This document shows, piece by piece, positions 1 to 64,000 of a stretch of DNA of 64,000 nucleotides. Location of the stretch: the NCBI RefSeq assembly GCF_002095395.1, contig NZ_MJEI01000091.1:1-64000 (forward strand), in the 5' to 3' direction. The stretch comes from Williamsia sp. 1135 (GTDB lineage: Bacteria > Actinomycetota > Actinomycetes > Mycobacteriales > Mycobacteriaceae). A program made the translations under genes and the position numbers. Below the pieces are notes generated by a model that searched no databases, had not been told where the DNA came from, and worked only from the letters and a program-made list of their open reading frames with translations. Positions within the stretch are counted from its first letter, which is position 1, and each line of letters opens with the position of its first letter.

Positions 1-89
1 TCACCCCAAACGGTAACTAACCGACACCAAGGTCGGATCCACCGTTAATCGGACACTCCCGTTCTCGTCGCGGGACCGGGGGGTGTGTG

Positions 90-1148
90 ATGAGTGAGCG
101 ACTTGAGGTACGCGATGATCCCGCCTCGGCTGATCCCGATGACTCCCGCAAACCCGATTCGCCCACCGATCTGACGAAGCACTCTTTATGGTTCGTGTTG
201 CGTAAGACGGCGCGTGAGTTCTCCCGGGACCAGTGCACCGACCTTGCGGCGGCGTTGACGTACTACGCCGTCTTGTCGTTGTTCCCCGCACTGCTGGCAT
301 TGGTGTCGCTACTCGGTCTGTTCGGCCAAGGCCAGAAGACCACTGATGCGGTGTTGAAGATGGTCGATGATCTCGGCCCGTCCTCGGCGGTCGATACGTT
401 GCGCGGGCCGATCGAGCAACTCGTCGCTGCGCCCAGCGCCGGGTTCGCGCTGGTGCTGGGCTTGGTGGGCGCGTTGTGGTCGGCGTCTGGGTATGTGGGT
501 GCGTTCGGCCGGGCGATGAACCGGATGTATGAAATCGAAGAGGGGCGCCCCATCTGGAAGTTGCGGCCGGTCATGCTGCTGGTGACGCTCGTTGCCTTGG
601 TCATGGCAGCTGCGGTCGCGTTGATGCTGGCGGTCAGCGGGCCGATCGCGACATCGATCGGAGATGCCATCGGGCTCGGTGATACCGCGCTGACGGTGTG
701 GAGCATTGCTCGCTGGCCGGTGGTTCTGGTGTTCGTCATCGTGATCGTGGCGGTTCTGTATTGGGCGACTCCCAATGTGCAGCAGCCCAAGTTCCGGTGG
801 GTCAGTGCCGGTGCGGCGCTGGCCATTGTCACCTGGATTGTGGCGTCGGCACTGTTCGCGTTATACGTCGCGAACTTCAGCAATTACAACAAGACCTACG
901 GTGCTCTGGCCGGTGTGATCGTGTTCTTGCTGTGGTTGTGGCTGACCAACCTGGCGTTGTTGTTCGGCGCCGAGTTCGACTCCGAACTCGAACGTGGCCG
1001 ACAGTTGCAGGCCGGTATGCCTGCCGAGGAACACCTGCAGCTGCCGCCCCGAGACACCAAGGCTTCGGACAAGAACGCCGAGACCGACCAGAAGTTCATC
1101 GATCGCGGCCGGGCCCTGCGCAAGTCATCGGGCAAGACCACGCAATGA
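90..1148 (+). CDS. YihY/BrkB-family inner-membrane protein
   Basis: A 352-residue integral membrane protein of the YihY/BrkB (virulence factor BrkB) family. The hydrophilic N-terminus (about 45 residues) leads into the family's 'LAAALTYYAVLSLFPALLAL' first membrane segment. Five further hydrophobic segments follow, including the family-typical 'GYVGAFGRAMNRMYEI' and 'YNKTYGALAGVIVFLLWLWL' stretches. The C-terminal 60 residues are charged and cytoplasmic. Length fits the family. A GTG three bases upstream is also possible, but the ATG at 90 is preferred. Family members were once called RNase BN, which is now known to be wrong; the transport or envelope role is unsettled. The gene stands alone, followed by a weak hairpin. 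Confidence 0.9.
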   Translation: MSERLEVRDDPASADPDDSRKPDSPTDLTKHSLWFVLRKTAREFSRDQCTDLAAALTYYAVLSLFPALLALVSLLGLFGQGQKTTDAVLKMVDDLGPSSAVDTLRGPIEQLVAAPSAGFALVLGLVGALWSASGYVGAFGRAMNRMYEIEEGRPIWKLRPVMLLVTLVALVMAAAVALMLAVSGPIATSIGDAIGLGDTALTVWSIARWPVVLVFVIVIVAVLYWATPNVQQPKFRWVSAGAALAIVTWIVASALFALYVANFSNYNKTYGALAGVIVFLLWLWLTNLALLFGAEFDSELERGRQLQAGMPAEEHLQLPPRDTKASDKNAETDQKFIDRGRALRKSSGKTTQ

Positions 1149-1163
1149 CCTCAGATCTGATTT

Positions 1164-1191
1164 ACGCCCCTGATCTCTGCTGCTGGGGCGT
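1164..1191 (+). terminator. Candidate hairpin terminator after the BrkB gene
   Basis: ACGCCCC at 1164-1170 pairs with GGGGCGT at 1185-1191 around a 14-base loop, 15 bases past the stop codon. There is no U tract, so this is a weak intrinsic terminator candidate only. Confidence 0.3.
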
Positions 1192-1469
1192 CGACCGCAC
1201 ACCGCAATCTGCCGTCCACCGCGCGAGTGCCACGCAAGCTGCGTGTTGTGCATCTGCGATCGGGGTAGACACCGCATAAGTCGGCGCCGCAGCGAAAGCA
1301 CGGCGGCCGGCCCAGGCGCTTCGGTTCAGAAAAGAGCCGGGGTGCCGCTCGGGAGCGGCGTGGTCACCGGGTCTGCGAGATGTCAGCCAGGCGGGCCGAC
1401 AAGCGATCTGGACCTCAGCGGCCTACACCGTAGGCGTATCTCATTCACCAACGCCCACAACACTTCTCA

Positions 1470-1728
1470 GGGCGAGCCACCGACACCGCACAGGGCACCT
1501 CCGACGCGGCCAGTTCACCGAAGTCGTCGGTGTCTGATACCGCGCAGTCGGCTTCCGACGCCGTACAGTCCGCACCCGGCGCGCTCAAAGCACAAACCCA
1601 GGGCAACCCATTGGCGGCTGGGCAGATCGCGTTCGGGGCCGGTCAAGGACGAAGGGGCGTCCGCAGCCCAGGACCTCCAGGACCACGCTCAACAGGCCAC
1701 CACCACGGTCGCCGACCAACAACGCTGA
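1470..1728 (+). pseudogene. Relic of a DUF3618-family stress-associated protein
   Basis: Two pieces of one protein lie in different frames. In the frame of position 1470 there is a Ser/Asp/Ala/Gln-rich stretch ('SDTAQSASDAVQSAPGALK') running into 'QTQGNPLAAGQIAFGAG'. In another frame, ending with the stop at 1726-1728, follows 'VKDEGASAAQDLQDHAQQ' and 'TTTVADQQR'. In actinobacterial DUF3618 proteins the GNPLAAG-IAFGAGW membrane hairpin is normally separated from such an amphipathic C-terminal tail by several dozen residues. Here they abut at about 1640, as after an internal deletion that also changed frame. No intact start or N-terminal domain is visible. The family assignment is from memory of its motifs. 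Confidence 0.6.
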
Positions 1729-2106
1729 ACACGAGGGTCGGGGCGGTACATCAGTGCACCGTCGCACCGCCCCGCCCCGCCCTCGCTCTCGCCGCCGTCG
1801 GCGCACCTCTGGTCCGCCCCGGAACATTTGGCATGCCAAGGCTTTACGCACCAGAACCAGATCGACGGGCAGCACCGCCCGGCCCGATGAGCGTTTTCCG
1901 GCGCGTCACCCCACAAACTCGTATCGGCGTGCGGGGTTTGCCATTTGAGGCGTTGGGTATGACCACTGAGACCAGTTGCTCCAGAATGCGGCGTCTGTCG
2001 ACCGAGTGGACCTCAACCGCTGCGGGCGCTCATGTGACCGCGTCCTCGCTCATGGACGAATGCGCCCAAAGCAACTTTCCGGCCACCCGATTACATCCAC
2101 TGACCC

Positions 2107-2125
2107 GTTCCGGCAGCGCCGGAAC
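2107..2125. promoter_or_regulatory. Perfect hairpin upstream of manganese catalase
   Basis: GTTCCGGC and GCCGGAAC form an 8-bp perfect stem around a 3-base AGC loop, ending 26 bases before the catalase start. It lies between any upstream promoter and the ribosome binding site, so it could be a leader hairpin or the terminator of a lost upstream gene. Confidence 0.35.
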
Positions 2126-2151
2126 CTCGTTAAATGAGCCCGAGGAGAATC

Positions 2152-3093
2152 ATGTACCTACACACTCAGCAATTGATCAACGAAATAGCAGTCGACGAGC
2201 CCGATCCCGCCGCAGCGAACGCTCTGCAAGAAGGTTTGGGCGGGCAGTTCGGCGAGATGCGCACGATGATGCAGTACCTGTTCCAGTCGATGAACTTTCG
2301 CGGAGACCCCGCATCCAAGCCGTACCGGGACCTGCTGCAGGGAGTCGGCACCGAGGAGATCAGCCACGTCGAACTCATCGGGACAACCATCTCGCGGCTC
2401 CTCGACGGCTCACCGGAGTATCGCGGCAAGAAGACCGACCCGGTCGACAAGCCGGGCGCAAAGGGTGCCACGCCTCTGAAGATCGCCCTCGATACCAGCA
2501 ACATCCACCACTATCTGGTCGGCGCGCAAGGCGCGCTACCGGTCGACGCAGCGGGCAACCCCTGGTCCGGGTCCTATGTCTACAACAGCGGCAACCTCGT
2601 CCTGGACCTGCTGTACAACTTGATGCTGGAATCCACCGGCCGCCTGCAGAAGTGCCGGATCTACGAGATGACCGACAACAAGACAGCCCGTTCGACCATC
2701 GCGTACCTCATCGTCCGCGACCAAGCCCACGAGAACGCTTTCGCCAAAGCCCTCGAGAGCCTCGGGGTCAACTGGGGTTCGATTCTCCCGATTCCCAAGA
2801 CGAACGCCGAACGATTCCCCGAGGTCAAAAAGCTTGTCGACCAGGGTTTGCAGAGCATTCAGTACACCTTCAGCGCTGATAACCAGAGCGATGCCGCCAA
2901 GCTCTACCGCGGCGCTTCACCCAGCAATGATGGAACCGAACTGAGCACCGCGATCATGCCCGAAGGGTTCCCGATGACCATCGCGCCGGAACGGCGGGAA
3001 GAATTCTCACCCGGGCTGGACAAAGAGCTGCTCGCGCTCATCCAGGCCACCGCAGAAGTAGAGATCGCTGCGGCCGACGACCCCAAAAAGTAG
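2152..3093 (+). CDS. Manganese catalase
   Basis: A 313-residue di-manganese (non-haem) catalase, which disproportionates hydrogen peroxide in the cytoplasm. Ferritin-like metal ligands are visible: Glu35 in 'GGQFGEMRTMMQY' and the ExxH pair Glu69/His72 in 'GTEEISHVE', with the second-half ligands in the later helices. Length is usual for the family. The start at 2152 was chosen over an in-frame ATG at 2134 because GAGGAG sits six bases before it and the family begins 'MYLHTQQL'. The gene is monocistronic, with a hairpin before it and a 15-bp terminator after it. Manganese catalases are often found near general-stress genes, which fits the DUF3618 relic upstream. Confidence 0.93.
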   Translation: MYLHTQQLINEIAVDEPDPAAANALQEGLGGQFGEMRTMMQYLFQSMNFRGDPASKPYRDLLQGVGTEEISHVELIGTTISRLLDGSPEYRGKKTDPVDKPGAKGATPLKIALDTSNIHHYLVGAQGALPVDAAGNPWSGSYVYNSGNLVLDLLYNLMLESTGRLQKCRIYEMTDNKTARSTIAYLIVRDQAHENAFAKALESLGVNWGSILPIPKTNAERFPEVKKLVDQGLQSIQYTFSADNQSDAAKLYRGASPSNDGTELSTAIMPEGFPMTIAPERREEFSPGLDKELLALIQATAEVEIAAADDPKK

Positions 3094-3115
3094 CAGCTCT
3101 TCAGGATTGGTCAGG

Positions 3116-3154
3116 GTAACGATGCGACAGCTTGCTTCACTGTCGCATCGTTAC
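3116..3154 (+). terminator. Strong intrinsic terminator of manganese catalase
   Basis: GTAACGATGCGACAG (3116-3130) is perfectly complementary to 3140-3154 around a 9-base loop, giving a 15-bp stem 22 bases after the stop codon, followed by TCTGCATTTT. Confidence 0.85.
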
Positions 3155-3196
3155 TCTGCATTTTGGCCAGTTGCTGCGGGCCGGGTCGGATCCGAC

Positions 3197-3238
3197 TTGT
3201 GCGACTGATTCGACATCTGTCAATATCGACAGATGTCG
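3197..3238 (+). promoter_or_regulatory. arsR promoter with overlapping ArsR operator
   Basis: CGACATCTGT (3211-3220) and ACAGATGTCG (3229-3238) form a perfect 10-8-10 inverted repeat whose right arm contains the arsR ATG. TTGTGC (3197-3202) and CAATAT (3221-3226), 18 bases apart, make a plausible -35/-10 pair inside it. Transcription from this promoter would begin about at the ATG, so a leaderless mRNA is likely (inferred). A near copy of the left box recurs at 5741-5754. Confidence 0.65.
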
Positions 3239-3616
3239 AACCAATGCCAGACGTCGAGCGAGCCGGACGTGTGTTGCTCGCCGCTGATGCAGGAGCCGCT
3301 CAGCGCCGACCACACCATCGGGTTGGCCCGCATGTTCAAAGCGCTGAGCGATCCGGTGCGGCTGCGGCTGCTGAGTCTGGTGGCCAGCCATCAGGGCGGC
3401 GAGGCATGCGTCTGCGACATCTCCGGATCGTTTGATCTGTCTCAACCAACGATTTCTCATCACCTCAAAGTCCTACGCCAGGCAGGGCTGCTCGACTGTG
3501 AACGACGCGGCACCTGGGTGTACTACTGGGTCATTCCAACTGCCCTACAGCAGCTTTCCTCCGTGCTGAGCGCAGCCGACCCCACCACCGGTGACGTCGC
3601 ACTGGTCACCTCATGA
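3233..3616 (+). CDS. arsR: ArsR-family arsenic-responsive repressor (first copy)
   Basis: A 127-residue winged-helix repressor of the SmtB/ArsR family. The helix-turn-helix 'FDLSQPTISHHLKVLRQAGLL' region (residues about 67-87) is typical. Candidate metalloid ligands are Cys59 and Cys61 in 'ACVCDI' and an N-terminal Cys14-Cys15 pair, as in actinobacterial ArsR proteins. It heads arsR-acr3-arsC with ATGA overlaps, so the three are translationally coupled. It is expected to bind the inverted repeat spanning its own start and leave on binding As(III) or Sb(III). The ATG lies inside the operator arm with no ribosome binding site, in keeping with leaderless translation. Confidence 0.9.
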   Translation: MSNQCQTSSEPDVCCSPLMQEPLSADHTIGLARMFKALSDPVRLRLLSLVASHQGGEACVCDISGSFDLSQPTISHHLKVLRQAGLLDCERRGTWVYYWVIPTALQQLSSVLSAADPTTGDVALVTS

Positions 3617-4713
3617 GCAGCCCCACCGGCACCTCTGAGCACCCCGCAGTCGTCGGGAAACTGTCCACTCTCGATCGCTTCCTGCCGGTGTGGATCGGCG
3701 TGGCGATGGTCGTGGGTCTAGTCCTGGGACGGATGATCCCAGGACTCAACGACGCACTGTCGGCCATCTCGGTCGACGGTGTCTCACTGCCCATCGCAAT
3801 CGGTTTGCTCGTCATGATGTACCCGGTCCTGGCGAAGGTCCGCTACGACCGACTCGACACCGTGACCGGCGACAAACGCCTCCTGGTCGGATCCCTGGCG
3901 CTCAACTGGGTCCTGGGTCCAGCATTGATGTTCGCCTTGGCCTGGATCTTTCTCGCCGATCTCCCTGAGTACCGGACCGGGCTGATTATCGTCGGCCTGG
4001 CCCGCTGTATCGCAATGGTCATCATCTGGAACGACCTGGCATGTGGCGATCGCGAGGCCGCCGCGGTGCTGGTGGCGATCAACTCGGTATTCCAGGTGAT
4101 CATGTTCGCCGTCCTCGGCTGGTTCTACCTCTCGGTGCTGCCGGGGTGGCTCGGTCTGGAACAGACCACCATCGACGCCTCCCCCTGGCAGATCGCGAAG
4201 TCCGTGCTGATCTTCCTCGGCATCCCTCTCGTTGCCGGGTTCTTCTCCCGCTACCTGGGCGAGAAGACCAAGGGCCGCAACTGGTATGAGTCGACGTTCA
4301 TCCCGAGGATCAGCCCATGGGCGCTTTACGGTCTGCTGTTCACGATCGTCATCCTTTTCGCGCTGCAAGGTGATCAAATCACCTCGCAGCCACTCGACGT
4401 CGTCCGGATCGCGATCCCGTTGCTGGTGTACTTCGCTCTCATGTGGGGTGGCGGATACGTCCTCGGCGCCACAATGGGGCTCGGGTACGAGCGCACCACC
4501 ACCCTGGCGTTCACCGCGGCCGGCAACAATTTCGAACTCGCCATCGCTGTCGCGATCGCCACCTACGGCGCCACCTCGGGCCAAGCCCTCGCCGGTGTTG
4601 TCGGCCCCCTGATCGAGGTCCCGGTGCTGGTAGGACTTGTCTATGTCTCCCTGGCACTACGCAAACGTTTCACGCCTCGACAAACTGCGGCGCAGGCCTC
4701 CGAGGTGTCCTGA
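3613..4713 (+). CDS. acr3: ACR3-family arsenite efflux permease
   Basis: A 366-residue permease with about ten membrane segments, exporting As(OH)3 (some also antimonite) across the cytoplasmic membrane. The family signature around the essential cysteine is clear: 'GLARCIAMVIIWNDLACGD' with Cys132 in the fourth membrane segment. The N-terminus 'LSTLDRFLPVWIGVAM' is also typical of Acr3. The start overlaps the arsR stop by four bases, and the stop overlaps the arsC start by one base (TGATG). Often misnamed ArsB, but the sequence is the BASS-superfamily Acr3 type. Confidence 0.95.
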   Translation: MSSPTGTSEHPAVVGKLSTLDRFLPVWIGVAMVVGLVLGRMIPGLNDALSAISVDGVSLPIAIGLLVMMYPVLAKVRYDRLDTVTGDKRLLVGSLALNWVLGPALMFALAWIFLADLPEYRTGLIIVGLARCIAMVIIWNDLACGDREAAAVLVAINSVFQVIMFAVLGWFYLSVLPGWLGLEQTTIDASPWQIAKSVLIFLGIPLVAGFFSRYLGEKTKGRNWYESTFIPRISPWALYGLLFTIVILFALQGDQITSQPLDVVRIAIPLLVYFALMWGGGYVLGATMGLGYERTTTLAFTAAGNNFELAIAVAIATYGATSGQALAGVVGPLIEVPVLVGLVYVSLALRKRFTPRQTAAQASEVS

Positions 4714-5132
4714 TGTCCCCTACCCCGGCGGTATTGTTCGTCTGCGTGAGCAACCGCGGTAAATCGGTGATGGCGCAGGCACTTACGCGAAAGATGGCCG
4801 GCGCCGCGATCAGCGCGTCTTCGGCCGGCACCGCGGCCGCCATCGGCGGACACGTCAACGAACTGTCCGCACAAGTGCTGGCCGAAGTCGGCGCCGAGGT
4901 CAACGATCATCACCCGCGACAGCTCACCGACGACCTCATGCGCGCCGCGGACATCATCGTCGTGCTGGGTAGCTCGGCAGAGGTCGCCGCACCAGATGGT
5001 GTCGTCGTCGAAGTCTGGGACACCGATGAACCCTCGCAGCGGGGCATCGACGGCATCGACCGCATGCGCGTGATCCGTGACGACATCGCCGCCCGGGTCG
5101 CAGGCCTCACTACCCGCCTGACCGCGAGCTGA
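4713..5132 (+). CDS. arsC: Arsenate reductase, mycothiol transferase type (low-MW phosphatase fold)
   Basis: A 139-residue protein with the low-molecular-weight tyrosine phosphatase fold. The P-loop 'CVSNRGKS' begins at Cys11 and has Lys17 where phosphatases have Arg (CX5K instead of CX5R). That variant, the lack of a later Cys relay, and the ending 'TDEPSQRGIDGIDRMRVIRD' resemble corynebacterial ArsC1/ArsC2, which form an arsenate-mycothiol adduct later reduced with mycoredoxin. The product arsenite would leave through the Acr3 encoded just upstream. The coupling to mycothiol is inferred from family resemblance. The mycoredoxin gene is not in this window. Confidence 0.85.
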   Translation: MSPTPAVLFVCVSNRGKSVMAQALTRKMAGAAISASSAGTAAAIGGHVNELSAQVLAEVGAEVNDHHPRQLTDDLMRAADIIVVLGSSAEVAAPDGVVVEVWDTDEPSQRGIDGIDRMRVIRDDIAARVAGLTTRLTAS

Positions 5133-5181
5133 GCGACTTGGTGGGTACCTCCGACCGGCGCCCACCGTCATGACCAGATGG

Positions 5182-5679
5182 TCAGCAGCAGGCCGCGCCG
5201 GTATTCGGCGCGGCCTCTGCGTCCTGCGACGATCCGGAGCTGCCGCAACACACCGACGGCTCACCGCCTCCAACGACCCCCTCCGCCAGCAACTTCGGGC
5301 TCGTCCCGAAGGTATCGGAGTCTGCAAGCACGGTGTATATCTCCCACTTCTCGCCCTCAGGACCGGTCACCCACACCTTGTCCTGAGTGGCGAAACAGCA
5401 CGTCGCGTTGACTTCCTCCTCCGTGAACAACCCCTCGCCACTGAACCGGGCAATCTCCGAGTGCACCTCCTCGCTCGAGTCGACCTCGACACCGAGATGG
5501 TTGATCGTCCCGCCCTGACCAGGATTCTCGAGCAACACGAGCTTCAGCGGCGGCTCGACGACAGCGAAGTTCGCATATCCAGGTTTGTGTTTGGCCGGTG
5601 CAACATTGAACAGCTTCGAGTAGAACTCGATCGCCTGATCCAGATCATCGACATTGAGCGCCAGCTGCATACGGGACAT
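5182..5679 (-). CDS. ArsI/CadI-family heavy-metal resistance metalloenzyme
   Basis: A 165-residue vicinal-oxygen-chelate protein. 'MSRMQLALNVDDLDQAIEFY' starts the fold; His61 ('NHLGVEV') and Glu113 ('KWEIYTV') are likely metal ligands, and Cys94-Cys95 in 'NATCCFA' match the vicinal cysteine pair that binds trivalent organoarsenicals in ArsI C-As lyases. Position 5 is Gln where characterised ArsI has a His ligand, so lyase activity is uncertain and a CadI-like role is possible. The tail carries two more Cys-Cys pairs. GGAGG precedes the ATG. It is transcribed divergently from the second arsR through a shared operator region and converges on arsC. Confidence 0.85.
   Translation of the reverse strand: MSRMQLALNVDDLDQAIEFYSKLFNVAPAKHKPGYANFAVVEPPLKLVLLENPGQGGTINHLGVEVDSSEEVHSEIARFSGEGLFTEEEVNATCCFATQDKVWVTGPEGEKWEIYTVLADSDTFGTSPKLLAEGVVGGGEPSVCCGSSGSSQDAEAAPNTGAACC
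5191..5215. terminator. Hairpin in the convergent arsC/arsI 3' region
   Basis: GGCCGCGCC (5191-5199) and GGCGCGGCC (5207-5215) form a 9-bp perfect stem with a 7-base loop. It lies within the last codons of arsI and 58 bases past arsC, so it could stop transcription from the arsC side. There is no clear U tract. Confidence 0.35.
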
Positions 5680-5700
5680 GACTACCTCCACCTGTGAGAC

Positions 5701-5754
5701 ATATATCGAATTATCGACAGATTTAGAGTGCCAAGCTCTTCGACATATGTCAAT
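5701..5754. promoter_or_regulatory. Divergent arsI/arsR2 operator boxes
   Basis: Two sequence boxes from the first ars promoter recur here in swapped order. ATCGACAGAT at 5713-5722 is identical to 3225-3234. CGACATATGTCAAT at 5741-5754 matches 13 of 14 bases of 3211-3224 and contains the perfect palindrome GACATATGTC (5742-5751). The region lies between the divergent starts at 5679 and 5775, so one ArsR could control both directions as well as the arsR-acr3-arsC operon. Confidence 0.6.
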
Positions 5755-5774
5755 GAACTCGGTAGAGTTGCCCC

Positions 5775-6134
5775 ATGCCCAAGACGTTGCCGGTAATCGA
5801 CATGAGTGCGCCCATCTGCTGCGCACCGGTCTCCGCGTCGGCGATGGACGACGCGGCAGCGCTCGAAGTTGCGTTGCGGCTCAAGGCGCTTGCTGATCCT
5901 GTTCGGATCAAACTGATGTCGATTCTGCTCACCGACAAAGCGGGTGAGGTGTGCACATGTGATCTCGCGGCCGCGGTCGGATTGTCAGAGCCGACGGTCA
6001 GCCACCACCTCGGGCAGCTCAAGAAGGCCGGGATGGTTCGCCCCGAACGCCGCGGGATGAATGTGTTCTACCGTGCCCACACCGATGCCTTGCAGGCACT
6101 GCGCCAGGTACTCGACCCGTCGTGCTGCCGCTGA
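5775..6134 (+). CDS. ArsR-family metalloid-responsive repressor (second copy)
   Basis: A 119-residue ArsR/SmtB winged-helix repressor. The DNA-recognition region 'AVGLSEPTVSHHLGQLKKAG' is preceded by Cys60 and Cys62 in 'EVCTCDL', with an N-terminal Cys15-Cys16 pair and a C-terminal Cys-Cys pair, all candidate As(III)/Sb(III) or Cd(II) ligands. It differs clearly from the first copy outside the helix-turn-helix, so the two are not a recent duplication. An in-frame ATG at codon 10 is an alternative start. It is divergent from the arsI/cadI gene and likely controls it and itself. Confidence 0.9.
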   Translation: MPKTLPVIDMSAPICCAPVSASAMDDAAALEVALRLKALADPVRIKLMSILLTDKAGEVCTCDLAAAVGLSEPTVSHHLGQLKKAGMVRPERRGMNVFYRAHTDALQALRQVLDPSCCR

Positions 6135-6187
6135 GCCCTCGAACTCCGGCAGCTGAAGATCTCCCCTCTTCATGTTACTGCGGGGGT

Positions 6188-6208
6188 GGGGGCTTGCGGC
6201 AAGGCCCC
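6188..6208 (+). terminator. Weak G/C hairpin after arsR2
   Basis: GGGGGCTTGC (6188-6197) and GCAAGGCCCC (6199-6208) are complementary except for one base and lie 50 bases before the next gene. This is a possible terminator or leader hairpin; there is no U tract. Confidence 0.25.
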
Positions 6209-6255
6209 GGCCCCCGTCCATAATCGTCGGGCAAACATCCGACTTGGGGGTCTCA

Positions 6256-6693
6256 ATGGCAGATATGGCTGATACGCCGGAACGTTTCAAGGTGCATGAA
6301 TCGGGGGCGTTCTTTCACGGCACCAAGGCCGATCTTCGGGTAGGCGACTTCCTGGTGCCCGGCCACCGGTCGAATTATCGTCCCGAGCACATATCGAATT
6401 ACGTCTACATGACGAAGGTGTTGGACGGTGCGGTTCTCGCGGCGGAGATGGCGGTTGGCGACGGTCCGTGCCGGGTTTACGTCGTGGAGCCGCAAGACGA
6501 TGTGGAAGACGATCCCAACGTGACCGACAAGAAATTTCCTGGTAATCCAACGCATTCTTATCGGAGTTGTCTGCCGGTAAAAGTTGTTGGGGAGGTGTCC
6601 GACTGGGTGGGGCATTCTCAGGAGTACCTTCGACAATTCCGTGCGGGGTTGGATGCGCTGGCCAGGCGTGGTGGCAACGTCTTGTACGACTAG
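6256..6693 (+). CDS. arr: NAD(+)--rifampin ADP-ribosyltransferase
   Basis: A 145-residue Arr enzyme, which transfers ADP-ribose from NAD+ to the C23 hydroxyl of rifamycins and so inactivates them in the cytoplasm. Diagnostic stretches are 'FFHGTKADLRVGDFLVPG', 'RSNYRPEHISNYVYMT', 'AAEMAVGDGPCRVYVVEP' and 'EDDPNVTDKKFPGNPTHSYR'. Length is that of Arr-ms and other environmental Arr proteins, so the gene looks complete. The ATG at 6256 places the conserved body about 17 residues in; longer in-frame starts reach into the hairpin region. No transposase or integron site was seen beside it, which suggests an intrinsic chromosomal copy. Confidence 0.93.
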   Translation: MADMADTPERFKVHESGAFFHGTKADLRVGDFLVPGHRSNYRPEHISNYVYMTKVLDGAVLAAEMAVGDGPCRVYVVEPQDDVEDDPNVTDKKFPGNPTHSYRSCLPVKVVGEVSDWVGHSQEYLRQFRAGLDALARRGGNVLYD

Positions 6694-6841
6694 TTGCCAC
6701 ACAAAGAGCAGCCGACCAGATGCGCCGCCGGCCACGGCTGAAGTCACCCGGCCGGCGTTTGTCGCGGCGGCGGATGGGCAAATGTTCCCACCACCGACGT
6801 GCCCGCGGCAGCGGCGGCCCGCGCCCGTTAAGCGCGCCGGT

Positions 6842-7561
6842 CTACTGCTCGACGGTGGGTGGGCCCAGCTCGACAAGTTGGGCGCTGAGCTTGGCAACGG
6901 GTGTATTGGAATCCTGCGACAGCTTCACCAGAAGGTTGAACGCTTGTACAGCGTCGACGCGGAAACGTTCCATGATCATGCCCTTGGCCTGACCGATGAT
7001 GTCACGGCTTGCCAACGCCGACTCGAATTGCTCACGACTATTGGCCATTTGCAGCGCTACCGCCGCGTTGGTGGCGAGCATGAGCCCGACCTCTTCGTCG
7101 CGGTCAGTGAACGCGTTGGCCGCTTTTCCGAAGACGTTGAGAGCCGCCAACACGCTCGGTGCGGTGTACAGCCTGAACGAAAGCATGCTGGTGACACCGG
7201 CAGCGGTTGCGCCCCTGCAGAACTCAGGCCATCGGGTTTCTGTATTCAGGTCATCGGCCCGGACCACGGTGGTCCCCGTCGCGGCTTCGATGCAAGGCCC
7301 TTCACCCACCTGTTCCTGCAGATCATCCATCTCACGCGGGAGTGCACTCGTTGCAGCGTATGAACGGTATTGCTTCTTGCGGCCTGCGATGACCAGGATA
7401 TCGGCACTGTCTGCGCCGTCGAGCAATTCGACCACCGCAGTGGTCACCGCCCTCAGGGCGTCGTCAGCGCCATGGGCGGCCGACACCCCTTCGGCGAGCG
7501 AGGCCAGCGCTGTGGCCAGATTGGGGCCGCGGAGGTCGGCTGAACCAATGGGAGATGACAT
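6842..7561 (-). CDS. GAF and ANTAR domain-containing antitermination regulator
   Basis: A 239-residue two-domain protein. Residues about 20-165 form a GAF sensor domain ('EQVGEGPCIEAATGTTVV', 'MLSFRLYTAPSVLAALNVFG'), typical of small-molecule or redox sensing. The last 55 residues are an ANTAR domain ('LASRDIIGQAKGMIMERFRV'), which binds paired hexanucleotide-loop hairpins in RNA and prevents termination. Such GAF-ANTAR proteins are abundant in actinobacteria. A start ten codons upstream (7591) is also open. It converges on arr. No target hairpin pair was recognised in the flanks, so its targets are probably elsewhere. Confidence 0.88.
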   Translation of the reverse strand: MSSPIGSADLRGPNLATALASLAEGVSAAHGADDALRAVTTAVVELLDGADSADILVIAGRKKQYRSYAATSALPREMDDLQEQVGEGPCIEAATGTTVVRADDLNTETRWPEFCRGATAAGVTSMLSFRLYTAPSVLAALNVFGKAANAFTDRDEEVGLMLATNAAVALQMANSREQFESALASRDIIGQAKGMIMERFRVDAVQAFNLLVKLSQDSNTPVAKLSAQLVELGPPTVEQ

Positions 7562-7963
7562 ATGTTTGCTCTCGTCTGAGTAGCGATGCAAACATCTCGT
7601 TCGTCGACATCCCGCTTAAATCCGTTGATCGGCTTCAAATCTTGACTCTACGCCTCGCGACCGGAACTGGGGAGCTGCACTGCCATGGTGATGCCTTGAG
7701 CCGGCAGCTCGGCCACTTACTCCCGCGTGCACCCAGGATGCTCGGAGCCCCGCTTGATCCCACCTCTTGCTCACCGCCGATACGAGCGTGTGCCGCATGC
7801 CTCTCTGCGCCCAGTCACACTGTGGGGCAGTCTTTTCGGTCCGGAAATCTCATCTCGACCGAGGTCTTGCGGGCGGCGTGTGCGAGTGCTAAAACATGTT
7901 TTGCACAGTGATTGGTAGCCCGCCAACCGGTGGCGGGCCCGGAGATGGAGGAGGTGGGTTGCT
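7562..7963. other. Intergenic region between ANTAR and Hsp20 genes
   Basis: About 400 bases between divergent genes. Apart from the CIRCE-like half site and palindrome at 7884-7902 no gene, repeat or RNA was recognised. Confidence 0.4.
7884..7902. promoter_or_regulatory. CIRCE-like half site and palindrome upstream of hsp20
   Basis: GAGTGCTAA (7884-7892) is identical to one arm of the HrcA operator CIRCE; the other arm (TTAGCACTC nine bases upstream) is absent. Overlapping it is the perfect 12-bp palindrome AAAACATGTTTT (7891-7902). It lies 62 bases before the hsp20 start, a suitable place for heat-shock control. Confidence 0.3.
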
Positions 7964-8401
7964 GTGCTTCGTTTCGATCCTTTCGGTGATGTTGATGCTT
8001 TGACCCGCGGGTTGCTGCAATCGGCGGGGTCGCCTCGAACACCACGGTTCATGCCGATGGACCTATGCAAACTCGACGGCCATTACCTGTTGACCGCCGA
8101 CCTGCCCGGGGTGGACCCGGGATCAGTCGACGTCAGCGTCGACAACGGGGTCCTGACCCTGTCCGCGCAACGCACCGCGCGCTCTGACGAGGGCGTGCAG
8201 TGGCTGACCAACGAACGACCCTTCGGCTCCTACCGACGGCAACTGACCCTCGGCGATGGCATCGACCCCACCGCGATCTCCGCGCACTACGACAACGGGG
8301 TCTTGTCGGTGACCATCCCGCTCGCCGAGAAGGCCCAGCCACGCCGCATCGAGATCGAACACAGCGGCGGCGCCCGGTCCATCGAACCGGCCGGCGGCTG
8401 A
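7964..8401 (+). CDS. Hsp20/alpha-crystallin family small heat-shock protein
   Basis: A 145-residue small heat-shock protein, an ATP-independent holdase that binds unfolding proteins. The short N-terminal arm 'MLRFDPFGDVDALTRGLL' is followed by an alpha-crystallin domain from about residue 30 ('PMDLCKLDGHYLLTADLPGV') to the conserved 'YDNGVLSVTIPLAEKAQPRRI' motif. The start is GTG at 7964, after a purine-rich GGAGGAGG. Length is typical. A 15-bp terminator follows, so the gene seems to be its own transcription unit. Confidence 0.93.
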   Translation: MLRFDPFGDVDALTRGLLQSAGSPRTPRFMPMDLCKLDGHYLLTADLPGVDPGSVDVSVDNGVLTLSAQRTARSDEGVQWLTNERPFGSYRRQLTLGDGIDPTAISAHYDNGVLSVTIPLAEKAQPRRIEIEHSGGARSIEPAGG

Positions 8402-8451
8402 CGCCGGGCCTCCAGATAGCCCCCACGAACGCGACCAACAACCCCGACCAC

Positions 8452-8489
8452 GTGGTGGTGCCGCCCAAGACCTGGGGCGGCACCACCAC
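8452..8489 (+). terminator. Strong hairpin terminator after hsp20
   Basis: GTGGTGGTGCCGCCC (8452-8466) pairs perfectly with 8475-8489 around an 8-base loop, a 15-bp stem 50 bases past the hsp20 stop. Confidence 0.75.
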
Positions 8490-8563
8490 CACCGACCGTC
8501 ACCCCGTGGTGGGTGACGACCTTTCGATGTACGCGTGTGGGTTTCACCGAAAGCGAGAGGAGC

Positions 8564-8881
8564 ATGAGTAACCCATCCCACAAGCCAACCGACACGGCTC
8601 GAGCGGACACGGCAGCACTCGCCGCGGCCGCTGTGGCCAACGCTCTATTGCTGATGGTTGGCGTTCAGATCATCATCGGCAGTTCGATCGGCACGGTCGC
8701 TGTGACCACTCTGATGACGGTGGCGTTGATGGCCGGCGCATTCCGTGCCCTAGGTCGACTCGCCGACCTCGAAACCGCCTTCGCAGCAGCCGAGCCCGCC
8801 ATCGGAGAACACTCGACCGATACCCGCGAGACATTCGTTCATGGCACAACACGTTCGGGGAATCCAGGAGTTCTCCGATGA
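8564..8881 (+). CDS. Small membrane protein, unknown function
   Basis: A 105-residue protein that I do not recognise. Residues about 17-75 are Ala/Val/Leu-rich and hold two likely membrane segments ('AAAAVANALLLMVGVQIIIG' and 'GTVAVTTLMTVALMAGAF'); the last 35 residues are polar. GAGAGGAG sits four bases before the ATG. The stop overlaps the start of the next gene by four bases (ATGA), so the two are probably made together. It follows hsp20 after a terminator, suggesting a separate promoter. Confidence 0.6.
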   Translation: MSNPSHKPTDTARADTAALAAAAVANALLLMVGVQIIIGSSIGTVAVTTLMTVALMAGAFRALGRLADLETAFAAAEPAIGEHSTDTRETFVHGTTRSGNPGVLR

Positions 8882-9357
8882 AGACAGTCAACGACGTTGT
8901 CGGCGTGTGGTTTACCGACGAACTCGCCCGGTGGCTGCCCACCCACACATCTGGTGAAGACGATGTGACCCGATGGGCGTGGGACGACGAGCACCGGATC
9001 TGGTTGACAACGGTGTCGACTCATTCCACCGCACAACCCGATTGTGATCCCGCGGAACGCAGGGTCTATCCCGCACTACTTCTGGAGAATGCGGTACGCA
9101 CGGTCAGAGATGCCACGGGAACGGATCCGTTCGCCTGGGATATCGGAGAGGTGGTGTCCAACCCCGGTCCACCCGACGACTACCTCCCCGTACTGGGCCG
9201 CGGCCGAGCAGTCATCAACGGCCGGTTATACCTCGGTACCACGATCCAGGTCGACAGCAGCATTTTCGTCGCCACCGTCCTCGATGGGCACTGGATCGGC
9301 GCTCTGCAGCCCCGCAGTCGCCACCACCCCAAGTTGAGCGTGCAGTACGCGACGTGA
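8878..9357 (+). CDS. Hypothetical protein coupled to a small membrane protein
   Basis: A 159-residue soluble protein with no recognised domain. It is rich in Asp, Trp and Thr, with 'WAWDDEHRIWLTTVSTHS' near the N-terminus and 'VINGRLYLGTTIQVD' later. There is no signal peptide or membrane segment. The ATGA overlap with the preceding gene is the main evidence that it is real; codon use looks like its neighbours. It converges on the alpha/beta hydrolase. Confidence 0.6.
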   Translation: MKTVNDVVGVWFTDELARWLPTHTSGEDDVTRWAWDDEHRIWLTTVSTHSTAQPDCDPAERRVYPALLLENAVRTVRDATGTDPFAWDIGEVVSNPGPPDDYLPVLGRGRAVINGRLYLGTTIQVDSSIFVATVLDGHWIGALQPRSRHHPKLSVQYAT

Positions 9358-9424
9358 GACCCCGCGGGATGAGATGTGTGCCTGCATCAATCGCGCGGTC
9401 ACGAACCGCGCACGTGTATCTCGC

Positions 9425-10315
9425 CTACCCCGCCCACGCGGGATGCTCAGGCGACAGGGCAAGCATGGCGGCAGCGACTTGGTCAGCGTCGGCGTGCCGC
9501 AGGGCGGTACCCATCTCGTCCAGGACAAGCAGTCGCGCCGCTGGGATCTCGGCGGCAAGTGCCTCGCCGTTGCCCATTGGGAAGAACGGATCGGCGCGAC
9601 CGTGCACGACAAGCGTGGGTAGGTCGAGCTCACCAAGACGCTCTCGCCAGCGCGGAGCGCAATCGATTCGGGAGAACACCATGCCGAGCTGGTTCGCCTG
9701 GTGCACCGCAGGATCCGTCGACGTCGTCCGGTCCCAGATGCGGACCGCTGTTGCCCGCGCCTCTTCCGGGTCGTCGCCCACCTCCTCGGCACCCTCGGCC
9801 GCGAAGACCGCAACGGCATCTCGGTCCGACCAATCCGGCATCGGCCGGGAGAACAACGCGGCCATGAGCGCCGGGTCGTGGTCGGGCAAGTCTTCGTCGA
9901 CAGGTCCGGGTGCGACCAGCCGGGTGCCGACAAGTGTCAGAGCCGAGAACACCTCCGGGTGGTCCAGGGCCGCGACCTGCGCGACCATTCCACCCACGCC
10001 GACCCCACCGAGCAGCGCGGTCTGAGCGCCGAGTTCCTCGACGAGCGCGGCTGCGTCGGCGGCCAGATCTCGCAGGTTGTACGCCGGGTTCTCCGGGTCG
10101 AGTGTGGTCGACATACCGGAATCGCGCAGGTCGTATCGGACCACGCGCCGCCCGCCGTCCGCGAGCCGTTCGCACAGCGTGTCGGGCCAGGACATCATCG
10201 TGGTGCCGCCGACCAGCAGCACCAACCGATCGTCGTCGCGGCCGAAGCTCTCGACACCGAGATCCACACCATTTGCTCGTACCGAGGTCGACGCCGCTCC
10301 ATACCGTCTGCTCAT
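9425..10315 (-). CDS. Alpha/beta-hydrolase-fold protein lacking the nucleophile serine
   Basis: A 296-residue protein with the fold of aclacinomycin-methylesterase-like hydrolases: strand beta3 'LVLLVGGTTMMSWPD', 'VVRYDLRDSGMS', and the acid region 'VVHGRADPFFPMGNGEALAA'. At the nucleophile elbow the family's GxSxG is replaced by Gly-Val-Gly-Val-Gly (residues 104-108), confirmed on the DNA (GGG GTC GGC GTG GGT). The Ser position, residue 106, is therefore Gly. The usual His segment near the C-terminus ('GHxLP') is also altered to 'MGTALRHADADQ'. It is otherwise intact and unlikely to be decayed, so a non-hydrolytic role is possible. Confidence 0.8.
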   Translation of the reverse strand: MSRRYGAASTSVRANGVDLGVESFGRDDDRLVLLVGGTTMMSWPDTLCERLADGGRRVVRYDLRDSGMSTTLDPENPAYNLRDLAADAAALVEELGAQTALLGGVGVGGMVAQVAALDHPEVFSALTLVGTRLVAPGPVDEDLPDHDPALMAALFSRPMPDWSDRDAVAVFAAEGAEEVGDDPEEARATAVRIWDRTTSTDPAVHQANQLGMVFSRIDCAPRWRERLGELDLPTLVVHGRADPFFPMGNGEALAAEIPAARLLVLDEMGTALRHADADQVAAAMLALSPEHPAWAG

Positions 10316-10438
10316 GCTCGGGCTCCTGCCTGTTGCACATCCACAGGTATCGACGGCGCAACCACCCGAAAGTCATCGGTGCACTCGACGTTGTCACGCG
10401 CTCCGATCAAAGACGGACCGGATCTCTATGCTGGCGGT

Positions 10439-10651
10439 GTGCTCCTGTTCTTCGGTTACGGCCTCAAGCGGCAACAACTCGGCTCCGCTGGCGTTCGAGC
10501 ATGCCCTCGGTGCCACAACACCACTCAATGGGCGCGCATGCGGGAGTTCAAGCAGTTCACGGTGTTCTTTGTCCCGATCGCACGCTGGAACCGTCGTCAC
10601 TTCGAGCAATGCGGTATTTGCGGTGCTGCAGTAGAAACTTCAGAGCGGTAA
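10439..10651 (+). CDS. Small zinc-ribbon protein
   Basis: A 70-residue protein starting at GTG. It has two CxxC pairs, 'CPRCHN' and 'CGICG', flanking a hydrophobic/basic middle ('FTVFFVPIARWNRR'). This pattern is common in short actinobacterial zinc-ribbon proteins beginning 'LLFFGYG'. Its function is unknown. It converges with, and overlaps by 12 bases, the small membrane protein on the other strand. Confidence 0.7.
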   Translation: MLLFFGYGLKRQQLGSAGVRACPRCHNTTQWARMREFKQFTVFFVPIARWNRRHFEQCGICGAAVETSER

Positions 10652-10855
10652 CGCCCCCACCGTGAGCGTCAACACGACGATCACAGTCGCCAGGATCGCG
10701 GTGATGGCGACCACCCCACCCCAGTCACCCCACAACAGGTCCTGCTCGACCGATGGGGTCGAGGCACCGGCTTCGTCTCGGTCCGCCCGCACCTGAGTTG
10801 CGCCCAACCCAGAATCTCCTGACGCATCTCGGTCGAGTTCACCCACACCAGACAT
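10640..10855 (-). CDS. Small protein with a C-terminal membrane anchor
   Basis: A predicted 71-residue product starting 'MSGVGELDRDASGDSGLGA'. The first 45 residues are polar, and the end 'VVAITAILATVIVVLTLTVG' is one membrane segment. GGGAGG lies four bases before this ATG; an in-frame ATG at 10876 is an alternative. It is divergent from the APC permease and not recognised as a family. Gene status is likely but not certain. Confidence 0.5.
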   Translation of the reverse strand: MSGVGELDRDASGDSGLGATQVRADRDEAGASTPSVEQDLLWGDWGGVVAITAILATVIVVLTLTVGALPL

Positions 10856-11063
10856 CAAGCCTCCCAGCCACGTCATCTCGTCCCGACAGTCAGTACCGGC
10901 GTGATAGTAACCAGCCACCCGACTCCTAAACGCGTTGACGACGGGTAGGTTTCCGTTCCCGGCGAAGCGGCTACACGTACCGGCGACGATCGCTGAGGAC
11001 ACAGCTGATCCTGTCCGAGATCGATCAACCACGCCCTCGGGGCCTGCACCACGGGAGACGCCA

Positions 11064-12404
11064 ATGACGGCCGCAGCCAATTCTTCGGGTACTCAGGTGA
11101 GGGGTGACGAGCCAGAGTCGAAACTGAAGCGGAAGATAACCGGTCCTCTGCTCTTCTTCTTCATTCTGGGCGACGTACTCGGAGCCGGCATCTACGCGCT
11201 GATGGGCGTGCTGTCCGAAGAAGTTGGTGGCGCACTGTGGGCACCACTCATCGTTGCGCTCTTGCTCGCGCTGCTCACTGCAGGTTCGTACGCCGAATTG
11301 GTGACCAAGTATCCGCAGGCCGGCGGCGCTGCCGTCTTTGCCGCTCGCGCCTATAAGTGGCCGATCCTGTCGTTCCTCGTGGGGTTCTGCATGCTCGCCG
11401 CCGGGGTGACCAGCGCGGCTGGACTCGCGCTCGCATTCTCCGGCGAGTATCTGACCACCTTCATCGACGTACCCGCCGTCCCGGCCGCGATGGTGTTCCT
11501 TGCGTTGGTCGCCTGCCTCAATGCCAGAGGTATCAGCGAGTCGGTACGAAGCAATGTGGCGATGACGGTCGTCGAGCTGAGCGGGTTGGTCATCGTCATC
11601 GTCGTCGTCGCGATCATGCTCGGCGACGGTAACGGGGACGTGTCCAGGGTGGGCGACTTCCCGGACGGATCCACCCCTGCGCTGGCCATCCTGAGCGGAG
11701 CGATCATCGCCTACTACTCGTTCGTCGGGTTCGAGACCTCGGCCAATGTCGCAGAGGAGATCCGCAACCCGAGCCGGGTGTATCCCCTCGCGCTCTTCGG
11801 GTCCCTGATCACGGCCGGAGTTGTCTACGTTTTGGTCGGTCTCGCGAGCTCTGTTGCGTTGCCGTCTGCTGAGTTGTCCGAGTCGTCGGGACCTCTGCTC
11901 GCGGTGGTCGGCGCGTCCGGCGTGGGCATACCTGATTGGGTCTTCAGCGCGATCGCCCTCGTGGCGGTCGCCAACGGCGCTCTGCTGACCATGATCATGG
12001 CGAGCCGACTGGCCTTCGGTATGGCCGAGAACAAGCTGCTGCCGAGCGCGCTGGGCAAGGTGTTACCCAACCGAGGCACCCCGTGGGCTGCAATCGCCGC
12101 GACAACGGTCGTGGCCATGCTGCTCACGATCACCGGCGACTTGTCGACGCTGGCCGAGACGGTGGTGTTGCTCTTACTGTTCGTCTTCATCTCGACCAAC
12201 ATCGCCGTCCTCGTCCTGCGGCGCGATCGTGTGCAGCACAAACACTTCCGCGTCCCGACAGTCGTACCGATTCTCGGGGTGGCGTCGTGCGTGCTGCTGC
12301 TCACGCAGCAGAGTGCACAGGTGTGGATGTTCGGTGGCCTTCTCCTCGCGATTGGCGTGGTGTTACACGTCGTTGCGACTTGGGTGCGCCACCGCGCGTC
12401 CTGA
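11064..12404 (+). CDS. APC-family amino acid/polyamine permease
   Basis: A 446-residue transporter of the amino acid-polyamine-organocation superfamily with about 12 membrane segments. The first segment carries the family's 'LLFFFILGDVLGAGIYALMG' motif (unwound GxG in helix 1), followed by 'KYPQAGGAAVFAARAYKW'. 'AYYSFVGFETSANVAEEIRNP' in the middle is also highly characteristic. GGGAG precedes the chosen ATG. It probably imports amino acids by proton symport; the substrate cannot be read from the sequence. It converges on the cupin gene. Confidence 0.9.
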   Translation: MTAAANSSGTQVRGDEPESKLKRKITGPLLFFFILGDVLGAGIYALMGVLSEEVGGALWAPLIVALLLALLTAGSYAELVTKYPQAGGAAVFAARAYKWPILSFLVGFCMLAAGVTSAAGLALAFSGEYLTTFIDVPAVPAAMVFLALVACLNARGISESVRSNVAMTVVELSGLVIVIVVVAIMLGDGNGDVSRVGDFPDGSTPALAILSGAIIAYYSFVGFETSANVAEEIRNPSRVYPLALFGSLITAGVVYVLVGLASSVALPSAELSESSGPLLAVVGASGVGIPDWVFSAIALVAVANGALLTMIMASRLAFGMAENKLLPSALGKVLPNRGTPWAAIAATTVVAMLLTITGDLSTLAETVVLLLLFVFISTNIAVLVLRRDRVQHKHFRVPTVVPILGVASCVLLLTQQSAQVWMFGGLLLAIGVVLHVVATWVRHRAS

Positions 12405-12481
12405 CACCCGCAGGGGCTGAGCCGAGCAGATCCGGACACCAGCTGCACGCTGAACTCTGTCGGCCAACCCCGCGGGAGAGA

Positions 12482-12895
12482 TCAGTCGGTCAGCGACGGC
12501 GCCTGGCCGTACTCCTCATCACTGACCGGTGCGAGCCACTGCACCACTGCGTGCTCGTCGTCACCTTCGTTGATGGCCAGATGCACCATCAGTCGAGTGG
12601 GTGCTGCCCCGTGCCAGTGCTCCTCGTCGGCTTCGAACAGCACCCGGTCGCCAGGTCGGATGACCTCGATGGGCCCGCCGCGCCGTTGGCACAATCCGAC
12701 TCCTTCTGTCACGAAAACCGATTGACTGAGCGCGTGGCGATGCCAGTGCGTCCGGGCGCCGGGCATGAAGTGCACCAGATTTGCCGACACCCGAGACGGG
12801 GCGGGCGCAGCAGCCACCGCGTCGATGAACACGTCTCCGGTGAACCAGTCCTGCGGACCTTTGACAGTGTCAATCGAGCTGCGAACTATTCGCAT
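12482..12895 (-). CDS. Cupin-domain protein, mandelonitrile-lyase-like
   Basis: A 137-residue single-domain cupin. Motif 1 'PGARTHWHRHALSQSVFVTEG' holds three histidines and motif 2 'PGDRVLFEADEEHWHGAAP' ends in the fourth His, giving a full set of metal ligands. The same arrangement is seen in manganese-dependent cupin hydroxynitrile lyases (GtHNL type) and in carboxymuconolactone-associated cupins. The start follows AGAAAGAG. It lies just after the MmyB-type regulator on the same strand and could be linked to the alcohol dehydrogenase locus. The reaction is not known. Confidence 0.82.
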   Translation of the reverse strand: MRIVRSSIDTVKGPQDWFTGDVFIDAVAAAPAPSRVSANLVHFMPGARTHWHRHALSQSVFVTEGVGLCQRRGGPIEVIRPGDRVLFEADEEHWHGAAPTRLMVHLAINEGDDEHAVVQWLAPVSDEEYGQAPSLTD

Positions 12896-12995
12896 GATTC
12901 TCTTTCTGTGTCTGTTGGATGTAAAGGCCTTACCGGCCAACTGATTCCGAAAGCCCGTGCCCACTCTCGATGCAGGCTCGGCAAGTTGTCGCTAC

Positions 12996-13892
12996 TCACT
13001 CGGTGGCTCCGTGCGGCGCCGGTCGGCGTTGAGTCTCGGCGTGATCTGCGGCCCATGAGCCGAGCAGTCGAAGTTGCTCGGCGCTCGGCGATCCGGGTTC
13101 GGCGGTGTACACCATGAGAATCGAGCCGGGATCTGCGGTGATGACAAGTTCTTCGTACGCCAGACTCACCTCACCGACGATCGGATGGTTGAAGCGTTTG
13201 AAGCCCGAACCGTGGGTCCGCACATTGTGTGCGCCCCATAGCGTGCGGAAAACGTCACTGCGCGTCGATAATTCACCGACAAGATCCTGTAGCCCCTTGT
13301 CGAAGGGGTCACGCCCTGCTTCGGCCCGCATGATCGAGACACACATCTCGGCGAACAGGTCCCACTCGGGATAGAAGTCGCGCGAGGCCGGGTCGAGGAA
13401 CTGGAATCGGGCGAGGTTGGGCGTGCGCCCGCCATCGCCGAGGACGGGCGAATAGAAGGCTTTCCCGAGCTCATTGGTTGCCAACAGATCCTGGTGCTGG
13501 TTGCGGACAAACGCGACGCCGTCAGTGATGGAATCGAGTGCCCATTGCAAACTCACCCGCGGCGCAGCGGGTTTGGAACTTCGCCGCCGCGGTCGACCCG
13601 ACGTCGGGATCCCGTCGGCAGCACGAGCCAGATCGAGCAGGTGCGCACGTTCGGTGTCATCGAGCTGGAGAGCGCGGGCAATCGCATCCAGCACTGACGC
13701 CGACGCGCCCGCGATGGTGCCCCGCTCGAGCCGGGCGTAGTACTCCACACTGACCCCCGCCAGGGTGGCGACCTCACTGCGCCGCAGGCCCGGGACCCGG
13801 CGATTCGGTCCCGCCGGCAACCCGGCGGCCTCCGGTGTCACGTTGGCGCGGCGTGACATCAAGAACTCACGTACCTCGGCCTTGTTATCCAT
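12996..13892 (-). CDS. XRE-family regulator with MmyB ligand-binding domain
   Basis: A 298-residue transcription factor. The N-terminal helix-turn-helix spans residues about 5-75 ('GLRRSEVATLAGVSVEYYAR' then 'LERGTIAGASASVLDAIARA'). The remainder is an MmyB-like, PAS-type ligand-binding domain ('DGVAFVRNQHQDLLATNELG' and 'TLWGAHNVRTHGSGFKRFNH'). In this family the regulator usually controls an adjacent divergent oxidoreductase. Here the alcohol dehydrogenase starts 126 bases away in the opposite direction, with an inverted repeat between, so self- and neighbour-regulation is inferred. Confidence 0.92.
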   Translation of the reverse strand: MDNKAEVREFLMSRRANVTPEAAGLPAGPNRRVPGLRRSEVATLAGVSVEYYARLERGTIAGASASVLDAIARALQLDDTERAHLLDLARAADGIPTSGRPRRRSSKPAAPRVSLQWALDSITDGVAFVRNQHQDLLATNELGKAFYSPVLGDGGRTPNLARFQFLDPASRDFYPEWDLFAEMCVSIMRAEAGRDPFDKGLQDLVGELSTRSDVFRTLWGAHNVRTHGSGFKRFNHPIVGEVSLAYEELVITADPGSILMVYTAEPGSPSAEQLRLLGSWAADHAETQRRPAPHGATE

Positions 13893-13920
13893 GTGTCCCA
13901 GCGTAGGTCCGCCCACGCAA

Positions 13921-13951
13921 TCAAGGGATGCCCTGGCAATACACCCCTTGA
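13921..13951. promoter_or_regulatory. Inverted repeat between the XRE/MmyB gene and alcohol dehydrogenase
   Basis: TCAAGGG (13921-13927) and CCCTTGA (13945-13951) are perfect inverted repeats 17 bases apart; the right arm overlaps TTGACAG, which could be a -35 element for the rightward operon. This is a plausible operator for the divergent XRE regulator. Confidence 0.4.
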
Positions 13952-14018
13952 CAGTGACTCCCCCAGCCCAGAGGGAACTGGTTTCGTGGAGGAACAGCAC
14001 TCGATGAAGGAGAAACAC

Positions 14019-15038
14019 GTGCGTGGAGTAATTCTGAGCAAGCCTGGTGTCGTGCAGGTCAGCGACCGGCCCGACCCGGTGATCATCGAACCGACCGACG
14101 CCATCATCAAGATCGCCGCGTCGTGTGTATGCGGGTCCGATCTGTGGCCGTACCGAGGTGACGATCCCGCCGATCACATCCCGATGGGTCACGAATACGT
14201 CGGCACCGTCACCCAGATCGGCGACGCGGTGAAAAACGTTGCGGTCGGTGACTTCGTCGTCGGATCTTTCTTCGCCTCCGACAACACCTGCGAGATCTGC
14301 CAGGCCGGCTACCAATCGCGGTGCGTCCACGCGCAGATCATGGGCGAGATCGGTACCCAAGCCGAGTTCGCCCGCATCCCGCTCGCCGACGGGACCCTCG
14401 TCGCCACCCCGGGACAGCCCGATGCGGACTTGATCCCGTCGCTGCTCGCGGCATCCGACGTCCTGGGTACCGGCTGGTTTGCCGCTGTGGCAGCCGAGGC
14501 GGGCCCGGGCAAGACTGTCGCGGTTGTCGGCGACGGCGCCGTGGGGCTGCTCGGAGTGCTCGCTGCCAAGCAGCTCGGTGCGCAGCGCATCATCGCCATG
14601 AGCCGCCACGCCGACCGCCAGCAGCTGGCCCGTGACTTCGGAGCCACCGATGTCGTGGAAGAACGCGGTGACGACGGTGTCGCGAAGATCAAGGAACTCA
14701 CCGACGGCCCGGGCGCCCACTCGGTCATCGAAGCCGTCGGCACCCAGGAATCGATGATGCAGGCCATTCGCTCCACCCGCCCAGGAGGGCACCTGGGGTA
14801 CGTCGGGGTCTCCCACGACGTCGACCTGCCCGGCCTCGAACTGTTCTTCTCCGGCATCCACCTACACGGTGGGCCCGCCCCCGTCCGCCGGTTTCTCCCC
14901 GAACTCATCGAGCTCATCTGGAACCGCACCATCGATCCCGGCAAAGTCTTCGACCTCACCCTTCCCCTCGAGCAGGCGGCCGAGGGCTACAAGGCAATGG
15001 ACGAGCGCCGCGCCACAAAAGTTCTGCTCACCATCTAG
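14019..15038 (+). CDS. Zinc-dependent alcohol dehydrogenase, MDR superfamily
   Basis: A 339-residue medium-chain dehydrogenase. Catalytic-zinc ligands lie in 'CVCGSDLW' and 'MGHEYVG', and the Rossmann motif is '[20 protein letters not shown]'. The structural-zinc lobe seems reduced ('[12 protein letters not shown]' has three Cys). It likely oxidises an alcohol with NAD(P)+. AAGGAG lies 6-7 bases before the GTG at 14019, which decides the start; longer frames reach 13893. It is followed 29 bases later by an SDR gene, a pair suggesting successive redox steps on one substrate. Confidence 0.9.
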
Positions 15039-15067
15039 CCCGGCTCGACTCACCGAGAGGACAACCC

Positions 15068-15835
15068 ATGACCAGCAACGAGTTCGTCGGAAAGGTCGCC
15101 TTCATCACCGGCGCAGGCAGCGGGATCGGTCGCGCCACCGCGATGGCATTCGGCGCCGCCGGAGCCCACGTCGCGGCCACCGACATCAGCAGCGAGAGTG
15201 CACAAGCCACCGCCGACCTCATCGAGCAGGAGGGCGGTCGCGCCCTGGGACTGCGCTGCGACGTGACCCGCAGCGATGACATAACGGCGGCACTGACTGC
15301 GACGGTCGACACGTTCGGGCGCCTCGACATTGCGTTCAACAACGCCGGCATCGAGCAACCCGTCGCGCCTCTGGCCGACATCAGCGAAGACAGCTGGGAC
15401 CGCGTCGTCGCCGTCAACCTCACCAGCGTCTTTCTGTGCATGATGCACCAGATACCGCTTCTGCTCCAGACGGGAGGAGGCTCGATCATCAACACCTCTT
15501 CCGGTGCCGGCGTCATCGGAATACGAGGCCAAAGCGCTTACACCGCAGTCAAACACGGCGTGATCGGCATGACGAAATCCGCCGCCCTCGACTACGCCGC
15601 CGCCGGGATACGCGTCAACGCCATCTGCCCCGGCATCATCGAAACCCCCATGATGGACCGGTTCTCCGGCGGCACCGCCGAAGGAAGAGCACGCGTCACC
15701 GCCCAAGAACCCGTCGGCCGGATGGGACGGCCCGAAGAAATCGCCTCCGCCGTCCAATGGCTCGCCTCAGACCTCGGCGCATTTACCACCGGCCACGCCC
15801 TCGTCATAGACGGCGGACAGACCGTGGGCCTATGA
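15068..15835 (+). CDS. SDR-family NAD(P)-dependent oxidoreductase
   Basis: A 255-residue classical short-chain dehydrogenase. The cofactor motif is 'GAGSGIGRA' near residue 16, then NNAG, and the catalytic Ser ... Tyr-x-x-x-Lys set ends in 'SAYTAVKHG'. The segment '[18 protein letters not shown]' carries the Ser. Asp at the end of strand 2 ('VAATDIS') favours NAD(H). The substrate is unknown; relatives act on cyclic alcohols or sugars. It follows the zinc dehydrogenase in one operon. Confidence 0.92.
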
Positions 15836-15864
15836 CCCACCACCCGGCGTGACACGCTGTTGCC

Positions 15865-16479
15865 GTGGCCGAACTCTTGTTGGTGAGCCGCTGGTTGTCG
15901 GCGGTTCCGGGTTTCTTGACGCCCCGAACCGGACCTGGCGCACGGATCGGATTCGTCCCGACCGCGTCGTCGATCTACGACGATCGCGCCTGGGTCGATC
16001 TCGACCGGACCACTCTTCACGATCAGGGTTGGCAGACGGTGGAACTCGACATCGAAGCCATGACCGCGGCAAACATGGAGAAGGCTCTGGCCACCGTCGA
16101 CGCGGTCTTTGTTTCCGGGGGCAATGTGTTCCATCTGCTCGCGGCGATGCGACGCACCGGATTTGCCGACAAGCTGACTGCACACGTGGAGGCAGGTCTC
16201 CCCTACATCGGTGCCAGTGCCGGTGCCTGCGTCATCGGCGCCGACATCGAACCACTCGGTCTGCTCGACGACCCCACGGAGGCAACCGGACTGCACTCCA
16301 CGACCGGGCTCGGCTGGATCGACGAGGTCATCGTGCCGCACGCCGACGGGATAGTCTCCGGACCCGCGGTCGTCGACGAGGTCGTTCGCCTCTACGGCGA
16401 GAAATTCACTTTGCGTCTGATCGCCGATGACCAGGCACTGCTGGTCTCCGGTGGCAACCTGTCGGTCGTCTCGTCCTGA
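15865..16479 (+). CDS. Peptidase E-like (family S51) serine peptidase
   Basis: A 204-residue protein of the class-I glutamine-amidotransferase-like fold. The nucleophile elbow 'GASAGACVIG' places the catalytic Ser, preceded by 'VDAVFVSGGNVFHLL' and followed by 'VPHADG', where S51 enzymes have the His. Such enzymes cleave Asp-Xaa dipeptides in the cytoplasm, or cyanophycin in relatives. The start is GTG. It follows the SDR gene by 29 bases on the same strand, perhaps by read-through only. Confidence 0.85.
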   Translation: MAELLLVSRWLSAVPGFLTPRTGPGARIGFVPTASSIYDDRAWVDLDRTTLHDQGWQTVELDIEAMTAANMEKALATVDAVFVSGGNVFHLLAAMRRTGFADKLTAHVEAGLPYIGASAGACVIGADIEPLGLLDDPTEATGLHSTTGLGWIDEVIVPHADGIVSGPAVVDEVVRLYGEKFTLRLIADDQALLVSGGNLSVVSS

Positions 16480-16567
16480 GTGCGAGACCGATACCGGCGT
16501 CGACGCACGTTGTTGCTTCGCACGCTCTCGATCGTGATACTGGTCACATGCACCGGGGACCCGCTAC

Positions 16568-17647
16568 ATGAGCGATGCCGTCATCAGTCATTCTCCTGTC
16601 GACGGCCATGATTCTCACCGGATCTTCGCGGCGACCACTGATCCGTGGGATCACCCGCGGACAACGGTCGGGGTGTCCCTGATCTGCGATTGGGCTGCCC
16701 GCCGCGGCTGCAACACGGCCACGTTGTTGTCCGGTACCGGTATCAGCGCCGAGGCACTCGCCGACGCCGAGCACCTGATCGAGGCCCAGCAAGAGATAGC
16801 CGTGATCCGTAACCTTCTGACCACCTTCGACAACCGGCCCGGCTTGGGCGTAGAGGTCGGCCGGGACTATCACCTGACGGCATACGGGTACTACGGCTAC
16901 CTACTCATGACGTGCTCGGTCGTGTCCGACATGGTCCGCCTGGGTCTTCGGTATTCTCCGCTGACCTTCGCGTTCTCGACGATCCACGGTGAACTCCGTC
17001 CCGGAGATCGGTGGGCGCTCACGCTACGAACAGACAACGTTCCCGACGACATCGCCTGTTTCGTGGTGGAGCGTGACATCAGCGCCAGCCTGCAGATGCA
17101 GCGCGAACTCTTTGCGCACACATCCGAAGACCCGCTACAAGTGGTTCATTTCGAGCACGAAGCACCACCACCTGACGGGCTCGCCAGGTACCGGACAGTG
17201 TTCGGAGTCCCGGTTCTGTTCGATCAGGATCGCACCGAGCTGATCTTCGACGAGGACTACCTCAACTGGCAGCTGCCGATGGCGAACGAACACACCGAAG
17301 CGGTGATGGTGGGCCACTGCGAACGCATACGCGCCGAGCGCGTCCGCTCCGGTGGGGTCGCCGGCCGGGTGCGCGCGCATCTGATGACCCTGCCCACCCT
17401 CGACCACACACTCGACGAATGCGCAGCCGCACTGCAGTATTCGAGTCGGACCCTCCGGCGGTGCCTGACCCGCGAGGGAACCTCCTATCGGGAGATACAC
17501 GACGACACCCGCCGAAGCGTCGCCCACGACCTGCTGCGCGATACCTCGCTCCCCCGCACCCAGATCGCGGAACGGCTGGGCTACCGTGACTGGTCCAGCT
17601 TCACCCGGGCGATGCGGCGCTGGGACGATCCGCATCGGCCGAACTGA
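16568..17647 (+). CDS. AraC-family transcriptional regulator
   Basis: A 359-residue regulator with an N-terminal Arabinose_bd-type (OruR/ArgR-like) effector domain (residues about 30-215) and a C-terminal AraC pair of helix-turn-helix motifs ('LDECAAALQYSSRTLRRCL' and 'PRTQIAERLGYRDWSSFTRA'). It ends three bases from the stop of the convergent monooxygenase gene, so it is a natural candidate regulator of the monooxygenase-esterase operon. The inducer cannot be read from the sequence. Confidence 0.9.
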   Translation: MSDAVISHSPVDGHDSHRIFAATTDPWDHPRTTVGVSLICDWAARRGCNTATLLSGTGISAEALADAEHLIEAQQEIAVIRNLLTTFDNRPGLGVEVGRDYHLTAYGYYGYLLMTCSVVSDMVRLGLRYSPLTFAFSTIHGELRPGDRWALTLRTDNVPDDIACFVVERDISASLQMQRELFAHTSEDPLQVVHFEHEAPPPDGLARYRTVFGVPVLFDQDRTELIFDEDYLNWQLPMANEHTEAVMVGHCERIRAERVRSGGVAGRVRAHLMTLPTLDHTLDECAAALQYSSRTLRRCLTREGTSYREIHDDTRRSVAHDLLRDTSLPRTQIAERLGYRDWSSFTRAMRRWDDPHRPN

Positions 17648-17649
17648 CG

Positions 17650-19239
17650 TCAGGCGGTGATCTCGAAGCCGTGATAGTCCGCGACGGCAACACCATCGCA
17701 GATCTGCTTGTACACGTCGACGCCGGCCACGAAGGGCAAGAAGACCTGTCGTTTCCCGGGCACGTTGGCGCCCATGTACCAGGAAGCTGCCTGCGGGAAG
17801 AGGGTCATGTCCGCGGTGTCGTTGGTGATGTCGACCCAACCGTTCTCCGCCTGCACTTCAGGCTCGATGCGGCGCTGACCACGGTCACGCATCACCTCGA
17901 GCACGTCGGTGATCCAGTCGACGTGCTGCTCGATGGAGGTGAGCATGTTCGACAGCACCGACGGGCTCTGTGGACCGGTGATGGTGAACAGGTTGGGTAG
18001 TCCCGCCACCATCAGACCCAGATACGTTCGGGGCCCTTCCGACCATTTCTCCCTCAGCGTCACCTCGCCATGCCGTATGTCGATGGCCTGCAAGGCGCCG
18101 GTCATCGCGTCGAAGCCGGTGGCGAAGATGATGACGTCGAACTCGTGCTCGGTGTTCCCGGCGACGATGCCCTGAGCCGTGACGCGGTGGAGGGGATCCT
18201 CACGCAGGTCGACCAACGTGACGTTGTCTTGGTTGTACACCTCGAAGTATCCGGTGTCGACGCACATACGTTTGGTCGCAATGGGATACGTGGTGGGTAT
18301 CAACTTTTCGGCGAGAACCGGATCGTTCACCTTGTCACGGATCCGGTCTGCGACGAAGTCGGCTGCCGCCTTGTTCACCGAAGGGTCCTGGACCAGATCG
18401 AGAAACGACTGCTGATAACACAATCCGCCGTCAGTCCACCGACGTGACAATTCCGTGATCACCTCGTCGGTGCTGTACTCGTCGAAGAACTTCGGTTCGG
18501 GATCGGCGCAGTGCGCACCCCCACGCGTGACCTTGCTCTCGGCACGGAACTCGCGATACCGCGACTTCACCTCGGCCAGCTCGTCATCGATGTCGCGGTT
18601 GAACGCCGGGACCGCAAACACCGGGGTACGTTGAAAGACATTGAGGTGCGCGACATCCGGCGCGATGGCGGTGATGGTCTGCAGCCCTGATGACCCGGTG
18701 CCGACAACAGCCACTCGTTTACCCGTCAGGTCGACGCCGCCCTCTGGCCAGTTCCATGTCCAGTAGGTATCGCCATCGAAGTCGTCGACGCCGACGATGT
18801 CGGGTTGAGTCGGTACCGATAGGCACCCGGTCGCCGCGATGACGAAGCGTGCAGTGCGGTCGACACCGTCGTCGGCACGAATCGTCCAACGACAGGAGTC
18901 GTCGCCGAATTCGAGAGCGGTCACGCGTGTCCCGAAGACGATGTCTTTCCTCAGGTCGTGCTTCTCTGCGACATGCCGGATATAGGCGAGGAGTTCGGGT
19001 TGAGCGGCGTAGCGTTCGGACCAGTTCCACTCCTGCTCCAACTCGGGGTCGAACGAGTAGGAGTACTCGATCGATTCGATGTCGCAGCGGGCGCCCGGGT
19101 AACGATTCCAGTACCAGGTGCCACCCACCTCAGGGCCTGCTTCGAGAATGGTGGCGTCAAAGCCCAGTGTGCGGAGTTTGTGCAGTTGATACAGCCCCGA
19201 AAACCCCGCACCGATGATGACGACGTCGTGATCGACCAT
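17650..19239 (-). CDS. Flavin-containing monooxygenase, Baeyer-Villiger type with altered fingerprint
   Basis: A 529-residue FAD/NADPH monooxygenase. FAD-binding 'GAGFSG' is at residues 10-15, the Baeyer-Villiger (BVMO) motif GGTWYWNRYPGARCD starts at 39, and the NADPH-binding 'VVGTGSSGLQ' is near 178. The BVMO fingerprint FxGxxxHxxxWP is present at 154-165 but with Trp160 in place of His, confirmed on the DNA. It would insert oxygen beside a ketone to make an ester or lactone, which the esterase encoded just upstream in the same operon could hydrolyse. The substrate is unknown; cyclic ketones or steroids are typical. Whether the Trp variant still does BVMO chemistry is open. Confidence 0.88.
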   Translation of the reverse strand: MVDHDVVIIGAGFSGLYQLHKLRTLGFDATILEAGPEVGGTWYWNRYPGARCDIESIEYSYSFDPELEQEWNWSERYAAQPELLAYIRHVAEKHDLRKDIVFGTRVTALEFGDDSCRWTIRADDGVDRTARFVIAATGCLSVPTQPDIVGVDDFDGDTYWTWNWPEGGVDLTGKRVAVVGTGSSGLQTITAIAPDVAHLNVFQRTPVFAVPAFNRDIDDELAEVKSRYREFRAESKVTRGGAHCADPEPKFFDEYSTDEVITELSRRWTDGGLCYQQSFLDLVQDPSVNKAAADFVADRIRDKVNDPVLAEKLIPTTYPIATKRMCVDTGYFEVYNQDNVTLVDLREDPLHRVTAQGIVAGNTEHEFDVIIFATGFDAMTGALQAIDIRHGEVTLREKWSEGPRTYLGLMVAGLPNLFTITGPQSPSVLSNMLTSIEQHVDWITDVLEVMRDRGQRRIEPEVQAENGWVDITNDTADMTLFPQAASWYMGANVPGKRQVFLPFVAGVDVYKQICDGVAVADYHGFEITA

Positions 19240-19241
19240 GT

Positions 19242-20198
19242 TTATTCGCCTTTCCCGTTGTCTGCGAGAAACTTTCCGATGTACTCGGCAACGAGTTCGA
19301 TTCCTGTGAGATAGCCGGGAAACATGTTGGCCATCTGAAAGTAGGCGTGCATCTGTCCGGAAGCTTCTTCGAGTGTCACCGGCACCCCGGCCGCCTTCAA
19401 GGCTTCGGCATATGCGACGCCCTCGTCGTGAAGTGGATCGAACTCGGCGACGTATACCAGCGCTGGGGGCAGCCCCGCCAGACTGTCGGCCCGGATGGGT
19501 GAGGCATCGGGATTCCTACGCTCATCCGGGTCCTCGAGGTAGTGACCCCAGAACCAGACCATCGTGTCCCTGCTGAGAAGTAGTTGATTCTCGGGCGCGA
19601 GGTAGGAGTCGCGATCGAGGTCGCAGTCGGTGACCGGGTACACCAAGACCTGGTATCCGATGCTGGGGCCTCCGCGGTCGCGAGCCCACCGAGTCAACAC
19701 TGCGGCAATGTTGCCGCCGGCACTGTCACCGCCGACGATCAGCGGCATGTCGGCGGAGGCGAGATCGCCGGCATTGTCCGCGGCCCATAACAGCCCGAGC
19801 CAGCCGTCCTCGAGGGCGGCCGGAAAGGGGTGCTCGGGTGCCTTGCGGTAGTTGACCAGCACCACGGTCGACTGGGTGCGGTTCGCCAGGTCACGCGCCA
19901 GATGGTCGTACTGCAGGTCGATGTCGCCGATCACCCAACCTCCTCCGTGGAAGTAGACGATGACCGACCGCGGAGCACCCTCGGGGATGATTGCGCGTAC
20001 TCGGATCGTGTCGCCGTCAGGCGTGTCGAGGCGCACGTTCCGGACCTCGCCGACGTCCGGGCCGCGTCCGCTCATACCGGCAAAGACCATTCCAGACATC
20101 CGCGCGATCGCAGGTGTGCCTTCATGTACCGGTGGAGTGCGCGACGCCGCCATCTCTGCGAGGAACCCCTGGCTGACCTCGTCCAATGCCATGTACAT
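19242..20198 (-). CDS. Alpha/beta hydrolase-3 (hormone-sensitive-lipase family) esterase
   Basis: A 318-residue HSL-family esterase. The oxyanion-hole motif 'HGGGWVIG' begins at His84, the nucleophile Ser159 is in 'GGDSAGGN', and the Asp and His are in the C-terminal third ('AEFDPLHDEG' and 'GQMHAYFQM'). It has no signal peptide, so it acts in the cytoplasm on short-chain or lactone esters. It ends two bases before the start of the monooxygenase, giving a two-gene operon that suits ketone-to-ester-to-acid degradation. ATG codons 1 and 3 are both possible starts. Confidence 0.92.
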   Translation of the reverse strand: MYMALDEVSQGFLAEMAASRTPPVHEGTPAIARMSGMVFAGMSGRGPDVGEVRNVRLDTPDGDTIRVRAIIPEGAPRSVIVYFHGGGWVIGDIDLQYDHLARDLANRTQSTVVLVNYRKAPEHPFPAALEDGWLGLLWAADNAGDLASADMPLIVGGDSAGGNIAAVLTRWARDRGGPSIGYQVLVYPVTDCDLDRDSYLAPENQLLLSRDTMVWFWGHYLEDPDERRNPDASPIRADSLAGLPPALVYVAEFDPLHDEGVAYAEALKAAGVPVTLEEASGQMHAYFQMANMFPGYLTGIELVAEYIGKFLADNGKGE

Positions 20199-20712
20199 CG
20201 CCTTTCGACCTGGGTGGCAGATCTTCGCTGGTCAGATGGTGCGTAGAGCACGGACTGTGACGTAGATCATGGTCTACTCAACCTAGGGTCGATCAGCATC
20301 GATCCCTATCGCAGTCGCGGCCAACTTCGCGACAGTTGCGGCCACAGCGGTGCTGCGGCGTGCCCGCAATCAGGTACAGCTGCCGCGAAACAGAATCTCC
20401 GTAAACGGCCTTTACCCGACATCACTCTTGGCTTCGAAAACTATTGAGCGGTGTAGAAAACTACGATTTCCATTGTGGACACCACGGCGTTTGTGATATT
20501 TATGGTACAGAGAAACGCATAGTGTTTCATCGAAACAGTATGAACATTCAGCGGGCCTGAACTGGTATCTCAGCGCCACTCTCGATTGAACTCCGAACCC
20601 ACCTGCACTTATTGCCAGGGGTCCGGAGATTGGGACGAATACATCTGTACGGACGCGTGATTGATGGTTTGTCCGCACCGAATTACACATCAATGGTCGA
20701 GGAAGGACCCTT
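20199..20712. other. AT-richer intergenic leader region
   Basis: Over 500 bases without a conventional gene. The part from about 20400 to 20660 is visibly less GC-rich than the surroundings. It holds the palindrome at 20262-20277 (esterase side) and, on the plus strand, GTTTC-ATC-GAAAC near 20524-20536. TTGTGG (20473) and GATATT (20495) are a possible promoter pair reading towards the 29-codon ORF, which would give a leader of about 200 bases. Confidence 0.4.
20262..20277. promoter_or_regulatory. Near-perfect palindrome upstream of the esterase operon
   Basis: GTAGATCATGGTCTAC is a 16-base palindrome with one mismatched pair, 64 bases upstream of the esterase start. It is a possible regulator site for the esterase-monooxygenase operon. 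Confidence 0.3.
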
Positions 20713-20802
20713 ATGCTATCTGCGATTTTCTACTTCATCGAGTCCATAGACAACGCGCTCTGGGATATCGCCGAGGCAATCGTAACCGGCAGCGACGCGT
20801 AG
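20713..20802 (+). CDS. Acidic 29-residue amphipathic peptide
   Basis: ATG at 20713 opens a 29-codon frame reading 'MLSAIFYFIESIDNALWDIA' then 'EAIVTGSDA' and TAG. GAGGAAGGA lies seven to nine bases upstream, a better ribosome binding site than most genes here have. A 13-bp terminator follows within 15 bases. The peptide has two Glu and three Asp, no Lys, Arg or His, and hydrophobic residues spaced as in an amphipathic helix. No signal peptide. Short acidic helical peptides without signal sequences form cell-wall channels in Corynebacterium (PorA/PorH), and that comparison is speculative. It could instead be a leader or regulatory peptide. Too short for usual gene finders. Confidence 0.55.
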   Translation: MLSAIFYFIESIDNALWDIAEAIVTGSDA

Positions 20803-20814
20803 CATCAGCGCAGT

Positions 20815-20846
20815 TTTGGCCGCCACAAACTCCTGTGGCGGCCAAA
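20815..20846 (+). terminator. Intrinsic terminator after the 29-codon ORF
   Basis: TTTGGCCGCCACA (20815-20827) and TGTGGCGGCCAAA (20834-20846) form a perfect 13-bp stem with a 6-base loop. It lies between the small ORF and the convergent thioesterase and could serve both. Confidence 0.8.
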
Positions 20847-20884
20847 GCGCGTGTATCTGTCGACCAACTGCGGGTGACAAGTGA

Positions 20885-21655
20885 TCAGAACGGCCGAACG
20901 GTCAGTATCTGCGACTGGGTCCCGATCGGACCGGATACGTCATGCAAGGTGCTGCTGGTCAGGCCGACCCCGTCGGGCCCGAACGACACCGACGTGTCGA
21001 ATCCGATCCATCGACTCGTGGGTTGCCGGAACAGGTGTGCGGTGAGATCGAGGTTTGGATAAGCGATTTCACGTGGATCAGCGCGAACCGCCATTCCGTT
21101 CGCGATGTCGAGCAGTCCCGCAACGGACGCCAAAACGCTGACCTGCTCATCGTTGACCAGCGGCTGCATGGTGCGGACCCAATACGCAGCCCTGCCGGTA
21201 TCCATCTGTTTGCGCCGGACCTCGACCGAGGCGATGAAACCGCCCGGCCACACGCTCGACGGATCCCAGGCCTCGAATGCCTCAGGCGGTTCGATGGGCC
21301 CCAGCGACGTACCGGCGTGCGTATCGGTGTCCCCCGATCGCATCAACCAGGCGCGCAACCGGACTATCGCCCGTCCGGCGTGACCGAGAACGGCCTCCAC
21401 CAACTCGATCGTCCGCCCTCCTCGAAGAACGGTGACCGCAACGTCGCAGGGCGCGAGCGGCACCGTACCGAGGATGTCGTAGGACAGTCGGCAGATGGTG
21501 AGCCGATCGTCTCTCCGCGCGTCGCGATCGGATTCGACGGCGTGGACCAGCAGCCCCAGCGCAGGCGCGATGTGCTGCTCCTCGAGGTTCCAGGCGCCAC
21601 CGACATGAGGGGTGGGACGGAAGGTCTTGGCTCCGAGCCGTTCAAAATAGGACAT
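20885..21655 (-). CDS. Thioesterase-family protein (double hotdog, TesB-like)
   Basis: A 256-residue two-hotdog protein resembling the actinobacterial thioesterase family that begins 'MSYFERLG...FRPTPHVGGAWN' and contains 'EQHIAPALGLLVHAVE' and 'RLSYDILGTVPLAPCDVAV'. It probably hydrolyses acyl-CoA esters in the cytoplasm. The ATG at 21655 was preferred to one four codons upstream because GGGGG lies just before it. The promoter region carries a perfect 10-8-10 inverted repeat, suggesting TetR-type control by a regulator not encoded nearby. Confidence 0.85.
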   Translation of the reverse strand: MSYFERLGAKTFRPTPHVGGAWNLEEQHIAPALGLLVHAVESDRDARRDDRLTICRLSYDILGTVPLAPCDVAVTVLRGGRTIELVEAVLGHAGRAIVRLRAWLMRSGDTDTHAGTSLGPIEPPEAFEAWDPSSVWPGGFIASVEVRRKQMDTGRAAYWVRTMQPLVNDEQVSVLASVAGLLDIANGMAVRADPREIAYPNLDLTAHLFRQPTSRWIGFDTSVSFGPDGVGLTSSTLHDVSGPIGTQSQILTVRPF

Positions 21656-21666
21656 CAGCCCCCACA

Positions 21667-21694
21667 ACTTCAGTTAGTGTCGATTAACTGAAGT
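21667..21694 (-). promoter_or_regulatory. Perfect inverted repeat upstream of the thioesterase gene
   Basis: ACTTCAGTTA (21667-21676) and TAACTGAAGT (21685-21694) are perfect inverted repeats with an 8-base spacer, 11 bases upstream of the thioesterase start. Size and spacing suit a TetR-family operator, overlapping the likely transcription start. Confidence 0.55.
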
Positions 21695-21720
21695 GAGTGT
21701 AGACCACCCTGCGAGATGCC

Positions 21721-21993
21721 CTAGTCGAGCCACTGAAGCAAGAACGCCAAACCGATCACGCCGATCACTATCAGCAGGCTCAACAACGCGAGCAGCAAGC
21801 CGCCGAGGACGAGGCCGGCAACAAAGACCACCGACCCGATGGCGAGGGCGAACGAGGCAGCGAGCGCGATGGTCGCAGTCGCATCTGGTTCATCGCGACC
21901 ATTGAATGCGCTCGGCTGCGACATCCACATGTCAGGTAGCGCAGACGGCTCCATCGTTCGCCGGTCTGTCGAATCATCATCACGAGAATGCAT
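21721..21993 (-). CDS. Small membrane protein, unknown function
   Basis: A 90-residue product. The first 38 residues are polar and Asp-rich, and residues 40-88 are a nearly continuous hydrophobic block, probably two membrane helices joined by 'GLVLGG'. It reads towards the thioesterase gene on the same strand, its stop lying just upstream of that gene's operator. Not recognised as a family. Confidence 0.55.
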   Translation of the reverse strand: MHSRDDDSTDRRTMEPSALPDMWMSQPSAFNGRDEPDATATIALAASFALAIGSVVFVAGLVLGGLLLALLSLLIVIGVIGLAFLLQWLD

Positions 21994-22348
21994 GTGGTGT
22001 CCCCGGACCCGTATCCCGCATTCTTCAACAGAAGTGCAGGAACGTCTCGATCACTATGCGTGGCAACAGTTCACGTCGACCATAAGCGGAACGCTGCCCC
22101 GACAGCATGCATGTATCCGAGATCGTGACGACGTCGCGGCTGGTTCCGCACAACCCACGGCGCCCGGCTTATGTACTCCGCGGCGGCTGGGTGTCAGCCG
22201 CGCAACCAGAATAGGCTGCTCACCCGCGACGCACAAGAGTCGGAGGCGCACCGGGATACTCTGCTCTACTGGCTTCACTGCACGTCGACCAGACGGGTCA
22301 TCGACGAACAGTGCTCGGCGTAACGACCCCACCCGACTGAGGAGCGTC
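21994..22348. other. Intergenic region before acyl-CoA dehydrogenase
   Basis: About 355 bases between divergent genes. A GCGGCT/AGCCGC hairpin at 22183-22201 is the only structure noticed; no gene or clear promoter was recognised. Confidence 0.35.
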
Positions 22349-23533
22349 ATGACCCATAGGCCTTCACAGCCTCGCACCGACTCGCCTCGTCACCTGACTG
22401 CCGACCGACTCGCAATCCGCGACCTCGCCCGTGAATTCGCGATGAAAGAGGTGCTCCCGGTAGCGAATGAACTCGACCCGGTGCAAGGCGCCATTCCAGA
22501 GACCCTCAAACAGGCGATGGCCGACATCGGGTTCTTCGGAATCATGATTCCCGAGGAGTTCGGTGGCCTTGGTCTGGGAGTTTTCGAATACTGCCTGGTG
22601 GCCGAAGAATTGTCCCGGGCCTGGATGAGCGTGAGCGGCCTGCTGGCTCGCGGCAACGGCATGGGCGGCGGATTCACACCCGCGCAGGAGGCAGACCTCC
22701 TTCCCCGCGTTGCGCGCGGCGAGTACCTCGGGGCCTATGCACTGTCCGAGGCCGAAGCCGGGTCCGACGTCGCCAACATCGCCTGCAGAGCCACCCGCGA
22801 CGGTGACGACTGGGTCGTCACCGGCACGAAGATGTGGTGCACCTACGCGCACGAGGCCGACTACATGGTCCTCTTCGCACGAACAGATCGGGTCAAGGAT
22901 CCCGCCAAACCCCACCGCGGCATCAGCGCATTCTTGATCGACAAGCAGCGCAACAATTTTCCCGCGGGCATCTCGGGCACCAAGATTTGCAAGATCGGTT
23001 ATTTCGGATGGGACACCTGGGAATTGGCCTTCGACGATTTCCGGATTCCGCAAGACCGGATGCTCGGCGAGGAGGGTAAGGGCTTCTACCTGGCAGTGTC
23101 GGGGCTCGAGGTCGGCCGCGCCCACACCGCGGCCCGCGCAATCGGGCTGGCTCGCGGCGCGCTGGAGGATTCCATCGCGTACATGCACGCCCGCCGGCAA
23201 TTCGGACACCCCCTCGCCGACTTCCAATACCTGCGATTCAAGATCGCCAAGATGGCGGCGGACATCGAGGCAGCTCGTCAATTGATGTACTCGGTCGCGA
23301 CCGACATCGACACCGGTCGACGCTGCTCGCTGGAGGCATCGATGTGCAAACTCGTCGCCACCGAGATGGCGGAGCAGGTCACCAGTGAAGCCGTCCAGAT
23401 CCATGGCGGCGCCGGCTACACCACCGACTTCCAGGTCGAACGGTATTGGCGCGATGCGCGTTTGACCAAAATCTTCGAGGGCACCAGCGAAATACAGATG
23501 CGGATCATCTCCGACGAACTTCTCGGACGGTAG
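22349..23533 (+). CDS. Acyl-CoA dehydrogenase
   Basis: A 394-residue flavoprotein introducing the alpha-beta double bond into an acyl-CoA. Signatures include 'GAYALSEAEAGSDVAN', 'GTKMWCTYAHEADYMVLFAR', 'GLEVGRAHTAARAIGLARGA', and 'QIHGGAGYTTDFQVERYWRD' with 'KIFEGTSEIQ' at the end. The catalytic glutamate is expected in the last of these (IFEGTSEIQ, as in short/medium-chain and isobutyryl-type enzymes). GAGGAGCG precedes the ATG. It is monocistronic, facing the glycosyltransferase operon; the chain-length preference cannot be told. Confidence 0.94.
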   Translation: MTHRPSQPRTDSPRHLTADRLAIRDLAREFAMKEVLPVANELDPVQGAIPETLKQAMADIGFFGIMIPEEFGGLGLGVFEYCLVAEELSRAWMSVSGLLARGNGMGGGFTPAQEADLLPRVARGEYLGAYALSEAEAGSDVANIACRATRDGDDWVVTGTKMWCTYAHEADYMVLFARTDRVKDPAKPHRGISAFLIDKQRNNFPAGISGTKICKIGYFGWDTWELAFDDFRIPQDRMLGEEGKGFYLAVSGLEVGRAHTAARAIGLARGALEDSIAYMHARRQFGHPLADFQYLRFKIAKMAADIEAARQLMYSVATDIDTGRRCSLEASMCKLVATEMAEQVTSEAVQIHGGAGYTTDFQVERYWRDARLTKIFEGTSEIQMRIISDELLGR

Positions 23534-23558
23534 CAAGTAGCTGACAACGGGGCGGCCG

Positions 23559-24938
23559 TCACCAGGACAGCGACGGGTCGGCATCGGCAACGGCGATCCC
23601 GACTTCGGTCGGCGCAACGCGTCGAACGCCGAACAAAGCCCGAAGCAGTTCGTCCTCTGTGCGCTGCGTTTCCTTCGACCATCGACGCGATCGATGACGC
23701 GCGCGCGACGACCACACAGTCACCGCCGCCGGCCGCGATCGGTCGAAATCGACGATAACCTGACCGGCTTTTCCCGGATCGAGTTCCTCAACGAGGAGCG
23801 GAATACTGTTGCGCGAGAACACTACTCGTCCGCTCACCTCGGCGTAGAATCGGCAGCGGCCGTTGATCGCCGGCCCTGGATACCCGACGAGGACGCGTGA
23901 GTCCTCAATTCCCAGAGCGCGATGGAGACTCTGCGCTGCGCGCCCTTGCAACCACACCCGACCGTCGACGCCGCGCAGGACACTCGCGACCGTCCGCAAC
24001 AACGACGGCGCCGTGTGCCCCTCCGTGTCGATGACGACAGCGAGGTCGGGAACCGAGTACCCGAGGCCCGAGGTCCTGGCAGCAGGATCGGTGATCAAAG
24101 GAGCGAGTGCCAGGGCTTCGGCGTTTTTCCCCGCGAGTCGGTCCGAGACCGGTCGCTCGGCCCAGTCAGGGCCGTCGTGCCACGCGATTGCAGCGGGTTC
24201 GTGGGCAAACACCGCGCCCATCATGAATGCACGATTGGCCAGTTCCCAGTCCTCTCCCCCGTATTGCACAAATGTGGGGTCGAAACCGCCTATGTCGTCG
24301 AAAAGCTCACGACTACAGGTGAACACGGCGCTGATCACATACTTATACCCGTCCCATCCCGGCATCAGAAGATTCGACGTGCGTTGGTAGGCGTCCGCCA
24401 GCCACCGAGGTTCACGTTCGTCGTGCGATCGCCCGGCGGCGGAGTTCTCCGAGAACCACCGGCCGACCCGTCCCGGGGCGACGTCTGCTAAATCCGCATG
24501 CAACCTGCGCCCGACCACGACGGAGTCCGGCGCCACCGCCGGCAATCTGATGGCCCGCCGAACGTAATCGGGGGTGGGGACGGTGTCCGCATCGAGAAAG
24601 CACAGAATCGACCCCGACGACGCGGCCGCCCCGAGATTGCGGGCGGCAGCAGCCCGAAATCCCCTGTCCTCCTGACGCACCACGATCACCGACAGACAGC
24701 ACGACCAGCGGTCGACGTCCGGCGGGTCTGTCGAGCCGTCGTCGGCGATCACAATCTCCATCCGGTCCATCGGATATGTCTGGGCCGTCAGTGCCTCGAG
24801 GACCAGAGCCAGTTGCCGAGGCTGGTTGTAGTACGGGATGACCACACTGACCAGCGGGGTTGTCGAGCAATCTTTGGCGAGGTCCCACCGATTGTCCGGT
24901 ACGACGACTCGACCGTCCTGCAGCTCTATGACGTTCAT
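23559..24938 (-). CDS. Family 2 glycosyltransferase
   Basis: A 459-residue GT-A fold glycosyltransferase. Nucleotide-sugar binding is shown by 'VSVVIPYYNQPRQLALVLEA', 'IVIADDGSTD' and the DxD motif in 'CFLDADTVPTPDY'; the acceptor-side ED motif is in 'YGGEDWELANRA'. The C-terminal 150 residues form a separate domain not recognised. No membrane segments. Its ATG overlaps the stop of the preceding GT4 gene by four bases, which decides the start over a GTG at 24947. It is the third gene of a WcbI-GT4-GT2 operon. Confidence 0.88.
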   Translation of the reverse strand: MNVIELQDGRVVVPDNRWDLAKDCSTTPLVSVVIPYYNQPRQLALVLEALTAQTYPMDRMEIVIADDGSTDPPDVDRWSCCLSVIVVRQEDRGFRAAAARNLGAAASSGSILCFLDADTVPTPDYVRRAIRLPAVAPDSVVVGRRLHADLADVAPGRVGRWFSENSAAGRSHDEREPRWLADAYQRTSNLLMPGWDGYKYVISAVFTCSRELFDDIGGFDPTFVQYGGEDWELANRAFMMGAVFAHEPAAIAWHDGPDWAERPVSDRLAGKNAEALALAPLITDPAARTSGLGYSVPDLAVVIDTEGHTAPSLLRTVASVLRGVDGRVWLQGRAAQSLHRALGIEDSRVLVGYPGPAINGRCRFYAEVSGRVVFSRNSIPLLVEELDPGKAGQVIVDFDRSRPAAVTVWSSRARHRSRRWSKETQRTEDELLRALFGVRRVAPTEVGIAVADADPSLSW

Positions 24939-25945
24939 CCGCTCCACCGTCGCAGCAGCCGGTCATATTCCCGAGCGACCTCGACAGCGGTCGGTGACGT
25001 CGTCACCGCTGAGTCGGTCCAGGTGTGTTCAGGACTCGCGACAGCGGCTGTAACTGCAGACCGCAACGCATCGTTGTCGTCCGGATGCATCGCCACCACG
25101 CCAGGGGACCGCGCAGAAAGTTCCAGGGTGTATGCCGTCCGCGGAACCAGTGGCCTGCGTCCCGCCGAGATCCAGGCATTGATCGAACCGGAAGCCGACA
25201 TGTGCCGGTGGTACGCCACCGGGACGGTGACTTCGGCCATTCGTCGACGCAGTTCATCATCGGTGAGGAAGCCGGTGATCTCGCAACTGCGCCCCGAGTC
25301 CGCTGCGACCTTGCCCAAATCGTCGACGAGGTGGTCATGCCCCGGCGAGGGCGTGCCGAGCGCGAGAAAACCGACCGATGGGTCGAGATCGGCCATCGCC
25401 TGCAACGTTTCCAGATGTCCCTTTCCCGGATACAGGAACCCGAGGACACCGACAGTCACTTCCCTCGTGAGCGACGGCTTCTGGACGCGGACGCCATCGA
25501 ACATGAGAGGCACCACCTGCACCTCGATGGACGCATCGACGAACTCCGCGAACAGTGCGGCTTCGTGGTGGCTCGAGACGATCACCCCCACTGCCTGCCG
25601 CGCCACCGCGGCGTAGAAGGCCGCGCGCCGGCGCATCCCCGGACCATCGGATGGTTGTGGCACATCATGAAATGTCACCGATATCGGTCGCCGGAGTTCC
25701 GCCATCGTCGAGAGCAGTTTTTGCTGCGCTGCCGCAGGGCTGGAGCCGAACAACTTGTCGGTGACATGGATATGCACGATGCCGCATTCACCCGCGGCGG
25801 CAAGGCGTCCAGAGAGGGGCGTACGGCCGAGAAGGAGTCTGTGATCCGCACCGATCACGATCGCAGCGTCGAGAACCGAGCGTGCGTAACGAACGACGCC
25901 GTGAGAACGAGGGCCGACGACGTAATGCCCGATGGGTCGGGTCAT
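24935..25945 (-). CDS. Family 4-like glycosyltransferase
   Basis: A 336-residue GT-B fold protein. The N-terminal half starts 'HYVVGPRSHGVVRYARSVLD' (acceptor side, 'HGVVRY' motif) and contains 'IVHIHVTDKLFG'. The C-terminal half has the donor domain 'VGVLGFLYPGKGHLETLQAM' and 'SASGSINAWISAGRRPLVPR', where the usual E-x7-E is not obvious. It is soluble and probably works at the inner face of the membrane. ATGA overlaps on both sides couple it to the WcbI-like and GT2 genes. Confidence 0.85.
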   Translation of the reverse strand: MTRPIGHYVVGPRSHGVVRYARSVLDAAIVIGADHRLLLGRTPLSGRLAAAGECGIVHIHVTDKLFGSSPAAAQQKLLSTMAELRRPISVTFHDVPQPSDGPGMRRRAAFYAAVARQAVGVIVSSHHEAALFAEFVDASIEVQVVPLMFDGVRVQKPSLTREVTVGVLGFLYPGKGHLETLQAMADLDPSVGFLALGTPSPGHDHLVDDLGKVAADSGRSCEITGFLTDDELRRRMAEVTVPVAYHRHMSASGSINAWISAGRRPLVPRTAYTLELSARSPGVVAMHPDDNDALRSAVTAAVASPEHTWTDSAVTTSPTAVEVAREYDRLLRRWSG

Positions 25946-26862
25946 GAAAGTCCCAGAATGTCGATCAGCTCGACATACCGGTCCAGCGCGGCCTCGATGA
26001 ACTCCGGATGTGCTGCATACCAGGCCAACTGCCGCTCGTGGACATACTCGTCACTCAGCGGCAGACCGTCGACCAGCCAATCCTCGCGCGCAGTCGCGGT
26101 GAGACCAAGCGCATCAACGACGCGCTGTTCCAACGGCGCCCGAACATTGCCCAGCAACTCGCGATCCGGCGTAGACGGCGCGTCTGCGTCGAGTTCATCG
26201 AGAATGCGACCCGCCAGGGCGAGCAGCACGCTGTTGCCTGGATGATTGATCGTGTGGGCCGCGTCAGCACCGAGCCCGAGCAGAGCATCGGAGATGGCGA
26301 CATCGCACTGCCGACGCTCACGGGCCGCGAGTTGCTCGATACTCCATTGGGCCGCAGCGCGAACACGACCAGGTTCGAGATCGATGTCCCAGTCACCGAA
26401 CGACGTTCGTCGGTCTCTCGCAGCCACAACGGTTCTCAGATCGTGGTACGGGACTGCCGCGGGCGTGGCGGCAGGACTCTCCGGATGCCTGACGATCACC
26501 TGGAATGGATACAGACCGCCGTAGCGGATCACCGGCCACACAATTCGGGTCGCCGAGGGCGCCATCTCGATCAGATCCTGCCCGCCGATCGGCAATCCCC
26601 GATACCCGGCGCGGACCGGCTGCGTGACGATCACCGACGCGCGCCGGACCACGTGTTCAACCGATGGGATGTCGTCGACCTCGAGTTCGTGGACGGGCGG
26701 CACCCGCACCGTGCGGTACGGGAGATCGATCGAACTCGACAGTACGATCCGTAACGCTTCTGCCTGGCAGTTGCCCCATACGACCAACAGATCCCGGTCG
26801 TCGGCGGCCGTGCCGTCAGAGACACCGTAGAACTCGCCGTAATGTAACGTCCGCCCGTCCAC
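25942..26862 (-). CDS. WcbI-domain polysaccharide biosynthesis protein (putative acyltransferase)
   Basis: A 306-residue protein whose 'LLVVWGNCQAEALRIVLSSS' opening marks the WcbI family (GNCQ motif). WcbI of Burkholderia pseudomallei capsule synthesis binds CoA and is a suspected acetyltransferase with an SGNH-like fold. The remainder has 'IVTQPVRAGYRGLPIG' and 'WPVIRYGGLYPFQVIV', both typical. Two starts are open: TTG at 26922 and GTG at 26862; the GTG is preferred because GGAAGG lies just before it. It heads the three-gene glycan operon, so it likely modifies the sugar product made by the two transferases. Confidence 0.8.
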   Translation of the reverse strand: MDGRTLHYGEFYGVSDGTAADDRDLLVVWGNCQAEALRIVLSSSIDLPYRTVRVPPVHELEVDDIPSVEHVVRRASVIVTQPVRAGYRGLPIGGQDLIEMAPSATRIVWPVIRYGGLYPFQVIVRHPESPAATPAAVPYHDLRTVVAARDRRTSFGDWDIDLEPGRVRAAAQWSIEQLAARERRQCDVAISDALLGLGADAAHTINHPGNSVLLALAGRILDELDADAPSTPDRELLGNVRAPLEQRVVDALGLTATAREDWLVDGLPLSDEYVHERQLAWYAAHPEFIEAALDRYVELIDILGLS

Positions 26863-26934
26863 CTCACACCTTCCGCTGACCGTCGACCTCACCCCGGGGT
26901 ATCCGATCCCGGGAAGAAGCAATCATCGACTTCG

Positions 26935-27114
26935 TCACTCCCGAGGTGTTTTGGAACGCAGCCGATCGCGAAGGGCCCGCGCCCGTCCCGTGCGGTGCTC
27001 GTGCCTCAGGTGCGGCTGGTTGTCATGCGGTTGCTGCGTCTTCTTCCTGCGCGGCAGCAGAATCAAGACGACGATCACAACGACGGCGATCACGACGAAT
27101 GCGACAATTTCCAT
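26935..27114 (-). CDS. Small single-pass membrane protein
   Basis: A 59-residue product: membrane helix 'MEIVAFVVIAVVVIVVLILL' directly at the N-terminus, then a strongly basic tail (about 14 Arg/Lys plus several His). It lies on the same strand as, and ahead of, the WcbI gene. A TTG start 14 codons upstream is open but unsupported. Similar one-helix basic proteins are common in actinobacteria; function unknown. Confidence 0.5.
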   Translation of the reverse strand: MEIVAFVVIAVVVIVVLILLPRRKKTQQPHDNQPHLRHEHRTGRARALRDRLRSKTPRE

Positions 27115-27314
27115 GAGTGCTGCGACCCTCTGTCCCGATGGCGTGGCTTCGGCCAAGTTCTGGCACGGCCCTTCGTCTCACGGATAGCCACGGTCGAGGT
27201 CCGGGAAACACCGCCCGCGCAGTAGGCGTGAGGACCGGCCCTACGGGGTAACCATGTTCACGCAGCCATCCAGTCGACGATGTGACGTGAGCGCGTGAGA
27301 CACGAAGGGGCACC

Positions 27315-29687
27315 ATGCCGGCAAACAACGACAACAACGAGAACGACTTGCGCCACCTCGACATCGAACCGCCCAAGAATCATGCAGCAGGACCCACGGC
27401 TGTCGCAGTCTCGATGAAACGCGCACTGGGTCACATGGGACCGGTCCGCACCGCGAAGACGTTGCTGTCGCTGAATCAGGCCGAAGGATTCGACTGTATG
27501 AGCTGCGCCTGGCCGGACCCCGACCCAGGTCACCGGCACACTGCGGAGTTCTGCGAGAACGGCGCAAAAGCAGTCGCAGAAGAAGCGACGACCACCCGGG
27601 CCACACCGGAATTCTTCGCTGCTCACAGCATTGCCGAGCTGGACAGTCACACCGAGCACTGGCTCGGTCAACAGGGTCGCATCACCCACCCGATGATCAA
27701 ACGGCCCGGCGGGACCCACTACGAACCCATCGCATGGGATGACGCGTACGCACTCATCGCCGACGAACTGAACGGCCTCCAAACCCCCGATGAGGCCATC
27801 TTCTACACCTCGGGCCGGGCGTCGAACGAGTCTGCCTTCGTGTATCAACTGTTCGCCCGCGCGTTCGGCACCAACAACATGCCCGACTGTTCCAACATGT
27901 GCCACGAATCAACCTCGATCGCCCTGCAGGAATCGATCGGGATCGGTAAGGCGAGCGTCACCCTCGACGACGTCTACAACGCCGAACTGATCATCATCGC
28001 CGGGCAGAATCCGGGCACCAATCATCCCCGGATGCTGTCCGCCCTCGAGAAGGCGAAGCAGAACGGCGCGAAGATCATGGCCATCAACCCACTGCGCGAA
28101 GCCGGGTTGGTCAACTTCAAGAACCCGCAGACCCCGCGAGGCATGGTGGGACCGGGCACCGACCTGACCGACATGTTCCTGCCGATCGCGCTCAACGGCG
28201 ACCTCGCCCTGTTCCAGGCTCTCGGGTCATTGCTCGTCGAATGGGATGCCCTGGACCACGACTTCATCGATGCGCACACCACCGGTTTCGAGTCTTGGCG
28301 CGAGCACGTGCGGGCGGTGGACTGGGAAGTCGTGACAACGACAACCGGCCTGACCCGTCAGCAGATCACGGATGCGGCCGAGCTCCTGCGCAGTTCGAAA
28401 GCCACGGTCTTCTGTTGGGCGATGGGGTTGACCCAGCACCGCAACGCGGTCGCCACGATCAAAGAACTCACCAATCTCGCCTTTGCACAGGGCAATATCG
28501 GCAAGCCCGGCGCCGGGCTCTTCCCCATCCGTGGGCACTCCAACGTCCAAGGAGACCGCACCATGGGCATCTGGGAACGACCGCCTCAGCACTTCCTGGA
28601 TTCGGTACAGCGTGAGTTCGGCTTCGATCCGCCGCGCGAACACGGCCTCGACACAGTCGATTCCGTCCGCGCGTTGCGCGACGGCAAGGCCCACTTCTTC
28701 CTGGGTCTCGGCGGTAACTTCGCGCAGGCCACACCCGACAGCGACGTCACGTTCAAGGCTCTTCGCGGCGCCCGGATGACAGTGCAGATCTCGACGAAGA
28801 TCAACCGGGGTCACCTCGTGTGCGGGGACACCGCACTCATCCTGCCCACCCTCGGCCGCACGGAGAAAGACGTCCAGGCGGGCGGGCCACAATTCATCAC
28901 GGTCGAGGATTCGACGTGTTCGGTCCACGCCTCCCGGGGACCGCTGGCCCCGGCGAGCCCTCAGCTGCGATCGGAAGTCGCGATCGTCACCGGCATCGCG
29001 GAAGCCACCCTCGGCGACCGCCATGGCATCGACTGGGCCGCCATGCGCGGTGATTACCGCACCATCCGTGCCCACATCTCCCGCGTCGTGCCCGGCTGTG
29101 AGGGTTACGAGGTGAATGTGCGCAGACCGGGAGGCTTCATCCTCCCCCATCCACCTCGTGATACGCGAACCTTCGAGACAGACTCCGGCCGAGGAGAATT
29201 CGCCGTCTCGCCGATCGAGGTGTTGCAGGTTCCCGCCGGCCACCTGATCCTGCAGACACTCCGCAGTCACGATCAGTTCAACACCACGATCTACGGACTC
29301 AGCGATCGGTACCGCGGCATCGAGGGCGGCAGACGGGTGATCTTCATGCACCGAGAGGACATCTCGGCACTCGGTCACCGCGACGGCGACATCGTCGACA
29401 TCGTTTCGCGCTGGGACGATGACGACAACGTCCGGTGCGCACCGTCATTCCGCATCGTCGAATACGCGACACCGCGAGGGTGCGCTGCCGCCTACTACCC
29501 CGAGACCAACCCGCTGGTTCCGCTGGACTCCACCGCTCTCGACAGCAACTGTCCGACATCGAAATCGATCATCGTGTCCCTGGTTCCGGCAGGACAGGGA
29601 AATCCGGATACCGGCTCGCCTGATCAGGATTCGACCGGATCTGACTGGGATCACAGGTCTCATCCGCAGCCGCACCACCTGAGCTGA
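27315..29687 (+). CDS. FdhF/YdeP-family molybdopterin oxidoreductase
   Basis: A 790-residue bis-molybdopterin enzyme of the FdhF/YdeP family. The family hallmarks are 'GFDCMSCAWPDPDPGHRHTA' (Cys61, Cys64, Cys80 replacing the usual four-Cys Fe-S site) and 'NNMPDCSNMCHESTSIAL', where Cys196 is the likely molybdenum ligand. The body contains 'AGQNPGTNHPRMLSALEKAK' and 'TNLAFAQGNIGKPGAGLFPI'; the C-terminal molydopterin-dinucleotide-binding domain starts near 640. No Tat signal, so cytoplasmic. E. coli YdeP is linked to acid resistance; the true substrate is unknown and formate oxidation is not shown. It ends next to a convergent TetR gene, by one base. Confidence 0.92.
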   Translation: MPANNDNNENDLRHLDIEPPKNHAAGPTAVAVSMKRALGHMGPVRTAKTLLSLNQAEGFDCMSCAWPDPDPGHRHTAEFCENGAKAVAEEATTTRATPEFFAAHSIAELDSHTEHWLGQQGRITHPMIKRPGGTHYEPIAWDDAYALIADELNGLQTPDEAIFYTSGRASNESAFVYQLFARAFGTNNMPDCSNMCHESTSIALQESIGIGKASVTLDDVYNAELIIIAGQNPGTNHPRMLSALEKAKQNGAKIMAINPLREAGLVNFKNPQTPRGMVGPGTDLTDMFLPIALNGDLALFQALGSLLVEWDALDHDFIDAHTTGFESWREHVRAVDWEVVTTTTGLTRQQITDAAELLRSSKATVFCWAMGLTQHRNAVATIKELTNLAFAQGNIGKPGAGLFPIRGHSNVQGDRTMGIWERPPQHFLDSVQREFGFDPPREHGLDTVDSVRALRDGKAHFFLGLGGNFAQATPDSDVTFKALRGARMTVQISTKINRGHLVCGDTALILPTLGRTEKDVQAGGPQFITVEDSTCSVHASRGPLAPASPQLRSEVAIVTGIAEATLGDRHGIDWAAMRGDYRTIRAHISRVVPGCEGYEVNVRRPGGFILPHPPRDTRTFETDSGRGEFAVSPIEVLQVPAGHLILQTLRSHDQFNTTIYGLSDRYRGIEGGRRVIFMHREDISALGHRDGDIVDIVSRWDDDDNVRCAPSFRIVEYATPRGCAAAYYPETNPLVPLDSTALDSNCPTSKSIIVSLVPAGQGNPDTGSPDQDSTGSDWDHRSHPQPHHLS

Positions 29688-30338
29688 TCAGGCCGGACCG
29701 GTTGTCGAGAACGACGGCTCGAGATAGTTCACTATCGCGTTGGTGAAACCACGCCTGGCCAGGTCCAGGTCCGTGTACGTACCGAGCTGGCGCTCCGAGA
29801 CCATCCCCCGCATGGCGCCGGGTATGAACGCGGCGACCTCGGCGACTCGCTCCGGGTCGACATCCAGGCCACTGAACGCGCGGCGGCAGGTGTCGAGCCA
29901 CGCCTGCCGCCACGACTCGAACTCGGCTGCGGTCAGCGGGTACAGCCGTTCGAACTCCACGCGGTCTCGCGGCATCGCGGCTCGCAAGGTCTCGATGGCG
30001 CGAGAGTCTTTGCCGCTCAAGCCTTCATACAGATTGTCGACGATGGCGCTGACCCGGTCACGCAGCGACGCACTCGCCGGCGCGCTCGCCGGCAGATCGC
30101 CTCGACGCTCGGCGGTGTATTGCAGCACCGCTGCCCACAGACCGTCGATATCACCGAACTGATACTTGACCGTTCCCCAGGTGGCGCCGATCTCTTTGGC
30201 GATGCGGTTGCCCGACACAGCGCCGGGATCGCCAGAGGCCAGGGACCGTAGCGCGGCGTCGAGCATGCTGTCACGAGTTGCCATCCCTCGTTTGTTGCTG
30301 CGTCTGCCGGCAACCTCCGCTTCGGTCATCTCACCCAT
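29688..30338 (-). CDS. TetR-family transcriptional regulator
   Basis: A 216-residue repressor. The helix-turn-helix 'SGNRIAKEIGATWGTVKYQF' lies at about 42-61, followed by the typical 'GDIDGLWAAVLQYTAERRGD'. The C-terminal ligand domain is unassigned. It is divergent from the Rieske oxygenase and dehydrogenase genes 109 bases away, with an 11-bp inverted repeat between, so it most likely controls them and itself. ATG codons 1 and 4 are both possible. Confidence 0.9.
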   Translation of the reverse strand: MGEMTEAEVAGRRSNKRGMATRDSMLDAALRSLASGDPGAVSGNRIAKEIGATWGTVKYQFGDIDGLWAAVLQYTAERRGDLPASAPASASLRDRVSAIVDNLYEGLSGKDSRAIETLRAAMPRDRVEFERLYPLTAAEFESWRQAWLDTCRRAFSGLDVDPERVAEVAAFIPGAMRGMVSERQLGTYTDLDLARRGFTNAIVNYLEPSFSTTGPA

Positions 30339-30374
30339 ACTAACGACGCCTCATCGCGCACATCCAGATTCATA

Positions 30375-30409
30375 GAACCCTCTTCCAAACATTCGCAGAG
30401 GGGTCTATC
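30375..30409. promoter_or_regulatory. Inverted repeat in the tetR/Rieske divergent promoter
   Basis: TAGAACCCTCT (30375-30385) and AGAGGGGTCTA (30399-30409) are complementary in 10 of 11 positions, spaced by 13 bases. It lies midway between the two divergent starts, the expected place for an operator of the TetR protein. Confidence 0.5.
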
Positions 30410-30447
30410 ATTCCTTTCGGATCCGACGACTCGTACGGGAGGCCTCG

Positions 30448-31455
30448 ATGGCGAAAACACCGCTGCCCATGAAGCCGACGGGCTGGTTTCAGGTGGCGTG
30501 GTCGGCGGAGATCCGGGCTGGTGACGTTCATCGGATGACGTATTTCAGCACTGAGATGATCGCCTGGAGATCAGCATCGGGCCAGGTCACGGTCATGGAT
30601 GCCTACTGCGAACATCTGGGTGCGCATCTCGGCCACGGAGGCACCGTCGACGGCGAGATCCTGCGGTGCCCGTTCCATGGCTGGGAGTGGGACAACCAGG
30701 GACGAAACGTGTGCATTCCTTACGAAAAGCGCCCTAACAAGGGCAGGCGGATCCGAACCTACCCGGTCACCGAGCACAGCGAATCAGTGTTCATCTGGTT
30801 CGACGAGAACGGTCGTGCACCGTATTTCGAGGTCGCCGATGTCTTGTCGGGGTTCGACGACGGCAGGAGCGCCGCCGACTACTAACCCGCTTACGGCCAC
30901 AGCACATTGTTCGAGACCGGGCTGGAGATCCATCCGCAGTACCTGATGGAGAACGGGGTGGACTTCGCGCACTTCAAATACGTGCACAACACCCCACTGG
31001 TGCCCGAGTTCACCCGTCACGACTTCGACGCCCCGGTGTCCTATGTCGATTTCACCATCGCGTTCGACGATGTGCCTGCCGACGAGATCAACAGTGGAGT
31101 GCAGGCGATCAACAGCGGAATCGGGGTGGCAGGCACCAAGAGCTGGGGAATGATCGACAATCGCACGCTCACCTCGGTCACCCCGATCGACGACGCGACC
31201 TCGGACATCCGGTTCACCGTCTGGATCGGACGCACCCCCGGCGACGACAACGACGGACCCACTTCTCGTGCGCTGCGCAATGCTCGCGGCGTGATCGAAC
31301 AGTTCCAGAACGACATCGGAATCTGGAAGTACCAGCGCTACTCCGACCCACCCGCCCTCTCTCCCTCGGAGTTCAAAGGCTTCACCGCCATCACAAAGTG
31401 GGCCACCCAGTTCTATCCCGCCGACTTCGACCCGAAGGCAGCAACCGCTCGCTGA
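30448..31455 (+). pseudogene. Rieske non-haem iron oxygenase (KshA-like) with an in-frame stop
   Basis: One reading frame of 336 codons, interrupted only by TAA at 30883-30885. The first part carries the Rieske cluster motif ('YCEHLGAHLGHGG' and 'CPFHGWEWDNQG'). The part after the stop carries the mononuclear iron triad 'ENGVDFAHFKYVH' (Asp, His, His). The frame is the same on both sides: 'GRSAADY-stop-PAYG'. A Tyr or similar residue stands there in relatives, and TAC/TAT to TAA is one base change. The enzyme resembles 3-ketosteroid-9-alpha-hydroxylase oxygenases (KshA). It needs a reductase partner not found here. Either a recent pseudogene, a sequence error, or read-through; the last is least likely. 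Confidence 0.8.
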
Positions 31456-31486
31456 CCATCCACCCCCTCGCCCGAAAGGCCACTTC

Positions 31487-32575
31487 ATGAGCACGCCTGA
31501 GCACCCCCCGATTCGGATCTTCCAGGTCGCGACCGGCAACGTGGGAACCGAGATGATCAAGCGAATCGGCGCTCACCGAGATCTCGAACTCATCGGATTG
31601 CACTGATACACACCGGAGAAGATCGGCCGCGACGCAGGTGAAATCGCCGGACTCGACCCCATCGGCGTGACGGCCACCGGGACCGTCGAGGAAATCATCG
31701 CCGCACACCCCGATGTCGTGACGTTCCACGGCGTATTTCCCGACGCCGCCGACGAGAAGGTGCTCGAAGCGGGGATCAACATCGTCACCACCGCCGACTT
31801 CATCACCGGTCACCACCGCGACGAGAATCATCCGCACGTGTCGGGCAAGAAGGTCACCGAGGTGCTCGAGGCAGCGTGTCAGCGGGGCGGATCGACGTTC
31901 TACGGCACCGGCATGAATCCCGGTGTCAACCAAATTCTCGGCGTGGTGTGCTCGGCCGATGTCGCGGAGATCGAGAACATCATCACCCTCGAATCGGTCG
32001 ACGTGTCCTGCCACCACTCCAAGGACACCTGGATCGAGGTCGGCTACGGTTTGCCCGTCGACGATCCGAGTATTCCGGACAAACTCGAGAAGTACACCCG
32101 GGTCTTCGGCGACAGCGTGCTCCTGATGGCTGACTGCTTCGGCCTCGAACTCGACGAGGTGACGTTCAGCTATGAACTCGGCGCGTGCACCAAGGACGTC
32201 GATCTGGGCTGGTATCAGCTGCCCAAGGGATCACTCGGCGGCAACTACATCAAGTACCAGGGCATGGTCGACGGCGTTCCCAGGATCGAGACCCATCTGG
32301 AATGGCAGATGACTCCACACACCACACCCAACTGGGACATCAAGGGCTGCTACATCACTCAGATCCAAGGCGACCCGTGCATCTACAACAAGCACATGAT
32401 CTTTCCCAAGCGCGGCGTTGATCTGTCCGATCCCGCCAACTTCGCCTCCATCGGCATGACCGTCACCGGATTGCCCGCTCTCAACTCGATCCGCAGCGTC
32501 GTCGCGGCGCGGCCGGGCATCATCACCAGTGCCGACCTCCCGCTGAGAGGATTCGCCGGCCGCTTCAAGAAATAG
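31487..32575 (+). pseudogene. Dihydrodipicolinate-reductase-like dehydrogenase with an in-frame stop
   Basis: A frame of 363 codons with a single TGA at 31604-31606, codon 40, after 'DLELIGLH'. The Rossmann start 'RIFQVATGNVGTEMIKRIG' precedes the stop; the rest ('SVDVSCHHSKDTWIEVGYG', 'GVPRIETHLEWQMTPHTTP') is the body of the family of NAD(P)-dependent enzymes annotated as dihydrodipicolinate reductase-like or diaminopentanoate dehydrogenase-like. A Cys or Trp codon (TGC, TGT, TGG) to TGA would explain it. An internal start would lack the nucleotide-binding site. It follows the Rieske gene by 31 bases in one operon. Its neighbour is broken the same way. Confidence 0.78.
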
Positions 32576-32633
32576 CCTGGAGGTCGAGCGGCCATCCGTT
32601 TGCCACGAGTCCGCGGCATGCGACCATTGGTCG

Positions 32634-33119
32634 ATGAGCGATCGAGAAGTGTTGACGTGGGAGATCTTCGGACGCGCAAGCCGGGAGCTCGCGCAGATCG
32701 TCGCCGACTCGGGTTTTGCTCCCGACGTCGTACTCGGCATCGCTCGCGGTGGTCTCGTACCCGCCGGAGCGCTGGCCTATGCGCTCGACTGCAAGGCATT
32801 GTTCACGATGAACGTCGAGTTCTACACCGGCGTCGGGACGACCCTGGACAGTCCGGTCATCCTGCCGCCGATCCTCGACGCGACCGAACTCGACGGCCTG
32901 AGCGTTCTCGTGGTCGACGATGTCGCCGACAGTGGGAAGACCCTCGAACTCGTGCACTCGTTCTGCCGCGACCACGCGTCGGAGGTCAGAACCGCCGTGC
33001 TCTACGAGAAGCCGGCATCGGTGATCCGCGCCGACTACACGTGGAAGTACACCGACCTCTGGATCAACTTCCCGTGGTCCACCGAGCCGCCGATCACGCC
33101 TCGCGCAGTAGCCGATTGA
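32634..33119 (+). CDS. Phosphoribosyltransferase-fold protein
   Basis: A 161-residue type I PRTase-fold protein. 'DVVLGIARGGLVPAGALAYA' and the PRPP-binding motif 'VLVVDDVADSGKTLELV' are both clear, and 'WINFPWS' near the end is typical of xanthine/hypoxanthine phosphoribosyltransferase relatives. It likely joins a purine base to PRPP in the cytoplasm; the base is unknown. Its 3' end overlaps the convergent TetR gene by 26 bases. Confidence 0.85.
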   Translation: MSDREVLTWEIFGRASRELAQIVADSGFAPDVVLGIARGGLVPAGALAYALDCKALFTMNVEFYTGVGTTLDSPVILPPILDATELDGLSVLVVDDVADSGKTLELVHSFCRDHASEVRTAVLYEKPASVIRADYTWKYTDLWINFPWSTEPPITPRAVAD

Positions 33120-33621
33120 CGACTCGCTGATGCAGGTCGGGGTCGATCGACGGCAAACCCAACAATCCCCCGAGATACAGGCCGTCGCCCACGAGCCGGA
33201 TGATCTCGGCGTTCACGGGGTCATCGATCTCGGCTCGTAGACCCTCGTCCCATAGTTGCATCACCTCGGTGACCGCCGCCTGGATCTCACCGGGGTTCCC
33301 ATCAACGCTGCGCAACGCCGCCAGGGTCGAGCGGAACAACGCGAGTTCTTTGTCGGACGTCGACTCCGGGGGCTGCAGGTACCAGGTGGCGACCGTGGTC
33401 CCGCCGCGGGCGGCGTCGGCGCGCTGGCCGTCCGAGCGTTCTCCCAGTCGCCGAACCATCGCGGCGATCAGTGCATCTTTGTTGCTGAAGTGGTACAGCA
33501 GACCGCCTTTCGACACCCCGGCCGACTTCGCGACGCTCTCCAGCGTGACCCTCGAGAGCCCCTCGTTCAGCAACATCTCTTCCAGGGCATCGAGGATCCG
33601 GTCACGGGTGTCAGAGGCCAT
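33094..33621 (-). CDS. TetR-family repressor of the adjacent efflux pump
   Basis: A 175-residue TetR regulator. The helix-turn-helix 'TLESVAKSAGVSKGGLLYHF' covers residues about 25-44. The rest resembles QacR-like or TetR_C domains without clear ligand clues. It is divergent from a DHA2 efflux gene 93 bases away. Two copies of one 14-bp palindromic operator lie in between, so mutual control is strongly suggested. The start at 33621 is the first ATG placing the helix-turn-helix normally. Confidence 0.92.
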   Translation of the reverse strand: MASDTRDRILDALEEMLLNEGLSRVTLESVAKSAGVSKGGLLYHFSNKDALIAAMVRRLGERSDGQRADAARGGTTVATWYLQPPESTSDKELALFRSTLAALRSVDGNPGEIQAAVTEVMQLWDEGLRAEIDDPVNAEIIRLVGDGLYLGGLLGLPSIDPDLHQRVVNRLLREA

Positions 33622-33633
33622 GGCCGCTACTTT

Positions 33634-33680
33634 ACCGGCTGGACGGTTCACTGATACGGTTACTGTACCGTCCGGACGGT
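33634..33680. promoter_or_regulatory. Double TetR operator in the regulator/efflux promoter
   Basis: ACCGTCCGGACGGT (33667-33680) is a perfect 14-bp palindrome. ACCGGCTGGACGGT (33634-33647) is the same site with two substitutions. They lie 33 bases apart centre to centre (about three DNA turns), between the tetR and the DHA2 transporter starts. Confidence 0.7.
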
Positions 33681-33713
33681 TTTCTCCGGGCCGAACACAA
33701 GGGAGTACGCGTC

Positions 33714-35252
33714 GTGAGCCGCTCGCGCATGTCTGGAACGCAGCACAGCGATCGCCAGACCGCAGGAGCCAAGGAGTGGCTGGGACTCGTCGTACTCGCG
33801 TTCGCCGTACTCCTGATCGCGATCGATGCGACCGTGCTGGATATCGCCCTACCGTTCCTGAGCGCCGATCTCGAACCGACCAGCACACAACTCCTCTGGA
33901 TCATCGACGTCTACTCATTCGTCCTCGCCGGCCTGCTCATCACCATGGGCACCCTCGGCGATCGCATCGGACGGCGCCGCCTGCTCCTGATCGGAGCGGC
34001 CGGATTCGGTATCGCATCGGTGCTCGCGGCGTTTGCCGTCAGCCCGGAGATGCTCATCGCCGCGCGGGTGTTGCAAGGTGTTTCGGGGGCGACCCTGATG
34101 CCGGCCACGCTCGGGTTGATCCGGACAATCTTCAAAGATCCCCGTCAGCGCGTCACCGCCATCGGGGTGTGGAGCGCGATGGCAGGTGGCGGCGCTGCGG
34201 GCGGCCCCCTCGTCGGTGGATGGCTGCTCGAGCACTTCTGGTGGGGTTCGGTGTTCCTCATCAACCTCCCCCTCATGGCCGCTCTGATCATTCTGGGCCC
34301 CTTGGTCATCCCGGAATCCAAGGATCCGAGTCCGGGTAGATTCGATCTGCTGAGCTCAGGTCTGTCGATGCTGGCGCTGGTGCCGATCGTGTACGCCGTG
34401 AAGGAGACTGCGGCACACGGGCCGAGCCTGACGGACCTGGTCGCAGCACTCGTCGGGATCATGGCCGGCGTCGTCTTCGTGCGACGACAGCGAATCCTCG
34501 ACGCACCGATGATCGACCTGGAACTGTTCGGCAAAGCCGACTTCTCGACTGCAGTGTTCACCAACTTCCTGTCGATCTTCGCCCTGTCCGGAGTGTTGTT
34601 CTTCGGGTCGCAGTACCTGCAACAGGTGCTGGGCTGCAGCCCACTCGAAGCCGGCCTCGTGTTGCTGCCGGGGACCGCAGCCAGCGCGGTCGCTTCCCTG
34701 GGTGCGGCCTATCTCGTCCGCGTGTGGACCGCCGGTACGGTCTTGGCGGGTGGACTCGCCATATCGGCCGTCGGGGCACTGCTGCTCATCGGGTTGGGTA
34801 CCGACAGCGGCGTCGGGCTGTTCATCGCAGGTTTCGTGCTGGTGGGGATCGGAGTCGGGATCGCGTTGACCCTGACGTCGGACCTCGTGGTCAGCGCGGT
34901 CGAGCCAGAACGAGCCGGTGCAGCGTCGGCGGTCTCTGAGACCGCCTATGAACTGGGGGTGGCACTCGGCGTGGCAGTCCTGGGAAGTGTGGTCATGTCG
35001 ATCTTCCGCAGAGGTCTCGACACCGGGGCGCTGGACCCCTCGTCCGCCGCGGCGGCTCAGGAGACGCTGGGTGGCTCCTCAACCGTTGCAGCGCAGCTGG
35101 GCCCGGAGGCCGCTGTGGCGCTGACGGATTCGGCCAACGCCGCATTCGTCTCCGGCATGCACGCTGCGTCGATCGCAACGGCAGCCGTGCTGGCGCTGAG
35201 TGCGGTGCTCGTCCATGTTCGGCTCAAGAAACCGGTTGACCGACCGGTCTAG
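33714..35252 (+). CDS. MFS drug efflux transporter, DHA2 (EmrB/QacA) type
   Basis: A 512-residue, 14-helix proton antiporter. Helix 1 is 'VLAFAVLLIAIDATVLDIAL' (motif D1), helix 2-3 has 'GDRIGRRRLLLIG' (motif A), and helix 5 has 'GVWSAMAGGGAAGGPLVGGW' (motif C, antiporter signature). It exports hydrophobic or cationic compounds; the substrate is not predictable. The start is GTG. It is divergent from its likely TetR repressor. Confidence 0.94.
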   Translation: MSRSRMSGTQHSDRQTAGAKEWLGLVVLAFAVLLIAIDATVLDIALPFLSADLEPTSTQLLWIIDVYSFVLAGLLITMGTLGDRIGRRRLLLIGAAGFGIASVLAAFAVSPEMLIAARVLQGVSGATLMPATLGLIRTIFKDPRQRVTAIGVWSAMAGGGAAGGPLVGGWLLEHFWWGSVFLINLPLMAALIILGPLVIPESKDPSPGRFDLLSSGLSMLALVPIVYAVKETAAHGPSLTDLVAALVGIMAGVVFVRRQRILDAPMIDLELFGKADFSTAVFTNFLSIFALSGVLFFGSQYLQQVLGCSPLEAGLVLLPGTAASAVASLGAAYLVRVWTAGTVLAGGLAISAVGALLLIGLGTDSGVGLFIAGFVLVGIGVGIALTLTSDLVVSAVEPERAGAASAVSETAYELGVALGVAVLGSVVMSIFRRGLDTGALDPSSAAAAQETLGGSSTVAAQLGPEAAVALTDSANAAFVSGMHAASIATAAVLALSAVLVHVRLKKPVDRPV

Positions 35253-35386
35253 TGCAGGTGCTCGAATGCGACACCAGCAACTCCGTCGCTTCGTCACTAG
35301 CGCGCGCTCCCCCGCTCACCGCACAGTGATCTCAGTCACGACGAGGCCCATCTCGGGTCCGGCTCGTTCGAGGGGGCGTTCACTTC

Positions 35387-36733
35387 ATGGTCATATCTCT
35401 ACTTCGATCGATGGTGCCGTTGGTCGTCGCGCTGTGCGTGGGCATCGCCGGAATGAGTGCGGTCGGTACCGCGTCGGCCGGTCCGTCGTTCCCGCCCGCA
35501 TTCCCGTCTGACCAGAATCAGTTGCCGCAGTTGCCTTCCGAACCCGACATCTACGATCAGCTACCGATCCCCACGCCGGAGGACGACCCCTGGTACACCG
35601 ATCCCTCGAACCTCGGTTCGTATGCTGCAGGGCAGATCGTGCGCACCCGTGAAGTCCAGACGCGGATTCTCGGCATCCCGTTTCCCGTCTACACCAAGCA
35701 ACTGCTCTTCCGGTCGAACGACGTGCACAACCGGCCGATCGTCACTGCCACATCGCTGATCGTGCCCGGCATACCGTGGGAGGGCAGCCCTCGGCCGGTG
35801 CTGTCGTTCCAGGAGGCCATCGATTCCACCGACTCGTCCTGCAACCCATCGCACACCCTGCAGACCGGAACCATGAAGGAATCGGCACTCCTGATCTATT
35901 GGCTCGGGCAGGGTTTCGCGATCAACATCCCGGACTTCGACGGGAAGTTCAACACATTCAACACCTACGACGAAGGAAAGATGGTGCTCGACAGCCTGCG
36001 CGCCGTCAAGAACGACAAGGCGCTGGGGCTCAGGGACTCCGGAATCGCCCTCTACGGATACTCGGGCGGGGGATCGGGATCGGTTCGCGCTGCCGAATTG
36101 CGGGAATCGTATGCGCCGGATGTACATCTGCTCGGCAGCGCGTTCGGCGGCTTCCCCGCGGACCTGGCGGCGCAGGTCGAGTACGCGAGCGAGCCCCAAC
36201 CGGGACTCACCGGACTCAGCAATTTTACGATGTGGCTCGGCTGGGCCGCGTTGTCGCGGAGCTATCCCGACCAGTTCAAACCTGCAGACATCCTCGACGC
36301 AGATGGTCAGCAACTGGTCGCCGACGCACAGCGCCGCTGCTACGCGACGCTGGCCCTGGGCGGTTTCTACCGTCCGATCAGCGCCTATTTTCAGCCCGGT
36401 AAGTCACTGGCCACCGCACCTGCGATCGCACAGGTGCTCGAGGACAACAGCCTCGGCAAACACATCCCCGACACCCCGATCTTCTGGTGGCACGGCGTAT
36501 GGGACGAGCTCATCCCGCCTGCCGACGTCGTGCTACCCACCGTGCAGTCGTACTGGGATCGCGGCGCCGACATGCGCTTCTACTCGATGCCACTACCTGA
36601 ACACATCGTCAATGCCGTGGTCGGCTGGCCGCCCGCTGTGGCGTGGACCACCGCCGTCCTCCGCGGACTCCCACCGGGGCCCAGATTCAAGGCGGACCTC
36701 GCTCCCCTTCCGGAGAACTTCCCTGGTGGCTGA
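35387..36733 (+). CDS. Secreted lipase (LIP family)
   Basis: A 448-residue triacylglycerol lipase of the secretory-lipase (LIP) family. A Sec signal peptide covers residues 1 to about 31: 'MVISLLRSMVPLVVALCVGI' followed by 'AGMSAVGTASA', the likely cleavage site. The nucleophile Ser lies in 'LYGYSGGGSGSVRA', and the late 'FWWHGVWDELIPPADVVLPT' contains the catalytic Asp region, followed by the His in 'MPLPEHI'. It is exported to the cell envelope or medium and hydrolyses acylglycerols. Start is ATG, with GGGGCG some bases upstream. The next gene is a PucR regulator. Confidence 0.93.
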   Translation: MVISLLRSMVPLVVALCVGIAGMSAVGTASAGPSFPPAFPSDQNQLPQLPSEPDIYDQLPIPTPEDDPWYTDPSNLGSYAAGQIVRTREVQTRILGIPFPVYTKQLLFRSNDVHNRPIVTATSLIVPGIPWEGSPRPVLSFQEAIDSTDSSCNPSHTLQTGTMKESALLIYWLGQGFAINIPDFDGKFNTFNTYDEGKMVLDSLRAVKNDKALGLRDSGIALYGYSGGGSGSVRAAELRESYAPDVHLLGSAFGGFPADLAAQVEYASEPQPGLTGLSNFTMWLGWAALSRSYPDQFKPADILDADGQQLVADAQRRCYATLALGGFYRPISAYFQPGKSLATAPAIAQVLEDNSLGKHIPDTPIFWWHGVWDELIPPADVVLPTVQSYWDRGADMRFYSMPLPEHIVNAVVGWPPAVAWTTAVLRGLPPGPRFKADLAPLPENFPGG

Positions 36734-36740
36734 CGAAAGC

Positions 36741-36756
36741 TTGTGCGACTGCACAA
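36741..36756. promoter_or_regulatory. Inverted repeat before the PucR regulator gene
   Basis: TTGTGC-GACT-GCACAA, a perfect 6-bp stem with a 4-base spacer, eight bases after the lipase stop. It might end the lipase transcript (AAAATCTT follows) or be an operator for the PucR gene. Confidence 0.3.
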
Positions 36757-36876
36757 AATCTTGGTCAAAAATTCTCTCTTTCCTTCATGGCGTGCCCGTG
36801 CTTCGGTGAGGTGTCCTTACCACCACACACCGATCTCTCCAGAGGGGATTTTTACCAGAATGCCTCGTCAACAGGT

Positions 36877-38121
36877 ATGACCGCGAACCGCAAGATGGCG
36901 CTCGAGAATCTGCACCGGCGGGCCGCCGGAGTGATCACCGGGTTCTCTGATCAGCTTCCGCCCTACCAGCAGACGCCAGCGGCGTTGGTCGAGGAGGACT
37001 TTGTCCTCGGTGTCCACCGAAACATCGATCTCTTCATCAAGTCGATGGTCACGGGGGTCGAACCCAGCGATGCGGAGCTCGAACCCGTGGTGGCACTGGC
37101 GCTCACTCGTCATCACGACGGAGTGCCACTCGACAGCATTCTCGATGCATACCGCTCCGGGGCCACCCTGATCTGGTCCCGACTGTCCGAAGGCTCGACC
37201 CCGGACGAGCAGGAGATTCTCATCGCGGGCGCAGGGCAACTCATGCGCTATCTGACCAGGATCACGGCGCGGATCGCCGTAGCCTGCACCCAGGCGCCGG
37301 CGAGCGACCTCCCCGACAGAGACGACACCGCGCGCACGGTTGCGGTGGCCCTCCTGCGCGGCCAGGCTCCGCAGAGTTGGTCGCTGGCGCATCTTCCTCC
37401 ACTGGCCTCCAGATATCTGGTGATCACCATCTGCCCGCTGGACGGCGACGCGGGTGCCGCCCGCGCCCTCTACCAACGCCTGGTGGCCATTCCCGGAGCG
37501 CTTGTCGCACCGGAACGCAGCACGTGGACCGCGCTGGTCCCCCAGCAGACCGCCGACACCGACGGACAACGCACACTCGAATCGGTGCGGACTCAGCTCG
37601 AGGGAGCGCGTGATGGAATGCTCGGCTCCCCTCCCGCGTATGCCGGGGGTGCCTTCTCCGCGGCCTCCCACGCGGAGATCCCCTCGGCCGTGGAGCACGC
37701 GCACCTCATCTGCACCCTCAACCAGATCGGCGAATCGACGCAAACACTGGCAAGCCTCGACGACGTCGTCTTTGCCTACAGCGTTGCGACCGCTGCCGCA
37801 GAGGTACACACTCGGTACCGCCAGATCTCTGCGGTCCTCGACGGACACGACCTGCTGCGAGCGACGTTGTGGACATTTCTCGACCATTCCTGCAATGCGC
37901 AGGCGGCCGCACGAGCCCTGCATCTGCACCGCAACACGATCTCCTACCGATTGCTCAAGGTCGCAGACCTCTCGGGGCACGACCCACTCACCTTCGAGGG
38001 CGCCCGGGTGCACGCCGCAGCGCGGATCGCCGAACACCTCGAAACGCACCGCAGCCGAACCATGGCGTCGCTGCCGGTCGGCGGAACACTGCAAGGGAAA
38101 GGACCGGCGATCAATGCGTGA
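36877..38121 (+). CDS. PucR-family helix-turn-helix transcriptional regulator
   Basis: A 414-residue regulator. The N-terminal part is the RsbR/PucR-like helical sensor domain ('AYRSGATLIWSRLSEGSTPD'), the middle a GGDEF-like degenerate region, and the C-terminal HTH_30 domain has the diagnostic 'CNAQAAARALHLHRNTISYR' and 'LLKVADLSGHDP'. PucR-type proteins control purine, amino acid or aromatic catabolism. The start is uncertain: no strong ribosome binding site is seen before the ATG at 36877, and the frame extends further upstream. It overlaps the next small gene by eight bases. Confidence 0.88.
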   Translation: MTANRKMALENLHRRAAGVITGFSDQLPPYQQTPAALVEEDFVLGVHRNIDLFIKSMVTGVEPSDAELEPVVALALTRHHDGVPLDSILDAYRSGATLIWSRLSEGSTPDEQEILIAGAGQLMRYLTRITARIAVACTQAPASDLPDRDDTARTVAVALLRGQAPQSWSLAHLPPLASRYLVITICPLDGDAGAARALYQRLVAIPGALVAPERSTWTALVPQQTADTDGQRTLESVRTQLEGARDGMLGSPPAYAGGAFSAASHAEIPSAVEHAHLICTLNQIGESTQTLASLDDVVFAYSVATAAAEVHTRYRQISAVLDGHDLLRATLWTFLDHSCNAQAAARALHLHRNTISYRLLKVADLSGHDPLTFEGARVHAAARIAEHLETHRSRTMASLPVGGTLQGKGPAINA

Positions 38122-38311
38122 CCGGACGATCGTTCACCAGGTGCCGCAGACAGGGGATCTGTGGCGTTCCGAGCACGAGCGGCTGTTCTACTTCGAGAAC
38201 GTCGCGGCCGACGCGGCCGACGAACGGGGCGAGGACTTCGCCGATCTCGTATCCGTCGACGACGGTCAGCCCGGTCGGACCGCCACTGTCACCTACCGCG
38301 TGCTCGCCTGA
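38114..38311 (+). CDS. Small hypothetical protein coupled to the PucR gene
   Basis: A 65-residue, strongly acidic protein ('NVAADAADERGEDFADLVSV') with no recognised domain. Its ATG lies inside the end of the pucR-like gene (8-bp overlap), so it would be translated from the same mRNA. It also overlaps the convergent HAD gene by 19 bases. The context supports a real gene, but the family is unknown. Confidence 0.5.
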   Translation: MRDRTIVHQVPQTGDLWRSEHERLFYFENVAADAADERGEDFADLVSVDDGQPGRTATVTYRVLA

Positions 38312-38967
38312 TCTGTGCCCAGCGACTCGACCGCGTCCGTTGTCAGCGCGTCGATTCCGTCGATCACGAGGGCCGCCTTCGCGAGAGCATCATCGGCAGG
38401 CGGATAGTCCGGCCGCGGCGCCGCGATCAGAATCAAACCTGCCGCCGTCGCCGATCGCATGCCGTTCGACGAATCCTCGATGGCCGCGCATGCGGCGGGT
38501 TCTCGGCCCAGCTCCCGTACGGCGTGCAGGTACACGTCCGGTGCGGGCTTGCCACGGTCGAGTTCTTCGGTCGAGACGGTGACCTCGAACAAGTCGGTCC
38601 AGCCTGCTGTTTCGAGTACCGCGTCGATGAGTCTGCGCGGCGACGAACTGGCCAGGCCGAGTGGCCAGCGCGCTGCACAGCGACGAACGGCTTCATCCGC
38701 ACCCGGTAGCACCGGCAGGTGTTCTTCGTAACGGGCCACCATGTGATCGATCACGATGGTCGCGACCTCCGCCGGCGCCTTGCCGACGCCGAGGTCTGCA
38801 CTCAGATAGGCCGCCCACTCGGGGGTGCTCATCCCCATCAGCGCCGTCTGTGCCTCGGGGAGCCACGTGCCGCCGTATTCGGCAACGACGCCGCGGCGCA
38901 CCTCCTCCCAGATCGGCTCCGAGTCGACCAGCACGCCATCCATGTCGAAAACCAGTGCTTCAATCAC
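38293..38967 (-). CDS. HAD-superfamily phosphatase, subfamily IA
   Basis: A 224-residue HAD hydrolase. Motif I 'FDMDGVLVDSEP' has the nucleophile Asp8 and the acid Asp10; motif II 'LGLASSS', motif III Lys in 'RGKPAPDVYLHA', motif IV 'AAIEDSSNGMRSATAAG'. The alpha-helical cap of subfamily IA sits between motifs I and II. Relatives include beta-phosphoglucomutase and phosphoglycolate or sugar phosphatases (2-deoxyglucose-6-phosphatase type). It stands downstream of the fadD gene on the same strand. Confidence 0.9.
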   Translation of the reverse strand: MIEALVFDMDGVLVDSEPIWEEVRRGVVAEYGGTWLPEAQTALMGMSTPEWAAYLSADLGVGKAPAEVATIVIDHMVARYEEHLPVLPGADEAVRRCAARWPLGLASSSPRRLIDAVLETAGWTDLFEVTVSTEELDRGKPAPDVYLHAVRELGREPAACAAIEDSSNGMRSATAAGLILIAAPRPDYPPADDALAKAALVIDGIDALTTDAVESLGTDQASTR

Positions 38968-39012
38968 CCTGCCATCATCTCCCGTGCCGGCCCGACGTCG
39001 CCTGCCGGGCGG

Positions 39013-40850
39013 TCATTCTGCGAGGTCGACGACACCAGGGCCTGCAGGCGATGAATACAGATCGACAATGGTCTGCTCGTACTTGCTCGCGATCGGCTTG
39101 CGCCGCAGCTTCATCGTCGGGGTCAACTCGACTCCTCCTGGATCCCACGCCGACGGAACGATGACGAATCGCTTGACCTGCTCGACCCGGGACAGCTTCG
39201 TGTTGCCCGCCTTCACCGACAACGTCACCTCCTCGACGATCGCCGGATTGCGTGCAAGGTCGGCGATCTGGGCCTCCGGGATACCAAGCATCTTGGCGCG
39301 AAGCGCGGCGACATCGGGATCGAGCACGATCAGCGCGGTGATGTACGGCTTGTCGTCGCCGATCGCCACCACCTGACTGACCAGCGACGAGTTCGCCTTC
39401 ATCGCGTTCTCGATGGTGCTCGGAGCCATGTTCTTTCCCGACTCGTTGATGATCAGCTCCTTCTTCCGATCAACGATCGTCAGATTGCCCTCGGCATCGA
39501 TGGTGCCGACATCGCCCGTCGCGAACCAGCCGTCGGAGTCGATCGCCTCCGAGGTCTTGTCCGGTTTGTTGCGGTATCCGCGCATGATGATCGGCGCCCG
39601 CACGAGCACTTCCCCATCCTCGGCCAGCTTGATCTCGACACCCTCTACGGGTTTGCCGACGGTGCCCACCTTCAGATTGTCCACGGTGGTCTTCGTCGCC
39701 GCGCCCGTGGTCTCACTCAGACCCCACACCTCGATGACCGGAATGCCCAGTCCCACAAAGAACTCGATGACCTCCGCCGGAATCGACGCAGCGCCCGAGA
39801 TCGCCAACTTCAGCTCGTCGAGTCCCAGCGCGGCGCGCACCTTCGACAGCACGAGCGAGTCCGCCAACTGATACTGCACCTGTAGAGCCCGGCCCCGTGG
39901 TCGACCCGACAGGTCTGCCCTGGCAGCACGCGCGGCCACGTCGAGCGCCCATGCGGCGAGCTTCGACTTGACCGGGCTTGTCTCCTCTCCTACCTTCGCC
40001 TCGATGCCGGCCTTGATCTTCTGCCAGACCCTGGGAACGCCGAAGAACACCGTCGGCCGCACATCAGGGAGGGCCGCGGCAAACTCGCGAGGATCGGAAA
40101 CCGACGTGATCTGTATGCCCCGCAACTGATTTGCACTGTGCGAGGAAACCCGATCCGCGATGTGTGCGGCAGGTAGGTACGAGATGATCCGATCGTCGAA
40201 GCCGGTGTCGAGTTCGGCGGACACCGACTCGGCGGCCGCGATCACGTTGCGGTGGGTGATCTCCACCCCCTTCGGCGGCCCGGTCGTCCCGGATGTGTAG
40301 ATCAACGTGACGAGGTCGTCGGGTTCCACCGCCCGCCAGGAGGCCTGAAAGTCGAACTCGGTGTCCGGATCGGCCTCGACGTCGCGCAGTTCGATGGCGC
40401 CCTCGGCGGGACCGTCGACGGTGATGATGTGCTCGAGGGCGGCACCGGATTCCCGGATCGCGGGCATGAAGACCTGCTCGGTCACGACGACCCGGTTGGC
40501 GGCGTCACCGAAGAGATATGCGAGCTGCTCCGGTGCACTGGTGTTGTACACGGAGAACGGGATGGCACCGAGATGCACGATCGCGGTGTCCACGAGGTGG
40601 AACTCGGGCCGATTCGTCAACATCAGGCCGACGGTGTCGCCGCGTTTCACACCGAGGGTCACCAGCCCCAGCGCGATCGATTCCACTCGCGTGGCGTACT
40701 CACGCCACGTGATCTCCTGAATACCCCAGGGGTACGCAACGCGACGCGGTCCGGATGCATCTTTGCGGTGTGCTGAAACGCTTCTGCCGTGGTGTGGACC
40801 GCCGCTCCGGAAGCGTGGTGAAAGACGGTGTCTGCGGTATTCGGGTTCAT
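39013..40850 (-). pseudogene. Long-chain acyl-CoA synthetase (fadD-like), frameshifted near the N-terminus
   Basis: The first 42 or so codons ('MNPNTADTVFHHASGAAVHT' to 'PDRVALRTPG') and the remaining 567 lie in different frames. The shift is at a GGGG run (plus-strand CCCC at 40724-40727). One more G would read 'TPGGIQEITWREYATRVESI', matching the intact paralogue 0.9 kb away. The rest is a full AMP-forming synthetase: 'LIYTSGTTGPPKGVEITHRN', 'GYRNKPDKTSEAIDSDGWFA', 'TGDVGTIDAEGNLTIVDRKK'. AGGAG precedes the ATG at 40850. A one-base homopolymer change suggests a sequencing error or a young pseudogene. If intact, it activates fatty acids with ATP and CoA. Confidence 0.85.
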
Positions 40851-41035
40851 CGGTGAACTCCTGACAGATGATGGCGACAAGTCTCGATGCGGCACGCCGC
40901 GAGCAACGTTGAAATCGGACATGCCTGTACTCGAGAACCTATCCCCGAGGACACCCCTCGCGGAGCAGATTCGCCGGGGTTGTTCGGTGGATCCTGATAT
41001 CTTTCAGACCAATAATTTCCACCGAAAGTGGCCCC

Positions 41036-41716
41036 GTGCAGAGTACGAGCTCGACACTACGGTTCGCCCTGCTCATCACCTTGGCCAGCGGCTTCCTCGA
41101 CTCGTACACGTTCCTCGTCCGCGGAGGGGTGTTCGCCAACGTCCAGACCGCCAATGTGATCCTGATGGGAATCGGGCTGTCCGACCGCCACTGGTCTGCG
41201 GCACTGCTACATCTGTGGCCGATCCTGGCGTTTCTGCTCGGCGTGACCTTGGCCGTACACATCAAATCCGGCAGGGTCGATCATCTGCTGAACCATCCGA
41301 TTCGGTGGACGATCGCGCTTCAGGTCGGGGTGCTGGCGGTCGTGGGGTTTGTGCCGACCTCGGTCCCCCACACCTACGTGACCGTGCCCATCGCCTTCTG
41401 CACGGCCATGACGATCACGATGTTTCGCAGCATCGGTGAACTCGGCTACTTCGCCGTCGCGACGACCGGCAATCTGATGCACATGATCGAGTACGGCTAC
41501 GCCGCTTCGGTCGACAAGCGCACGGAAGCTCTGTCGGCCTTTTCGACCTACGCCAGAGTCGCCGGGACCTTCGCCGCGGGTGCGCTCATCGGCGCCGTAG
41601 CGACGCAATTGTTCGACGCCCACGCAGTGTGGCTGGCCGCCGGCTTCCTTGCCGTCACCCTTGTGTTCTTCGTCCTCGACCAGCGCAGAGCCGAACGCGA
41701 GGCCGACTCACCGTAG
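41036..41716 (+). CDS. DUF1275 (YoaK-like) membrane protein
   Basis: A 226-residue membrane protein with about six helices. The family's conserved start 'ASGFLDSYTFLVRGGVFANV' followed by 'QTANVILMGIGLS' is present, as are 'ITMFRSIGELGYFAVATTGN' and 'LMHMIE'. DUF1275 proteins have no established function. The start is GTG. It lies between two paralogous fadD genes, its 3' end overlapping the second by nine bases. Confidence 0.9.
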   Translation: MQSTSSTLRFALLITLASGFLDSYTFLVRGGVFANVQTANVILMGIGLSDRHWSAALLHLWPILAFLLGVTLAVHIKSGRVDHLLNHPIRWTIALQVGVLAVVGFVPTSVPHTYVTVPIAFCTAMTITMFRSIGELGYFAVATTGNLMHMIEYGYAASVDKRTEALSAFSTYARVAGTFAAGALIGAVATQLFDAHAVWLAAGFLAVTLVFFVLDQRRAEREADSP

Positions 41717-43534
41717 GTCGATCACCGCGCCACCGGTATCGGTCGCATAGAGGTCGACGATCAGCTCTGCGTACTTCGTGGAGATCGGTTTGCGCCGCAG
41801 TTTCATGGTCGGCGTGAGTTCTTCCCCTCCCGGCTCCCACGCCTGGGGCAGGATCACGAACCGCTTGATCTGCTCCACGCGCGACAACTTGCCGTTGCCC
41901 GTCGTGACCGCGGCCCGGACCTCCCCCCGGATGTCGGGGTGCTCGGCGAGCGAGGCGAGATCGGCAGCGTCGAGACCGAGAGCGCCGGCACGCGCCGCAG
42001 CCACATCGGGGTCCAGGACCACAAGCGCTGCCACGTACGGCTTACCGTCGCCGAGGGCGACGACCTGGCTGATCAACGACGACGCCGCCTTGAGTGCGTT
42101 CTCGATATTGGTCGGCGACAGGTTCTTCCCCGACTCGTTGATCAGTAGTTCTTTCTTGCGATCGACGATCTTGTAGTTGCCGTCGTCGTCGACGGTGGCG
42201 ATGTCACCACTGGCCAGCCAGCCGTCGGAGTCGATCGTGTCCGCGGTCTTCTCCGGCTGGTTGCGGTAACCACGCATGACCATCGGGCCACGTACCAGTA
42301 ACTCCCCGTCGTCGGCGAGTTTGATCTCGACCCCGGTCAGGGGTTTGCCGACGGTACCGATCTTGAGATCGTCGGCGGTGGTCATGGTCGAGACCGCTGT
42401 GGTCTCGGACATGCCCCACACCTCTACGACCGGGATACCGAGACCGGCGAAGAACTCGAGGACCTCCGCGGGGATCGACGCCGCTCCCGAGGCCGCCAAG
42501 CTGATGTTGTCCAGACCGAGAGCGCTGCGCACGGCGGAGAGGATCAACTTGTCGGCAATCTTGTACTGGACGTCGAGGATGCGGCCGCGGCTCGTGCCCG
42601 CGAGGTCGGCGCGAGCCGCCGCGGATCCGACACCGAGGGCCCACGCCGCCAGCTTCGACTTCACCGGATTGGTTTCCGCCTCGAGTTTTCCTTCGATCCC
42701 CGCCTTGATCTTCTGCCAGACCCGGGGCACCCCGAAGAACACAGACGGATGCACCTCGGCGAGCGCGGCGGCGATCTCGCGAGGGTCCGATACCGACGTG
42801 ATCTGGATGCCGCGCACCAGGCTCGCCGCGTGCGCGGACACCCGATCGGCGATGTGCGCCGCGGGCAGATACGAGATGATGCGATCGTCGAAACCGATGG
42901 TCAGGTGCTCTGCCAGCGCAGACAACTCGGCAACGATGTTCGCGTGGGTGATCTCGACACCTTTCGGCGGGCCCGTGGTGCCCGAGGTGTAGATCAGGGT
43001 CGCGATATCGGAAGGCTGGACCGCGTCGGCCGCTGCCTGCAGATCGAAGTCGCCGAGGTCGGTGTCCTCGACCTCCGCGAGCGTGATGGTGCCGCCGCTG
43101 TCCACACTGACCACGTGATCGATCGCCGTCCCGGCACCTTCGATCGCCGCCACGAAGGCCTGCTCGGTGATGACCACCGAGTTGCCCGCGTCGGTGAACA
43201 AGTAGTCGATCTGCTCGGGGGCACTCGTGTTGTAGATGGAGAACGGAATGGCACCCAGATGCAGGAGTGCGGTGTCGACCAGGTGGAACTCCGGACGGTT
43301 GCTGAGCATCAGTGCCACCGGTTCGCCGCGGCGAACGCCCAACGCCGACAGCCCGGCAGCGATGCGCTCGACCCGCCGCGCATACTCGGCCCAGGTGATC
43401 TCGACCGTACCTCCCGACGTGCGCAACGCGACAGCGTCAGGACGCATGCGGGCGGTGTGCGTAAAACCTTCGGGCAGCGTGCGCACCCCGACTCCGGATG
43501 CGTGCGGAAAGGCGATCTCGGCAACGACTGACAT
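41708..43534 (-). CDS. Long-chain acyl-CoA synthetase (fadD-like)
   Basis: A 608-residue AMP-forming acyl-CoA synthetase of the FadD15-like (FAA1) type. Motifs: 'TLIYTSGTTGPPKGVEITHA' (P-loop), 'GMSETTAVSTMTT', 'GYRNQPEKTADTIDSDGWLA' then 'SGDIATVDDDGNYKIVDRKK', and a C-terminal 'TPTMKLRRKPISTKYAELI', where Lys acts in adenylation. GGAGAA precedes the ATG. It converts fatty acids to acyl-CoAs for beta-oxidation or lipid synthesis. It is an intact paralogue of the frameshifted gene at 39013-40850, probably from a tandem duplication with DUF1275 in between on the other strand. Confidence 0.94.
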   Translation of the reverse strand: MSVVAEIAFPHASGVGVRTLPEGFTHTARMRPDAVALRTSGGTVEITWAEYARRVERIAAGLSALGVRRGEPVALMLSNRPEFHLVDTALLHLGAIPFSIYNTSAPEQIDYLFTDAGNSVVITEQAFVAAIEGAGTAIDHVVSVDSGGTITLAEVEDTDLGDFDLQAAADAVQPSDIATLIYTSGTTGPPKGVEITHANIVAELSALAEHLTIGFDDRIISYLPAAHIADRVSAHAASLVRGIQITSVSDPREIAAALAEVHPSVFFGVPRVWQKIKAGIEGKLEAETNPVKSKLAAWALGVGSAAARADLAGTSRGRILDVQYKIADKLILSAVRSALGLDNISLAASGAASIPAEVLEFFAGLGIPVVEVWGMSETTAVSTMTTADDLKIGTVGKPLTGVEIKLADDGELLVRGPMVMRGYRNQPEKTADTIDSDGWLASGDIATVDDDGNYKIVDRKKELLINESGKNLSPTNIENALKAASSLISQVVALGDGKPYVAALVVLDPDVAAARAGALGLDAADLASLAEHPDIRGEVRAAVTTGNGKLSRVEQIKRFVILPQAWEPGGEELTPTMKLRRKPISTKYAELIVDLYATDTGGAVIDLR

Positions 43535-43729
43535 CGGACTTCTCCATCGATTACTCGGGGGCGGATCAAACTGGCTGTGCGACAGCAACTTCTGGGCCCA
43601 CAGCTTTCCCGGCCCATTTCTGACCACAGGTGTGATCTGAAGATAACAGAATCGGTGCCTGCCGCGGATCAATACGGCGCCGGCCCGCGTACCGTAGGAC
43701 CGAAGATTCCCACCTGAAGGAGCCCCAAC

Positions 43730-44611
43730 ATGCCAGCGACCGATGGCGTATCCGCACCTGCACCGCTGACGCTCGCCGCCGATCCGCACGGCAGCCCGGC
43801 CGCCGACGACTCCGTGACGTACTGCGTGGAGCACACGGCCGCCGGACCGATCGCACATGTCCAGCTCAATCGGCCCGACAAGCACAATGCCCTCACCCTG
43901 CCCCTGCTCGCCGGGCTCACCCGGGCCGCACAACAGGCTGCGAAAGACCGTACGTTGCGCGCGGTGATCATCAGTGGTGCCGGCAAATCCTTCAGCGCCG
44001 GGCTTGATGTCGGCAGTCTCGCAGGAAAGCAGAAGAGCGTCCTGCGTACGTTCGTGCCGAATCTGCTGCAGGGCTCCAACGGTTTCCAGAATCCGGCCTG
44101 GCACTGGCGCCGGGTGCCCGTGCCGGTGATCGCTGTAGTCCACGGCCATTGCTACGGCGGCGGCCTGCAGATCGCCCTCGGTGCCGACTTCCGGTTCGCC
44201 ACCCCCGACGCCGACTTCTCCATCCTCGAAGCCAAGTGGGGTCTGATCCCTGACATGTCGGCGTCGGCGGCGCTGTCTCAGCTCACCGGGATCGACACCG
44301 CGAAGCGTCTGACCATGACCGGGGAGATGTTCTCGGCCGACTACGCCAAGGAGATCGGTGTGGTGACCGGTGTCGCCGACGACCCGCACGCCGAAGCACT
44401 GGCGTTGATCGAGAAGATCGCCGCCCGCTCACCGGACTCGGTGGCGTCGACCAAGAAGCTGTTCGAGAAGACCTGGTCGCGGTCCCCGCGATTCTCGTTC
44501 CCCGTCGAGCAGGTTCTGCAGCTCCGACTGCTGCGAACCAAGAACCACGCGATCGCGCGCAAGGCGGGCATGACTCGCTCGACACCGGTGTTCCGGGATC
44601 GCGAAATCTGA
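43730..44611 (+). CDS. Enoyl-CoA hydratase/isomerase family protein
   Basis: A 293-residue crotonase-fold protein. 'RPDKHNALTLPLLAGL' and the oxyanion-hole regions 'SGAGKSFSAGLDVGSLAG' and 'HGHCYGGGLQIALGADFRFA' are clear, followed by 'SILEAKWGLIPDMSASAALS'. In this subgroup the second catalytic Glu seems replaced by Asp in 'LIPDM', as in dienoyl-CoA isomerase or related enzymes, so hydratase activity is not certain. AAGGAG precedes the ATG at 43730. It is divergent from the second fadD. Confidence 0.9.
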   Translation: MPATDGVSAPAPLTLAADPHGSPAADDSVTYCVEHTAAGPIAHVQLNRPDKHNALTLPLLAGLTRAAQQAAKDRTLRAVIISGAGKSFSAGLDVGSLAGKQKSVLRTFVPNLLQGSNGFQNPAWHWRRVPVPVIAVVHGHCYGGGLQIALGADFRFATPDADFSILEAKWGLIPDMSASAALSQLTGIDTAKRLTMTGEMFSADYAKEIGVVTGVADDPHAEALALIEKIAARSPDSVASTKKLFEKTWSRSPRFSFPVEQVLQLRLLRTKNHAIARKAGMTRSTPVFRDREI

Positions 44612-44620
44612 TCCGGGGCT

Positions 44621-45106
44621 TCAGGGTTCGATCGTGATCCCGCCCGCCAATGTGGACTCAGTGGCTTCGTAGCGCAGGGTTGTGCCGATTTCGACCAAGT
44701 ACTCGGCCCGACCCTCGGGAATCCCTGATATCGAGAACGGCAGGAAGCATCGGTTGTCGGACAGTTCAGGTGCAGACAACTCGGACTGTCCGAGGATCGA
44801 CAAGTCCTCATCGAGCACCCGCACCCGGGTGCCTTGTCTCACATCCTCGAATTCGCCGGTGCCGCCGCAGATGTCGGTGGCGGACACCTCGTACTGCTGA
44901 TCGGTGAGAACCACGGAGCCGTCGGCGGTGAAGTCGCGTTCTTGCACACCGAGGGCCAGGGCACCGATCGCGATCACCGCGAGGATCGTCGCAGCGATCG
45001 AGCTGATCACGATGATCGGCTTGCGGGTCCGGCGTTGCCATGTCCGTGGGGGCAGATCGGGGCCGGGATTCAGCCAGTATTGCGGCGTCTGCTGGACGGG
45101 CTGCAT
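44621..45106 (-). CDS. Membrane-anchored hypothetical protein
   Basis: A 161-residue protein. After a polar, Pro/Gln-rich 30 residues comes one membrane helix ('PIIVISSIAATILAVIAIGA'), so the remaining 100 residues face outward. Two Cys (in 'DICGGTG' and 'DNRCFLPF') may form a disulfide. The fold is probably a beta-sandwich; similar single-pass proteins occur in Gordonia and Rhodococcus. Function unknown. It lies just after tesB on the same strand, 22 bases away. Confidence 0.75.
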   Translation of the reverse strand: MQPVQQTPQYWLNPGPDLPPRTWQRRTRKPIIVISSIAATILAVIAIGALALGVQERDFTADGSVVLTDQQYEVSATDICGGTGEFEDVRQGTRVRVLDEDLSILGQSELSAPELSDNRCFLPFSISGIPEGRAEYLVEIGTTLRYEATESTLAGGITIEP

Positions 45107-45128
45107 GGTTTGAGTCTGCCCTATCGGG

Positions 45129-46010
45129 TCAGTTCTTCGGCGGGAAGTATTTGATCAGCGCTTCTTGCACGACTGTTGTGGCCAGCAGACCGTCACGGGT
45201 GAAGAACCGACCGGTGCCCAGGCCCCGCGACCCCGCAGCGACGGGTGACTCCGTCGCGTACAGCAACCATTCGTCGAATCTGAAGTCGCGGTGAAACCAC
45301 ATCGAGTGGTTCACGGTCGCGGCGAACAAGCGGTCGATACCCCAGGACAAGCCGTGCGTTGTGATGATCGAGTCGAGAACGGTGGTGTCGGAGGCGTAGC
45401 AGAGGGCAGCGATGTGGAGCAGCGGGTCGTCGGGCATCTGACCATCGGTCCGCATCCAGACCCTGTTGTGCTCGAGCCGCTCCCCCGATTCGCGCGCTTT
45501 CCACGTGGGATCGTTGGCGAATCGGATGTCGATCGGGTGCATGGCATTCACGAACAGTGCGATGCGATCCTCGAAGCCCTTGAAGTGCTCACCGAGTGGT
45601 GGCAGATCTTCGGGGTAGGCAACGTCAGGACTCTGCACCGAATGCTCCAGGCCTGCCTTGTTGTCCTGGAACGCGACGAGCATGGAGAAGATGTCTTCGC
45701 CGTCCTGCATGGCGGTCACGAGACGATTGGCGAACGGCTTGCCATCGCGGAGCCGGGTGACGTGGTACTCGATCGGTTTGGTGACGTCGCCGCCGCGGAT
45801 GAAGTGCGCGTTGAGCGCGTGTACGGGAGTAGGGCGGGGCACACTGCGCCCGGCAGCCACCACTCCCTGGCTCAACAGTTGCCCGCCGAAGGTGCGGGCC
45901 CCGACCTCCGTCGGGTGCAGCCCGATGAAGAGGTCGGGTTCGGGCTGCTCGAGATCGAAGATTGCGAGCAGCTTGCTCAGATCAGACGTCGTACCGGGGG
46001 CTTCAGTCAC
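45129..46010 (-). CDS. tesB: Acyl-CoA thioesterase II
   Basis: A 293-residue double-hotdog thioesterase. 'LFIGLHPTEVGARTFGGQLL' at the N-terminus and the conserved 'VHALNAHFIRGGDVTKPIEY' are diagnostic. Active-site residues are expected in the Asp (of 'SITTHGLS' neighbouring 'TTVLDSI'), Thr and Gln of the second hotdog. It hydrolyses medium- to long-chain acyl-CoAs. In M. tuberculosis tesB1 also sits beside pykA, so the position is conserved. Confidence 0.92.
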   Translation of the reverse strand: MTEAPGTTSDLSKLLAIFDLEQPEPDLFIGLHPTEVGARTFGGQLLSQGVVAAGRSVPRPTPVHALNAHFIRGGDVTKPIEYHVTRLRDGKPFANRLVTAMQDGEDIFSMLVAFQDNKAGLEHSVQSPDVAYPEDLPPLGEHFKGFEDRIALFVNAMHPIDIRFANDPTWKARESGERLEHNRVWMRTDGQMPDDPLLHIAALCYASDTTVLDSIITTHGLSWGIDRLFAATVNHSMWFHRDFRFDEWLLYATESPVAAGSRGLGTGRFFTRDGLLATTVVQEALIKYFPPKN

Positions 46011-46057
46011 AGCAAGACTCTAGAGGACGCCACCGCTGCGAGGCTGAGCCGCTCCGG

Positions 46058-46120
46058 ACGCCGAGCGGGCCCTACCAAACGCCGACCGGGCCCTACCGAA
46101 CGCCGACCGGGCCGTTCTGG
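46058..46120. repeat. Three copies of a 21-bp tandem repeat
   Basis: ACGCCGAGCGGGCCCTACCA-type units at 46058-46078, 46079-46099 and 46100-46120. The first two differ at two positions, the third drifts in its last third. Confidence 0.75.
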
Positions 46121-46150
46121 CCGTGCACAGGCACGATCAACGCGCGCAGA

Positions 46151-46224
46151 GGCCCGCTCGACGGCTGTTTCGGCCCACTCGACGGCGTTATCGGCCCGGT
46201 CGGCGTTATCGGCCCGCTCGACGG
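46151..46224. repeat. Imperfect tandem repeats (18-21 bp units)
   Basis: Units beginning GGCCCGCTCGACGG, GGCCCACTCGACGG, GGCCCGGTCGG and GGCCCGCTCGACGG, mostly ending GTTATC or GTTTC. Lengths are 21, 21, 18 and a partial one. Confidence 0.7.
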
Positions 46225-46317
46225 AGGTCTGAGCGAGCGCAGCGATGCGAAGACCTGGGAGGTGTGGCCGCGGTGGTTCTGGACTGCCGACGAGCGAGCG
46301 CTAGCGAGGTGAGGAGC

Positions 46318-46409
46318 GCAGGCAGCCCCCGCGTGCTCTGGACTGAGGAGCGAGGGAGCGAAGCGACTGAGCCGACGAGGGAAGAGCACGCGACTTCAGG
46401 GCTGCCTGC
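46318..46409. repeat. Long imperfect inverted repeat before pyk 3' end
   Basis: GCAGGCAGCCC...CGCGTGCTCT (46318-46339) pairs with AGAGCACGCG...GGGCTGCCTGC (46383-46409), with a five-base interior asymmetry and a 43-base loop of GAGCGAGGGAGCGAAGCGA texture. It could be a terminator or transcript-stabilising hairpin for tesB and pyk, or a REP-like element. Confidence 0.6.
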
Positions 46410-46431
46410 ACGCGGGCGCCAGCCCGCCAAA

Positions 46432-47850
46432 TCAGTGGTCGTCCTCACCGATCCTGTGAACATGGATCAGGTTCGTCGTGCCGACGGTTCCGGGAGGTGC
46501 ACCGGCGACGATGACGACCTGGTCGCCGACCTTGAGGCGGCCGATCTCGAGGAGCGAGGCGTCGACCTGCTTGATCATCTCGTCGGTGGATTCGACGCGC
46601 GGGACGATGAAGGTCTCTGTTCCCCAGCTCATGGCGAGCTGACTGCGTACCTCCGGCAGCGGCGTGAATGCCAGCAGCGGCAGCCGCGTGTGGAGACGGG
46701 CCAGGCGGCGCACGGTGTCTCCGGACTGGGTGAACGCCACCAGGGCCTTCGCGTCGAGACGCTCGCCGATGTCGCGAGCAGCGTAGGAGATGATTCCGCG
46801 CTTGGTGCGCGGGACGTGACTGAGCGGCGGCACGTCGCGGGTCCCGTTCTCGACGGCCTTCACGATCCGGGCCATGGTCTGCACGGTCTCCATGACGTAC
46901 TTGCCGACCGAGGTCTCTCCGGAGAGCATGACGGCGTCGGCACCGTCGAGAACGGCATTGGCGACGTCAGAGGCCTCGGCGCGGGTGGGTCGCGAGTTCT
47001 CGATCATCGACTCGAGCATCTGCGTGGCGACGATGACCGGCTTGGCGTTTTCCCGAGCCATCTGGATGGCGCGCTTCTGGACGAGCGGGACTTCTTCGAG
47101 GGGCAACTCGACACCGAGATCGCCGCGGGCGACCATGACGGCGTCGAAGGCCAGGACGACCGCTTCCAGGTTGTCGATGGCCTCTGGCTTCTCCAGCTTG
47201 GCGATGACCGGAACGCGGCGGCCGACCCGATCCATGATCTCGTGGACCAGTTCGATGTCCGCGGGTGAACGGACGAACGACAGCGCGATCAGGTCGACAC
47301 CGAGGGCAAGCGCGAACTCGAGGTCGGCGATGTCCTTCTCCGACATGGCAGGCACCGAGACGTTCATGCCGGGCAGGGAGACACCCTTGTTGTTGCTGAC
47401 CGGGCCGCCTTCGGTGACGGTGCAGATCACGTCGTTCTTGTCGACCTCGACGACAGTCAGCCCGACCTTGCCGTCGTCGACGAGCAGCCGGTCACCGGGC
47501 TGTGCGTCATTGGCCAGTTCTTTGTAGGTGGTGGAGACGCGGGTGGCGGTGCCTGCGCAGTCCTCGACGGTGATCCTGACCTCGTCGCCTGCGGTCCACT
47601 GAACTGGGCCGTCGGCAAAGGTCCCGAGTCGGATCTTCGGGCCCTGCAGGTCGGCGAGGATGCCGACCGCGTGTCCCGTCACGTCGGACGCTTTCCTGAC
47701 CCGGTCGTACATCTCCTTGTGGTCTTGGTGTTTGCCGTGGCTGAAGTTCAGCCGCGCCACGTCCATTCCACTCTCGACCAGTTCACGCACCCGATCGTCG
47801 GTCGCGGTGGCCGGTCCGAGGGTGCACACAATTTTGGTACGTCGATTCAC
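46432..47850 (-). CDS. pyk: Pyruvate kinase
   Basis: A 472-residue pyruvate kinase converting phosphoenolpyruvate and ADP to pyruvate and ATP. The start 'MNRRTKIVCTLGPATATDDR' (GTG at 47850) and 'VARLNFSHGKHQDH', 'PVIAKLEKPEAIDNLEAVV' and 'DAVMVARGDLGVELPLEEVP' show the active site; 'TQMLESMIENSRPTRAEASD' follows. The C-terminal allosteric domain is complete. An earlier in-frame ATG (47907) would add 19 atypical residues and was rejected. The gene follows gltD on the minus strand after 105 bases. Confidence 0.97.
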   Translation of the reverse strand: MNRRTKIVCTLGPATATDDRVRELVESGMDVARLNFSHGKHQDHKEMYDRVRKASDVTGHAVGILADLQGPKIRLGTFADGPVQWTAGDEVRITVEDCAGTATRVSTTYKELANDAQPGDRLLVDDGKVGLTVVEVDKNDVICTVTEGGPVSNNKGVSLPGMNVSVPAMSEKDIADLEFALALGVDLIALSFVRSPADIELVHEIMDRVGRRVPVIAKLEKPEAIDNLEAVVLAFDAVMVARGDLGVELPLEEVPLVQKRAIQMARENAKPVIVATQMLESMIENSRPTRAEASDVANAVLDGADAVMLSGETSVGKYVMETVQTMARIVKAVENGTRDVPPLSHVPRTKRGIISYAARDIGERLDAKALVAFTQSGDTVRRLARLHTRLPLLAFTPLPEVRSQLAMSWGTETFIVPRVESTDEMIKQVDASLLEIGRLKVGDQVVIVAGAPPGTVGTTNLIHVHRIGEDDH

Positions 47851-47955
47851 CTCGCCGAGCCTAGTCCGCACAGGCGATCCTCTCCACGTAAGTAGCCAAG
47901 ACGTCACCCATAATTCGCTGTGTTAAGAAGATGGCGGTCCCTGCAGAAATGCGCT

Positions 47956-49453
47956 TCAGCGGACCGACAGCGGTAGCGCCGCCGGGTGCATCGGTGAGGG
48001 CAGGTCCGATTCGCCCATCAGGAACTCGTCCACTCCTCGTGCGGCGGCACGTCCCTCTGCGATCGCCCAGACGACCAGCGAGGCCCCGCGGTGCGCGTCG
48101 CCACACACGAAGACGCCGGGAGCGTCGGTCTGCCAGTCGCTGCCACAGGCGAGTGCGCCGCGACGATTCGGGGCCAAATCGAGCTCGGACAGCAGTTCGG
48201 TGCGCTCGACTCCTTCGAAACCGATCGCGAATAGTGCCAACTCACAGGGTAATTCGAACTCGTCGCCGATGGGGACGACGGTACGGTTCCCGTCGTCGTC
48301 ACGCTGGACCGTCACCTCGGCCAGGACCATCGCGATGACGTTGCCGTCGTCGTCGCCGACGAACCGCTGCACCGCGACCTCGTACCGACGGGCGCCGCCC
48401 TCGGCGTGCGCGGACGAACTGCGCAGGATGAGCGGCCAGGTCGGCCACGGCGATCGGTCGTCGTCTCGGTCCGATGGCAGCTCCGGGTTGTAGTCGAGTT
48501 GGGTGACCGACGCCGCGCCCTGCCGGTGCGCGGTGCCGAGGCAGTCTGCACCGGTGTCACCGCCCCCGATGATCACGACGTGTTTGCCCTGCGCGGAGAT
48601 CGGTGACGGTCCATCGCCCTCGCACTCCCGGTTGGCGGGCACCAGATGCTCCATGGCCAGATGAACGCCGTTCAGGTCTCTCCCGGGCACCCCGGTGTTG
48701 TCCCGGGCCGCCAGGGCTCCCACTGCGAGCACGACCGCGTCGAATCGCTCTCGGAGTTCGTCGACGGTCAGATCGACGCCCACGTTGCAGCCGGTGACGA
48801 ACTCGGTGCCCTCGGCCCGCATCTGCCCCAGCCGACGATCGACGTCTGATTTCTGCAGCTTGTATTCGGGGATGCCGTATCGCAGCAAGCCGCCGAGTCG
48901 GTCGTCACGCTCGAAGACGGTCACGGTGTGGCCGGCGCGGGTGAGTTGCTGTGCGGCGGCGAGCCCGGCCGGACCGGAACCGACGACCGCGACGGTCTTC
49001 CCCGAATGGGTCATCGATGTCTGCGGACCGACGAGACCCTCGCGCCAAGCTTCCTCCGCGATCGTCTTCTCGATGCGCTTGATGGTGACACTGCCGCCGG
49101 TGGTCGCCTGCGAGATCGACAGCACGCACGCGGACTCGCACGGGGCCGGACAGATCTTCCCGGTGAACTCCGGGAAGTTGTTCGTGGCATGCAGGCGATC
49201 GCTGGCGGCGTCCCACCGGCCACGGCGCACCAGATCATTCCATTCCGGGATCAGGTTCCCGAGCGGACAACCCGCCGTGCCCGAGTGGCAGAACGGGATC
49301 CCGCAGTCCATGCAACGGCGCGCCTGTTCGGCAACGTTCTCGTTCTCCTTGAGGGGGTCGTTGTCGGCGTACACATCCCGCCAATCGTTGACCCGCTCGT
49401 ACACCGGCCGGGTGACCGCTTCGGCCTTGCCGACTTCGAGAAATCCGCGCGGG

Positions 49454-49461
<8 letters not shown>
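47956..49461 (-). CDS. gltD: Glutamate synthase small (beta) subunit
   Basis: A 501-residue FAD/Fe-S subunit of NADPH glutamate synthase. The N-terminal Cys motif '[20 protein letters not shown]' binds Fe-S clusters, then '[20 protein letters not shown]' binds FAD and '[20 protein letters not shown]' binds NADPH. It supplies electrons to the large subunit. It overlaps the end of gltB by eight bases, so the two are made in step. Beside lgt and pyk here, it is elsewhere in M. tuberculosis. Confidence 0.97.
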
Positions 49462-54025
<4,564 letters not shown>

Positions 54026-54177
54026 ATCCGACCTCCACGCCTAGGCCCTCGATCACGCGAGGAACCAGCCAGTAATCCTCAGGACGTCACTGGCCCGTGG
54101 GGTGAAATATGCGCACCTGCGGAACTCGCGGTGGTGCAACTGCCCATGATATCAGGCAAATAAAGGGTGAGCAGACC

Positions 54178-55464
54178 CTAAACAGTCTGGTCGTCTCCAC
54201 CGGTTGCGGTGTCGGGCTTGGCCTTCCGATACGGCTTGGCCGCAGAGTCCAGTTTCGAGTCGGTCGGGGCCTCGGTCTCGGCTTCCTCGGTGTCGGTCGG
54301 CGTGGGCACCGGTGCGACCGGGGTCGCTTCAGTCGCCGCTGCGACATCGGCCGGTTCAGTCGCTGCTGACGTTGCCTCGGCAGGCTTCGGCTCCGCTGCC
54401 TTCGCCTCGGCGGCGGGTGTCGCAGCGACCTCGGCCTTGGTATCGGCCGTCTCGGCCTTGGTCTCAGCCGCCTTGGTCGTGGTTTCAGCAGTTTTGGTTG
54501 CGGTCCCACCAGACGTGGTCTTCGCCTCGACGGGTGCGTCGTCCTCGACGAAACCGGCCACCGGGTCCTCGCTGAGCTCGGGGTCCGGCCCACTGCCCGG
54601 GTGATAGATCTCGGCCGGGGTCTCGCGGCCCTTGGGGGCGATCACCACATAGATGGCGGCACACGCGAACACGATGGCCGCGGTGAACAGATTGATACGG
54701 ATGCCCCAGAGCAGGGTCGCGGTGTCTGTGCGCAGCGTCTCGATGACGAACCGCCCGAGGCAATACCCGGCCACGTAGAGGGCGAACAACCGCCCGTGCC
54801 CGATCCGGAACCGACGATCGATGAAGACGAGCGCCAGCACCACCAGCACGTTCCACAGCAGCTCATACAGAAAGGTCGGTTGGACGACCGCGTAGACCAC
54901 ACCCGTGGACTTGCCGTCGATCAAGCCGGGACTGGTGAAGCCCGACGAGTCGGAGCGCTCGAAGATCTCCAGGCCCCACGGCAGGTCGGTGCGATCGCCG
55001 TACAGCTCCTGGTTGAAGTAATTTCCGAGTCGGCCGATCGCCTGCGCCAGCAGGATTCCGGGCGCGATGGCGTCACCGAACGGAGGTAGTTTGATCCCGG
55101 CCCGGCGGGCACCGATCCAGGCACCGAGAGCACCGAAGGCCACCGCACCCCAGATCCCGAGTCCGCCGTCCCAGATCTTGAGGGCGTCGATCGGGCTCTT
55201 CGGTCCGTCACCGAAGTAGGTGTTCCAGTCGGTCATGACGTGATAGATCCGGCCACCGATCAGACCGAAGGGCACCGCCCAGATCGCAACGTCGAGAACT
55301 TCACCGTCGCGTCCACCGCGGGCCACCCAGCGTCGGTTGCCCCAGAAGATGGCAACGATGATGCCGACGATGATGCACAGCGCGTAGGCCCGGAGTGGAA
55401 ACGGGCCTACGTTCCACACACCCTGCGACGGGCTGGGGATATAGGCCAGCACCTCGGTGCTCAC
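54178..55464 (-). CDS. lgt: Prolipoprotein diacylglyceryl transferase with long acidic tail
   Basis: A 428-residue membrane enzyme moving diacylglycerol from phosphatidylglycerol to the lipobox Cys of pre-lipoproteins. About seven membrane helices occupy residues 1-285. The Lgt signature 'IGRLGNYFNQELYGDRTDLP' and 'GGRIYHVMTDWNTYFGDG' are present. From about 290 on there is a cytoplasmic tail of some 135 residues, rich in Ala, Glu, Thr, Lys and Pro, in AETK/AEAK-like low-complexity repeats. Actinobacterial Lgt proteins often have such tails of variable length. It overlaps the trpA stop by four bases, as in M. tuberculosis. Confidence 0.96.
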   Translation of the reverse strand: MSTEVLAYIPSPSQGVWNVGPFPLRAYALCIIVGIIVAIFWGNRRWVARGGRDGEVLDVAIWAVPFGLIGGRIYHVMTDWNTYFGDGPKSPIDALKIWDGGLGIWGAVAFGALGAWIGARRAGIKLPPFGDAIAPGILLAQAIGRLGNYFNQELYGDRTDLPWGLEIFERSDSSGFTSPGLIDGKSTGVVYAVVQPTFLYELLWNVLVVLALVFIDRRFRIGHGRLFALYVAGYCLGRFVIETLRTDTATLLWGIRINLFTAAIVFACAAIYVVIAPKGRETPAEIYHPGSGPDPELSEDPVAGFVEDDAPVEAKTTSGGTATKTAETTTKAAETKAETADTKAEVAATPAAEAKAAEPKPAEATSAATEPADVAAATEATPVAPVPTPTDTEEAETEAPTDSKLDSAAKPYRKAKPDTATGGDDQTV

Positions 55465-56288
55465 GAATGAACCCCGGCACGTTCGGTGTGGCCGGCCCGG
55501 ACACCCTCTGCCAATTCGGCGGTGAGCGCGCGGAGCGCATCAGGACTCTCGGTCACGGCGCTGACCAATGCGGAGCCGACGATCACGCCGTCTGCGTAGC
55601 CGGCGATCTCCGCGGCCTGCTTCTTGTTCCGTACGCCGAGACCCACACCGATCGGGATGTCGGAGCGCAGCCGGACCCGGGCACAGAGCTCGGGGGCCAT
55701 CGTCGACACGCTGTCGCGGGCACCGGTGACACCCATGGTGGAGGCGGCGTAGACGAATCCACTGCTCGCCTCGAGGGTCATCGCGAGCCGTTCCTCCGTC
55801 GACGACGGGGCGACGAGGAAGATCCGGTCGAGGTCATGTTCGTGCGAGGCGGCGATCCACTGGTCGGCCTCTTCGGGGATCAGGTTGGGGGTGATCAGAC
55901 CCAGGCCACCGGCCCCGGCGAGATCGCGGGCGAACGCATCGATTCCGTACGCCAGCACCGGGTTCCAGTAGGTCATCACCACAGCACTGCCACCGGCCTC
56001 GGAGATCGCCTCGACGGCCTTGAAGACGTCTTTGACACGGATACCCTGGCGCAGCGCCTGTTCGGCGGCCTCCTGGATGGTCGGTCCGTCCATCACCGGA
56101 TCGGAGTACGGAACGCCGACCTCGATGATGTCGCAGCCGGCCTCGACCATCGTGCGCATCGCGTCGAGCGAACCCGGCAGGTCGGGGTAGCCGACCGGCA
56201 GGTAACCGATGAGGGCGCTGCGCTTTTCCTCACGGCATTGAGCGAACAGCGGTCCCAGCCGAGAATCGGCCGAGGGGGATTCAGGCAT
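55461..56288 (-). CDS. trpA: Tryptophan synthase alpha subunit
   Basis: A 275-residue TIM-barrel enzyme splitting indole-3-glycerol phosphate into indole and glyceraldehyde-3-phosphate. Catalytic Glu and Asp lie in '[20 protein letters not shown]', and '[17 protein letters not shown]' is the loop region. Phosphate binding is in '[20 protein letters not shown]'. The ATG at 56288 lies inside the 3' end of trpB (8-bp overlap), as expected for the complex's coupled subunits. Confidence 0.97.
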
Positions 56289-57555
56289 GACCATCCACTT
56301 CGAAGAGTCCGAACCATTTGGCGGCGGTGTCGACGTCCTTGTCGCCACGCCCGGACAGGTTGACCACGATGATCGAGTCGGCACCGAGCTCTGGACCCAG
56401 TTTGAGGGCGCCGGCGACGGCGTGCGCCGATTCGATGGCCGGGATGATGCCTTCTTTGCGACTGAGCAGTGCCAGCGCGTCCATTGCCTCGGTGTCGGTG
56501 ATCGGCCGGTATTCGGCCCTGCCGATGTCCTTGAGGTACGCGTGCTCGGGTCCGACGCCCGGGTAATCCAGGCCGGCGGAGATCGAATGCGATTCGGTGG
56601 TCTGTCCGTCTTCGTCCTGCAGGAGATACGAGTAGGCGCCCTGGAACGCACCCGGGGTTCCGCCGGTGAAGGTTGCCGCGTGTCGGCCGGTTTCGACACC
56701 GTCTCCGGCAGCCTCGTAGCCGATCAGCCGAACATCGGTGTCGTCGAGGAACGGATGGAAGATGCCGATCGCGTTGGAACCGCCGCCGACACAGGCGACG
56801 ACCGCGTCGGGCAATCGACCCGCGGCTTGCAGGATCTGCTGACGGGTTTCGAGTCCGACCACGCGTTGCAGGTCGCGCACCATCATCGGGAACGGATGGG
56901 GTCCGGCCGCGGTGCCGAAGCAGTAGTAAGTGTCGTGCGCGTTGGTGACCCAGTCGCGCATCGCCTCGTTGATGGCATCTTTCAAGGTTGCCGAACCGGT
57001 TTCGACCGATACGACCGACGCGCCCAACAACCTCATCCGGGCGACGTTGAGCGCCTGCCGTTCGGTGTCGACCCGGCCCATGTAGATGATGCATTCCTGG
57101 CCGAGCATCGCGCACGCCGTCGCCGTGGCCACCCCGTGCTGACCGGCACCGGTCTCCGCGATCACCCGGTTCTTGCCCATCTTCTTCGCGAGCAACGCCT
57201 GCCCGAGCACGTTGTTGATCTTGTGGGATCCGGTGTGATTCAGGTCTTCTCGCTTGAGGAAGATCCGTGCGCCGCCGGCGAGCTCGGAGAGTCTGGTGGC
57301 CTCGTACAACGGTGACGGCCTGCCGGTGTAATCGCGCTGTAGCCGATCGAGTTCGCCGAGGAACTCATCATCGGAGCGGACCTTCTCGTACGCGGCGGTG
57401 ACCTCTTCGATCACGGCCATCAGGGCCTCGGGTACGTGGCGTCCACCGTAGACACCGAAGTGACCACCGCGGTCGGGTTCCAGCGAGGTACGGCTGACCA
57501 GGCCGGCGCTGGCGGAGGGTAGATCGGAAAGGGGTGCAGAAGACGACGACGTCAT
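56281..57555 (-). CDS. trpB: Tryptophan synthase beta subunit
   Basis: A 424-residue PLP enzyme joining indole and serine to tryptophan. The PLP lysine is in '[20 protein letters not shown]', and '[20 protein letters not shown]' and '[20 protein letters not shown]' (phosphate loop) are typical. It forms the alpha2beta2 channel with TrpA. The N-terminus has about 25 extra residues relative to short forms, usual in actinobacteria. It follows trpC by 16 bases. Confidence 0.97.
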
Positions 57556-57571
57556 AAGGAGAACTCAGGGC

Positions 57572-58390
57572 CTATCGGACTGGTTTGGGGCAGGACGGAT
57601 GTGTTCCGGCGGTCACCAGTTCGGAGACGGCGGCACGTGGATCACCAGAAGTGACCAGCCCCTCTCCGACCAGCACCGCGTCGGCGCCGGCTCCGGCGTA
57701 GGCCAGCAGATCGGCGGTACCGCGGACCCCGGACTCAGCGATCCGGATCACCTGGGATGGCAGTCCGGGAGCGATCCGGGAGAAACTGTCTCGATCGACC
57801 TCGAGGGTCTTGAGGTTGCGGGCATTGACACCCACGACCGACGCACCCGCCTGCAAGGCACGGTCCGCCTCTTCTTCGGTGTGCACCTCGACAAGCGCCG
57901 TCATACCGAGCGACTCCGTGCGATCGAGCAGGGCCGAGAGCACGTTCTGCTCGAGTGCCGCGACGATCAGCAGGATGACGTCTGCACCGTGGGCGCGCGC
58001 CTCGTGGATCTGGTACGGGCCGACGATGAAGTCTTTGCGAAGGACCGGGATCTGTACCGCGGCGCGTACCGCGTCCAGGTCTGCGAGCGAACCGCGGAAC
58101 CGGCGCTCCTCGGTCAGGACGCTGATGATCCGGGCGCCGCCGGCCTCATAGGCCGATGCCAGTGCGGCCGGGTCGACGATGTCGGCGAGGTCGCCTTTGG
58201 AGGGGCTCGCCCGCTTCACCTCTGCGATGACCCCGATGCCCGGCTCGCGCAGAGCCGCTGCGGCGTCGATGGGGTCCGGTGCTGATGCGGAGGCTGCCTT
58301 GATCGCGGTGAAGTCGATCACTGATTCGCGGGCAGCCACATCGGCCTTGACTCCGGCGAGTATTGAGTCGAGGACGGTTTGCGTGCTCAT
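57572..58390 (-). CDS. trpC: Indole-3-glycerol-phosphate synthase
   Basis: A 272-residue barrel enzyme closing the indole ring of CdRP. '[20 protein letters not shown]' holds the catalytic Lys, '[20 protein letters not shown]' the second Lys, and '[18 protein letters not shown]' and '[12 protein letters not shown]' follow. It stands alone (no fused TrpF). Phosphoribosylanthranilate isomerase activity must come from PriA (hisA below). AAGGGG precedes the ATG at 58390. Two bases separate it from the preceding short ORF. Confidence 0.96.
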
Positions 58391-58392
58391 GA

Positions 58393-58542
58393 TCAACCCC
58401 TTTCTGACGCGACTGACGAGGTTGCGCCCTGGTTGGTCGTGGACACGGCTGCTCGTGTTTTCAGTACACAAAGGGTAGCTGCGACCCCGCCGCGACCGGA
58501 TTCGGGGTACCACCAGTCCACGTGAGTCCCGTCACTTTTCAT
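58393..58542 (-). CDS. Short ORF with tandem Trp codons just before trpC
   Basis: A 49-codon frame beginning '[19 protein letters not shown]' and ending 'SSVASERG' two bases before trpC. Its ATG overlaps the stop of the trp-linked membrane gene (ATGA), so it could be translated by coupling. The tandem Trp codons at positions 10-11 near the start recall attenuator leader peptides, and ACACG/CGTGT and similar small stems lie behind. No clear terminator was found between it and trpC, so an attenuator is only a hypothesis; ordinary coupling of a small unknown protein is the alternative. Confidence 0.4.
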
Positions 58543-59327
58543 CGGTCTGCCGGACCGATGGTCGGATCGTCGCCGGTATCGAGTGCATCCCACAGCAAGC
58601 GTTCGTTGTTCCCGGAGTCCGTCTCGGCCGCGGGCACCGACTTCGCTGCCGTCCCGGATTCGTTCTCTGCGTCTGCGCTTGCGGTGGTCGCGGCCTTCTT
58701 CTCGGCTGCCCGCTGGGCGAAGACCTGCTCCTCGAGTTCGGCCCGCCGAGCCGCAGGCGACTTGTACTTCGACGACATCGGAGCATCACGAGATGCGATC
58801 TGCAGCATGACGACAGCGCCCAGAACCGCGAAGGCGGTGCCGAGGCAGACGATCAACCCGGGCAGGATCGAGGTGTCGACCTGAACAGCCTGGTAGCGGT
58901 TGGGTAGATCGATGACGTCGGCGGCGTACGAGGTGTGATCGTCGCCGGTCAGCAGGGTCAGGGCGGGCAGCAAGCCGAGGACGGCCACGGCGGCGACGAC
59001 GATCGCCGTCAGCCGCAGCGCCCACCCACGCAGCGACGCCGCTGCCGCGATCCCCGCGAGAAGCACCAGCGCGAGTGGTGTCAACAGTGGCGTCCAGTCC
59101 GACCCCTTCACCGTGAACGTGCGGGGCGGGGCCAAACCGTCGGCTCCGATGAGCTCGGCCCAGGTCATTCGTGACGCGCTCCAGAAGGCCACGGCGGCGA
59201 GCCCGAGCAACAACGCGATGATCCCGAGTCGTCTGCCCCGGCCGGCCCGGGCGGAGGCTGCCGATGTCGACGCGGGAACCGGCGTCGGGTCCGGTCCGGC
59301 AGGCGTCGGGTCTGTGGGCTCACTCAT
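58539..59327 (-). CDS. Trp-operon-associated membrane protein (TIGR02234-like)
   Basis: A 262-residue protein in the position of M. tuberculosis Rv1610, a family known as the tryptophan-region conserved membrane protein. After a Pro/Thr-rich 30 residues there are four hydrophobic segments ('[20 protein letters not shown]', '[19 protein letters not shown]', '[20 protein letters not shown]', '[20 protein letters not shown]'), then a charged tail with '[15 protein letters not shown]'. Its function is unknown. It overlaps trpE by eight bases. The ATG at 59327 is preferred to GTG at 59339. Confidence 0.88.
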
Positions 59328-60879
59328 CGCCGGACCCACTCACCCTGGTCATGGTTCCGGCCGCCGCGATGGCCCGCAGCACGGCGCTGGCCTTGTTGCT
59401 GGCCTCGTTGTATTCGTAGTCGGGTTCGCTGTCCGCCACGACTCCCCCGCCGGCCTGCACATAAGCACGACCCTCCTTGAGTACGGCGGTGCGGATCGCG
59501 ATCGCGGTGTCGGCGTCCCCTGCGAAGTCGAGATAACCCACGATGCCGCCGTACAGCCCGCGCCTGGTCTTCTCGTGTTCGTCGATCAACTCCATGGCCC
59601 GTACCTTGGGTGCGCCGGTGAGCGTGCCTGCCGGGAAGCAGGCGTTGACCGCATCGAGCGCGGTCTTGCCGGACCGGAGATGGCCGGTCACCGTCGACAC
59701 CAGATGCATGACGTGGCTGTAGCGCTCGATGTGCCGATAGTCGCGGACCTCGACCGTGCCCGGTTCGCAGACCCTGCCGAGATCATTGCGCCCGAGATCC
59801 ACGAGCATCAGGTGCTCGGAGTTCTCCTTCTCGTCCGCGAGCAGGTCTTTCTCGAGCAGGACGTCCTCGGATTCGTTGGCGCCCCGCCAGCGGGTACCTG
59901 CGATGGGATGGGTGGTGGCCACCGAATCCTTGACGGTCACAAGGGCTTCCGGACTCGAACCCACGATGGTGAAGTCGGGTCCACCGTTACCGGGAACCCG
60001 GAGCAGGTACATGTATGGACTGGGGTTGGTCGTGCGCAAGACCCGGTACACGTCGATCGGGTCGGCGTCGGTCTTCATCTCGAAGCGCATCGAGGGCACC
60101 ACCTGGAACGCCTCGCCCGCCTCGATCTCCGACACCAGACTCGTCACGATCGTCCCGTACTCCTCGCGGGTGCGCTGGGCCTCGAACTCGGGGACGGCAC
60201 TGCGGTACGTCGAGACGGTCGACGGCGCAGGCGCGGCGAGCGCCGCGGTCATCGTGTCGAGCCGGGCGACCGCGTCGGCGTAGGCGTTCTCCGCCCGGTC
60301 GTCGGTCCCGTCCCAGTTGACTGCGTTGGCGATCAGCGTGATGGTGCCCTCGTGGTGGTCGACCGCCGCGATGTCGGTTGCCAGCAGCATCAGCATCTCG
60401 GGCAACTTCAGATCGTTCTCTGTGGTGTCGGGGAGGCGTTCGAGACGGCGCACCGCGTCGTAGGCGAGGAAACCCACGAAACCACCGGTCAGCGGCGGTA
60501 GGCCGGGGAAGCGATCGGTCGCGAGGATCTTCAAGGACTCGGCCAGGGCCGCCAGCGGGTCACCGCCTGACGGGGCGCCCGCGGGCTGGGTGCCCCACCA
60601 CTGTGCTTCGCCGTCCACCGAGGTCAACGCGGCAGGCGAACCTGCTCCGATGAACGACCAGCGCGACCAGGAACGACCGTTCTCCGCTGATTCGAGCAGG
60701 AACGTCCCGGGTCGGTCACCGGCGAGCTTGCGGTAGGCGCCCAGTGGCGTCTCCGAGTCTGCGAGCACCTTGCGGGTCACCGGTACCACCCGGTGATCGG
60801 CGGCCAGTTCGAGGAACTGTGCCATCGTGGTGGTGTCTGGGAAGCCGCCTGCAGTTGAGGCGGTGGTCTTGTTCGGCAT
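59320..60879 (-). CDS. trpE: Anthranilate synthase component I
   Basis: A 519-residue chorismate-utilising enzyme making anthranilate with the glutaminase TrpG (not in this window). Feedback-site sequence '[20 protein letters not shown]' contains the usual Leu-Leu-Glu-Ser motif for tryptophan binding. Catalytic signatures '[20 protein letters not shown]', '[20 protein letters not shown]' and '[20 protein letters not shown]' follow, and '[20 protein letters not shown]' ends it. ATG at 60879 is chosen; a GTG two codons earlier is possible. Confidence 0.96.
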
Positions 60880-60904
60880 CGTCACCTAGTGTCCCAGCCC
60901 GCCG

Positions 60905-61087
60905 CTACTGCCCGAGCGGCTCCCCACCCACACCCCAGTGCGAACGCGGGACCTCGGTGATCGTGACCCACACCGAGTCGGGATTCTTACCGGTGGCGCG
61001 TGCGTAGGCCTCGGTCACGGCGGCGATGGTCTCGCGCTTCACACGGTCACTGAGTCCGGGGGTCTGCGAGATCTGGATCAATGGCAT
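60905..61087 (-). CDS. 4-Oxalocrotonate tautomerase-family protein
   Basis: A 60-residue tautomerase. The catalytic Pro follows the initiator ('MPLIQISQTPGLS'), so removal of Met exposes it. Length and the 'KRETIAAVTEAYARATGK' helix fit the 4-OT family, which assembles as hexamers and ketonises enols. It sits between trpE and hisI, where M. tuberculosis has chaA and bcpB. The native substrate is unknown. Confidence 0.88.
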   Translation of the reverse strand: MPLIQISQTPGLSDRVKRETIAAVTEAYARATGKNPDSVWVTITEVPRSHWGVGGEPLGQ

Positions 61088-61129
61088 CGATGGGTGCCCC
61101 TCACTGGTGTCGCTCGGAAAATCAGGTGG

Positions 61130-61477
61130 TCAGGAAATCGTGGTGAACAGGACGTTCGCGTCGAAACAGGTGTGGTCACCGGTGTGGCAGGCGGCGCCGA
61201 TCTGTTCGACGGTCAGGAGCACGGTGTCGCCGTCGCAGTCCAGGCGGACCTCGGTGACCTTCTGCGTGTGACCACTGGTCTCCCCCTTGATCCACTGCTT
61301 GCCGCGCGAGCGCGAGAAGTAGGTGGCCTCACCGGTGTCCAGGGTGCGGGCGAGTGCGTCGTCGTCCATCCAGGCGACCATGAGCACCTGGCCGGTGCCC
61401 GCTTCCTGCACCACGGCGCAGACCAACCCGTCGGCGTTGCGTTTGAGCTGTCCTGCTATCTGGGCGTCCAGCGACAT
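61130..61477 (-). CDS. hisI: Phosphoribosyl-AMP cyclohydrolase
   Basis: A 115-residue enzyme opening the purine ring of phosphoribosyl-AMP, third step of histidine synthesis. Zinc ligands are in the two Cys of the C-terminal '[19 protein letters not shown]' and one Cys in 'RLDCDGD'. '[20 protein letters not shown]' is the signature. It is monofunctional, without the fused HisE of enterics. An in-frame upstream extension has no family match. Confidence 0.95.
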
Positions 61478-61520
61478 GTCATCGACTCCTCGTGCGTAAA
61501 GATCTGGCGCAGTGCGGCGT

Positions 61521-62294
61521 TCAGCGCACCGGGATGTGTTCGGCACGCATGGCGTCCTTGACCTGGCCGATGGTGAGTTCACCGAAATGGAAGACCGAGG
61601 CGGCCAGCACCGCGTCTGCCCCGCAACGCACAGCGGGTGGGAAATGTTCCGCCGCGCCGGCGCCACCGCTGGCGATCACGGGTACCCCGACGGCTGCGCG
61701 CACCGCGGTGATCATCTTCAGGTCGAAGCCGTTCTTCGTCCCGTCGGCGTCCATGGAGTTCAGCAGGATCTCACCGACACCGAGGTCCTGGCCACGCCGG
61801 GCCCACTCGACCGCGTCGATACCGGTGCCCTTGCGTCCACCGTGGGTCGTGACCTCCCACCCTGAGGGGGTCGGCGCGTCTCCGGCGGGCACGGTGCGCG
61901 CATCGACGGACAGGACGATGCATTGCGAGCCGAAATGCCTGCTCATCTCGCCGAGTATGTCGGGATTTGCGATTGCGGCGGTGTTCACGCCCACTTTGTC
62001 GGCACCCGCGCGCAGCAGGATGTCGACGTCGGCGACCGTACGCACGCCGCCACCGACGGTCAACGGGATGAAGACCTGATCCGCGGTGCGACGGACGACG
62101 TCGAGCATGGTGCCGCGATTGCCGCTCGAGGCGGTGACGTCGAGAAATGTCAGTTCATCGGCGCCCGCCGCGTCGTATGCCGCGGCGAGTTCCACCGGGT
62201 CGCCCGCATCGCGGAGGTTCTGGAAGTTGACACCCTTGACCACCCGGCCGTCGTCGACGTCCAGACACGGGATCACCCGCACAGCGACGGTCAT
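61521..62294 (-). CDS. hisF: Imidazole glycerol phosphate synthase subunit HisF
   Basis: A 257-residue half-barrel repeat TIM barrel, cyclase of the HisH/HisF complex, yielding imidazole-glycerol phosphate and AICAR. '[20 protein letters not shown]' (catalytic Asp11) and '[20 protein letters not shown]' (second Asp), with phosphate sites '[20 protein letters not shown]' and '[13 protein letters not shown]'. It overlaps the inositol-phosphatase-like gene by four bases. Confidence 0.97.
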
Positions 62295-63145
62295 CGGTAC
62301 TTCTCCTCAGGTGGTACGAAATCGCCGGGCTCGCCGAGCCGGACGATCAGTTGTCGTAGTTCTGCGTGGACACCGGGGCTCGCGGCGATGATCGACGGAG
62401 AGGTGACCGACCACGGTCTGCCCTCGATGTCGCTGATCTGGCCGCCGGCCGAGAGCACCAGTGCGGCGCCTGCTGCGTTGTCCCAGGCGTGATGCCCGAA
62501 ACTCACTGCGCCACCCAGTGATCCGCCGGCAGTCAGCGCGAGGTCGAAGCCGGTGCTGCCGAACAGCCGCAGTCGAGCGGCCCGCCGACTGAGCTCGCCG
62601 AGCAGTTCGAGGCGGAAGGCGCCGGGGTACCGGCCCCGGCTCGCGATGTTGAAGGCGCCGAACGCGAGCATCGCCTCACTCAGGGCCAGCTCCGGCATCG
62701 GAGCCACCGGCTTCCCGTTGCATGTCAGCCCGCCGTCCACGAAACCCGCATAATTCAGCCCGGACATGGGCAACCACGTCAGCCCGAGGACCGGTTGGCC
62801 GTCGTGGACGAGGGCGAGCAGGATGCCCGCGATGGGCAAGCCGGCCGAATAGTTGTAGGTGCCGTCGATCGGGTCGACGATCCAGACGGTCCCCGTGTCC
62901 AGTTCCGGGCCACCGAACTCTTCACCGTGCACCCCGACACCGGTGCGATCGGAGAGCTCGGCGGTGATCACCCGCTCGAGCTCAAGGTCCAGTTCGGTGG
63001 CAAAGTCGTTGTGTCCCTTCATCACCGCGCTGGGAGCGCCGACGCCGGACAGGAAGCGGTCGACCACCGAGTCGAGGACGTCGACCGCCGTCGCCAGCAG
63101 TCGCTCCGGGTCGAGGCCTGCGGGCAGTCCGCCGGTGGACGTCAC
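62291..63145 (-). CDS. impA: Inositol monophosphatase-family protein (ImpA-like)
   Basis: A 284-residue Mg-dependent phosphatase of the IMP family. Metal-binding motifs are 'VHGEEFGG' and '[20 protein letters not shown]' (DPIDGT), and '[18 protein letters not shown]' (WDxAAG) near the end. In M. tuberculosis impA lies at the same place between hisA and hisF. Roles range from inositol-1-phosphate to histidinol-phosphate dephosphorylation; in the his cluster the latter is possible but unproven. The start is unclear; GTG at 63145 is chosen to avoid overlap into hisA. Confidence 0.88.
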
Positions 63146-63158
63146 GAAGAGGCCAGCG

Positions 63159-63899
63159 TCATGAAGAGACCGCCGCCAAGGCCTCCACCAGGGTGAAACG
63201 TCCGGCGTAGAGCGCCTTGCCGACGATCGCGCCTTCCACACCCTCGCCGACGAGCCCGGCAATTGCGACGAGGTCGTCGAGAGTCGATACCCCACCCGAA
63301 GCCACCACCGGCGCATCGGTTTTGGCGGTCACCTCACGCAGCAACTCGAGGTTGGGTCCGGTCAGGGTGCCGTCTTTGGTGACATCGGTGACCACGTAGC
63401 GGCTGCAGCCGTCCCGCTCGAGTCGCTCCAGGACGTCCCACAGCTCGCCGCCGTCGGATACCCAGCCGCGCCCGCGCAGCCGGTAGGAGCCGTCGACGAA
63501 CTGGACATCGAGGCCCACTGCGATGCGATCGCCGTATTCACCGATCGACCGCGAGCACCACTCCGGGTTCTCGAGGGCGGCGGTGCCCAGATTCACCCGC
63601 GCACAACCGGTGGCCAGTGCGGCCTTCAGCGACTCGTCGTCGCGGATCCCGCCGGACAACTCCACCTTCACGTCGAGTTCATCGATGACACCGGCGAGCA
63701 GGTCGCGGTTGCTGCCCCGCCCGAATGCGGCGTCGAGATCCACCAGATGCACCCACTCGGCACCGTCGCGCTGCCAGGTCAGCGCGGCGTCACGCGGCGA
63801 ACCGTACGAGGTTTCACTGCCGGCCGCGCCCTGCACCAGGCGTACCGCCTGGCCGTCGGCCACATCGACCGCCGGAAGCAGTTCAAGTCGGGCGTTCAT
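63159..63899 (-). CDS. hisA: Phosphoribosyl isomerase A (HisA, bifunctional HisA/TrpF)
   Basis: A 246-residue beta/alpha barrel isomerase. Catalytic Asp11 ('[18 protein letters not shown]') and the second Asp in '[20 protein letters not shown]' are seen, with '[19 protein letters not shown]' and '[13 protein letters not shown]' phosphate loops. In actinobacteria this enzyme (PriA) isomerises both ProFAR (histidine) and phosphoribosylanthranilate (tryptophan). No trpF is present in the linked trp cluster, so the dual role is likely here. Starts ATG at 63899. Confidence 0.94.
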
Positions 63900-63905
63900 G
63901 GTGTG

Positions 63906-64000
63906 TCAATCTCCCTCAGTTGTAGATTTCGGGTCGGATTCCGCGCGCATCGCATCGGCCGCGCGGTCGACCATCCGGTTGGCAACGATACCCATCGCAG
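63906..64000 (-). CDS. 3' end of an unidentified gene, running off the window
   Basis: The frame ending TGA at 63906-63908 reads '...MGIVANRMVDRAADAMRAES' then 'DPKSTTEGD', i.e. the last 31 codons of a gene that starts beyond position 64000. The hydrophilic, charged tail gives no family. In related genomes hisH is expected close by, but this ending is not recognisably HisH. Confidence 0.55.
   Translation of the reverse strand, partial: AMGIVANRMVDRAADAMRAESDPKSTTEGD

Follow-up and report, generated by a model that had tools for sequence, protein, structure and literature searches.

Two in-frame stop codons in a conserved oxygenase–dehydrogenase gene pair of Williamsia: probable recent inactivation of a small enzyme operon

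Two neighbouring genes of Williamsia sp. 1135, one for a Rieske-type oxygenase and one for a dehydrogenase-like protein, are each interrupted by a single in-frame stop codon. Has a pathway unit been lost, are the stops read by the translation machinery, or is the sequence wrong? All three options had been raised by an initial annotation, and they are compared here using homologous loci, the translation components of the genome and the background of gene disruption. The source genome is a draft assembly of 5.98 Mb in 107 contigs; the window, i.e. the whole stretch of 64,000 bases that was analysed, corresponds to bases 1-64000 of contig C17. The features of the locus are as follows.

29688..30338, minus strand: TetR-family regulator gene, intact and divergent from the operon; 216-codon frame, 95% identity to W. 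soli
30372..30408, no strand: imperfect palindrome between regulator and oxygenase, putative operator; arms in agreement at 11 of 12 positions and for the most part retained in three relatives
30448..31455, plus strand: Rieske-type oxygenase gene (KshA-like), interrupted; Rieske domain before the stop, KshA_C after it; 335 codons
30883..30885, plus strand: in-frame TAA, oxygenase codon 146; Tyr in 76, Phe in 3 and Trp in 1 of 80 homologues
31330..31332, plus strand: H295Y, private change of an otherwise invariant oxygenase residue
31393..31395, plus strand: R316T, private change of an otherwise invariant oxygenase residue
31487..32575, plus strand: NAD(P)-dependent dehydrogenase-like gene (dihydrodipicolinate reductase / diaminopentanoate dehydrogenase superfamily), interrupted
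31604..31606, plus strand: in-frame TGA, dehydrogenase codon 40; Cys in 80 of 80 homologues
31745..31753, plus strand: clustered private change of three dehydrogenase residues with the loss of one codon (residues 87-89)

The interrupted pair and its homologues

Both stops lie where they had been described. Counted from the start of its frame at 30448, the TAA is codon 146, and the rest of this frame is open up to its natural stop (335 residues). The TGA is codon 40 of the frame that starts with the ATG at 31487, which is likewise open to its natural stop (362 residues). DNA alignment with W. soli, W. sp. 1138 and W. limnetica crosses both stops without a frameshift, in line with the earlier view that none is needed, and each stop is a single-base difference from the codon of these three close relatives.

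A scan of contigs yielded 338 stretches encoding a relative of the dehydrogenase, and the comparisons use the best 80 of these 338. In all of the best 80 loci an oxygenase match lies directly upstream of the dehydrogenase on the same strand, with a gap of at most 101 bases; the pair is a conserved unit with putative co-transcription. A TetR homologue is found further upstream on the opposite strand in 65 loci and was not found there in the other 15, one of which (L079) is cut by the contig end. The earlier proposal to align the residue facing each stop gives a clear answer: tyrosine predominates in the oxygenase column (76 of 80, with Phe 3 and Trp 1) and cysteine is invariant in the dehydrogenase column. 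The latter stop comes early, at 11% of the gene, yet this part of the gene is present and conserved in every one of the 80 homologues. None of these loci has an in-frame stop in either gene; stops common to other strains had been named as a sign of recoding, and neither of the two recurs among the 80. Within the genus, the best matches are uninterrupted in all eight other Williamsia genomes (67-97% identity for the oxygenase, 82-98% for the dehydrogenase). The source genome contains no close second copy, the next-best full-length matches reaching 29% (oxygenase) and 30% (dehydrogenase) identity, and compensation by a close paralogue was rejected on this ground. Our literature search returned no paper linking Rieske, dihydrodipicolinate reductase, TetR and operon in Mycobacterium.

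The oxygenase retains a Rieske domain before the stop (67.5 bits, Pfam cut-off 20.3) and a KshA_C domain after it (128.2 bits, cut-off 23.3). Its best solved relatives are the oxygenases of 3-ketosteroid 9alpha-hydroxylases (4qdc, E = 2.8e-28; 2zyl). In the alignment to 4qdc, the Cys-His motifs (54-56, 74-77) precede the stop and the region of H175, H180 and D289 follows it; we take the former to be the iron-sulphur ligands and the latter three residues to be the iron ligands. The protein shares both domains with KshA, but it is distant (102 bits over 335 residues), has a dehydrogenase gene as partner and is interrupted. It is of KshA type by its domains and is not assigned as KshA; 3-ketosteroid 9alpha-hydroxylation would be no more than a candidate activity.

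For the dehydrogenase, solved relatives comprise dihydrodipicolinate-reductase-like and amine dehydrogenase entries (6g1m, 7r09). The part after the stop contains DAP_DH_C (PF19328) at 24.3 bits, just over the Pfam cut-off of 23.3. Superfamily, overall length and C-terminal domain are common to this protein and to the 2,4-diaminopentanoate dehydrogenases and native amine dehydrogenases. However, the 2,4-diaminopentanoate dehydrogenase model NF040740, scored on the residues after the stop only, gives 55.7 bits, far under its curated cut-off of 400, and the equivalog assignment was rejected. According to the accessible part of a study of native amine dehydrogenases, diaminopentanoate is not to be expected as the substrate of every protein with a DAP_DH_C-type domain (PMC11164908).

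How far has constraint on the two genes changed? Among oxygenase columns invariant in 80 of 80 homologues, two of 117 carry private changes, H295Y and R316T; in the dehydrogenase there are four of 191, namely the stop and residues 87-89. The change at 87-89 and the accompanying one-codon loss are probably one event, and the site of this cluster, 31745-31753, shows no variation across the 80 homologues. It was not copied from elsewhere in the window, where the 16-base sequence around it is unique. Such private changes number zero in both genes in each of the three nearest relatives, and 1, 2, 2 and 5 in total in four more distant ones (L064, L065, L069 and L104). The initial annotation had described motifs as preserved on both sides of each stop; this is borne out by the Rieske and KshA_C domains but not by H295Y, R316T and residues 87-89. 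These alterations hint at relaxed constraint as far as the sequences go.

Substitution counts speak rather against relaxed selection. The two genes have a nonsynonymous to synonymous count of 10:28 on the window branch. Two other branches have 20:107 (p = 0.15), and 46 further genes of the window contig have 239:868 (p = 0.55); this last baseline takes in the frame-changed acyl-CoA synthetase described below and leaves out three early-stop genes and one duplicate mapping. Four-way counts give 10:19 versus 9:52 (p = 0.051, or 0.14 with the 87-89 cluster counted once). A strong relaxation of selection is not upheld by these counts; since the ratio is not significantly raised, any decay would be young.

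The regulator gene is intact, as had been stated, with a TetR_N score of 22.2 bits, slightly below the Pfam cut-off of 24. The claim of an intact operator holds in so far as the palindrome is present; compared with each of the three relatives its left arm has one change and its right arm none. Its role as an operator is our inference. The oxygenase–dehydrogenase operon is probably TetR-controlled. Next to the TetR gene lies an intact gene for an FdhF/YdeP-family molybdopterin oxidoreductase (27315-29687, plus strand; 922 bits, cut-off 582). The three nearest Williamsia also have it beside the operon; in the other 77 loci it was not found within flanks of up to 4 kb.

Recoding, read-through and restart

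Where homologues have an invariant cysteine, a TGA classically points to selenocysteine, and this reading was tested because the dehydrogenase TGA stands at such a position. SelA was detected in none of the nine Williamsia genomes, with the controls E. coli and M. jannaschii positive. No match to the tRNA-Sec model reached the cut-off in these nine genomes (5 of 14 control genomes did), and the four weak matches in the source genome fall on ordinary tRNAs. Folding of the 61 bases that begin with the TGA was no better than that of shuffled versions (z = +0.87), and no SECIS-like hairpin stands out. Selenocysteine was rejected on these three results as highly improbable, and it would in any case leave the upstream TAA of the oxygenase without explanation. 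No suppressor tRNA was found either, none of the 46 tRNA matches of the draft genome, all read with ARAGORN, having a stop-codon anticodon. As neither selenocysteine components nor a suppressor were found, and no relative has the stops, the read-through or recoding offered as one option by the initial annotation is not supported.

The stops might instead be tolerated: low-level read-through or a mixed population would leave some full-length enzyme, and the operon would be turned down rather than lost. The accessible part of a survey of bacterial in-frame stops describes cases in which dN/dS is lower than 1 and interprets them as frequent read-through or as polymorphism of short duration (PMC7918605). 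In Williamsia both frames are otherwise open and the nonsynonymous ratio is not raised, but an open frame is equally expected of a very young pseudogene. Read-through would furthermore have to operate on two different stop codons, in genes where residues invariant elsewhere are altered, and the absence of both the suppressor anticodon and any stop common to relatives weighs against it. We find tolerance very improbable. The same low standing is given to a more elaborate version, in which the stops would keep an operon that is a burden in the absence of its substrate at low but reversible expression, and the pathway would stay recoverable through traces of read-through or a mixed population. 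Even less credible is a restart of translation after each stop, giving two polypeptides per gene whose halves assemble. Mechanical reading frames do resume at TTG 30907 and GTG 31667, but no split gene occurs among the 80 homologues, a ribosome-binding site before TTG 30907 was not seen by eye, and the dehydrogenase from 31667 would lack the nucleotide-binding loop, its first piece being 39 residues long.

Background disruption and sequence error

The remaining and main rival is that sequencing or assembly introduced one or both stops by mistake and that the operon is intact in the living strain. The draft state of the genome, with its 107 contigs, makes this conceivable, and the frequency of disrupted genes elsewhere bears directly on it. 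For the window contig, the background comes from 52 mapped W. soli genes whose reading was confirmed in W. sp. 1138. Nine of them drew a flag: the oxygenase and the dehydrogenase themselves, an acyl-CoA synthetase that lacks one base close to its start, and six affected at the start of the frame. These six, with the stop or frame change within the first 18% of the gene where measured, are judged by position to reflect over-long start calls in W. soli. The oxygenase and the dehydrogenase are the only ones among the 52 with clear mid-gene stops, and two randomly placed stops would fall in neighbouring genes with a probability of about 0.04. What sets these stops apart is their adjacency in one operon; the assembly is not unusually broken.

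The acyl-CoA synthetase (AMP-binding; 39016-40901, minus strand) has lost one base about 40 codons from its start. None of W. soli, W. sp. 1138 and W. limnetica has this loss, and the gene is either a third disrupted gene of the window or a sequence error.

In genome-wide scans of four families, stops turned up in one of the 101 adh_short matches and two of the 80 for MFS_1, and in none of the 115 for ABC_tran or the 79 for AMP-binding. Of the two MFS_1 cases, one (contig C19) is the natural end of its gene and the other belongs to a match below the cut-off. The adh_short case is genuine: a short-chain dehydrogenase gene (L191 1972-2712, minus strand; contig C82:31971-32711) has a lone in-frame TAG at codon 49 of 247; close orthologues (78-95%) are uninterrupted in six of the eight other Williamsia genomes, the other two having only distant matches. 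In addition, adh_short and AMP-binding matches at L192 (C107:18662-19218) and C82:12782-13872 are split over two frames, possibly by frameshifts.

On two contigs, raw rows with in-frame stops number 16 in the source genome (204 genes), 12 in W. soli (207) and 10 in W. sp. 1138 (204). Sorting by position covered the rows of the source genome only; besides the oxygenase and the dehydrogenase, stops beyond 18% of gene length were confined there to two short frames on contig C58, which run antisense to longer frames and were set aside as spurious. Frameshift-like genes amount to 6 of 201, 6 of 206 and 3 of 204 in the same order of genomes.

Both stops of the operon and the stop of the C82 short-chain dehydrogenase belong to the substitution class C:G to A:T. 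Judged by the fourfold-site spectrum of the window, the chance of this class per nonsense event is 0.098, 0.13 and 0.14, with a product of about 0.002 for a pattern that was noticed after the fact and comprises three cases. Among private nonsynonymous changes in 45 contig genes the class makes up 25 of 132; two relatives show 25 of 209 and 25 of 290. The signature of oxidative damage or error to which these 45 genes hinted is not upheld over about 200 genes (70/524 versus 263/2220, p = 0.33; synonymous changes, p = 0.97). The shared class of the stops could hint at a damage-type error, but it is no proof of one.

An error thus draws on the draft state, the common class of all three lone stops examined, the 45-gene share and the one-base loss in the acyl-CoA synthetase. 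Against it stand the disappearance of the class excess in the larger set, frameshift-like genes as frequent in relatives and raw stop rows of similar number; moreover, errors would not be expected to prefer two neighbours of one operon. The clustered errors that the initial annotation had also considered become less likely through the lack of an excess over the two other drafts, in frameshift-like genes as in C:G to A:T changes, yet they keep a small share of the probability: we hold an error to be unlikely, and still the most serious competitor.

Probable young decay of a two-gene operon

A recent, ordinary inactivation of a conserved two-gene enzyme operon, in other words a young decayed operon, is probably what the locus records. 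The recent loss of a pathway unit, as the initial annotation had suggested, is the best fit because the stops are unique among the compared genomes, the pair is conserved and a close paralogue is absent.

Intact relatives pair the gene of a Rieske monooxygenase-like enzyme with that of an NAD(P)-dependent dehydrogenase, mostly next to a divergent TetR-type gene, and the two enzymes probably serve one pathway. In the lineage of this strain each gene has received one nonsense substitution. The oxygenase product would end after the iron-sulphur domain, without the catalytic iron region, and that of the dehydrogenase after 39 residues, with little beyond the nucleotide-binding loop. With products truncated to this extent, both enzyme activities have probably been lost, to judge from the reading frames. 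Once the first gene was dead, whichever of the two it was, selection on its partner may have been relaxed, and this would account for both stops falling in one operon with the adjoining genes intact.

Operon inactivation of this kind is already known. In Shigella, according to the available portion of one report, decayed genes are concentrated in operons, the proposal being that selection on the remaining genes weakens once one is lost (PMC3218036). The two situations have in common that several genes of one operon are inactivated, that neighbours are intact and that relaxed selection on partners is proposed, again as far as that portion of the Shigella report goes. Williamsia differs in that only two genes are concerned, about 200 genes give no sign of general decay, and the relaxation is not significant.

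The loss of this operon opens no long-standing question. It does illustrate that a TGA at the place of an invariant cysteine can mimic a selenoprotein until the selenocysteine machinery is checked, and for annotation it means that the pathway should not be credited to this Williamsia strain without scrutiny of the genes. For the biology of the strain, the locus would be an early snapshot of operon loss, with two nonsense changes in one enzyme unit and with the adjoining genes and the regulator intact.
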